32,207 bases of DNA from a virus, in IMG/VR virus record IMGVR_UViG_3300024221_000571, positions 1 through 32,207 of that record. One strand, 5' to 3'. The notes under the pieces were generated by a model that did no database searches, was not told the DNA's origin, and saw only the letters and a list, made by a program, of their open reading frames with translations. The position numbers were made by a program, and so were the translations under genes. Within the stretch, counting starts at the first letter, position 1, and each line of letters begins with the position of its first letter. Positions 1 to 32,207 of the stretch are shown piece after piece.

Positions 1-2
1 AG

Positions 3-965
3 AAAAAAGCAATTAAAGATCAAATAAATAAATTAAAATTAGCTGTTGCTGAAGATGAAAGAGCATATAACGATTCAAAGCCCGGTAAAGAAGATGAGGC
101 AGAACTTCAGAAAGCAGTAGATAAAGAGCAAAAAGGTAAGAAAGAAGATGTACCTGATGCAGACAAAAATAAGGAAAAAAGTAAAGCAGATAAAATTAGC
201 GCTTTAAAACAAGCAAGAAAGCCTTTAATTACTGGCGCAGGAAAGGACGAAGATCCTGTAAAGAATGCAACTGCTAGACTTAAAATAGCAGAAATTAATC
301 TTAAAATAGCAGGCCTTGAAGGTGAAGATGAAGAAGGTGCAAAGAAAGACCTTTCAGATGCTAAACAAAAATTAACTAAAGTAACTTTAAAAGCAAAAAA
401 AGCTGATAAAGACGCGGATGCAGCTGCTGGCAAAGATAAAAAAGTATCAGGTGAAACAGATAGCACTGATAAGAAAAAAGCATTTGATGATCAAATAGAA
501 TCTCTTACTAAAAAAATTAAAAATGCAGAAGAAAAATTAGAAACTGGAGAAAGCGATGGCAAGGAAATTCCAGATAGCGCTAAAGAAGGTATTAAAAAGA
601 GTATTGAGTCATTAAAGTCTAAAGTAGAAGATTTTAAAAAGAAAAAATCTGAATTAGGAGAATCATTCGATACGGTAATGTTAGATATGAAAGCTTTAGA
701 AGAACAGATTGATACATTAATATCTGAGATGTTTACAAACATCAATGAAGAAAATAAAGAAAAGAGTCAAAAAGAATCTTTAATTTATAGAGCTTTAAAA
801 GTTGGTAATGATTTATTAGCAGAGGAAATTGCAGGTAAATCGAGTTGGCAATTACATAATACAAAATTATACACAAAGTACAATTCGATAATTACTAAAT
901 TGGAATCAGATCAAATGGTTTCGGAAGGATTATCTATTAGAGATAAATTTTCAAAGTTAATCTAG
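3..965 (+). CDS. Charged coiled-coil protein, 5'-truncated; prohead core/scaffold candidate
   Basis: The frame is open from the left edge, so at least 320 residues are present and the N-terminus is missing. The visible part is extremely rich in K, E, D and A, with long heptad-like helical stretches (roughly residues 1-30, 95-135, 160-220) and no membrane segment. It contains one match to the T4 gp21 prohead protease consensus [L/I]-x-E before A/G/S: an LGE-S site with the junction between bases 662 and 663. The last 100 residues are less charged and look like a folded domain. Composition and the protease site suggest a scaffold or internal head protein such as gp22, but a coiled-coil tail component is also possible. 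An in-frame ATG at 678 falls after the protease site and is unlikely to be the true start. Its stop codon overlaps that of the convergent gene, and a terminator follows. Confidence 0.6.
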   Translation, partial: KKAIKDQINKLKLAVAEDERAYNDSKPGKEDEAELQKAVDKEQKGKKEDVPDADKNKEKSKADKISALKQARKPLITGAGKDEDPVKNATARLKIAEINLKIAGLEGEDEEGAKKDLSDAKQKLTKVTLKAKKADKDADAAAGKDKKVSGETDSTDKKKAFDDQIESLTKKIKNAEEKLETGESDGKEIPDSAKEGIKKSIESLKSKVEDFKKKKSELGESFDTVMLDMKALEEQIDTLISEMFTNINEENKEKSQKESLIYRALKVGNDLLAEEIAGKSSWQLHNTKLYTKYNSIITKLESDQMVSEGLSIRDKFSKLI

Positions 966-1462
966 GATTTACTATTTTTACGAGCAAGTTTTAAGAACTC
1001 CTTCTGTTGATTCAGTAGGAGTTTTTTTACGTGTTTTTGAAAGAGAACTGAAGACTTTACAATTCTAGCATCTACGAAATTAGGATTTAATATATCTAAA
1101 TATTCTTCATGTATAAAATTACTTGGACTAAAATCATTTATATTAGACCTGATATCTCTACCGCTTATAGCACATACCCAATCAATAGTATCGTAGTTTT
1201 CTTTTAATTCACTCATATTTACAAAAGAATCAGTAGATAGATCATAATAAAATTTATCAAATCGATCAACATGCCTGTGTCTGCATACTTCAAAAATAAT
1301 ATGTAAGAACTGATCACTCTGAGCACGGTCCTTGAGTATAGGATGTTCTAATAATAATCTACGCTGTTGTTTAGAGATAGAGTCGTAGCGAACACCGAAT
1401 CTATTCCTAGGATAAGGTCCACCAGTTCTCTTTATATTAGGATATTTCTTATTATATGCCAT
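962..1462 (-). CDS. Hypothetical protein, the only minus-strand gene
   Basis: 166 residues, basic at both ends, with an N-terminus rich in K, Y, N, P, R and G followed by a helical basic stretch (SKQQRRLLLEHP). It has no signal peptide or membrane segment, and a single cysteine pair (C59 and C97, about 38 apart) too distant for a metal site. I do not recognise the family. The start at 1462 is the first ATG and lies in a 61-base divergent gap facing the clamp loader gene. Its stop codon shares the CTAG at 962-965 with the stop of the convergent gene. Its 3' coding region contains the terminator of that convergent gene. T4-like head-completion proteins (gp4-like) were considered but no conserved residues could be matched. 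Confidence 0.7.
   Translation of the reverse strand: MAYNKKYPNIKRTGGPYPRNRFGVRYDSISKQQRRLLLEHPILKDRAQSDQFLHIIFEVCRHRHVDRFDKFYYDLSTDSFVNMSELKENYDTIDWVCAISGRDIRSNINDFSPSNFIHEEYLDILNPNFVDARIVKSSVLFQKHVKKLLLNQQKEFLKLARKNSKS
996..1028 (+). terminator. Rho-independent terminator inside the opposing gene
   Basis: AACTCCT (996-1002) pairs with AGGAGTT (1017-1023), and inside it CTG (1004-1006) pairs with CAG (1013-1015). A run of T continues to 1028. It lies 31 bases after the stop of the plus-strand gene but within the 3' coding part of the minus-strand gene, so one stretch does both jobs. Confidence 0.75.
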
Positions 1463-1497
1463 ATAGTATTTATTACTGAAACATTTAGTGATTTCTT

Positions 1498-1507
1498 GAT
1501 ATAATTA
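1498..1507 (+). promoter_or_regulatory. Putative late-type promoter box before clamp loader
   Basis: GATATAATTA lies 26 bases before the ATG of the gp44-like gene in the divergent gap. It belongs to a loose family of GATATAT/GATATAA boxes found at similar distances before structural genes (4858, 10498, 13200, 13852, 15265). The role is inferred from recurrence only. Confidence 0.35.
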
Positions 1508-1523
1508 CTAAAATATACACTAG

Positions 1524-2474
1524 ATGATTCAAGCATTATTTACAGAAAAATATAGACCAAAGGATTTAACAGATTTAATTCTTCCAGAAAGAGTAATGAA
1601 TAAGTTTAAAGATGGTCTAACACAGAACATGCTTTTCGCAGGTTCTCCTGGAACTGGTAAAACATCAACAGCAAAGGCAATTGTTCAGCAATGGGATCTT
1701 CCTTACCTATACATTAATGCCTCAACAGATACTTCAGTTGATGTTATACGTACAAGAATTACAGACTTCTGTTCAACCATGTCAATTCTAGATGATAGAG
1801 ATAAATTTAAGGTAGTTATACTAGACGAGGTCGATGGTGTCTCTGATCAATTCTTTAAAGCATTACGTGCGACAATGGAAACGTTTGCATCTAATTCACG
1901 CTTCATTGCAACATGTAATTATATCAATAAATTACCAGATCCAATTCTTTCACGTTTCGAAGTTATTAACTTTGATTTTGATAAAGAAGAAGAAAGTGAA
2001 TTAACAAAAAAATATATCAGAAGAGTATATGATATTTGTGGAAAAGAAGAAATGACAATAGAAAAACCAGCATTGGTTGAATTTGTCCGTCGTAATTTTC
2101 CTGACTTAAGATCTACTCTTAATAAACTGCAAGGATTTAAAACTCAAGGAACAACTTCAATTAATGTTGAAGATGTAAAAAAGTTTAATTCAGTTTATAA
2201 AGATGTTTTTGAATTAATCTTCAATGAAACAGACCCAGTTAAGAATTATCAATATTTAGTTGGTGAATATTCAAATAGAGTTGATGATGTACTTCAAACA
2301 CTAGGAGAAGAATTTATTCAATATATTCAATCTGAAAAACAAAGTGCAACAAGATTCATACCGCAAATTGCAGTTGTTGTTGCAGAACACCAAGCACAAA
2401 GAAACCTTGTAATAGATCAAGTTATAACATTATTAAGTTGTGTATACAAATTACAAGAAATAGTTAGACAATAA
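1524..2474 (+). CDS. 44: Sliding-clamp loader large subunit (T4 gp44-like AAA+ ATPase)
   Basis: 316 residues, against 319 for T4 gp44. It is the ATPase of the clamp loader that opens and places the sliding clamp on primed DNA for the phage polymerase. Visible motifs are the RFC-type N-terminus (FTEKYRPKDLTDLILP, residues 6-21), Walker A GSPGTGKTS (40-48), Walker B VVILDEVD (97-104), sensor 1 ATCN (129-132) and the SRF arginine-finger region (143-145). The C-terminal part is helical, as expected of the collar domain. It starts at the first ATG after the divergent gap. RNase H and a probable gp62 follow, giving a replication cluster. The family assignment is firm; sub-function follows from T4. 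Confidence 0.96.
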   Translation: MIQALFTEKYRPKDLTDLILPERVMNKFKDGLTQNMLFAGSPGTGKTSTAKAIVQQWDLPYLYINASTDTSVDVIRTRITDFCSTMSILDDRDKFKVVILDEVDGVSDQFFKALRATMETFASNSRFIATCNYINKLPDPILSRFEVINFDFDKEEESELTKKYIRRVYDICGKEEMTIEKPALVEFVRRNFPDLRSTLNKLQGFKTQGTTSINVEDVKKFNSVYKDVFELIFNETDPVKNYQYLVGEYSNRVDDVLQTLGEEFIQYIQSEKQSATRFIPQIAVVVAEHQAQRNLVIDQVITLLSCVYKLQEIVRQ

Positions 2475-2508
2475 TTTTTTTATGTCGCAAAAAAGTGTTA
2501 TATTAGTA
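2475..2508 (+). promoter_or_regulatory. Phage promoter, T-run/TATATTAG class (copy 1)
   Basis: A T7-AT block (2475-2483) is followed after a Bacteroidetes-like spacing by TTATATTAGTA (2498-2508), which resembles the TAnnTTTG -7 box. The RNase H gene starts at 2531. The same element recurs seven more times in this window (21071, 21445, 21626, 29690, 29788, 31285, 31904). This copy lacks the longer conserved upstream stretch. Confidence 0.75.
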
Positions 2509-2530
2509 GTATAAAATAAAAACATATAAT

Positions 2531-3757
2531 ATGAAATTAGGAAAACATTCATTATTAATAGACGGTAATTACTTTTTACACAGTAGATTATTCGTCCTTC
2601 CTCGTAAAAAAGGTCAACAATTATTAGGAACGCAAGATAGTCAAGCAGGTTTAATGCGTAAATTATGTATTGACTTTGCTTCTGAAATACGTAAAATGTC
2701 AGCATTTGTAGATCAAGTTGTTGTTGCAGTTGATGCAAAATCTTGGCGTAAAGATTTATTCCCAGATGCTCAATATAAAGGAACACGTACTCATGACGAT
2801 TCAGTTAATTGGGAAGGTGTTTTTCATGTATACTCTGAATTTCAAAGTATTCTTGCAAAACAAGGTGTAATCATACATCAAATTAATGGCGCAGAAGCAG
2901 ATGACGTATTGTTCGGTTGGTCTACTCAGTTAAATAATCAAGGTAAAAACTGTATCGTATGGACAGGTGATAGAGATCTTATACAGCTTGTAAATTACAA
3001 TAAAGCAACTGATGCATATTCTTTATGGTACTATAATTCAAAACGTAAATTAATTGCATTTGAAGGTTTCGAAGACGTACTTAATGAAAGAAAAACAGAT
3101 AATATGTCTAATGAAGATATGCTATTTAATATGTCTTCAACTAATGTATTACATGACAGAATGAAACAAGATCTATCTGATTGGGTAAATAAAAACAAAG
3201 TTCAAATAGAAGAAGTTAACTGTGATGATTTTATATTCTCTAAAATATTACAAGGAGATAAAAGCGATAATATCCAAAGTGTAGTCACATGGACTAAGAC
3301 TGCTAAGTCAGGTAAAATTATGAATTATTCTATTACTGAAAAGAATGCATATAAAATATTAGATCAATATAAAAAAGAACATGGTGATTTTACAATAGAT
3401 CAATTCTTTAATAAAGAAAGTGTAGATTCTATAGTCGATATTATATATAGAGTTATAGGTAAATCAGACCATAAAGAAATTAAACCAAGATTTAATCAAA
3501 ATCTAGATTTAATGTTATTACATTTTAATACAATCCCTGATCCTATTCAAAAACAAATTTATAAAGCAATTGAAGCTGATTTTACTATTGAGCCTACGTT
3601 TAATAAATTAACTAAGATGGAAATTATACTTGAAGGAACTAATTGGTTGCAGAAAAAGGGAACATCAGCTCCCGGTGGATTTGATCCTTTTGCCGGATTA
3701 AAAACCCCTGAAACAAAACAAACAGATAATAGTAAAATAACTAAAGAGTTATTCTAA
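2531..3757 (+). CDS. rnh: RNase H / 5'-3' exonuclease of the FEN family
   Basis: 408 residues, longer than T4 RNase H (305). It would remove RNA primers and flap ends during lagging-strand synthesis. Metal-binding acidic residues of the PIN/FEN fold are recognisable: D11 in LLIDGNYF, D68 in VVVAVDAK, E122/D124/D125 in GAEADDVLFGW, D147/D149 in WTGDRDLIQL and a later GDKSDNI motif. The extra length lies in the middle and in a C-terminal tail with a GGFDPFAGLKTP segment that looks flexible; such tails often bind partner proteins, but this is inference. A strong phage promoter precedes it and the next gene follows after one base, so the two are co-transcribed. Confidence 0.9.
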   Translation: MKLGKHSLLIDGNYFLHSRLFVLPRKKGQQLLGTQDSQAGLMRKLCIDFASEIRKMSAFVDQVVVAVDAKSWRKDLFPDAQYKGTRTHDDSVNWEGVFHVYSEFQSILAKQGVIIHQINGAEADDVLFGWSTQLNNQGKNCIVWTGDRDLIQLVNYNKATDAYSLWYYNSKRKLIAFEGFEDVLNERKTDNMSNEDMLFNMSSTNVLHDRMKQDLSDWVNKNKVQIEEVNCDDFIFSKILQGDKSDNIQSVVTWTKTAKSGKIMNYSITEKNAYKILDQYKKEHGDFTIDQFFNKESVDSIVDIIYRVIGKSDHKEIKPRFNQNLDLMLLHFNTIPDPIQKQIYKAIEADFTIEPTFNKLTKMEIILEGTNWLQKKGTSAPGGFDPFAGLKTPETKQTDNSKITKELF

Positions 3758-3758
3758 T

Positions 3759-4190
3759 ATGCTAGACGAAACTAAACTATTTGACTTTGTAAAAATAATG
3801 TTTACAAAGAAAAAACAATATGCTGAAATAAAAAACCACAATAAGAAAAGACATCATTTTATGATCAATCGTTTCTTTGCAATAAAGTTTCCGTCAAACG
3901 CACAATTATTTAATATCAATGGAATAAATCCAATAGCAGTAATTGATAGTTGGTCACTAGTTGCTAGTAGATTTAAAGGAGTTCCTGGTTGGATTTATAC
4001 CAGAACTAAAAAGACGGCTAAGAAAAAGCCTACGAGTAAATCACAATATATACCAAGTGAAGAAGCTATTAGAGTTTTTATCGATAAAAACGAAATAGGA
4101 AAGCGAGAATTTAAAGAACTTGAAAAATTCGCAAAAGAAGAACTTTATACTAAATTAGAATCGATAGATAGATCGATTACAGTATATTAA
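3759..4190 (+). CDS. Probable clamp-loader small subunit (gp62-like)
   Basis: 143 residues, basic, one base after the RNase H stop. The segment HHFMINRFFAIKFPSN (about 34-49), followed by a spaced N, W and then VPGWIYTRTKK (about 78-88), follows the layout I know from T4-type gp62 proteins (F-M-x-N, F-P, then a basic W/Y-K patch). Overall identity to T4 gp62 (187 aa) appears low and this one is shorter. In T4, gene 62 directly follows gene 44; here RNase H lies between. Gp62 bridges the gp44 tetramer and has no ATPase motif, and none is visible here. The call rests on this weak motif plus synteny. Confidence 0.5.
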   Translation: MLDETKLFDFVKIMFTKKKQYAEIKNHNKKRHHFMINRFFAIKFPSNAQLFNINGINPIAVIDSWSLVASRFKGVPGWIYTRTKKTAKKKPTSKSQYIPSEEAIRVFIDKNEIGKREFKELEKFAKEELYTKLESIDRSITVY

Positions 4191-4200
4191 AAGATTTACA

Positions 4201-4857
4201 ATGGATAAAAGTATTCAAATAACGTCAGTCGACGTTACTCTACATAAATATAATCACTTTGACAATAGGCTTTGGGTTGAAATTAAAAACAATCTAGATT
4301 ATATGGAAGTTAATGAAGATTCTGTAATAGTTTCTGCATCTCAAATCATTTCTCTATTAGAAAACTTGTATATGCCTATGATTAATAAAGTTAAATCAGT
4401 AGGATCTGACTTTTTACATAAAAATGTACATTCACCATATTTTATTTATATGATGTGTAAAGATCTTACAGATTTAAAATTTATAAGATTTAATAAGAGT
4501 TATGATAAAAGCTTTAGTAGACTTCTAGAAATTGAAGGAGATAAGCTTCTTAAATTTGATTTTAAAGTTCTATCTATGACATTTAAATTATATGAGCTAT
4601 ACGATAATGATGAACTATTAGAAGTAAACAATATATTTGAAAAGTTACACATATTAGAAGAAGACGTTCCTTATTCAAGGATGCATTTAATACAGCTATT
4701 AGATACCTTAGATTTATGGATAACTAGCGAAATAGATAAAGACATCTCTGACCTTAAGGGGGCAGACCCAATACCATTAATAACAACAATAATGGATATG
4801 ATTGATCCTAAAACAGAAAAAGACGATCCTTTAGTATCTATTGTTACAGATTATTAA
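4201..4857 (+). CDS. Hypothetical protein in replication block
   Basis: 218 residues, acidic, with a beta-rich N-terminal third and helical remainder; no cysteine cluster, membrane segment or nucleotide-binding motif. I do not recognise the family. It lies 10 bases after the probable gp62 gene and is the last gene before the virion block. The C-terminal tail is acidic (PKTEKDDP). A candidate late-type box begins right after its stop codon, so transcription class probably changes here. Confidence 0.75.
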   Translation: MDKSIQITSVDVTLHKYNHFDNRLWVEIKNNLDYMEVNEDSVIVSASQIISLLENLYMPMINKVKSVGSDFLHKNVHSPYFIYMMCKDLTDLKFIRFNKSYDKSFSRLLEIEGDKLLKFDFKVLSMTFKLYELYDNDELLEVNNIFEKLHILEEDVPYSRMHLIQLLDTLDLWITSEIDKDISDLKGADPIPLITTIMDMIDPKTEKDDPLVSIVTDY

Positions 4858-4868
4858 GATATATAAAG
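4858..4868 (+). promoter_or_regulatory. Putative late-type promoter box before capsid-targeted protein
   Basis: GATATATAAAG begins immediately after the preceding stop codon and 31 bases before the ATG at 4889. Nearly the same string precedes the sheath (10498), tube (13200) and tape measure (15265) genes, suggesting a common late promoter core. Confidence 0.5.
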
Positions 4869-4888
4869 TAAATAAAATAATATTAATA

Positions 4889-5548
4889 ATGAAAAAAGTA
4901 AGATTATTTGAACAATTTGCTACAATTAACGAAGCGTTAGCATTTGGTAAAAAAGGAATTAAAGCAAAGGCTAAGGAAAAGGTAGAATTAGCACAAATCG
5001 CCTATGATAAATGGGGAGATAGTTATTTAAAAACTTTAGATGCGATGAAGTCTCTTGCAAAAACAGGTAAATTGCCTAGTTATAAAGAGCACCTTAATGT
5101 ACAAGGAGGTAAAGAACAAGATAGTTACGATATTTTTATAGGTCGTAATGCTGCTTTATTAGCCTTTCAAATCGAAAAGGTGGTTAAAAAATATAAGGAG
5201 TATGAAGTTGATAAATCTTCAGCCCCTGCCGCTGGTGGATACTCTGGTACAATGAGATCAACAATTGGTGGAGAAATAGAGGGTAGAGCAAATTTTAATC
5301 CAGGTGGAAGACGTAATTATGTAATCGCAGTAACATGTGGTAGCGGAATTAACGGAACTATTAAGGATAAAATGTTTCAAGAACTTTATGAACTTATGTT
5401 TATTTTTGATGAATATAATTCGTCTGATGGCGGTATAATGTTTAACGTTGAATCAGGATCTAATTACAGTACAATAGGATTAACATGTAGTGGATATCAA
5501 TTAAGTCCTAAAACTGCAAATTCAGTTATAGGAATTATTAATAATTAA
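4889..5548 (+). CDS. Putative capsid-targeted internal head protein
   Basis: 219 residues from the ATG at 4889; an upstream frame-compatible start at 4841 overlaps the previous gene and would hide the N-terminal signal. The N-terminus MKKVRLFEQFATINEA parallels the T4 capsid targeting sequence MKTYQEFIAEA carried by internal proteins, with an I-N-E-A match to the gp21 protease consensus, predicting cleavage after E15. The rest has a helical half and then a Gly/Ser-rich beta half (about 110-219) with no known catalytic motif. In T4 such proteins are packed in the prohead, processed, and injected with DNA. A late-type box at 4858 fits expression with virion genes. The body of the protein is unrecognised. 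Confidence 0.7.
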   Translation: MKKVRLFEQFATINEALAFGKKGIKAKAKEKVELAQIAYDKWGDSYLKTLDAMKSLAKTGKLPSYKEHLNVQGGKEQDSYDIFIGRNAALLAFQIEKVVKKYKEYEVDKSSAPAAGGYSGTMRSTIGGEIEGRANFNPGGRRNYVIAVTCGSGINGTIKDKMFQELYELMFIFDEYNSSDGGIMFNVESGSNYSTIGLTCSGYQLSPKTANSVIGIINN

Positions 5549-5608
5549 ATATTGGTAATAAACCACCCTTATTTTATAGAATATATAGATAAAATAAGAT
5601 CTTTCTTA

Positions 5609-6016
5609 ATGAAAATACTTGGTAATTTTGGAAAAAGAGAAGCTTTAATTTATATTATAGTTTTTCTTTGGGTTGTAATGGGAGTTTTTGCTACTTATAA
5701 AGGTGCAAGTCTGTCAGATCTAGCGGTATATTTTGGTTCTTTAACAGCATATAGTGCAACATATATATGGGCTGAAACTAGAAGACCTAGTAAAAAAACT
5801 GGAATATTTAAACCAGGCCCCAGATCAAGAAGAGAAGTTATGATATACGCGATAGTTGCTTTATGGCTTATTGCCGGTTCTTCAGCGATATGGTATTCTT
5901 CTAGTCTTACCGATTTATCAATGTATTTTGCATCATTAACGGGATTTGTTGCTGCATGGATTGCTGGCGAAAGATATAAGCCAGAAGACACAGTAAAAGA
6001 AAATTTAGAAGAATAA
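5609..6016 (+). CDS. Four-helix membrane protein made of a tandem duplication
   Basis: 135 residues from the ATG at 5609; a TTG at 5552 would add 19 residues and start 3 bases after the previous stop, so the start is uncertain. The protein is two copies of one unit. The first has REALIYIIVFLWVV, then SLSDLAVYFGSLTAYSATYIWAE. The second has REVMIYAIVALWLI, then SLTDLSMYFASLTGFVAAWIAGE. Each unit gives two predicted transmembrane helices, joined by a basic, proline-containing linker (KKTGIFKPGPRSRRE), with an acidic C-terminal tail. A holin-like or virion membrane role is possible, but neither is shown. The last base overlaps the start of the next gene. Confidence 0.75.
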   Translation: MKILGNFGKREALIYIIVFLWVVMGVFATYKGASLSDLAVYFGSLTAYSATYIWAETRRPSKKTGIFKPGPRSRREVMIYAIVALWLIAGSSAIWYSSSLTDLSMYFASLTGFVAAWIAGERYKPEDTVKENLEE

Positions 6017-7959
6017 TGGTTACAGGATATACAGCAAGCGAATACGGAGACTTTTTAATTGCTTCTCTACAAACACCATATTATAATACCGTAAAGGTTT
6101 TAGATTGGGAAATTGTAGCAGGTGTACAAAACTATAAAACAGTAGGTACTGTATCTACATCCATAGGATCTACTAAAGTATATGGAAATCTTACTAATTT
6201 TAGTCAGTTTTCGCCGGGAGATAAAATCATCATCGGTAACACTGAACTTGAAATCGCAACAATAACAACACCTATAGAATTAGATGTCACAGTTCCAATA
6301 GAATTTGAAACAAGTGAACTAGAATTTTATATTCCAGCAAATGCTAATAATTACTTTGATTATGAATATAGATTTTCATACACAAATTCTGAATTTTCAG
6401 AATGGAGAGCTTTAAATAATACAACAGGGTTTGTAGATCTTTTAGGATTAAATTTTAATCCAGCAAAACCATTGTGGATCGATGTTAAAGCTGAAGTCGC
6501 TGCACTAACAAGTGGAAGTACGATCTCAATAATATCAATAACTTATACATTAGAAACAGATCAAGGTACTATTGAATCATGTCCTCAATTTTGTGTAGAG
6601 TGTACAGATCCTTTCGCAATGAATGGATGTGCAAATATTGATGTTGGATGCGATGATAATTTATTTAATCCATATAATTTAAATAAATCAACTAATGTTT
6701 ATAAACAACTTGTCGGAATGGCAAGTAATATATTTGGACACTCAGTACAATATTTTAGAACAGAACCAGATATGAGAACAGAGGATGTTCATTTAATGGA
6801 ATACTCTTTATTCAATGTAGTTGATAAACAAAATGTAAAAATATTAGTACCAGACAACGAATTTCCAGAAGAAGGAGCAACATACGATATCTTCGGTATG
6901 GAATTTGCAGAATTTGAGGTACATATTGTCGCTTCTGAATTTGAAACAGTGTTTGGCGAAGGAAAATCACCTAGAAACAAGGATTATATGTATATTCCAT
7001 TAATTAATAGAATGTATGAAATTAATTCAATAAGTCTTGCGGATGAATTTAATCACGCTCAATCATATTGGAGAGTAAAGTTAGTTAAGTATCAAGAAAG
7101 AACTTCAGTTAATAAAAATCAATTTGAAGTAGATACTGATAATTTAACAACAGGTGTTGAAGAAATATTTGGAGAAAGACAAAAAGAAGAGCAAGAAAAA
7201 GATACAAATCCACAACAATTTCAAACAGTATCAACCGCATATAGGGACGGTATTAGAACCTTTATAGATAAAAATCTTAAAATTAAAGATTACGATTTAA
7301 AGAATAGATGGACTGTTGTTAGTAAAAACTTTTACGATTTAGATAAAGTTGATCCAACTAGAATCGCTGTTGAATATTCAGTAGAATCTAAGTTAAAATC
7401 AGAAGACAACATGGCCCTTACGCTTTGGTTCTCTCCTCAATTTAGTGAAACATCAACTGATGATTATCTTCTCTTTGGAGATCTATCTGCAATATCAGGT
7501 TTTAAATTAAGAATGAATCAATCTGAATTTAAAATGAAAATAGATGATGTAGAACATACATATACTCATGGAACGACATTAGTAAAAGGAGAATGGTATG
7601 GTATTGTATTAAATATTAATAATGAATTCTTACAATCATCTCTTTCTTTATATAAATTAGATCAAAACGTAAACACAATAAATAGCGGTTTACCACAAGA
7701 CAGTAGTAATAATTTACAACAAGTATATAGTGAAATAATTGAGCACGGCCAACCATTGATATGGGATTCAAAATCTAATTATCATTTAAGAGGAAATTCT
7801 TCTTATATGACAAATATTAGAATATTTACAAAAACAATAGAATTAGAACAACATAGTAATGTGTTAAACCAATATGTTGTTAGAGATAATCAACTATCAA
7901 TCATTATAGATAATTCAATTCCAAGTTTAGGTTATCAGCGATTTAGAAACGCTAGGTAA
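6016..7959 (+). CDS. Virion structural protein with neck (gp14-like) region and lectin-like C-terminus
   Basis: 647 residues. Residues 1-180 are beta-rich. A cysteine cluster follows (C189, C193, C196, C205, C212). Residues about 228-362 show the layout of the T4 neck protein gp14: an FGHSVQYFRTEPD start, an inner beta region, then NKDYMYIPLINRMYEINSIS and a WRVKLVKYQ strand, comparable to the T4 run ending in FPMDNSLFEINWV. Residues about 430-640 resemble a LamG/concanavalin-type jelly roll, with a GEWYGIVLNINNE strand. It directly precedes the packaging genes, where T4 has genes 13-15. It may be a neck protein with an added glycan-binding domain. Family similarity is judged by eye and may fail in a profile search. 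Confidence 0.65.
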   Translation: MVTGYTASEYGDFLIASLQTPYYNTVKVLDWEIVAGVQNYKTVGTVSTSIGSTKVYGNLTNFSQFSPGDKIIIGNTELEIATITTPIELDVTVPIEFETSELEFYIPANANNYFDYEYRFSYTNSEFSEWRALNNTTGFVDLLGLNFNPAKPLWIDVKAEVAALTSGSTISIISITYTLETDQGTIESCPQFCVECTDPFAMNGCANIDVGCDDNLFNPYNLNKSTNVYKQLVGMASNIFGHSVQYFRTEPDMRTEDVHLMEYSLFNVVDKQNVKILVPDNEFPEEGATYDIFGMEFAEFEVHIVASEFETVFGEGKSPRNKDYMYIPLINRMYEINSISLADEFNHAQSYWRVKLVKYQERTSVNKNQFEVDTDNLTTGVEEIFGERQKEEQEKDTNPQQFQTVSTAYRDGIRTFIDKNLKIKDYDLKNRWTVVSKNFYDLDKVDPTRIAVEYSVESKLKSEDNMALTLWFSPQFSETSTDDYLLFGDLSAISGFKLRMNQSEFKMKIDDVEHTYTHGTTLVKGEWYGIVLNINNEFLQSSLSLYKLDQNVNTINSGLPQDSSNNLQQVYSEIIEHGQPLIWDSKSNYHLRGNSSYMTNIRIFTKTIELEQHSNVLNQYVVRDNQLSIIIDNSIPSLGYQRFRNAR

Positions 7960-7998
7960 TAAAATTAGGATAAATAATCTATAATAAAACATATAAAT

Positions 7999-8652
7999 AT
8001 GTCAAAAGATAATAAGAAAAGTATTAAATCTCAGGCAGAAGACATCAGAAAAGAACTTGATGATTTAATAGGAAATAACGATCCAATTCAAGAATCTATT
8101 GAAACAGATCCAGAACTACCAGCAAAAAGAGATTTACCAGCGCTTCCAACTTATGGAGAACTAAAAGTAAATTCTTCTAAAAAAGCGCAGAAAACTATTA
8201 CGTCTTTAATGAAGTTTTATCTTGATGAAGATATTATAGAAAAAGACGAATATATTCAAGCTAAAAAGAAAATTGATGAAATGACAATGTCTTCGTTAAT
8301 TTATCAATTACAAGCTGGTGAAAGGGCGCTAACAACATTGCTTGAAACAATCGAAGATGGAGAAATAGCTCCAAGAATGTTTGAAGTATTAGCAACCTTA
8401 CAAAAATCAATGTTAGATATTATTAAGTCTCAGACTATGTACTTAATGGCGGCTGAAGAGGGTGCAAAGAGGATAGCGAGAGACATTGAATTGTATAAAA
8501 AGCGTGATACTGATAGAGTTATAACTGAAGCATCAGGTGGTGCGCCAGTTGGCGATACGGTACAGCGTGGTACAAAAGATTTAATGAAAATAATTCAGAA
8601 CGCAAAACTATCAGATGATCAGATAGAAGACGCAGAAATTACAGAAGAATAA
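7999..8652 (+). CDS. 16: Probable small terminase subunit (gp16-like)
   Basis: 217 residues, mostly helical, acidic at both ends, with a long central coiled-coil segment (about 60-165) and no catalytic motif. It overlaps the start of the large terminase gene by one base, the position of gene 16 in T4. T4 gp16 (164 aa) forms a ring through a central coiled coil, binds DNA and stimulates the gp17 ATPase. Identification depends on position and architecture rather than a sequence motif. An A-rich leader with a weak TATAATAAAA box precedes it. Confidence 0.75.
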   Translation: MSKDNKKSIKSQAEDIRKELDDLIGNNDPIQESIETDPELPAKRDLPALPTYGELKVNSSKKAQKTITSLMKFYLDEDIIEKDEYIQAKKKIDEMTMSSLIYQLQAGERALTTLLETIEDGEIAPRMFEVLATLQKSMLDIIKSQTMYLMAAEEGAKRIARDIELYKKRDTDRVITEASGGAPVGDTVQRGTKDLMKIIQNAKLSDDQIEDAEITEE

Positions 8653-10478
8653 TGAGCGATTACGTAGGAGATAATAGATGGATTCCGAAAGGCCAATCTT
8701 CTGATGAAGCTAATAAATTAATTTGGTCAACAAAATCAATTAATGAATTAATGTTAGCTTTAGATCAGGGATATAGACCACAGGTACCTATGCCTTTCTA
8801 CGAAGGAAAACAGTTTTTACGCAGAGGTAATATTGTATTTGAATATACTGAAGCTGAGATTGCAGAACTTGCAAAATGTGCAGGTGATATTGTTTATTTT
8901 GCTGAAAAGTACGCAGTTGTAATGACAGATGAAGGTATTCAACAGGTAAAACTTAGAGATTATCAAAAAGAAATGCTAAGAAACTTTCAAAATGAAAGGT
9001 TTAATATTGTTTTGGCATCCAGACAAATGGGTAAAACCGTAACAGCCAGTATTTTTAATGCATGGTATTTAACATTTAACTATGATAAAACTACACTACT
9101 ATTGGCTAATAAATCAGAATCAACAAAAGAAATTATAGATAAAGCAAAAGTAGTATTGGAGAATTTACCATTCTTTATGAAACCCGGAATTATTAAGTAT
9201 GATGTTATGAATGTTCGTGCTGATAATGGATGTCGTTTAGTAGGTCAATCAACTACTGCAAAATCAGGTATTGGTTTTACAATTCATAATTTATATCTTG
9301 ATGAGTTTGCACACGTTCATCCAACTATTGTAGATTCTTTTTATGAAAACGTATATCCTACACTTTCGGCTTCTAAAATTTCACGTATTAATATTACTTC
9401 AACTCCAAATGGATTTAACAAGTTTTATGAAATATATTCAGAGGCAGAAAAAGGAAACAACGAATATACTCCAACAAGAATTGATTGGTGGCAACACCCT
9501 GACAGAGATGATGCATGGTTTAAAAGAGAATTAGGTAATTTAGGTTCTGAAGAAGCTTTTAATAGACAATATGGTAATGAATTTACAAGTTCATCTACCC
9601 TTCTATTAAGCCCAGGGACAATGAAAGTTATTAGACAAAATGCAAAACCAATGAAATGGTATGATTTTGAAGAATTTGATAATATTCATATAGATACAAA
9701 AGGATTTTTAGGATTTGATCCTGATTTCGATGTTGAAGAAGCATCAAACAGTCAAAAATATTATATGTTCTCAGTGGATATTGCTGAAGGAAATGGAGGA
9801 GATTATTCTGTAATTAATATTTTTGAAGTAGAACCAATGGAAGATCAACATATTGAAAACTTCGTTAGCCCCGATGCAATGTATGATTTCTTTAGATTAA
9901 ATCAAGTTGGAGTTTTTAGAAGTAATGAACATCCTATTGAAGACTTTGCTAAAATATTGTATACTTTAGCAGTTGATATATTTAATTCAGAAAATACAAA
10001 AATGATTATAGAATATAATACATACGGTTCTATACTATTACAATATCTAAGAACTGTTTTTGCAGGTCGTAATGATTTTGAAGATGAAATGATATTAAGA
10101 TTTAAACATAGACATGATGCAAGAACATTAAAACCTGGTATAAGATTAAAGAGCGACAACAAATCAGTATTTTGTCAAAACTTTAAAAAACAAATAGAAT
10201 TAAATCGTATAAAAATAAACGACATAGAAACCGTACAGGAAGCAAGTCTTTTTGGAGTATTAAGAAACGGAAGCTATGGAGCTCAAATGGGACATGATGA
10301 TATCATAATGACAGCAATAACTGCAACTGAATTTTTTGGAACAACAGATTATGCAGATTACATTGAAGAATTACTTGATGTTATTGACCCTGAAAAAGTA
10401 AAATTAATGGAAAAGGTCTTGTATCGAGACGCAGATTCACAGGGAGATTTACAATATGATATTTATGACTTATTATAA
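8652..10478 (+). CDS. 17: Large terminase subunit (gp17-like packaging ATPase/nuclease)
   Basis: 608 residues, close to T4 gp17 (610). It powers DNA translocation into the prohead and cuts the concatemer. ATPase domain: Walker A SRQMGKT (123-129), Walker B and catalytic Glu LYLDEFA (214-220), coupling motif ITSTPNG (248-254). Nuclease domain of RNase H fold: D376 in MFSVDIAEG, E454 in MIIEYNTYG, and D549/D550 in MGHDDIIMTA. All key residues are intact. The start ATG overlaps the preceding gp16-like stop, implying coupled translation. This is the firmest marker of a T4-type packaging system in the window. Confidence 0.97.
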   Translation: MSDYVGDNRWIPKGQSSDEANKLIWSTKSINELMLALDQGYRPQVPMPFYEGKQFLRRGNIVFEYTEAEIAELAKCAGDIVYFAEKYAVVMTDEGIQQVKLRDYQKEMLRNFQNERFNIVLASRQMGKTVTASIFNAWYLTFNYDKTTLLLANKSESTKEIIDKAKVVLENLPFFMKPGIIKYDVMNVRADNGCRLVGQSTTAKSGIGFTIHNLYLDEFAHVHPTIVDSFYENVYPTLSASKISRINITSTPNGFNKFYEIYSEAEKGNNEYTPTRIDWWQHPDRDDAWFKRELGNLGSEEAFNRQYGNEFTSSSTLLLSPGTMKVIRQNAKPMKWYDFEEFDNIHIDTKGFLGFDPDFDVEEASNSQKYYMFSVDIAEGNGGDYSVINIFEVEPMEDQHIENFVSPDAMYDFFRLNQVGVFRSNEHPIEDFAKILYTLAVDIFNSENTKMIIEYNTYGSILLQYLRTVFAGRNDFEDEMILRFKHRHDARTLKPGIRLKSDNKSVFCQNFKKQIELNRIKINDIETVQEASLFGVLRNGSYGAQMGHDDIIMTAITATEFFGTTDYADYIEELLDVIDPEKVKLMEKVLYRDADSQGDLQYDIYDLL

Positions 10479-10497
10479 TATTCCCACGAATAATTTA

Positions 10498-10510
10498 GAT
10501 ATATAATAAA
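10498..10510 (+). promoter_or_regulatory. Putative late-type promoter box before tail sheath
   Basis: GATATATAATAAA lies 38 bases before the sheath ATG in the 57-base gap after the terminase gene. It matches the boxes at 4858, 13200 and 15265. Confidence 0.5.
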
Positions 10511-10535
10511 AGAAAAAAATAAAAAATATAATACT

Positions 10536-13199
10536 ATGGCACTAAGTCCGCAATTATTGCAATTTAAATCAAGTGGAGTATATAGGTTAGAGTTTGACAA
10601 GTCAGTGACTGCAAACCTTAATGTTGAAACACTTAGATTAGTAGTAGGTCACTCAAGAAAGGGACCTTACAATACACCAGTTTTAATTTCAACTGTTGAA
10701 GAATTTTCAAATGTATTTGGATCTATCGACAGAAAATTAGAGAAAAAAGGAATGTTTTTCCACAGATCAGCAATTGAGGCTTTATCTAGAGGACCAATTT
10801 TAGCGTTAAACGCTTCAAGTTTCGATTCTAGCGATAAAGCATCATACGCATTACCAGTATCTAATGGATCGGTTCATTCATTATCTTCAAAAGAAGGAAC
10901 ATCAGATTATACTGATTTCTTCGATATGGATAAATTCATGACACCATCTGATTCTAGAGTTTTAAACGCTTTATCTACATCGGCACTAGCTGATGGAAAT
11001 TCATTAATTAATTTTGTAAACATTAAACAATCAGCTATTACAGTTTTTGTAAGAAAAGCACAAAGCACTAAAGCATTTGATATTCCAGCTAGAGAATGGT
11101 ATGGAGAAGGTAATGTACCTGAATATTTAAATGACTTTGATCTTATTTCTGATTTTATGGTAGACGTTTTTGTATTCAAAGGAAACTTTGATGCTGCAAC
11201 TATGTCAGCTGATCCAGTATACGGATCATACTTTAATGCAGATGGTTTAATAAAAGGATCATTAGCAAACTTTTCTAATTTAAGACAAGTTACTTTAGAA
11301 GCTCAATACAGTGGATCTTTAATCCCAGGATTTAAAGATTTAGAAGGAAGAAACTTATATGTTGAATCAATGATTAACGCTGAATCAAGAAGAACAGGTT
11401 TATTCTGTGCAATTGATGAAGAACAAGTAACTAATGAAAATGGAACTAAAATTGATTTAGTTGGACATACATTTGACGCTGATCAAGATTATGAATTATT
11501 ATCATACATTGTAAAACAAGGAGTTACAACAGAACATACTGTTGATTTAACAGGAGCAACTGCTAGTATTAACATAGCAACCCCTAATAAATTAGAATTA
11601 GTAAATGTATTAGCAACTGAATACGCAAATGCAACAGCAGATTCTTTAGATTTCTTAAATGCATCAGCATCTGGAGAATACGTAAAAGTAACTTCAGTTT
11701 CAGCATCAGCAGTAAATCAAACAGCCGCAGCTGAAGTATTAGCAACTCAACAAAATATAGATGATGGAGATCTTACAGCAGCCGGAGTCGCTGCAACTGC
11801 ATTAACAGATGTTATGGTAGAAGAGGTTTTCGCAACTGTAGATTTTGATATTATATGTGAAGCTGATGTAGCAACATCATATACAACTGCAACTGAAATC
11901 GATTTTTATCATGTAGCAAACGGAAGAGTTGCTTCAGAAGATTTTGGAGGAGCAACTTATGAAGCTGCTGGATCTATGTTTACTGTAACTTACTCAGCAC
12001 CTCAAGCTTCTTTCTCAATTGTACCTGGAAATTTTGTTCCAGCTCTTTCAGGAAGATTAGCAAGAGTTTTAAGAGTTTCTAAATTAAACGATTCAAAATA
12101 CGCAGTATACTGTGACGTACCGGTTTCTTTAACATGGGGAAATCAAGTTGTTTCTTCTTTCGAAGATGCATCTTCAGTATATAAGCCATTTGCTTTATCA
12201 GGAGCTCAATTAAGTTCTAAAGAAATTCAAGACGCTTTAGCCGCTGTAAAAGGAGGAAATGGATTACACGCTGCTTTAGTTGATAAAGACGTTATTGATT
12301 TTAGATATGTTGTAGATACATTTGGATCTTTCGATGTAAATGGATTACAAAACAAAAATGAATTAGCATCTTTAGCAAAAGACAGACAAAACGCATCAGC
12401 TATACTTAATGCACCTTTAGTTTCAGACTTTAAAGCTTCATCTAATCCTTCATTCAAGGATTCAGAAGGAATATTCAAAGTTGAACATATAGAAACAGGA
12501 GGTAATTTAGATTTAAATCCAACATCTTTATATTCTTTACCAGGAATTACAGCAGGAGCAAATTACGCATTCTACTACGGACCAGGTTTAATTGTTTCAG
12601 ATAATGGAAAAGATTTAATCGTTCCACCAGCTGCGTATGTATCTAATAACTACATGGATAAATTTACAAACGCAACACCATGGTCAATCATCGCAGGTCC
12701 AAGAAGAGGAGTTGTAGGAGGATCAGGAGTTAAAGGAGTAGAATATGCATTTGACAAATCTGATAGAGATATATTAGAACCATTCGGAATTAATCCAATC
12801 GTATTCCAAAGAGGAGTTGGATTAACAATCTTAGGAAATAAAACAGCACAACAATCTGTAAAATCAGCGCTTTCTTCAGCTCACGTTAGAGAAGCTTTAA
12901 TTTACATACAAGAAGGTATTGCTAACATCTTAAAAGATTACGTTTTCGAATTTAACAATACACAAACAAGATTAGAAATTAAGACTTTAGCAGATTCATT
13001 TATGGAAGGAGTTAAGTCTGACGGTGGAGTTTATGCATTCAAGAATATTATGGATCAAACAAACAACACTGACGATGTAATCGATAATAATGTTGGTATC
13101 ATTGATACTTATGTTGAGCCAGTTAAAGGATTAGAAATAGTTGTACATAGAACTACAATCCTAAATACAGGTGAAATCGAATCTGGAAATTTTAATTAA
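10536..13199 (+). CDS. 18: Contractile tail sheath protein (gp18-like)
   Basis: 887 residues, against 659 in T4. Many copies form the contractile sheath around the tube. The N-terminal domain (SSGVYRLEFD, then VVGHSRKGPYNTPVLI) and the C-terminal part (PPAAYVSNNYMDKFTNATPW at about 695-715, AGPRRGV, INPIVFQRGVGLTILGNKTA, LIYIQEGI) are typical of phage sheath proteins. The extra length lies mainly in residues about 330-520, which are rich in Ala, Thr, Ser and Val and could be a surface-exposed inserted domain. The gene has the regular codon use of a highly expressed gene and its own upstream box. Tail tube follows after 28 bases, as in T4. Confidence 0.93.
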   Translation: MALSPQLLQFKSSGVYRLEFDKSVTANLNVETLRLVVGHSRKGPYNTPVLISTVEEFSNVFGSIDRKLEKKGMFFHRSAIEALSRGPILALNASSFDSSDKASYALPVSNGSVHSLSSKEGTSDYTDFFDMDKFMTPSDSRVLNALSTSALADGNSLINFVNIKQSAITVFVRKAQSTKAFDIPAREWYGEGNVPEYLNDFDLISDFMVDVFVFKGNFDAATMSADPVYGSYFNADGLIKGSLANFSNLRQVTLEAQYSGSLIPGFKDLEGRNLYVESMINAESRRTGLFCAIDEEQVTNENGTKIDLVGHTFDADQDYELLSYIVKQGVTTEHTVDLTGATASINIATPNKLELVNVLATEYANATADSLDFLNASASGEYVKVTSVSASAVNQTAAAEVLATQQNIDDGDLTAAGVAATALTDVMVEEVFATVDFDIICEADVATSYTTATEIDFYHVANGRVASEDFGGATYEAAGSMFTVTYSAPQASFSIVPGNFVPALSGRLARVLRVSKLNDSKYAVYCDVPVSLTWGNQVVSSFEDASSVYKPFALSGAQLSSKEIQDALAAVKGGNGLHAALVDKDVIDFRYVVDTFGSFDVNGLQNKNELASLAKDRQNASAILNAPLVSDFKASSNPSFKDSEGIFKVEHIETGGNLDLNPTSLYSLPGITAGANYAFYYGPGLIVSDNGKDLIVPPAAYVSNNYMDKFTNATPWSIIAGPRRGVVGGSGVKGVEYAFDKSDRDILEPFGINPIVFQRGVGLTILGNKTAQQSVKSALSSAHVREALIYIQEGIANILKDYVFEFNNTQTRLEIKTLADSFMEGVKSDGGVYAFKNIMDQTNNTDDVIDNNVGIIDTYVEPVKGLEIVVHRTTILNTGEIESGNFN

Positions 13200-13209
13200 G
13201 ATATATAAA
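13200..13209 (+). promoter_or_regulatory. Putative late-type promoter box before tail tube
   Basis: GATATATAAA begins at the base after the sheath stop codon, 28 bases before the tail tube ATG. It is nearly identical to the boxes at 4858, 10498 and 15265. Confidence 0.45.
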
Positions 13210-13227
13210 AAAAGAAAATAATATAAA

Positions 13228-13782
13228 ATGGCTTTACCACATTATTCACAAGACCAAACATCTAGATCAGGTAGACAGTTCGAACCAGTACAAGGAAACT
13301 TGTTTGAAGTAACTGTTTTACCACCAGCTGGAGTATCTGATGCACCTTTAATGTTGCAACACATAAACTCTATTGGAGGTTTAGATTTATACAAAGAAGT
13401 AGCAGCACAAGAACAGAAATACAAATTTTCTACACGTTCTTACGCTGGTATGCCAGACGCAACAACAGTCGACGTAACGATCAACTTCTCATTAAACTTA
13501 AATGATGCTAATCAAGCATATTTATATAAGTCAATGAGACAATGGTACAATAATCAATATGATCCACAAACTGGAGCTATGGGATTAAAGAAAGATTACG
13601 TTGGAACTATTGTTATCGTACAGTTCAATAGAGCTGGAGACATCTACAGAACAGTAACTTTAGAAGATTGCTTTATTACTTCAGGACTTCCATTTACGAA
13701 TGAATTATCGTATGAAGAAGCATCACCGGCTACATTAGAAGTAGGTTGGAGATGTGACACTTGGAAAGAAGTTCTAGCATAA
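13228..13782 (+). CDS. 19: Tail tube protein (gp19-like)
   Basis: 184 residues, against 163 in T4 gp19. It forms the inner tube through which DNA leaves the virion. The N-terminus (GRQFEPVQGNLFEVTVLPP), a central VDVTINFSLNL strand, the YKSMRQWYNNQYDP segment and a C-terminal EEASPATLEVGWRCD strand are the usual pattern of T4-type tube proteins. It directly follows the sheath gene, and a strong terminator closes the unit 17 bases after the stop codon. Confidence 0.92.
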   Translation: MALPHYSQDQTSRSGRQFEPVQGNLFEVTVLPPAGVSDAPLMLQHINSIGGLDLYKEVAAQEQKYKFSTRSYAGMPDATTVDVTINFSLNLNDANQAYLYKSMRQWYNNQYDPQTGAMGLKKDYVGTIVIVQFNRAGDIYRTVTLEDCFITSGLPFTNELSYEEASPATLEVGWRCDTWKEVLA

Positions 13783-13798
13783 TCGAATTTTTAAAATA

Positions 13799-13828
13799 GG
13801 GGAATTCTTAAGGGAATTCCCTTTTTTT
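13799..13828 (+). terminator. Rho-independent terminator after tail tube
   Basis: GGGAATTC (13800-13807) pairs perfectly with GAATTCCC (13814-13821) around the loop TTAAGG, followed by seven T (13822-13828). It ends the sheath-tube transcription unit. Confidence 0.9.
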
Positions 13829-13851
13829 ATGAAACAAAAACATAATATGTT

Positions 13852-13864
13852 GATATAATAATAA
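13852..13864 (+). promoter_or_regulatory. Putative late-type promoter box before RHH-like gene
   Basis: GATATAATAATAA lies 20 bases before the ATG at 13872 and downstream of the tail tube terminator, so a new promoter is needed here. It resembles the other GATATAA/GATATATAA boxes. Confidence 0.45.
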
Positions 13865-13871
13865 CTATAAA

Positions 13872-14087
13872 ATGGATAAACTAACAAAAAAATTACAAGT
13901 TCTTCTTTCAGAAGACGAAGTGACATCTATAAATAGAATAATATTAAGCGCCGCGATTGAAAATGGAGAGAGACCAGTTTCTGTTTCAGCTTTTATTAGA
14001 GATATAATTAGAAAAGAAATTGAATTAAAAAGTGATTCAATATTAGAATGGAATAAAGATAGTATTAAAAAACTTAAAAAGAAATAA
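13872..14087 (+). CDS. Small ribbon-helix-helix-like protein
   Basis: 71 residues. It has a short N-terminal strand (KKLQVLLSE), helix A (DEVTSINRIILSAAIEN), a turn with VSVSAF and helix B (IRDIIRKEIELK), then a basic tail. This order matches ribbon-helix-helix DNA-binding proteins, with a slightly longer first helix than usual. It is placed between the tail tube terminator and the gp26-type gene, two bases before the latter. It may be a small regulator or a structural accessory; the sequence does not decide. The first ATG is used. Confidence 0.6.
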   Translation: MDKLTKKLQVLLSEDEVTSINRIILSAAIENGERPVSVSAFIRDIIRKEIELKSDSILEWNKDSIKKLKKK

Positions 14088-14089
14088 CA

Positions 14090-15034
14090 ATGGCAGATCA
14101 AAATGATTTAAACTTAGACGATGAATATCAAAAAATCGTTGAAAACAAAGAACAACCTGTTGAAGAACCACAAAATTTAGGAAAAGTTAACATGGATCGA
14201 TTTAAACAAGATAAAGCGCAAGACGCTGATGTTGTTTTAGGATATCATGATGTTAATGTTTCTAACCTGCCTTCAGCCGGTATGTTTTATCCTGAAAAAA
14301 CTGAGATAAGCATACGTTCAGCTAAAGTTGCTGAAATTAGACACTTCTCAAGTATTGACGAAAATAATATATTAGACGTCGATGAAAAACTAAATTCAAT
14401 GATAGAATCTTGTATTAGAGTAACTTCTCAAAAACAAAGAATGTCTTATAAAGATCTTTGTGAAGAAGACAGATTTTATTTAATTTTAGCAATTAGAGAT
14501 TTAACTTTCCCAGAGCCTGAATCTAAATTAACAGTACAACACAAAGATAAAAAAGGTAAAAAGCACGAGGTTGAAGTTAAAAAAGAAAACTTTAAATATT
14601 TCAGTGTCCCAGATACTTTAGATAAATATTACGATAAAGAAGCTTGTGCTTTTTTAATTGAAACTAAATCTTTTGGAACAATTACAATGAAACCACCAAC
14701 AATTGGTATCATGCAACGTATGACGTCTTATATTAAAGATCGTCAAGAAAAAGGAGAATCAATTGATCAATCAGTCCTTCAAGTTATGCCTTACTTAGTA
14801 AGCGAATGGAGAGGATTTGATGACAAGAGTATTTTTAAATTCGAAATTGAAATGAATGGATGGTCTAACAAAAAATATAGCTTAATCTATAAGCTGGCGG
14901 AACAGATGAAAATCGGTATTCAGCCTGACATGGAAGTACAGATTGGGGACGAGTGGGAGGTCGTCCCAATTGGGTTTCGCGACGGGATCAAGTCTCTTTT
15001 CATTGTTCAAGATATCGCTGGAGAACTTCTTTAA
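14090..15034 (+). CDS. 26: gp26-type baseplate/tail assembly protein; zero-frame partner of a putative +1 frameshift
   Basis: 314 residues. An acidic disordered N-terminus (1-60) is followed by a domain beginning NLPSAGMFYPEKTEISIRSA, with conserved KVAEIRHFSSIDENN and a DRFYLILAIRDLTFPEPE strand. This is the pattern of the T4 base plate protein family that contains gp26 (208 aa). The frame ends GAA CTT CTT TAA. The codon CTT before the stop gives exactly the kind of +1 slip used in RF2 (CTT to TTT), entering an overlapping open frame (to 15254). It is followed by the tape measure candidate, the position where other tailed phages have G/GT tail assembly chaperones. It may therefore act as a tape measure chaperone as well as, or rather than, a baseplate hub factor. 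Confidence 0.75.
   Translation: MADQNDLNLDDEYQKIVENKEQPVEEPQNLGKVNMDRFKQDKAQDADVVLGYHDVNVSNLPSAGMFYPEKTEISIRSAKVAEIRHFSSIDENNILDVDEKLNSMIESCIRVTSQKQRMSYKDLCEEDRFYLILAIRDLTFPEPESKLTVQHKDKKGKKHEVEVKKENFKYFSVPDTLDKYYDKEACAFLIETKSFGTITMKPPTIGIMQRMTSYIKDRQEKGESIDQSVLQVMPYLVSEWRGFDDKSIFKFEIEMNGWSNKKYSLIYKLAEQMKIGIQPDMEVQIGDEWEVVPIGFRDGIKSLFIVQDIAGELL
14942..14970 (+). other. GC-rich RNA hairpin near the end of the gp26-type gene
   Basis: ATTGGGGACGA (14942-14952) pairs with TCGTCCCAAT (14961-14970), ten pairs with one bulged G, around an 8-base loop. The surrounding 60 bases are far more GC-rich than the neighbouring coding sequence. It lies about 60 bases upstream of the proposed shift site and covers the TTG that opens the overlapping frame. 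It could influence translation of the overlap; the role is unknown. Confidence 0.5.
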
Positions 15035-15254
15035 AACGAAGTTTTACATATATAAAGAACTACATATTCAGCCTTCTGAATTAGAATCAATGGAATATTA
15101 CGAATTTCATTATTTAGTAAAAGATTTAGCTGAATTTATTAAGAAACAGAATGCTGCGAACGAAGGTCAACAGGAACAATCTGGGGACATGATGAGCAAA
15201 ATGAAGATTCCAAACATGAAGATTCCAAATATGAAGATTCCATCATTACGATGA
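14943..15254 (+). CDS. Overlapping +1-frame tail chaperone extension
   Basis: This frame is open from 14910 and has no ATG before 15090; the only upstream start is a TTG at 14943 inside a strong hairpin. The meaningful protein begins around the neighbour's stop codon: KTKFYIYKELHIQPSELE followed by a helical MEYYEFHYLVKDLAEFIKKQ segment, the sort of small helical domain found in frameshift extensions of tail assembly chaperones. It ends with three MKIPN-type repeats. I infer it is made mainly as a fusion with the upstream protein by +1 frameshifting, adding 73 residues, rather than as a free protein. Independent translation from TTG 14943 (103 aa) or ATG 15090 (54 aa) remains possible. Confidence 0.65.
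   Translation: MGTSGRSSQLGFATGSSLFSLFKISLENFFKTKFYIYKELHIQPSELESMEYYEFHYLVKDLAEFIKKQNAANEGQQEQSGDMMSKMKIPNMKIPNMKIPSLR
15020..15036 (+). promoter_or_regulatory. Putative programmed +1 frameshift site (CUU-UAA, RF2-like)
   Basis: The zero-frame end is GGA GAA CTT CTT TAA. A peptidyl-tRNA on the last CTT (15029-15031) can re-pair with TTT (15030-15032), after which AAA (15033-15035) starts the +1 frame, open to 15254. RF2 genes use CUU before UGA with an upstream purine-rich Shine-Dalgarno-like block; here GGAGAA (15020-15025) lies just upstream. The fusion would be 314 + 73 = 387 residues. Confidence 0.55.
15201..15245 (+). repeat. Three tandem 15-base repeats encoding MKIPN
   Basis: ATGAAGATTCCAAAC, ATGAAGATTCCAAAT and ATGAAGATTCCATCA are adjacent and in frame at the 3' end of the chaperone extension. 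They differ only at the last three to four bases. The third copy forms the 5' arm of the following hairpin. Confidence 0.9.
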
Positions 15255-15263
15255 TGGAATCTT
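15234..15263 (+). terminator. Strong hairpin with TACG loop over the extension's stop codon
   Basis: A perfect 13-base-pair stem (15234-15246 with 15251-15263) encloses the tetraloop TACG, a UNCG-class loop. The TGA stop codon (15252-15254) is inside the 3' arm. Only three T plus an AT-rich stretch follow, so it could be a weak terminator, an RNA stabiliser or a translation attenuator between chaperone and tape measure. Confidence 0.55.
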
Positions 15264-15264
15264 T

Positions 15265-15274
15265 GATATATAAG
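15265..15274 (+). promoter_or_regulatory. Putative late-type promoter box before tape measure
   Basis: GATATATAAG lies two bases after the hairpin and 44 bases before the ATG at 15309, matching the boxes upstream of other virion genes. Confidence 0.45.
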
Positions 15275-15308
15275 ATAGGAATATAAAAAATATAGATTAG
15301 ACTCCTAA

Positions 15309-17537
15309 ATGAAGGCTTTATTAGCACCACTACAAAGATTAGCAAATATTATAGAATACCAGAATGAAAAGATAGATCAAATTCATTCAGTCTTAACGGT
15401 AGATTTAAAGAAAGCAGCTAGTAATAATTTTTCAGAACTGAAAAAACAGACTAGGCTATTACTAGATATTAAAGGATTGCTAAAAGCGCAGTCAAAGGAT
15501 AAAGGATCCAAAGACGGTGGCGGAGGTGGATTTAAAATGCCTAGTGCTATGCAAGCTTTAGGCGCAGGACTAGTTATAGTGAGTATTGCGGCCGGATTAG
15601 TTGCCGCTGCTGGTATTTTTATGTTAATGCCTGCTATAAATCCAATGCAATTAGTATCAGCTTTATTAATAGCAGCTGTATTTTTAGCATTAGCACCTGT
15701 ATTTTCAGAGATATTAAAATCTCAACAAGGAGGTGGAATGGTAGATAAAATGCTGGGTGGAAAGCCTAAAGGAGATCAAATGACTTCTCCTAAAGACGCT
15801 CTTAAAAATACAGGAGCCGCTGTGCTAGCGATGATTTCTATGGCAGCTGGTATTACAGTATCTTCTTGGATTTTACAATTAATTATGCCAGTTTCTTTTG
15901 CGAAACTAGGTTCAGCTATATTAATAGGTTTAGTATTTATACCATTGGGTTATGCTTTTGGATTTATTATAAAGGCCTTAGCTGCCGCTAAAATACAAAT
16001 GAACCCTAAAGGAATTGGAATGATAGGTATGGTATCATTAGCAATGGCCGCAATCGCAGTTGGTATATCTTTAGTCGCTATGACTTGGAACGCAATGATG
16101 CCTGATAATTTTGTTAAATTACCGCCATGGGAATGGGTTATAAAGTCTGCTTTAATTTTAGGTATATTTGCAGGTGCATTTTATTTAATTGCTAAAGCGG
16201 TAAAAGGTATGAGTTTTAAGGAAATGATAATGACAGGGCTTGTATTACCGATGATGGCTTTAGCTATTGTTGGAGTTGCTTTTGTATTTCAATTATTTGA
16301 TTCGGTCGGCACATTTACATCGCCTCCTCTTGAATGGAGTTTAAAAGCAGGATTAACTTTACTTATATTTTCTCTTCCATTTATAGCAATTGCTTTAATT
16401 GCAAAAAAATTAGATTTTAAAGCTGTAGTTAAAACGGCACTCGCTATGGTTTTAATATCAATCGCAATATTAGGAACAGCTTGGATATTTTCAGCACTAG
16501 ATGGTGTCACATACTTGTCACCTCCGCTTGATTGGGTTATTGCTTCTGCAATAGCAATTACAATATTTGCAATTCCACTTCTCGTGGTATCATTGATAGC
16601 AAAAACAGGTGGTGGAGCTGTTGGGATTCTTATTGGCGCTGCTGGTATTATTTTAATTGCAGGAACCATGTGGGTTGTTGCTTGGATATTTAGTAAATTA
16701 CCTGATTTAAGCGCAATTTCTAAAAACTTTACTGATGCAATTATGTACCCTATAGACGCGATGATAAATGTACTTAATAGATTTAAAAATGAAATAGGTA
16801 TAGAAAATTTATTACCAATGGCAGGTGGTCTTATTGCAATAGCTGCGGGTTGGTTAGCTTTAACAGCCGCTCTTGCTGGTCAATCTATTGGAGGTTTGGT
16901 TTCTGGAGCTGCAAACGCAATTGGTGATTTCTTAGGATTTGAAGGTGACGGACCTGCAGATCTTTTAGATAAATTAGCAGAGAGAAAAGATTCTATTATT
17001 GCATTAGGAAATCCTATAAAAATCTTAGGAATAGGTATTGCTAGAATAGCATCAAGCTCTAAAGGACTTAAACTTGCTTTATCATCTATGACCGCCTTAG
17101 TATCTCGTAATAGATCAAAAGAATTTGAAAAAGTAGCAACATCAAGTGAAAGGCTAGCAAAGGCATTTAGAAGTATTTCTGCGTCAACTAGATCAATGAA
17201 TGTTAAAGCAATGAATGCTTCTTCAAGAATGTTTGAGGCAATTGCAAAAATAGCAGAGAATGACGGTGAAGATGCTATAACAGTACTTGCTGGACAATTA
17301 TTAGAGGCGGTTGAACATCTTTCAGAAACAGTAGACAATTTAGAAAAAGCAAGTGAGTCAAACCAGAAAGGCATGAAAGACGCCCTATCAGGCATAATGG
17401 ATTCATTCTTAGATCGACTTAAAGGTGTTGATAATGAGACAGGTGAGACTCCTGCATTATTTGATGTAAGCGGAGTTATTGAGGCAATAGAGGAACTTGA
17501 AGCAAGATTCGATAGCCCTCTATTCATTAAAAAATAA
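15309..17537 (+). CDS. Tape measure protein candidate
   Basis: 742 residues. It has an N-terminal coiled coil (about 5-60), a Gly run (70-74), then about ten hydrophobic segments between residues 82 and 550 and a soluble helical C-terminal third (about 550-742). A repeating pattern is visible in the hydrophobic half, with PPWEWVIKSALIL, PPLEWSLKAGLTL and PPLDWVIASAIAI each opening one repeat. Long hydrophobic-helical proteins directly after the assembly chaperone pair are typically tape measures, which set tail length and are ejected into the host envelope; T4 uses gp29 (590 aa) for this. No lysozyme or peptidase motif is visible. A virion membrane-active protein is the alternative. Confidence 0.7.
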   Translation: MKALLAPLQRLANIIEYQNEKIDQIHSVLTVDLKKAASNNFSELKKQTRLLLDIKGLLKAQSKDKGSKDGGGGGFKMPSAMQALGAGLVIVSIAAGLVAAAGIFMLMPAINPMQLVSALLIAAVFLALAPVFSEILKSQQGGGMVDKMLGGKPKGDQMTSPKDALKNTGAAVLAMISMAAGITVSSWILQLIMPVSFAKLGSAILIGLVFIPLGYAFGFIIKALAAAKIQMNPKGIGMIGMVSLAMAAIAVGISLVAMTWNAMMPDNFVKLPPWEWVIKSALILGIFAGAFYLIAKAVKGMSFKEMIMTGLVLPMMALAIVGVAFVFQLFDSVGTFTSPPLEWSLKAGLTLLIFSLPFIAIALIAKKLDFKAVVKTALAMVLISIAILGTAWIFSALDGVTYLSPPLDWVIASAIAITIFAIPLLVVSLIAKTGGGAVGILIGAAGIILIAGTMWVVAWIFSKLPDLSAISKNFTDAIMYPIDAMINVLNRFKNEIGIENLLPMAGGLIAIAAGWLALTAALAGQSIGGLVSGAANAIGDFLGFEGDGPADLLDKLAERKDSIIALGNPIKILGIGIARIASSSKGLKLALSSMTALVSRNRSKEFEKVATSSERLAKAFRSISASTRSMNVKAMNASSRMFEAIAKIAENDGEDAITVLAGQLLEAVEHLSETVDNLEKASESNQKGMKDALSGIMDSFLDRLKGVDNETGETPALFDVSGVIEAIEELEARFDSPLFIKK

Positions 17538-17600
17538 GCTGGCACATAATATTTTTGAAACTTTACTGAATAGAATAGTATAATTATTAAAATTCATAAT

Positions 17601-17882
17601 ATGCTAGACACTATATTTCTATCAGCCTTAATCGTTCTACTTGCGATTAATTTTATTTTAGATTATAAATCATCTAAAAAAACTAAAACAATACATAATG
17701 ATGTCTTGAAACAAAGGCTCGATAAGCTTTCAAAAAAAGTTAGTGCAATTAATATTAGAACAGTAGGATGTGGTCCAGCTCTTGAAGAAGACCTACAGCT
17801 TACAATGAAACAATTAGAATCTGTACAAGAAAAAATTGCAGAGCTAGAGGTTAGTATTCAAAATCTTTCAAACAAAAAGTAA
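17601..17882 (+). CDS. Small single-pass membrane protein with coiled coil
   Basis: 93 residues. One N-terminal transmembrane helix (about 4-21) is followed by a basic stretch and a C-terminal coiled coil (about 55-92). There are no lipobox or catalytic residues. Inner-membrane spanins (Rz-type) have this general layout but so do many unrelated small proteins; there is no companion lipoprotein nearby. A 63-base leader with an AGTATAATTA box precedes it, and the next gene starts one base after its stop. Confidence 0.65.
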   Translation: MLDTIFLSALIVLLAINFILDYKSSKKTKTIHNDVLKQRLDKLSKKVSAINIRTVGCGPALEEDLQLTMKQLESVQEKIAELEVSIQNLSNKK

Positions 17883-17883
17883 T

Positions 17884-18066
17884 ATGACTAAAGCAAGTAT
17901 TGTACAAAAACTATTAGAGGAAAAGCATATTACTACAGAAGAGGCAGTGGTTTTATTACAAGGTGAAGTTGTAAATATTCCAATGTATACTCCTAACCCA
18001 TATTTTGATAACCCAAACTATACAACACCACCGATATGGTGTTCAACTCCAAATACAACATCATGA
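17884..18066 (+). CDS. Small protein with short SHOCT-like helix pair and Pro/Asn/Thr tail
   Basis: 60 residues. The N-terminal half (VQKLLEEKHITTEEAVVLLQGE) looks like a short helix-turn-helix of the kind found at the ends of oligomerising proteins. The C-terminal half is rich in P, N, T and Y (NPYFDNPNYTTPP), probably disordered. It is packed one base after the previous gene and its stop overlaps the next start (ATGA). Function is not recognisable. Confidence 0.6.
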   Translation: MTKASIVQKLLEEKHITTEEAVVLLQGEVVNIPMYTPNPYFDNPNYTTPPIWCSTPNTTS

Positions 18067-18275
18067 GTAACTCTTACGAAAAATATTTAGAACTTAAAGA
18101 AGAAGGAGCATTTGATTTTGATCCAACTAATTATGAAATGGTCTTACAGAAAGCAGCAAAGATTGGATTAAAAACTCAAATTTTATATTCTGCAATGGAT
18201 CTTATTAGAGATAATTCAGAATTAACAAACAGCGCTGCAATCTTGCTTGCTTCAAAAAACTGGAACGTTATATAA
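18063..18275 (+). CDS. Small hypothetical helical protein
   Basis: 70 residues from the ATG at 18063, which overlaps the preceding TGA; an in-frame ATG at 18036 exists but would overlap the upstream gene by 31 bases. The sequence is an amphipathic helical bundle without cysteines or known motifs. It sits one base before the methyltransferase gene, so the four genes from 17601 form one tightly packed unit. Confidence 0.65.
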   Translation: MSNSYEKYLELKEEGAFDFDPTNYEMVLQKAAKIGLKTQILYSAMDLIRDNSELTNSAAILLASKNWNVI

Positions 18276-18276
18276 T

Positions 18277-18906
18277 ATGGGATTTGTTATTAGGACTCTT
18301 AGGAAGGTTATGCTTGCAACAAATAATTATTTAGATCCTAAGCATTCAGTTCTTTTAGAATTAGGGGATCAAAACGCGTTCAATAGTTTAGTAAACTCAG
18401 AGAAAATAAATAAATTTAGGATTAAAGATATTATGCATGCATATTTTAAAGAATATCATACATTAGATCTAAAGGGTTCAGATATTGTAAAAACAGATTT
18501 ATCAGAGTACTCACCTGGTTTATTTAAAGCAGACATAATAACAAACATTGGAACTTCAGAACATGTTGAACTTGAAGAAGGGCAATGGAATTGTTGGAGA
18601 AATTTACACAGTTGGTTAAATGTAGGTGGTATAATGATTCATGAATTACCTGAACTAGGTGGTTGGCCAGGACATTGTAGATATTATACAACTATGGAAT
18701 ATTTTAAATCTTTAGAAAAATGCGGATATAAAATACTAGAATTAGATACTCATAAATTTAATATTGGAAATTGTATATGGTGTGTTGTTCGAAAAATTGA
18801 AGATTTACCTTTCATGGACTTTGAAACTTTCTTTTTAAATATGAAAATAGAAAGAGAAACACAAATAGCCGGAACTATAGAAAGTAATAACCCTAAAAAA
18901 CTATAA
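18277..18906 (+). CDS. Class I SAM-dependent methyltransferase-like protein
   Basis: 209 residues from the ATG one base after the preceding stop; a longer frame from 18247 would run back into that gene. Motif I is LLELGDQNA (26-34), followed by an acidic strand end (IVKTDLSE, about 70-77), DIITNIGTSEHV (86-97) as the motif IV region and WLNVGGIMIHELP (113-125) as the post-motif strand. HCRYYTTMEYFKSLEKCGY fits the final strand and helix region. The fold is clear but the substrate is not: no DNA-methylase N-P-P-Y/F or D-P-P-Y is present, so a sugar, protein or small molecule is more likely than DNA. It neighbours nuclease and nucleotide-sugar epimerase genes. Confidence 0.75.
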   Translation: MGFVIRTLRKVMLATNNYLDPKHSVLLELGDQNAFNSLVNSEKINKFRIKDIMHAYFKEYHTLDLKGSDIVKTDLSEYSPGLFKADIITNIGTSEHVELEEGQWNCWRNLHSWLNVGGIMIHELPELGGWPGHCRYYTTMEYFKSLEKCGYKILELDTHKFNIGNCIWCVVRKIEDLPFMDFETFFLNMKIERETQIAGTIESNNPKKL

Positions 18907-18907
18907 T

Positions 18908-19336
18908 ATGTATCAATATAAAGCTAAAGTAAATAGAATTATAGATGGAGATTCAGTAGTCTTAGATATTGATTTAGGTTTTGATATGTGGATTAAAAAA
19001 CAAAATGTAAGAATACATGGTATCGATACCCCTGAGTGTCGAACAAGAGATCTTGATGAAAAGGCAAGAGGATTAATGGCAAAAAGTCATGTTAAAGATC
19101 TTTTACAAATTGGAGAAAAAGTCACAATAAATACTTATAGAGATAAAGCCGGTAAGTTTGGCAGAATTTTAGGAAAAGTAATAAATATAGAAGGAATAGA
19201 TATAGGACAATCTCTTTTAGATAATCACTTAGCAGTCGAATATTATGGACAATCTAAAGATGAAATAAAAGAACAGCACCTTGAAAATAGGTCAATATTA
19301 ATATTAGAACAAAGATACACACCTAATGAAGATTAA
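18908..19336 (+). CDS. Staphylococcal-nuclease-like (thermonuclease) protein
   Basis: 142 residues, the size of a minimal SNase OB-fold domain. Catalytic features are present: IIDGDSVVLD with D13 (about 11-20), RIHGIDTPE (35-43) containing the first arginine and the metal/active Asp, and GKFGRILGKV (82-91) with the second arginine R86. There is no signal peptide, so it would act in the cell, perhaps degrading host nucleic acid or processing phage DNA. It starts one base after the methyltransferase stop and overlaps the RmlC gene by 11 bases, so it belongs to the same unit. Confidence 0.9.
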   Translation: MYQYKAKVNRIIDGDSVVLDIDLGFDMWIKKQNVRIHGIDTPECRTRDLDEKARGLMAKSHVKDLLQIGEKVTINTYRDKAGKFGRILGKVINIEGIDIGQSLLDNHLAVEYYGQSKDEIKEQHLENRSILILEQRYTPNED

Positions 19337-19904
19337 CAAAGATTTTTTAATCCATGGCTTGATAGAATTCATACCAAACATATATGAAGACAGTCGTGGA
19401 CAGTTTATAGAAACCTTTAACGAGAACGTGCTCAGGGACCTCGGGTTTACAGAACACTTTAAACAGGATAATCAAAGTATCTCAGAGGCTGGGGTGTTTA
19501 GGGGGATCCATTTACAATCAGATCCACATGCCCAAGGAAAATTAGTAAGAGTAGCTAAAGGTAGTGTAATTGATTATGCAATAGATTTAAGACCGCAATC
19601 TCCGACGTTTGGTCAATGGGATAGTGTTCTTTTATCAGCAGATAGAGGAAATCAATTTTGGATTCCGGAAGGATTTGGACATGCTTTTCTTGCACTTGAG
19701 GATGATACTATTTTTTGCTATAAATGTACTGAGGTATATGCTCCCGATCACCAGGTAGGTATCAGGTGGGACGACAAGGATATTAATTTAGATCTTGAAC
19801 ATACAGTTTATGCAGGTGATATTAAAATAAGTGATAAAGACAAAGACGCTTTATACTTTTCAGAATTCGCTAGAGATTATATAAATAAACCAACATTATT
19901 ATGA
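19326..19904 (+). CDS. rmlC: RmlC-like dTDP-4-dehydrorhamnose 3,5-epimerase
   Basis: 192 residues, full length for RmlC. It would epimerise C3 and C5 of dTDP-4-keto-6-deoxyglucose in dTDP-L-rhamnose synthesis. Visible family features are DSRGQFIETF (22-31), VFRGIHLQ with catalytic H62, AIDLRPQSPTFGQW (85-98), WIPEGFGHAFLAL (112-124) and Y132 in the FCYKCTEVY run, which match the two catalytic positions known for the family. The early part is more GC-rich than neighbours, hinting at acquisition. No RmlA, B or D is next to it, although an SDR epimerase lies at 26706. It may act on host or phage glycans together with host enzymes. Confidence 0.9.
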   Translation: MKINKDFLIHGLIEFIPNIYEDSRGQFIETFNENVLRDLGFTEHFKQDNQSISEAGVFRGIHLQSDPHAQGKLVRVAKGSVIDYAIDLRPQSPTFGQWDSVLLSADRGNQFWIPEGFGHAFLALEDDTIFCYKCTEVYAPDHQVGIRWDDKDINLDLEHTVYAGDIKISDKDKDALYFSEFARDYINKPTLL

Positions 19905-20125
19905 GTTATATGAAAAAATTCTTAAGTATTATTATTATTATTGCCTTATACGCAATGCTATTAGCAATTCCTTTACAATTTTTATGGAATTATTGTTTAG
20001 TTCCAGCGATTGATGGTGTTAATACAATTTCTGCTACTCAGGCATTAGGATTAAATTTTTTAGCTGCTATATTATTTAAAGACAGTGATTTAACAAAAAA
20101 TATAAGTAATGAACAAGATGAATAA
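19901..20125 (+). CDS. Small membrane protein, two hydrophobic segments
   Basis: 74 residues, overlapping the RmlC stop. The first transmembrane helix covers about residues 5-30 and a second, shorter hydrophobic stretch carries the TISATQALGLNFLAAILFK motif (about 42-60). The FLWNYCLVPA plus QALGLNFLAAILFK arrangement recurs in many small bacterial and phage proteins of unknown role. The C-terminus is charged. It may be a small inner-membrane protein modifying the host envelope. Confidence 0.65.
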   Translation: MSYMKKFLSIIIIIALYAMLLAIPLQFLWNYCLVPAIDGVNTISATQALGLNFLAAILFKDSDLTKNISNEQDE

Positions 20126-20351
20126 AGTTACAGAGATATTTAAATCTTGGAAAATAGCGTATAATCCTCTATCAAGTCAATCTGAATTGGCTGAAAAAAG
20201 AATTGCAATATGCGATTCTTGTGAATTTAAATCTTCAGTTCCGTTTCCAAGGTGCACCGTATGTGGATGCGCTTTAAAAGGTAAAATATATTCACCTATC
20301 AAAGGTTCATGTCCTAAAGGAAAGTGGGACGAAATAGACGCAACTCAATAA
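20109..20351 (+). CDS. Small zinc-ribbon protein
   Basis: 80 residues from ATG 20109 (20118 is an alternative), overlapping the previous gene by 17 bases. Two knuckles, CDSC (35-38) and CTVC (49-52), with extra cysteines at 54 and 68, form a zinc-ribbon-like site. The helical N-terminus and the SCPKGKWDE end are typical of small phage zinc-binding proteins of unknown role. It could bind nucleic acid or act as an adaptor; the partner is not shown. Confidence 0.7.
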   Translation: MNKMNKVTEIFKSWKIAYNPLSSQSELAEKRIAICDSCEFKSSVPFPRCTVCGCALKGKIYSPIKGSCPKGKWDEIDATQ

Positions 20352-20358
20352 TAACTTT

Positions 20359-20946
20359 ATGGTAATCTACGTTGCTCCTCCAAGAGGTGTAAAAGAGAAG
20401 GAATCTTGTTTAGCTTGGTTAAAACATTATAAATATGAAGTTATTTGGTTAGATCTAAGACGTAAGGTTAAGGGACCTTTATTATTATGTGGAGGTGCAG
20501 ACATTGGAAAAGATCCAGAAAGAGATGAAAAAGAATTTGTATGGATTAAACAGGCATTAGATTCTGGATATCCTATTCTAGGTTTATGTCGAGGAATGCA
20601 AGTATTAAATCATTATTTTGGAGGAAAGGTTGAAGATCTAAGCGAATCTATAGTAGAAGATCATAAAGCAGCAGACTTTTCTGAAAACATAGATCATAGT
20701 GGAAAACCATCTCAATTCCACACAGTTGAAGACTTAAATGGAAAGTTAATTAACGTTAATTCCCGACACCACCAACACTGCCCTATTCTAGCAGATAATT
20801 TTACAGCAACGCATCTATCATATCCTCTATATTCTGTTATAGAAGGATTTGAAGACGTTGAAAGAAAGATATGGGCATGTCAGTGGCATCCTGAAAAAAT
20901 GGAATCTGAGGATAATGAATATCCATTAAATAAACTTCGAAAATAA
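20359..20946 (+). CDS. Class I glutamine amidotransferase-like hydrolase (peptidase C26/PuuD type)
   Basis: 195 residues. The catalytic triad of class I GATases is complete: nucleophile C77 in ILGLCRGMQVL, and H177 and E179 in ACQWHPEKME. VNSRHHQH (133-140) is the motif that distinguishes PuuD-type gamma-glutamyl hydrolases. It would cleave a gamma-glutamyl amide, or supply ammonia to an unseen partner. No amidoligase or synthetase is adjacent. Phage GATases of this family are known near carboxylate-amine ligases, so the partner may lie outside this window. Two hairpins after the stop end the unit. Confidence 0.85.
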   Translation: MVIYVAPPRGVKEKESCLAWLKHYKYEVIWLDLRRKVKGPLLLCGGADIGKDPERDEKEFVWIKQALDSGYPILGLCRGMQVLNHYFGGKVEDLSESIVEDHKAADFSENIDHSGKPSQFHTVEDLNGKLINVNSRHHQHCPILADNFTATHLSYPLYSVIEGFEDVERKIWACQWHPEKMESEDNEYPLNKLRK

Positions 20947-20976
20947 TTTAAATATATAGTCTACCAAGGATGCGCT

Positions 20977-20996
20977 TGCGTTTCATAGGAAACGCA
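20977..20996 (+). terminator. Hairpin after glutamine amidotransferase gene
   Basis: TGCGTTTC (20977-20984) pairs with GAAACGCA (20989-20996) around ATAG and is followed by TATTTT. It is perfect over eight pairs but has a short T tract; it probably acts with the stronger hairpin just downstream. Confidence 0.6.
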
Positions 20997-21007
20997 TATT
21001 TTAAGAT

Positions 21008-21035
21008 AACCTAGAGCTATGCTCTGGGTTTTTTT
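21008..21035 (+). terminator. Rho-independent terminator
   Basis: AACCTAGAGC (21008-21017) pairs with GCTCTGGGTT (21021-21030), ten pairs with one G-T, loop TAT, then five further T. This closes the unit that runs from the methyltransferase region to the amidotransferase. Confidence 0.85.
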
Positions 21036-21050
21036 GCATATTTGTTAATA

Positions 21051-21110
21051 GCTTTTGAAAATAAATGCCCAAAAGTTTTTTTATGTCGTTTATTTTGCTT
21101 ATATTAGTAT
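21051..21110 (+). promoter_or_regulatory. Phage promoter with conserved upstream element (copy 2)
   Basis: An upstream TTTTGAAAATAAATG block leads into AAAAGTTTTTTTATG (21071-21085), then TATATTAG (21100-21107). The next gene starts at 21138. The upstream stretch is almost identical to those at 21425, 29771 and 31265. Confidence 0.8.
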
Positions 21111-21137
21111 AGTAATAATTAATAAAAACAAACAAAC

Positions 21138-21422
21138 ATGTATCAAAACCTATCAGATCGAAACAAATCATTACTCCTTCAAGGAGCAAAAACAACAGGT
21201 TCCTTTGTAGAAGGATATTATTATATTGAAGAAAGCTTATATATTAACGAATCAGAGTCTCTCTATAAGTTCTGTGAGTGGATTGATAATGAGATCGGCG
21301 GCGCTGGTCCAATTAACATACAGGATCTTTGGTATGCATTTAATCATCCACAAGAACAATTTTCTAAAAATGTTGCAAAATATTGGAAAGAAGAGATGGA
21401 TAAAATTAAATCATATTGTTAA
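21138..21422 (+). CDS. Hypothetical small acidic protein
   Basis: 94 residues, acidic and aromatic-rich, mostly helical, with no recognisable motif. It lies alone between two copies of the strong promoter, which suggests early expression of a host-directed or regulatory small protein. The leader is A-rich without a Shine-Dalgarno sequence, as usual in Bacteroidetes. Confidence 0.7.
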   Translation: MYQNLSDRNKSLLLQGAKTTGSFVEGYYYIEESLYINESESLYKFCEWIDNEIGGAGPINIQDLWYAFNHPQEQFSKNVAKYWKEEMDKIKSYC

Positions 21423-21424
21423 TA

Positions 21425-21490
21425 ACTTTTGAAAATAAATGCCCAAAAGTTTTTTTATCCCAATAAAAAGTGTTATATTTAACTATAATT
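21425..21490 (+). promoter_or_regulatory. Phage promoter with conserved upstream element (copy 3)
   Basis: TTTTGAAAATAAATG and AAAAGTTTTTTTATCCC (21445-21461) precede TTATATTT (21473-21480) and an ACTATAATT stretch. This copy has the ATCCC variant, shared with copies at 29788, 31285 and 31904. Confidence 0.8.
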
Positions 21491-21503
21491 AAAAGCAAAG
21501 CAC

Positions 21504-21614
21504 ATGGACCCACTTAAGCTAGACATTAGAAACACCCTTGCAGATTATGAAAATGATCGCATCACAGTCGAGGAATTAATTGACTTCCTCCATGAAATAA
21601 GTGCAGACAAATAA
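21504..21614 (+). CDS. 36-residue hypothetical protein
   Basis: A short frame, beginning MDPLKLDIRNTLADYENDR and ending FLHEISADK, is the first ATG after promoter copy 3 and is followed at once by promoter copy 4. It is acidic and helical. No family is recognised. The tight promoter-gene-promoter arrangement is the reason to call it. Confidence 0.55.
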   Translation: MDPLKLDIRNTLADYENDRITVEELIDFLHEISADK

Positions 21615-21625
21615 ACAGCATATAA

Positions 21626-21670
21626 TTTTTTTATGTCAAATAAAAGTGTTATATTTAACTATAATTAAAA
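21626..21670 (+). promoter_or_regulatory. Phage promoter (copy 4, short form)
   Basis: TTTTTTTATGTC (21626-21637) and TTATATTT (21649-21656) are followed by an ACTATAATTAAAAACG leader. It lacks the GAAAATAAATG upstream block. The next ATG is at 21682. Confidence 0.75.
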
Positions 21671-21681
21671 ACGTAATAGAA

Positions 21682-22008
21682 ATGAATAAATTAGAAGCAT
21701 TAGGATTAGTTGAAACAACTTCAAAAACTCAAAAGAAAAACGGAACAAGATGTTGGTATGATCCAATTGCGGATTGTGATTATCTAAGCTATGCAAGTGG
21801 TTATGTTCGTAGAGCATATACATATTGTTCATATAGATCAGGAGAACTTGATCGCACGATTTACCAATTAAACTTAACTCGTAAAGGAGTTTTTAAATGG
21901 AAAGAAACAGAATATGATTGCACAGAAAGGATTATGATCCCTAGTGAAACTGATCGTTTATCAAGATTAGTACATTGTGTAGCAGTTTATAGAAATAATA
22001 AAAAATAA
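21682..22008 (+). CDS. Hypothetical protein rich in Tyr and Cys
   Basis: 108 residues from the ATG at 21682; the frame extends upstream to 21601 but that part is promoter. It contains five to six cysteines scattered without a clear CxxC, and several aromatic residues in strand-like segments (YVRRAYTYCSYRSGELDRTI). No known family is seen. It lies five bases before the polynucleotide phosphatase gene and is probably co-transcribed with it. Confidence 0.65.
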   Translation: MNKLEALGLVETTSKTQKKNGTRCWYDPIADCDYLSYASGYVRRAYTYCSYRSGELDRTIYQLNLTRKGVFKWKETEYDCTERIMIPSETDRLSRLVHCVAVYRNNKK

Positions 22009-22013
22009 ATAAA

Positions 22014-22472
22014 ATGACTTCAGTAATTTTTGACCTTGACGGAACTTTAGCTCTCATCGATGATAGAAGAGCTCTAGCAACCAAAGATAATGGTAAAATG
22101 GATTGGGATGTATTCTTTGATCCTAAAAACATTGTATTAGATAAACCAAATTGGCCGGTGATCTTAATGCTACAAACCCTGCAACGTGATGGCCATCGAA
22201 TTGTAATTTTTAGTGGTAGATCTAAAGCAACCAAAGATGCAACCCGCGCTTGGTTAAATGATTTTCATATTAAATTCGATGTGTTAAAGATGCGACCAAC
22301 AGCAGGCGGCATGAAATTCATGAAAGACGACAAATTAAAAAAGATTTGGTTAGATGATCTGTTCCCAGATAAAAAGCAAATTCTAGGAGTTTTTGATGAT
22401 AGAGACCAAGTGGTTCAGATGTGGCGCGACAATGGACTCACATGTTTTCAAGTTGCCCCAGGAGATTTCTAA
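22014..22472 (+). CDS. Polynucleotide 3'-phosphatase domain (T4 Pnk C-terminal type), stand-alone
   Basis: 152 residues of HAD fold. Motif I is FDLDGTLA (6-13) with D7 and D9; motif II region IFSGR; motif IV GVFDDRDQVVQMWRDNGLTC followed by FQVAPGDF. That ending is characteristic of the phosphatase half of T4 polynucleotide kinase (PseT). The N-terminal kinase half with its P-loop is absent and no separate kinase is in this window. It would remove 3'-phosphates from RNA or DNA ends, for example during repair of cleaved host or phage tRNA. A nested hairpin terminator follows. Confidence 0.88.
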   Translation: MTSVIFDLDGTLALIDDRRALATKDNGKMDWDVFFDPKNIVLDKPNWPVILMLQTLQRDGHRIVIFSGRSKATKDATRAWLNDFHIKFDVLKMRPTAGGMKFMKDDKLKKIWLDDLFPDKKQILGVFDDRDQVVQMWRDNGLTCFQVAPGDF

Positions 22473-22496
22473 TATATAAATCCTACAACAACTAAT

Positions 22497-22546
22497 AATC
22501 TCCGATACTCTTAGGAAATTTTATATTTCCGCACAGGAGATTTTTT
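22497..22546 (+). terminator. Nested hairpin terminator
   Basis: AATCTCC (22497-22503) pairs with GGAGATT (22536-22542); inside, GGAAAT (22514-22519) pairs with ATTTCC (22525-22530). The T run follows the outer stem. It separates the phosphatase from the GH16 gene, which then needs its own start of transcription or read-through. Confidence 0.75.
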
Positions 22547-22563
22547 AAAAACACGACATAACG

Positions 22564-23448
22564 ATGGTACCAATTAGGCATTACATGCAGCAGACTTGGC
22601 TGCAAAATATCAAAAATGCACTCTTACGCTTTAAGGCATGGCAGCGCACTAACAGTAATACAATCCAGGAGATTAAAATTAAATACCCGCCGAGGAATTA
22701 CAACCTGGTCGCCCACTACCCAACCCCAGAATTGGGTGAAGGGGCCGCATGGCGTACCGGCCACCCTTGGGGAAGGGTGCACCGCGATCAATTATGGCGA
22801 TATTGGCCACAACCTAATAATACTCCAAGTCCTACAGTTTATCCAATGCATGAAGGACTGGCATTAGAGTTGCGCAAATATCCAAAAACCTTTAGAAAAT
22901 CAGAACAACCGAAGTGGCAGCAAGGCGGCCTGCCCGATGAGTGGACGCCAACCTGGGCTACCGGTTTAATAAGTACTAAGAAGGCATATCAGTATGGTTG
23001 GTTTGAAGCAGAAATAAAACTTCCAACTCAGGCTCAAATGTGGTCCGCATTCTGGCTGATGGGCTTAGAGGCCTGGCCACCTGAAATAGACATCTTTGAA
23101 AGTTTTACGTATGAGGATCCAAATGACATCCATGTAGAAACTAATTTTCACTTTGGAGTGATCGGAGATAAAAAATTCCCAAAGGCTGATTTGGGAGCGG
23201 CACGCATTCCACTAAAGAATCCAAATGGTAGATGGATCCAATATGCATGTCACTGGACCGAGAATTATATTAGAATTTATATGGATGGGCACTGTGTACA
23301 AGAGTGTAAAGTTCCAAGTATTTTGAAACAATTTTCAATTCCACAGTATATTATATTGAACAATGGTTGTAAAGACCCTAAAACGACAAGTACGGAACCT
23401 ACAGAAGGTGCAATGCTTGTTAGAAACGTTAAAATTTATCAAAAATAA
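22564..23448 (+). CDS. Glycoside hydrolase family 16 enzyme
   Basis: 294 residues. The GH16 active site is intact: EIDIFE (174-179) with nucleophile E174 and acid/base E179. Also present are the aromatic GWFEAEIKLP strand (145-154) and FWLMG. Family members cut beta-1,3/1,4-glucans, agar, carrageenan or xyloglucan; the sequence alone does not fix the substrate. There is no signal peptide or anchor, so it must act inside the cell, be released at lysis or ride on the virion. The first 250 bases are notably GC-rich against the AT-rich background, which suggests recent transfer. A HAD phosphatase gene follows after three bases. Confidence 0.92.
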   Translation: MVPIRHYMQQTWLQNIKNALLRFKAWQRTNSNTIQEIKIKYPPRNYNLVAHYPTPELGEGAAWRTGHPWGRVHRDQLWRYWPQPNNTPSPTVYPMHEGLALELRKYPKTFRKSEQPKWQQGGLPDEWTPTWATGLISTKKAYQYGWFEAEIKLPTQAQMWSAFWLMGLEAWPPEIDIFESFTYEDPNDIHVETNFHFGVIGDKKFPKADLGAARIPLKNPNGRWIQYACHWTENYIRIYMDGHCVQECKVPSILKQFSIPQYIILNNGCKDPKTTSTEPTEGAMLVRNVKIYQK

Positions 23449-23451
23449 AAT

Positions 23452-23868
23452 ATGAAATTAAAGAGCTCAATTGCAGATGATGGAACCTTAGCATCGCCGA
23501 CCCTACCAAATGGCGTAAAGAATTATCTAATAGATATTGATGGTACTGTGACAGACGATGTCCCTAATGAAGAACCAGATCGAATGGCACTGGTACAACC
23601 ATTTCCAGATGCATTAGAGATCTTGAATAAATGGTATGATGAAGGCCACATTATTACATTTTTCACAAGTAGAACTGAAGAGGTTCGTGAAATTACAGAA
23701 ACATGGCTGGATAAACATGGTTTTAAATACCATGGACTGTTAATGGGAAAACCAAGAGGAGGTAATTATCATTGGATTGATAACCATATTGTAAAAGGAA
23801 CAAGATACAATGGAATATGGTCAGACCTTGTAGAAAAAGAAGTTAAAATTGAAGTATTCGAAGACTAA
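23452..23868 (+). CDS. HAD-family phosphatase
   Basis: 138 residues. Motif I LIDIDGTVTDD (26-36) with D28 and D30, motif II FFTSRT, a lysine in the GKPRGGN segment (motif III region) and an acidic pair in HWIDNH (motif IV) fit a small HAD phosphatase without a large cap. Similar proteins are often annotated in capsule or sugar-phosphate pathways, but the substrate cannot be read. It forms a pair with the GH16 gene and overlaps the next start by one base. Confidence 0.8.
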   Translation: MKLKSSIADDGTLASPTLPNGVKNYLIDIDGTVTDDVPNEEPDRMALVQPFPDALEILNKWYDEGHIITFFTSRTEEVREITETWLDKHGFKYHGLLMGKPRGGNYHWIDNHIVKGTRYNGIWSDLVEKEVKIEVFED

Positions 23869-24092
23869 TGGATGGATATGATATGTTAGATAAAGCAATG
23901 AACGTCGGATACGATGTCCTTGTTGGTAATGATATTAAACTTAAACCAAGTAATAGTAATGAGGTTGAAGATATGGTATTTGTACCAGATCCTGAATTAA
24001 CAAAAGAAGAATTAGCAGCCGAGTGTATTGAATACTTTGAATCAACTGAAGAGTATGAAAAATGCGCTCAAATTATAAAGAGTATTAATTAA
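23868..24092 (+). CDS. Small acidic hypothetical protein
   Basis: 74 residues, strongly acidic (many D and E), with a helical C-terminus. It begins inside the TAA of the HAD gene (TAATG), so it is translationally coupled. No motif is recognised. Acidity of this kind is common in phage inhibitors that mimic DNA, but that is only a possibility. Confidence 0.65.
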   Translation: MDGYDMLDKAMNVGYDVLVGNDIKLKPSNSNEVEDMVFVPDPELTKEELAAECIEYFESTEEYEKCAQIIKSIN

Positions 24093-24103
24093 ATAAAAAT
24101 AAG

Positions 24104-24292
24104 ATGAACAAATTCAACAAATTCAAAAAATTCTTTAACAGCTGGTACCCAGTGATTTTAGCATTTATGTGTCTACTTTACTCAGTAGGTTATGGATTAG
24201 CTGGAATGACAGAAGAAGCTCAGTACTCAGCACACTGGCCAGGAACTATCCTCCTCTTTGCGATAGCAATCAGACAAAGACGAAACACATGA
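24104..24292 (+). CDS. Small membrane protein
   Basis: 62 residues with a basic N-terminus, a transmembrane helix at about 15-33 and a second hydrophobic segment at about 43-57. The stop TGA overlaps the start of the next membrane protein. No family is recognised; the pair may act together in the envelope. Confidence 0.65.
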   Translation: MNKFNKFKKFFNSWYPVILAFMCLLYSVGYGLAGMTEEAQYSAHWPGTILLFAIAIRQRRNT

Positions 24293-24558
24293 ATCTAGCA
24301 TTTTTTATTATGGGTGGGCTGATATTTGCAGTATACATCTATTTTACAATATGGAACATATTCTACGGAGCTAGAAAACAAAGAGAGGAAAACTATCCAA
24401 ATTATTATGATAGACATGGATCAATGGGAGAAGCTAAATCCGATGATATGGACATGGACGGTATGGGAAACTTTAGTAGATTTCCAGTAGATAAAATGCC
24501 TAACAAAATTTATTTTAAGACAAAAAAGTCTAAAATAAAAAAGGAAGAAACTAAATAA
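24289..24558 (+). CDS. Single-pass membrane protein with acidic Met/Asp-rich segment
   Basis: 89 residues from the ATG at 24289, which overlaps the previous stop; a frame-compatible ATG at 24169 would lie within the preceding gene. One N-terminal transmembrane helix (about 3-26) is followed by a cytosolic or periplasmic tail with SDDMDMDGMGN and a very basic end (KTKKSKIKKEETK). Function is not recognised. Confidence 0.65.
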   Translation: MNLAFFIMGGLIFAVYIYFTIWNIFYGARKQREENYPNYYDRHGSMGEAKSDDMDMDGMGNFSRFPVDKMPNKIYFKTKKSKIKKEETK

Positions 24559-24559
24559 A

Positions 24560-25072
24560 ATGGCAGTCTATACAAATCGATACGGTGATATATTTAGTTT
24601 TCAATTACAAGAAGATAATTCAATTATGTGGAAAGGTAATTTTGAATATTGTAGACTTGGAAGTCCTAATGATTACAGGTTAGCATATCAAAATTATTGT
24701 AAAGATAGTTCTGAGCTAGGAATTCGTCCCATACATATTAGTACTTTTAAAGAAAAGGTACATGAATATAGTACTGAGACTTCAAGCTATACACCTCTTG
24801 CAAAGAGATACGGTCCTATGGTTAAATCTATAACTAATCAAATCAATATGGTTGATCCATCAGGTGGTCCTTATATCACACTAGGAATGCAGATGTCACA
24901 AATCGATGAATCTTTTGCAGGTTTAATTGTTCAATCAATTGATTCAGTTGAAGATGGTTTTATGATTAATACTGTTCATGAATTTGATCATTTAAAAGAT
25001 TGGACAGATATCTTAGAAGAAAGAAAATTGAATAAAACACCTTGGTGGAAAAAGATGTCTGACGAGTCTTAG
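24560..25072 (+). CDS. Hypothetical protein
   Basis: 170 residues, mixed alpha/beta, one base after the previous gene. It is aromatic-rich near the N-terminus and has an EFDHLKDW segment near the C-terminus, followed by a basic TPWWKKM end. There are no signal peptide, membrane helix or known catalytic motif. It precedes the thioesterase gene by six bases and is likely in its operon. Confidence 0.7.
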   Translation: MAVYTNRYGDIFSFQLQEDNSIMWKGNFEYCRLGSPNDYRLAYQNYCKDSSELGIRPIHISTFKEKVHEYSTETSSYTPLAKRYGPMVKSITNQINMVDPSGGPYITLGMQMSQIDESFAGLIVQSIDSVEDGFMINTVHEFDHLKDWTDILEERKLNKTPWWKKMSDES

Positions 25073-25078
25073 ATTTAT

Positions 25079-25474
25079 ATGGAGTTAATTTCAACACACC
25101 CTGTAAAGAAATCAGATTTAGGATTTCACGGTAATTTATTTGGCGGTAAACTATTAGCTTGGGTGGATGCTGCTGGAGCTGCGTTTGCATCTCAAGTATG
25201 TGATTCACCAAGAATGGTAACAGTTCTTATTGACAAGTGTGAATTTAAAAAACCAGCAAAAGAAGGTCATTTGTTAAAAATATACGGTAACGTAGATTCT
25301 ATCGGCAGAACATCTGTTACATTAGGAATAGAGGCTAGATCACATAATGTATATGATGGAAGACAAGCTATAATTTTAGCTACTACTATTAAGTTTGTTC
25401 GGATCGATGAACAGGGAGATGCAATCCCAATTAGCCAAAGAGTTAAAGCTAAATACAAAAAAAATGAGTCTTAA
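25079..25474 (+). CDS. Hotdog-fold acyl-CoA thioesterase (YciA-like)
   Basis: 131 residues, the size of a single hotdog domain. FHGNLFGGKLLAWVDAAG (16-33) carries the family's N-x-F-G-G and catalytic Asp (N19, D30), and MVTVLIDKCEFKKPAKEG fits the next strand pair; the TIKFVRID strand closes the sheet. It would hydrolyse acyl-CoA thioesters. The gene overlaps a small membrane protein gene by 11 bases. A phage enzyme of this kind could alter host acyl-CoA pools or lipid synthesis; that is inference. Confidence 0.88.
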   Translation: MELISTHPVKKSDLGFHGNLFGGKLLAWVDAAGAAFASQVCDSPRMVTVLIDKCEFKKPAKEGHLLKIYGNVDSIGRTSVTLGIEARSHNVYDGRQAIILATTIKFVRIDEQGDAIPISQRVKAKYKKNES

Positions 25475-25763
25475 AAACATACAAAAAGAATTTAGAGAAA
25501 CAAGCCGAAAAGAATTGGTATCAGCATTAGTTGATAATTTTATATTTGGTTTTTTAGGAGCAATCTTAGTAGTCTTTATCGCAGAACGTGTAGATCTTTT
25601 AGTTCTATTGGGTTATATGATTTATTATTTCTTTTTAGGAAGAGTAGTTAATAGACCTAAATATGTAACAAGTTTAGGAAAGTTTATTATCTTTCCAGTT
25701 CCAACCGCTATAGGTGCTTTTGTAGGTTATAAATTAGCGTACTATCTTACCTTATTATTTTAA
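25464..25763 (+). CDS. Small integral membrane protein, about three helices
   Basis: 99 residues from the ATG at 25464; an earlier ATG at 25395 lies inside the thioesterase gene. Hydrophobic segments cover about 25-42, 46-60 and 72-95, with a basic amphipathic N-terminus. It overlaps the thioesterase gene by 11 bases, so the two are made together, and a membrane or lipid role for the pair is plausible. No family is recognised. Confidence 0.7.
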   Translation: MSLKNIQKEFRETSRKELVSALVDNFIFGFLGAILVVFIAERVDLLVLLGYMIYYFFLGRVVNRPKYVTSLGKFIIFPVPTAIGAFVGYKLAYYLTLLF

Positions 25764-25808
25764 ACAAAAAACGAAAAGCGTATATAATATTTATAACATT
25801 TATTTATT

Positions 25809-26672
25809 ATGCCAGAATTAGCTGAATTAAAATTGACTGCCAATTATATTAACAGTGCAGCACACAAAATAAAATTTGTAAACGCAGTAAAAAATCCACA
25901 ACATAAGGGAGAAGATCTTAATATCCCTTTTAAAAAATACTACATTAAAGCAGAATCACGAGGTAAAGAAATTGTTGTTGCAATTTTAGATCGTTATAGT
26001 GATCAGATAATTCCTATTAGATGGACAATGGGAATGAGTGGATTCTTTCAAGTTACAAATACAGGGCAAGAACACAAACACGCTCACGTGAAATTTCATT
26101 CGGAAGATGGTACTACATTATCATTTGTAGATGTTCGTCGTTTTGGTAAATGGAAGCAAGGGGTTTGGTGGAATAAAGATAGAGGCCCAGATCCTACAAA
26201 AGAATTTGAAGCATTTAAAGATCATGTCTATTCTAATATAGATAGGGCTGCTTTTAATAAACCAATATACGAAACATTAATGGATCAAAAATTCTTTAAT
26301 GGTATTGGTAACTATTTAAGAGCTGAGATCTTATACCGTGTTCCAAATTTAAATCCAAACATATCTGGAAAAACCGCAATTGAAGCTTGTCCAGAAATAT
26401 TAGATCTATGTAGAGATATTCCAATGCTAGCTTATGCTAAAGGTGGAGGAAGTATCAAAGACTGGGATAATCCATTCGGGGCAGAAGCAATTCAAGAAAA
26501 ATTTATGATATGTTATGGAAATAAAGGAATGGCATATAAACAGGATCGTAATGGAAGAAGATTCTGGTATGATCCTAAATGGAATCAACCATTAGACTAT
26601 AATTTAGACTGGGATTTACAAAGTAAATTAGCAAATCCTAAGGAATATCCTTCAAAGTCTATTAAACAATAA
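25809..26672 (+). CDS. Fpg/Nei-family DNA glycosylase with zincless finger
   Basis: 287 residues. The N-terminus MPELAEL supplies the P2 nucleophile and E3; K53 in SRGKEIVV matches the conserved lysine; the helix-two-turn-helix motif FFNGIGNYLRAEIL is at 162-175. The C-terminal finger (about 233-256, KFMICYGNKG to GRRFWYDP) has the hairpin and arginines R250/R251 but lacks the four zinc cysteines of bacterial Fpg and Nei. Zincless fingers are known in NEIL1-type enzymes. It would excise oxidised bases from DNA. It lies in a 45-base gap after the membrane protein, with a TATATAATATTTATAA region that may be its promoter. Confidence 0.9.
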   Translation: MPELAELKLTANYINSAAHKIKFVNAVKNPQHKGEDLNIPFKKYYIKAESRGKEIVVAILDRYSDQIIPIRWTMGMSGFFQVTNTGQEHKHAHVKFHSEDGTTLSFVDVRRFGKWKQGVWWNKDRGPDPTKEFEAFKDHVYSNIDRAAFNKPIYETLMDQKFFNGIGNYLRAEILYRVPNLNPNISGKTAIEACPEILDLCRDIPMLAYAKGGGSIKDWDNPFGAEAIQEKFMICYGNKGMAYKQDRNGRRFWYDPKWNQPLDYNLDWDLQSKLANPKEYPSKSIKQ

Positions 26673-26705
26673 TGAAACAATAATTAAAAAACCCGTATAA
26701 TTAAT

Positions 26706-27587
26706 ATGAAAAATATTTTAGTAACAGGAGGAGCAGGATTTGTTGGATCTAACCTCATTAAAAGACTAAAGAATGATTATCCAGAAGCTCGCATAGTTTC
26801 TTTAGATAATTATTTTACAGGAAAAGAAGAAAACCACGTACGAGGTGTTGAATATTACCACGGACATACTGCAGATGCTGCTGAGATTTTTGAAAATCTA
26901 GAAGTTCCATTTGACACAGTATTCCACTTTGGAGAATATTCTAGAATCGTACAATCATTTGATGATATTCAAATTGTAAATGATTCTATATTAGTAGGAA
27001 CTCCACGTATTTTAGAATTATGTAAATACTGGGGAGCTAAATTAATTTATTCTGCAAGTTCATCTAAATTTGGAAATAATGGAGCTGATGAAAATCTAAG
27101 TCCTTATTCTTGGATGAAATCTAAGATGGTGGAATTAATTAAAAACCATGGAGAATGGTATGGATTAGATTATGAAATATGTTATTTCTTTAATGTATAC
27201 GGTCCAAACCAAATAACATCAGGAGATTATGCAACAGTTGTTGGTATTTTTGAAAGACAATTAAAAGAAGGTAATGAATTAACGGTTGTTAGTCCAGGAA
27301 CTCAAAGCAGAGATTTTACTCACGTTAATGATGTTGTTAATGGTCTTATTAAAGCATCTCAAAAGAATGATAATCATGAATGGCATTTAAGAAGTGGAAT
27401 TAATGTTACAATGATTGAATTGGCTGAAATGTATGGAGTACCTTACACAATTATCCCAGAAAGAAGAGGAGAAAGATTTACAAGCGAGGATTTTCCATCT
27501 GATACAAACGAAAGATTAGATTGGAGTGCAACTGAAAGCTTAAAAGCTTGGGTTGAAACAGTAACATCCTCAGAATATGTCGGGTAA
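26706..27587 (+). CDS. NAD-dependent sugar epimerase/dehydratase (extended SDR)
   Basis: 293 residues. The Rossmann motif GGAGFVGS (8-15), the first-strand acid region (SLDNYF), an active-site serine region (YSASSSKFG), YSWMK as the Y-x-x-x-K pair, and YGPNQ after the catalytic region identify an extended SDR of the UDP-glucose 4-epimerase / dTDP-glucose 4,6-dehydratase group. Which reaction it does cannot be decided by eye. Together with RmlC at 19326 it gives two nucleotide-sugar enzymes in the window. It overlaps the guanylate-kinase-like gene by 11 bases. Confidence 0.9.
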   Translation: MKNILVTGGAGFVGSNLIKRLKNDYPEARIVSLDNYFTGKEENHVRGVEYYHGHTADAAEIFENLEVPFDTVFHFGEYSRIVQSFDDIQIVNDSILVGTPRILELCKYWGAKLIYSASSSKFGNNGADENLSPYSWMKSKMVELIKNHGEWYGLDYEICYFFNVYGPNQITSGDYATVVGIFERQLKEGNELTVVSPGTQSRDFTHVNDVVNGLIKASQKNDNHEWHLRSGINVTMIELAEMYGVPYTIIPERRGERFTSEDFPSDTNERLDWSATESLKAWVETVTSSEYVG

Positions 27588-28053
27588 AATTGCACTAGTG
27601 GGAGCCGGCGCATCCGGTAAAGATTTTTTAAGAAAGAAATTTCAAACTAGAGGATTTAAATTTGGAGTATCATGTACTACTCGACCAATTAGAGATGAAG
27701 AAACTGAAGGTGTAGACTATTACTATAAAACTGAAAAAGAATTTCAAGATCTTATAGACAACGATCAATTAGTTGAATGGCAAGAATTTAATAATTGGAA
27801 TTATGGAATAACGGCAGATGAGTTTGAAGCATGTGACATCATGATATTAAATGCAGAAGCGGTAGATTTATTACCAAAAAAATATAGAGATAGATTATTC
27901 GTAATTTATGTTGATATTGATCGAGAAATAAGATTACAGAGATTAAAAGATAGAAAGGATTTTGATAATCCAGAGAGAAGAATTGCAGAAGATGATAAAC
28001 AATTTCGAAACTTTTCTAACTTTGACTGTAAAATAACTAACGAAGATTTTTAA
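27577..28053 (+). CDS. Guanylate-kinase-like nucleotide kinase
   Basis: 158 residues, shorter than bacterial guanylate kinase (about 200). The P-loop is GAGASGKD (9-16), with Asp after the lysine instead of Ser/Thr as in several phage dNMP kinases. The GMP-binding segment VSCTTRPIRDEETEGVDYYY (31-50) and LVEWQEFNNWNYGI follow the guanylate kinase pattern. A lid-like RLKDRKDFDN segment is near the C-terminus. It probably phosphorylates GMP or dGMP for phage DNA synthesis. The C-terminal part is truncated relative to the bacterial enzyme. Confidence 0.85.
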   Translation: MSGKIALVGAGASGKDFLRKKFQTRGFKFGVSCTTRPIRDEETEGVDYYYKTEKEFQDLIDNDQLVEWQEFNNWNYGITADEFEACDIMILNAEAVDLLPKKYRDRLFVIYVDIDREIRLQRLKDRKDFDNPERRIAEDDKQFRNFSNFDCKITNEDF

Positions 28054-28055
28054 TA

Positions 28056-28064
28056 ATATATAAA
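28056..28064 (+). promoter_or_regulatory. Possible late-type box
   Basis: ATATATAAA lies 25 bases before the ATG at 28081, just after the kinase stop. It shares the TATATAA core with boxes before virion genes but not the leading G. Weak. Confidence 0.3.
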
Positions 28065-28080
28065 CAAAGTAAATAATACC

Positions 28081-28590
28081 ATGGCAAAAGAGCTATCAAA
28101 AGACGAACTAATTCAAAAAAGAGTAGAATTAGAAAACGAAACTAATGAATTACAAATTGCTGCGTCAGAAGCAACATATTCTGTTGATTTTGAAAACGTT
28201 TCAAATTTAAATTCAGTATTAAAGCAAATCGATAAGAGCTATCGTTGGAATATTAAAAATGCAGCATTCGTTATTAATCTATACGAAAACTTGAAAACTG
28301 AAAAATTAGCTATTAAAAAATCAGGAGATACAAGTTACGCTATTAATGTAAGTTCAATTAACTTAAATACACTATATCAAGTTTTAACTAACATCGATGG
28401 TGTTGGAATTGAAAATGCTAAAACGTTTACCTCTATTTTAACAAATGTTGGAAAACAGATTACAACTGCAATGCAAGAAATGTCAGCTAGTAATAAAGTA
28501 ATTCAAGAAAAGCACGCTGCTCTTGGAGAATTAGATACTAAAATTGCTGAACTTTCAAAAGAAACCGTAGAAGCAGATGAAATTAGCTAG
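28081..28590 (+). CDS. Hypothetical helical protein
   Basis: 169 residues, no cysteine, nearly all helical by appearance, with coiled-coil segments at each end (about 5-30 and 135-165) and a middle section containing SYRWNIKNAAFVINLYENLK. No family is recognised. Its end overlaps the next gene by 14 bases. A structural or nucleoprotein role would fit the composition, but nothing fixes it. Confidence 0.7.
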   Translation: MAKELSKDELIQKRVELENETNELQIAASEATYSVDFENVSNLNSVLKQIDKSYRWNIKNAAFVINLYENLKTEKLAIKKSGDTSYAINVSSINLNTLYQVLTNIDGVGIENAKTFTSILTNVGKQITTAMQEMSASNKVIQEKHAALGELDTKIAELSKETVEADEIS

Positions 28591-29113
28591 TAAAAGCAAA
28601 AATCGTATAGCCATCTTGGAAATGATCCAAGATGGTATTTCGACTGAAGAAATTTTTGAAACAAATAACTACAAAACTAAATCAGAAGAAAAAATAAAGC
28701 AAGCAATATATCCAAACTTGCTTAATAAGATTACTGATTATGTAATGGACAAAAAAGGATTTAGTAGATCTTTGGCTCGTGAAAAGGCTAAAACGATGAT
28801 TAAGTCAGATGACTCTAGTAGTTCTCAAGTTCGTAACATACAGTTCATGGGTACTTCAAATAAACCAAATATGTCTCTTAATATTGGAGGTATAAAAATT
28901 GCAATCGAATTTAAAAAAGGAAATAGAGGAGATGCATTACGAGAAGGTATTGGACAATCTTTAATCTATTCAACAATATATGACTTTGTCTTATATATGT
29001 TTATAGATACATCTGATAATGATAAAATAATTAACGGCTCTGCTGGTATTACAGAAGAGAATTTCTTAGAAGATATCTGGGAAAACTTTAACGTTAAATT
29101 TGTAATAGTTTAA
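28577..29113 (+). CDS. Possible PD-(D/E)XK-like nuclease-fold protein
   Basis: 178 residues. The N-terminal third is helical and basic. The middle carries KPNMSLNIGG, IAIEFKKGNRG (about 108-118) and REGIGQSLIYSTIYDFVLYM. The E-x-K, followed by a helix with Q and Y, matches the core of the restriction-endonuclease fold, but the first acidic residue is replaced by N (P-N where P-D is expected). It may be a nuclease with altered metal ligand, or an inactive relative. The start overlaps the previous gene. Confidence 0.5.
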   Translation: MKLASKSKNRIAILEMIQDGISTEEIFETNNYKTKSEEKIKQAIYPNLLNKITDYVMDKKGFSRSLAREKAKTMIKSDDSSSSQVRNIQFMGTSNKPNMSLNIGGIKIAIEFKKGNRGDALREGIGQSLIYSTIYDFVLYMFIDTSDNDKIINGSAGITEENFLEDIWENFNVKFVIV

Positions 29114-29125
29114 AAACTAAACTTA

Positions 29126-29668
29126 ATGAAAATATTTGTAACATCAAATCAACAATTTGGTCGCCCCGGTGCCATCAGGTCTTACAAGAGACCTTTTGAA
29201 AATGTTGAAGAAATGGATGCGCATCTTATTAAACAATGGAATTCTGTTGTAGAAGAAGGAGATGCCGTATTTGTTTTAGGAAACTTTGCTTGGGAACCAG
29301 AAAAAACTGAGGACCTGATGAATGTTTTAAAAGGAAACATATATGTTTTAGAAGGAGAGTGGGATCGAGCAACTGCTGACATTTCTAAAATAAAAGGAGA
29401 TAAAAGTTATAAAAAATTATCTCATATTTCCGATGGTATTAAAACATTAGCATCAATTAAATCAGTTTTTTCATATTGGCCTTTAACTGAATGGCCAAGA
29501 AAAAAGAAGAAGTACGTGTCTTTTGTAGGGCATCCTTCTAAAAAGTATAAATCGGATCATAATAAAAGAACAGTTAACGTAACTTGTGATTACTGGGATT
29601 TTAAACCAATCGAGGCTCAAAATCTTGTAAAACTGTACGAAGATCCTGATTTAATAGGAATGATATAA
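29126..29668 (+). CDS. Catalytically degenerate metallophosphoesterase-like protein
   Basis: 180 residues with the frame of a small calcineurin-type phosphoesterase: TSNQQFGR at 6-13 where active enzymes have T-S-D-x-H-F-G-H; RPFENVEEMDAHLIKQWNS (22-40), a well-known family block; LGNFAWEPE (51-59) in place of G-D-F; LEGEWDRA (75-82) in place of G-N-H-D; SYWPLTEW for S-H-Y-P; GHPSKK (135-140) for G-H-x-H; and a TCDYWDFKPIE ending. The metal-binding D, H, D, N and H are all changed. The fold block is preserved, so it is probably a pseudoenzyme or binding protein. A tandem pair of strong promoters lies downstream. Confidence 0.8.
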   Translation: MKIFVTSNQQFGRPGAIRSYKRPFENVEEMDAHLIKQWNSVVEEGDAVFVLGNFAWEPEKTEDLMNVLKGNIYVLEGEWDRATADISKIKGDKSYKKLSHISDGIKTLASIKSVFSYWPLTEWPRKKKKYVSFVGHPSKKYKSDHNKRTVNVTCDYWDFKPIEAQNLVKLYEDPDLIGMI

Positions 29669-29670
29669 TA

Positions 29671-29730
29671 ATTTAAAAATAAATGGCATAAAGTTTTTTT
29701 ATGTCGTTTATTTTGCTTATATTAGTATAG
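29671..29730 (+). promoter_or_regulatory. Phage promoter (copy 5)
   Basis: AAAAATAAATGGCATAAAG leads into seven T plus ATGTCG (29694-29705) and TTATATTAG (29717-29725). No convincing gene starts before the next promoter copy, so copies 5 and 6 form a tandem pair driving the sigma factor gene. Confidence 0.75.
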
Positions 29731-29767
29731 TAATTAAAAACAAGCAATAATTGAACAATATTAAAAA

Positions 29768-29835
29768 CTTTTTGAAAATAAATGATTAAAAGTTTTTTTA
29801 TCCCAATAATTTTGCTTATATTAGTACTATAATTA
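29768..29835 (+). promoter_or_regulatory. Phage promoter (copy 6)
   Basis: CTTTTTGAAAATAAATG and AAAAGTTTTTTTATCCC (29788-29804) precede TTATATTAGTA near 29817-29827. The sigma factor gene starts at 29864. Confidence 0.8.
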
Positions 29836-29863
29836 AAAACAAACCTTAAAAAATACACAATCT

Positions 29864-30463
29864 ATGGCAAACTACAGAGAAATGACTGACAACTACATCA
29901 AATCAAGATCAGAAGAAGACTTTACCACTCTTTTTTATCGAATCAAACCAGGTTTAACAGCCTATGTTAAGAAAATCGTAAAAGATCATGATATTGCTGA
30001 AGATATTGCAGTTAGAACTCTTACTAAAATGTGGACTAAGATCGATCAATACAATCCTAAATATCAAATCACAACTTGGTTATATAGAATTGCATTTAAC
30101 GATAGTTTAGGCTATATTAATAAGCGTAATAAAAAATCTTCACTAGATCAATTATCTGAATTTGGTGTAGAAGTTAATAATACAGGTTCAACAAATCTTT
30201 CGTTAGGAGATGCCTTCGAGGATGCTTACCAAATGACTGAGCAAGATTTCTATGATGAAGATAATGAACTAATTGAAAAATATACAAGTGCCTTAAATGC
30301 TATCCAAGGCCTTAAGGAAATGTACAGAGATATTATTGTTGATAGACTAATTAACAATATGAAATACGATGATATTGCAGAAAAGCATAACATTAGCTTG
30401 CAAACCGTTAAAAATCGTATTCGTAGAGGTAAAGCTATCATTGCAGAAAAAATTACAGCATAA
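29864..30463 (+). CDS. ECF-like RNA polymerase sigma factor
   Basis: 199 residues. Region 2 is clear (KDHDIAEDIAVRTLTKMWTK, about 40-59, then TTWLYRIAFND at 70-80), followed by an acidic linker (about 115-140), and region 4 with a helix-turn-helix (MKYDDIAEKHNISLQTVKNR, then RRGKA). It would direct host RNA polymerase to phage promoters. In T4 the late sigma is gp55, which this could replace functionally; a T4 gp55 match was not seen by eye. Tandem strong promoters precede it, fitting early or middle expression of a late-gene activator. The ATG of a small gene overlaps its stop. Confidence 0.9.
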   Translation: MANYREMTDNYIKSRSEEDFTTLFYRIKPGLTAYVKKIVKDHDIAEDIAVRTLTKMWTKIDQYNPKYQITTWLYRIAFNDSLGYINKRNKKSSLDQLSEFGVEVNNTGSTNLSLGDAFEDAYQMTEQDFYDEDNELIEKYTSALNAIQGLKEMYRDIIVDRLINNMKYDDIAEKHNISLQTVKNRIRRGKAIIAEKITA

Positions 30464-30675
30464 TGATAGTAGTAGTTTATAAGAAAAGCAAAACAGCTAA
30501 AAAACACTACATGAAAGTGTTTGAAAACGAAACGTCTCCGGATAGAATTATCAATGGAAATGCGAGAAAACCTTTAATTCCTAATGAATACATTCTTGAA
30601 GAAATTGGAATTGGACAAAGCTTTATTGAACGATATAAACATAAATTTAAAATTAAAAAACATGAGACTGCGTAA
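30463..30675 (+). CDS. Small basic hypothetical protein
   Basis: 70 residues, basic, starting within the TAA of the sigma factor gene (TAATG), so coupled to it. The N-terminus IVVVYKKSKTAKKHYMKVFE looks like a strand plus basic helix. A sigma-associated adaptor is possible from position alone. No motif is recognised. Confidence 0.6.
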   Translation: MIVVVYKKSKTAKKHYMKVFENETSPDRIINGNARKPLIPNEYILEEIGIGQSFIERYKHKFKIKKHETA

Positions 30676-30805
30676 TGTTGATTGGGAAGATGATGAAAAA
30701 TATGATGAACTCTTCCAGCCTCGTAAACAAGTAAAAATCAAGAAGATGAAAGCTTCTTCTAAAATAAATAAAAGTGAAAGAACAAACCAGATTACAGACG
30801 ATTAA
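30662..30805 (+). CDS. Small hypothetical protein
   Basis: 47 residues from the ATG at 30662, overlapping the previous gene by 14 bases; the frame is open upstream but an earlier start would overlap that gene more. The N-terminal half is acidic (VDWEDDEKYDELF) and the C-terminal half basic (KQVKIKKMKASSKINKSE). No family is recognised. It overlaps the nucleotidase start. Confidence 0.5.
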   Translation: MRLRNVDWEDDEKYDELFQPRKQVKIKKMKASSKINKSERTNQITDD

Positions 30806-31262
30806 AACAGATTCTCCGGAGAAACAGATTCTATATTTCGATATGGATGGCGTTTTAGCTGACTTTAATAGAGCGCTACAGGAGAAAGTTACACCAGAAC
30901 TTTGTGTTAAACATGGAGAACATGTTGATGAAATTCCTGGTATTTTTAATGATCTACATCCTGTTCCTGGGGCTCTCTTTGCTTTTCAAGAATTAAGCGA
31001 AAAATATGATTGCTATATTTTATCCACTGCGCCATGGGGAAATCCAGAAGCTTGGATGGAAAAAAGACTTTGGGTGGAAAAACACTTAGGTCCATTAGCT
31101 CATAAAAAACTCATACTTTCTCATAACAAACACCTTAATAGAGGAGACTATTTAATAGATGATAGGTTGGCAAATGGTGCTGATCGATTTGAAGGAGAAC
31201 ACATTCTATTTGGTGGAGATCAATTTCCTGATTGGAAATCAGTATTAGGTTATTTATTGTAA
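30774..31262 (+). CDS. 5'(3')-deoxyribonucleotidase-like HAD enzyme
   Basis: 162 residues from a GTG at 30774; no ATG lies before the catalytic motif. Motif I is YFDMDGVLADF (21-31) with D23 and D25; the VPGALFAFQELSEKYDCYILSTAPWGN block is characteristic of the 5'-nucleotidase, deoxy (Pyr), cytosolic type family; the later LIDDRLANGADRFEG fits motif IV. It would remove phosphate from dNMPs and balance the nucleotide pool, alongside the guanylate-kinase-like enzyme. The third HAD enzyme of the window. Confidence 0.88.
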   Translation: MKEQTRLQTIKTDSPEKQILYFDMDGVLADFNRALQEKVTPELCVKHGEHVDEIPGIFNDLHPVPGALFAFQELSEKYDCYILSTAPWGNPEAWMEKRLWVEKHLGPLAHKKLILSHNKHLNRGDYLIDDRLANGADRFEGEHILFGGDQFPDWKSVLGYLL

Positions 31263-31263
31263 A

Positions 31264-31335
31264 CTTTTTTGAAAATAAATGCTCAAAAGTTTTTTTATCC
31301 CAATAAAAAGTGTTATATTTAATTATAATTAAAAA
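31264..31335 (+). promoter_or_regulatory. Phage promoter with conserved upstream element (copy 7)
   Basis: CTTTTTTGAAAATAAATG and AAAAGTTTTTTTATCCC (31285-31301) precede TTATATTT (31313-31320) and an ATTATAATTAAAAACG leader. The next ATG is at 31346. Confidence 0.8.
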
Positions 31336-31345
31336 CGTAACAGAT

Positions 31346-31567
31346 ATGTCAACCGAATTAAAAACGCTTAAAGGAAAATTTCACAGTCAAAAGACCAATG
31401 AAATAGAAAACACTGAATTATTATTAACTCGATTTAGTGGAGGAAAAGAGGGTATGAAACTTCAATTAACGATGAAAGAGCAAGGAGACTTCTTTACTCA
31501 CATCACCCTTAACAAAGAAGAACTTAAAACCTTAGTCAAAGAAATTCAAGAAAACTTTGACCTTTAA
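31346..31567 (+). CDS. Small hypothetical protein
   Basis: 73 residues from ATG 31346; an in-frame upstream extension would be promoter sequence. Alternating strand and helix (TELLLTRFSGGKEGMKLQLTM, then NKEELKTLVKEIQENF). No family recognised. It is expressed from its own strong promoter and precedes the RNA gene cluster. Confidence 0.65.
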   Translation: MSTELKTLKGKFHSQKTNEIENTELLLTRFSGGKEGMKLQLTMKEQGDFFTHITLNKEELKTLVKEIQENFDL

Positions 31568-31578
31568 AAAATAAATAT

Positions 31579-31696
31579 GGGAGGTTAGCCAAGGGGTTAC
31601 GGCGCTATATTTCTTATAAACGATTGGAAGCTAATGATATCAACGGTTAGTAAATCGGAAATATAGGATCAGGGGTTCGAATCCCCTACCACTCAG
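31579..31696 (+). tRNA. tRNA-like gene with long insertion at the anticodon loop
   Basis: The 5' part GGGAGGT-TA-GCC, loop, GGC fits an acceptor and D arm. The 3' part has a perfect T arm (AGGGG, TTCGAAT, CCCCT at 31671-31687) and acceptor ACCACTC plus A (31688-31695), with one A-A mismatch and one G-T. Between them CTATATTTC (31605-31613) pairs with GAAATATAG (31658-31666), so the anticodon stem is present but its loop is 52 bases instead of 7. Removing 45 bases could give TTTCTAA (anticodon TCT, Arg), but other joints are possible. It may be intron-bearing, defective or a tRNA-like RNA. Confidence 0.5.
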
Positions 31697-31775
31697 CTCT
31701 TAGATAGGTTTAACAACCGAACAACGAGGCGTCAAATCTCACGCCTACAAGCCGAAAGGTGGAGTCTAAGTGGAG
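31697..31775 (+). ncRNA. Structured spacer RNA candidate
   Basis: CTTAGA (31699-31704) pairs with TCTAAG (31765-31770) and encloses three hairpins: GGTT/AACC (31707-31718), AGGCGT/ACGCCT (31727-31732 with 31741-31746) and a CC-GAAA-GG GNRA hairpin (31752-31759). This makes a compact four-way junction between two tRNA-type genes. It has no open frame. It may be a tRNA processing spacer or an independent RNA. Confidence 0.4.
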
Positions 31776-31785
31776 AAACATATAT

Positions 31786-31859
31786 GGACTTATAGCTCAG
31801 TTGGTTAGAGCACCGCACTCATAATGCGTAGGTCGTAGGTTCGAGCCCTACTAGGTCCA
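31786..31859 (+). tRNA. tRNA with anticodon CAT (Met or lysidine-type Ile)
   Basis: A regular cloverleaf: acceptor GGACTTA/TAGGTCC with one G-T, D stem GCTC/GAGC, anticodon loop CTCATAA with anticodon CAT at 31820-31822, T stem GTAGG/CCTAC with loop TTCGAGC, and discriminator A at 31859. The 3' CCA is not fully encoded (ACC then T). The first anticodon-stem pair is a mismatch. Elongator Met and Ile2 tRNAs share this loop, so the amino acid is open. Confidence 0.9.
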
Positions 31860-31903
31860 CCTTCAAGTTCAGTTATGATATACTGATATTGAAAAATAGT
31901 TGC

Positions 31904-31955
31904 AAAAAAGTTTTTTTATCCCAACTATTATGCTTATATTTAAATATAATTAAAA
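31904..31955 (+). promoter_or_regulatory. Phage promoter (copy 8)
   Basis: AAAAAAGTTTTTTTATCCC followed by a TTATATTTAAATATAATT region near 31934-31951 and an AAAAACG leader. The next ATG is at 31967. It lies 45 bases after the tRNA, giving downstream genes independent expression. Confidence 0.75.
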
Positions 31956-31966
31956 ACGTAATCGAG

Positions 31967-32149
31967 ATGACACTAACAGATTTATATCAGTACTGTATTG
32001 ATAAAGCAAAAGAATATCCTAATCTATCCAATGATATTCTTTCATTCTATGACCTCGCAGAGATGGAAGTTGAAGATGGAGGTAGTACCGAACATGAGTG
32101 CGAATTAGCACTCAGTGATATTGATGAATTAATTAAAGAAAACCTTTAA
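31967..32149 (+). CDS. Small acidic hypothetical protein
   Basis: 60 residues from ATG 31967; the frame is open upstream through the promoter but that part is not coding. Strongly acidic (EMEVEDGGSTEHECE), helical, single-domain. Not recognised. It has the same promoter-small gene arrangement as the genes at 21138, 21504 and 31346. Confidence 0.6.
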   Translation: MTLTDLYQYCIDKAKEYPNLSNDILSFYDLAEMEVEDGGSTEHECELALSDIDELIKENL

Positions 32150-32160
32150 CACCAGAGACA

Positions 32161-32207
32161 ATGGCTAAATACTTAAAGCAAGGATTTGTAAGAGAGTTGG
32201 AATGGCA
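32161..32207 (+). CDS. Start of a gene cut by the right edge
   Basis: An ATG at 32161, 11 bases after the previous stop, begins MAKYLKQGFVRELEW and remains open to the window end. Only 15 codons are visible; no identification is possible. Confidence 0.5.
   Translation, partial: MAKYLKQGFVRELEW

What the first reader, a model, noticed from the sequence alone, without database searches (positions are those of the whole stretch)
14910..15254. RF2-like +1 frameshift (CUU-UAA) joining a gp26-type protein to a tail chaperone extension
The gp26-type frame ends CTT TAA. A +1 slip from CTT to TTT leads directly into AAA of an open frame that has no ATG until 15090. This is the same slip as in RF2 genes (CUU before a stop), and GGAGAA lies just upstream as a possible Shine-Dalgarno-like stimulator. 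The pair is immediately upstream of the tape measure candidate, where lambda-like phages make G/GT chaperones by frameshifting. I know of no established equivalent in T4 itself, so this would link the T4 gp26 family to frameshifted tail assembly chaperones.
Basis: partly seen in the sequence, partly recalled or inferred. Interest (0 to 1): 0.85.

Follow-up and report, generated by a model that had tools for sequence, protein, structure and literature searches.

The report
Frameshifted T4-type tail assembly chaperone

Summary
The 314-aa ORF (14090-15034) ends CTT TAA; a +1 frame, open from 14910 with no ATG until 15090, continues to 15254. The overlap is conserved in 49 near relatives, in about 50 distinct sequences of a second clade (~24% identical) and in ten distant huge or Bacteroidota-type phages (Lak, PAU, PTm1 among them).

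The ORF belongs to the T4 gp26/gp51 family, and the +1 extension matches the C-terminal extension that separates gp51 from gp26. So the main idea, a frameshift-joined gp26/gp51-type tail assembly chaperone, is supported.

The proposed slip site is not. CTT-TAA is absent outside the near clade and its closest outgroup. Upstream of it the +1 peptide SLFKISLENFFK is already invariant while the 0-frame changes. Silent variation drops from 0.40 to about 0 starting at CTT TTC (14996-15001), the aligned place where cyanophage gp26 genes carry a -1 slippery T TTT TTC.

Best reading: programmed frameshifting (+1 or -2) at NTT TTC gives a 314-aa and a ~388-aa chaperone. An independent start is unlikely. 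A conserved upstream block (GGAGG...ACGGAATCAAA) is unexplained. New variant of a known kind; all evidence is comparative.

The parts
14090..15034 (+). 0-frame ORF, 314 aa: short tail assembly chaperone, T4 gp26/gp51 family
   Evidence: profile match to gp26 family; PF12322 in 4 of 13 relatives; predicted fold matches T4-like baseplate hub proteins
14996..15001 (+). Inferred frameshift site CTT TTC (0-frame codons L303 F304)
   Evidence: Start of the silent-site constraint and of +1-frame coding conservation; same aligned place as the cyanophage -1 site
15000..15254 (+). +1-frame extension (SLFKISLENFFK... 84 aa + stop): gp51-type C-terminal extension
   Evidence: phrog_634 match 15000-15182, E 2e-5; profile match to gp51 extensions; variants synonymous in +1
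14999..15031 (+). Dual-coding overlap translated in both the 0 and +1 frames
   Evidence: Silent differences about 0 over these codons against 0.40 along the ORF; 6/7 variants synonymous in +1, 0/7 in 0-frame
15029..15034 (+). Terminal CTT TAA of the 0-frame: stop of the short form, not the shift site
   Evidence: Absent in clade 2 and most distant relatives that keep the overlap
14956..14992 (+). Upstream conserved nucleotide block (GGAGG 14956-14960; TTTCGCGACGGGATCAAG 14975-14992), function unknown, possible stimulator
   Evidence: Unusual codon choice and GC3 in both clades; GGAGG-type motif 35-41 nt before the shift codon in most lineages
15309..17537 (+). 742-aa tape-measure candidate directly downstream
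   Evidence: Position and long hydrophobic stretches between residues 79 and 527; no family match

Best explanation
The locus encodes a tail assembly chaperone of the T4 gp26/gp51 family. Most ribosomes end at 15034 and make the 314-aa short form (gp26 or lambda G role). A fraction change frame at CTT TTC (14996-15001), enter the +1 frame at TCA TTG TTC AAG and end at 15254, making a form of about 388 aa with a gp51-type C-terminal extension (gp51 or lambda GT role). By analogy with lambda, the shared part would coat the tape-measure protein and the extension would recruit tube subunits. Shown by sequence comparison: homology, conserved dual coding, and where +1 coding starts. Inferred: that ribosomal frameshifting is the cause, its direction and efficiency, and the assembly role. 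Direction is unresolved: -2 (tRNA-Phe moving from TTC back to TTT) re-pairs perfectly in the common NTT TTC context and is slightly favoured; +1 (CTT to TTT, the RF2 slip but without a stop codon) remains possible.
For: gp26-family homology and gp51-type extension. Overlap conserved in two clades and ten distant phages. Silent differences fall from 0.40 to about 0 starting at NTT TTC in both clades. In clade 1, 6 of 7 overlap variants are synonymous in +1 and none in the 0-frame. L058, L072 and L066 have no ATG/GTG/TTG in the +1 frame before the conserved domain. Cyanophage, Vibrio and Aeromonas T4-likes carry T TTT TTC with the extension in the -1 frame at the same aligned place. Position directly upstream of the tape-measure candidate.
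Against: No protein or ribosome data. No canonical +1 signal (stop or rare codon in the A site) and no conserved RNA structure. Variants CTA TTC, TTA TTC, ATA TTC and ATT GTC do not re-pair well for either direction. In clade 2 the variant test in the overlap is not decisive (5/18 synonymous in +1) and an ATG is always present inside the overlap.
Confidence: 0.82

Rival explanations
1. RF2-like +1 slip at the terminal CTT TAA (15029-15034), stimulated by GGAGAA.
For: GAA CTT CTT TAA is invariant in 49 of 49 near relatives and present in LR756500 and L072/L075; CTT-stop is the RF2 slip.
Against: Clade 2 (GAA TAA) and most distant phages lack it but keep the overlap. The +1 frame is already conserved 11 codons upstream, which this slip would not require. 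Invariance of CTT CTT TAA is expected from dual coding (+1 AAC TTC TTT AAA). GGAGAA becomes CAAGAA in L040-L044.
Confidence: 0.05
2. The +1 frame is a separate overlapping gene with its own internal start.
For: A TTG at 15003 in the window; an ATG or two inside the overlap in every clade 2 sequence; PAU, PTm1 and MaF61 records annotate a separate short ORF.
Against: L058, L072 and L066 have no ATG/GTG/TTG before the conserved domain; the 15003 TTG is TTA in L030 and L032-L034. +1 coding conservation starts upstream of the clade 2 ATGs, at ATT TTC. The nearest GGAG lies about 20 nt from them, too far for initiation. T4 gp51 is a fusion of the two domains.
Confidence: 0.09
3. Transcriptional slippage at the T run joins the frames.
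For: The site contains a short T run (CTTTTC).
Against: Four T's is short for slippage, and the run is broken (CTATTC, TTATTC, ATATTC) in three lineages that keep the overlap.
Confidence: 0.02

Closest known systems
T4 gp26 / gp51 (short and long tail assembly chaperones; Vladimirov, Gautam and Davidson 2022, known to me only through citing papers)
   Same: Homologous short protein; homologous C-terminal extension on the long form
   Different: T4 encodes them as two separate, divergently transcribed genes; here one overlapping locus with the extension in the +1 frame
Cyanophage, schizo-T4 Vibrio and Aeromonas gp26 + gp51
   Same: Same family, same gene order, extension entered at the same aligned place at a TTC codon
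   Different: Extension lies in the -1 frame behind a standard T TTT TTC slippery site; here in the +1 frame behind NTT TTC
Lambda G / GT and other frameshifted tail chaperones (P2 E/E', Mu -2, HSTV-2 +1; PMC5009743)
   Same: Short and frameshift-extended chaperone just upstream of the tape measure; -2 and +1 versions are known
   Different: No sequence homology was tested; T4 was cited as the exception
RF2 (prfB) +1 frameshift
   Same: CTT as a possible slip codon
   Different: No stop codon follows the inferred shift codon, there is no Shine-Dalgarno at 3 nt, and the terminal CTT-TAA is not conserved

Membership tests
T4 gp26/gp51 tail assembly chaperone family | Sequence homology of the short protein to gp26 | tested here: met
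   Profile-profile 96.7%, E 3.9e-10 over 213 columns; PF12322 in 4 of 13 relatives, best 3.4e-8, though not in the window protein itself; fold match
T4 gp26/gp51 tail assembly chaperone family | Long form carries a gp51-type C-terminal extension | tested here: met
   phrog_634 E 2e-5; profile-profile 92%, E 5.8e-7
Frameshift-encoded G/GT-type tail chaperones | Second frame overlaps the end of the first and is conserved without its own start codon | tested here: met
   Conserved overlap; no start codon in L058, L072, L066
Frameshift-encoded G/GT-type tail chaperones | Locus directly upstream of the tape-measure gene | tested here: inconclusive
   A 742-aa hydrophobic ORF follows at 15309, but no family match proves it is the tape measure
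Frameshift-encoded G/GT-type tail chaperones | Fusion protein made in vivo at a set ratio, binds tape measure and tube protein | not testable with these tools
   needs protein data
RF2-type +1 frameshift | Slip codon directly followed by a stop codon | tested here: not met
   The inferred shift codon CTT is followed by TTC; the terminal CTT-TAA is absent in clade 2 and most distant relatives
RF2-type +1 frameshift | Shine-Dalgarno about 3 nt upstream of the slip codon | tested here: not met
   None at that spacing at CTT TTC; GGAGAA at the terminal CTT is not conserved

The most novel reading that the evidence does not exclude
A widespread recoding element in Bacteroidota-type and huge phages in which a single tRNA-Phe slips back two bases (TTC to TTT), helped by a conserved mRNA block (GGAGG...TTTCNNNACGGAATCAAA) lying about 4-40 nt upstream of the site, a stimulator type not described for tail chaperones as far as I know. 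It and the -1 T TTT TTC site of cyanophages would have diverged from one ancestral site, with T4 replacing frameshifting by gene duplication.
Probability: 0.3. Interest if true: 0.75.

Novelty: new variant of a known kind. Interest (0 to 1): 0.58.

Why it matters
Frameshift-made tail chaperones are near universal in long-tailed phages, and T4 has been cited as the exception (PMC5009743), resolved as two separate genes (PMC10885494, citing Vladimirov 2022). Here the T4-type chaperone appears as an overlapping gene with the extension in the +1 frame, while cyanophages carry it in the -1 frame at the same aligned site. That lets one homologous protein pair be followed across three ways of making it: a -1 frame, a +1 frame and separate genes. 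It also means public records probably misannotate the long form: PAU gp94 and PTm1 gp023 are listed as separate short proteins.

Tried and rejected
RF2-like slip at CTT-TAA: rejected by distant relatives and by selection upstream of it. Internal start: not conserved. RNA structure: the window fold has z -0.79 and the clade 1 alignment shows no covarying pair; clade 2 was aligned but not folded. Shine-Dalgarno near the inferred site: only loose GGA matches at 8-11 nt in some lineages. Single-sequence structure prediction was useless (pLDDT 32); with 38 relatives it reached 80.8. No solved structure matches (the RavO hit, E 0.006, was judged chance). The Virology 2022 paper was not held. No held paper was found describing this in Lak or Bacteroidota phages.

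Full report
Observation. The sequence facts hold. The ORF 14090-15034 (314 aa) ends GAA CTT CTT TAA, and the +1 frame is open from 14910 to the stop at 15252-15254, with no ATG before 15090. Of 55 related IMG/VR loci, 49 could be read to the end of the ORF. All 49 keep GAA CTT CTT TAA, and all keep the +1 frame except L028, a contig that ends just past the stop.

What the proteins are. The 314-aa protein has no Pfam hit of its own, but a profile of it and 12 relatives matches a profile of T4, cyanophage, Vibrio and Aeromonas gp26 proteins (96.7%, E 3.9e-10). Four of the 13 match PF12322 T4_baseplate (best 3.4e-8). Its predicted fold (pLDDT 80.8) matches T4-like baseplate hub and gp51-like proteins. 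The +1 extension matches phrog_634, baseplate hub assembly catalyst, from 15000 (E 2e-5). T4 gp26 and gp51 both match phrog_150, and the C-terminal part of gp51 alone matches phrog_634. A profile of the +1 extensions matches a profile of gp51-type extensions (92%, E 5.8e-7). So the locus carries the gp26 domain and, in the +1 frame, the part that distinguishes gp51 from gp26. In T4 these are separate, divergent genes.

Where the frame changes. In clade 1 the +1 peptide SLFKISLENFFK is constant (one E to K change) while the 0-frame changes (I/F/L, A/S/T, G/Q). In the overlap 6 of 7 distinct variants are synonymous in +1 and none in the 0-frame, whereas in the 60 nt upstream 26 of 66 are synonymous in the 0-frame and 9 in +1. 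Silent differences average 0.40 along the ORF and fall to zero over the last 11 codons, beginning at TTC after CTT/ATT/CTA. A second clade, found from the huge phage LR745206 (about 24% protein identity to the window), shows a similar fall (average 0.38 to about 0.05) beginning at ATT/GTT TTC, 14 codons from the end; its ORF ends GAA TAA, so there is no CTT-stop. In clade 2 the variant test by itself is not decisive (5/18 synonymous in +1), because both frames constrain the overlap. Ten distant phages show the same overlap, mostly at NT[T/A] TTC: LR756500, Lak, PAU, PTm1, pT24, MA9V-1, MaF61 and three huge phages. Slip codons seen are CTT, ATT, GTT, CTA, TTA and ATA; MA9V-1 has ATT TTT and pT24 ATT GTC.

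Independent support for that position. Cyanophage P-SSM2 gp26 ends AGT TTT TTC GTA TAA, and the gp51 homology begins upstream of that stop in the -1 frame. Five other T4-like phages examined (S-P4, P-HM1, phi-Grn1, phiAS5, D483) share [GA]T TTT TTC with the extension in -1, and ME01 has GAT TTT TTC TAG. The gp26 profile alignment ends at GIKSLF/GLKEFF, which is the same position. The two groups therefore appear to change frame at one homologous place but into different frames.

Start-codon alternative. L058, L072 and L066 have no ATG, GTG or TTG in the +1 frame between its upstream stop and the conserved domain; L030 and L032-L034 have lost the TTG at the position of window 15003. Clade 2 always keeps an ATG inside the overlap, so internal initiation there is not strictly excluded.

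Mechanism. Most likely programmed ribosomal frameshifting at 14996-15001, giving 314-aa and about 388-aa forms. A -2 shift lets tRNA-Phe re-pair from TTC to TTT in the common NTT TTC context; a +1 shift would move CTT to TTT. Both fit poorly where the codon is NTA or in pT24, so direction is left open. No conserved RNA structure was found. A block ending about 4 nt before the site is unusually conserved and GC-rich at third positions (GC3 0.57-0.68 in the -30 to -20 codon bin, against 0.13-0.41 further upstream); between codon -36 and the site GAG is 85 of 107 and 124 of 140 Glu codons, against 210 of 1055 and 282 of 1135 elsewhere. A GGAGG-type motif ends 35-41 nt before the shift codon in most lineages. 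Its role is unexplained; a stimulator is a guess.

Known context. Tail-chaperone frameshifting is conserved in long-tailed phages 'except T4' (PMC5009743). PMC10885494 reports from Vladimirov 2022 that some T4-like phages carry separate short and fused long genes, and PMC12846349 attributes -1 poly-T signals in T4-like chaperone genes to the same paper, which I could not read. The finding is therefore a new variant of a known kind: a T4-type chaperone with the extension in the +1 frame, in Bacteroidota-type and huge phages.

Limits. All evidence is comparative sequence; the fusion protein, its ratio and its binding partners were not measured. The tape-measure assignment rests on position and hydropathy. 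The host of the window's phage is not known; cultured or assigned relatives infect Prevotella, Tenacibaculum, Chryseobacterium, Flavobacterium and Sphingomonas as written in their records.

Noticed in passing
window 14956-14992 and equivalents in most relatives: A block upstream of the inferred shift site (GGAGG ... TTTCNNNACGGAATCAAA) is conserved at the nucleotide level with unusual GC-rich codon choice; not explained by +1 coding or by a conserved fold.
   Followed up: partly
L161-L166, L169 (cyanophage, Vibrio, Aeromonas gp26/gp51): gp26 ends in T TTT TTC and the gp51 extension lies in the -1 frame, suggesting a -1 frameshift; records annotate gp51 as a separate short gene.
   Followed up: partly
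L167, L168 (Vibrio phages D495 and 207E48.1): gp26-like ORF ends near CTT TT[CT] with a gp51-type extension in the -1 frame and a TAATG-type stop/start overlap; could be frameshift or reinitiation.
   Followed up: no
L175 (LR745206.1 262746-263378): A second, divergent gp26-family ORF (257 aa) in the same huge phage, matching profile positions 46-265 only.
   Followed up: no
window 19326-19904 and 20359-20946: dTDP-4-dehydrorhamnose 3,5-epimerase-like and class I glutamine amidotransferase-like genes amid the structural genes.
   Followed up: no
window 18908-19336: ORF matching phrog_452 (endonuclease), E 4e-33.
   Followed up: no
window 6016-7959: 647-aa ORF with a weak neck/head-closure Hc2 match in the middle and a very weak tail fibre match at the N-terminus.
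   Followed up: no
window 13872-14087: 71-aa ORF directly upstream of the gp26-type gene, no family match.
   Followed up: no
window 31786-31861: One tRNA-Met (CAT) gene.
   Followed up: no
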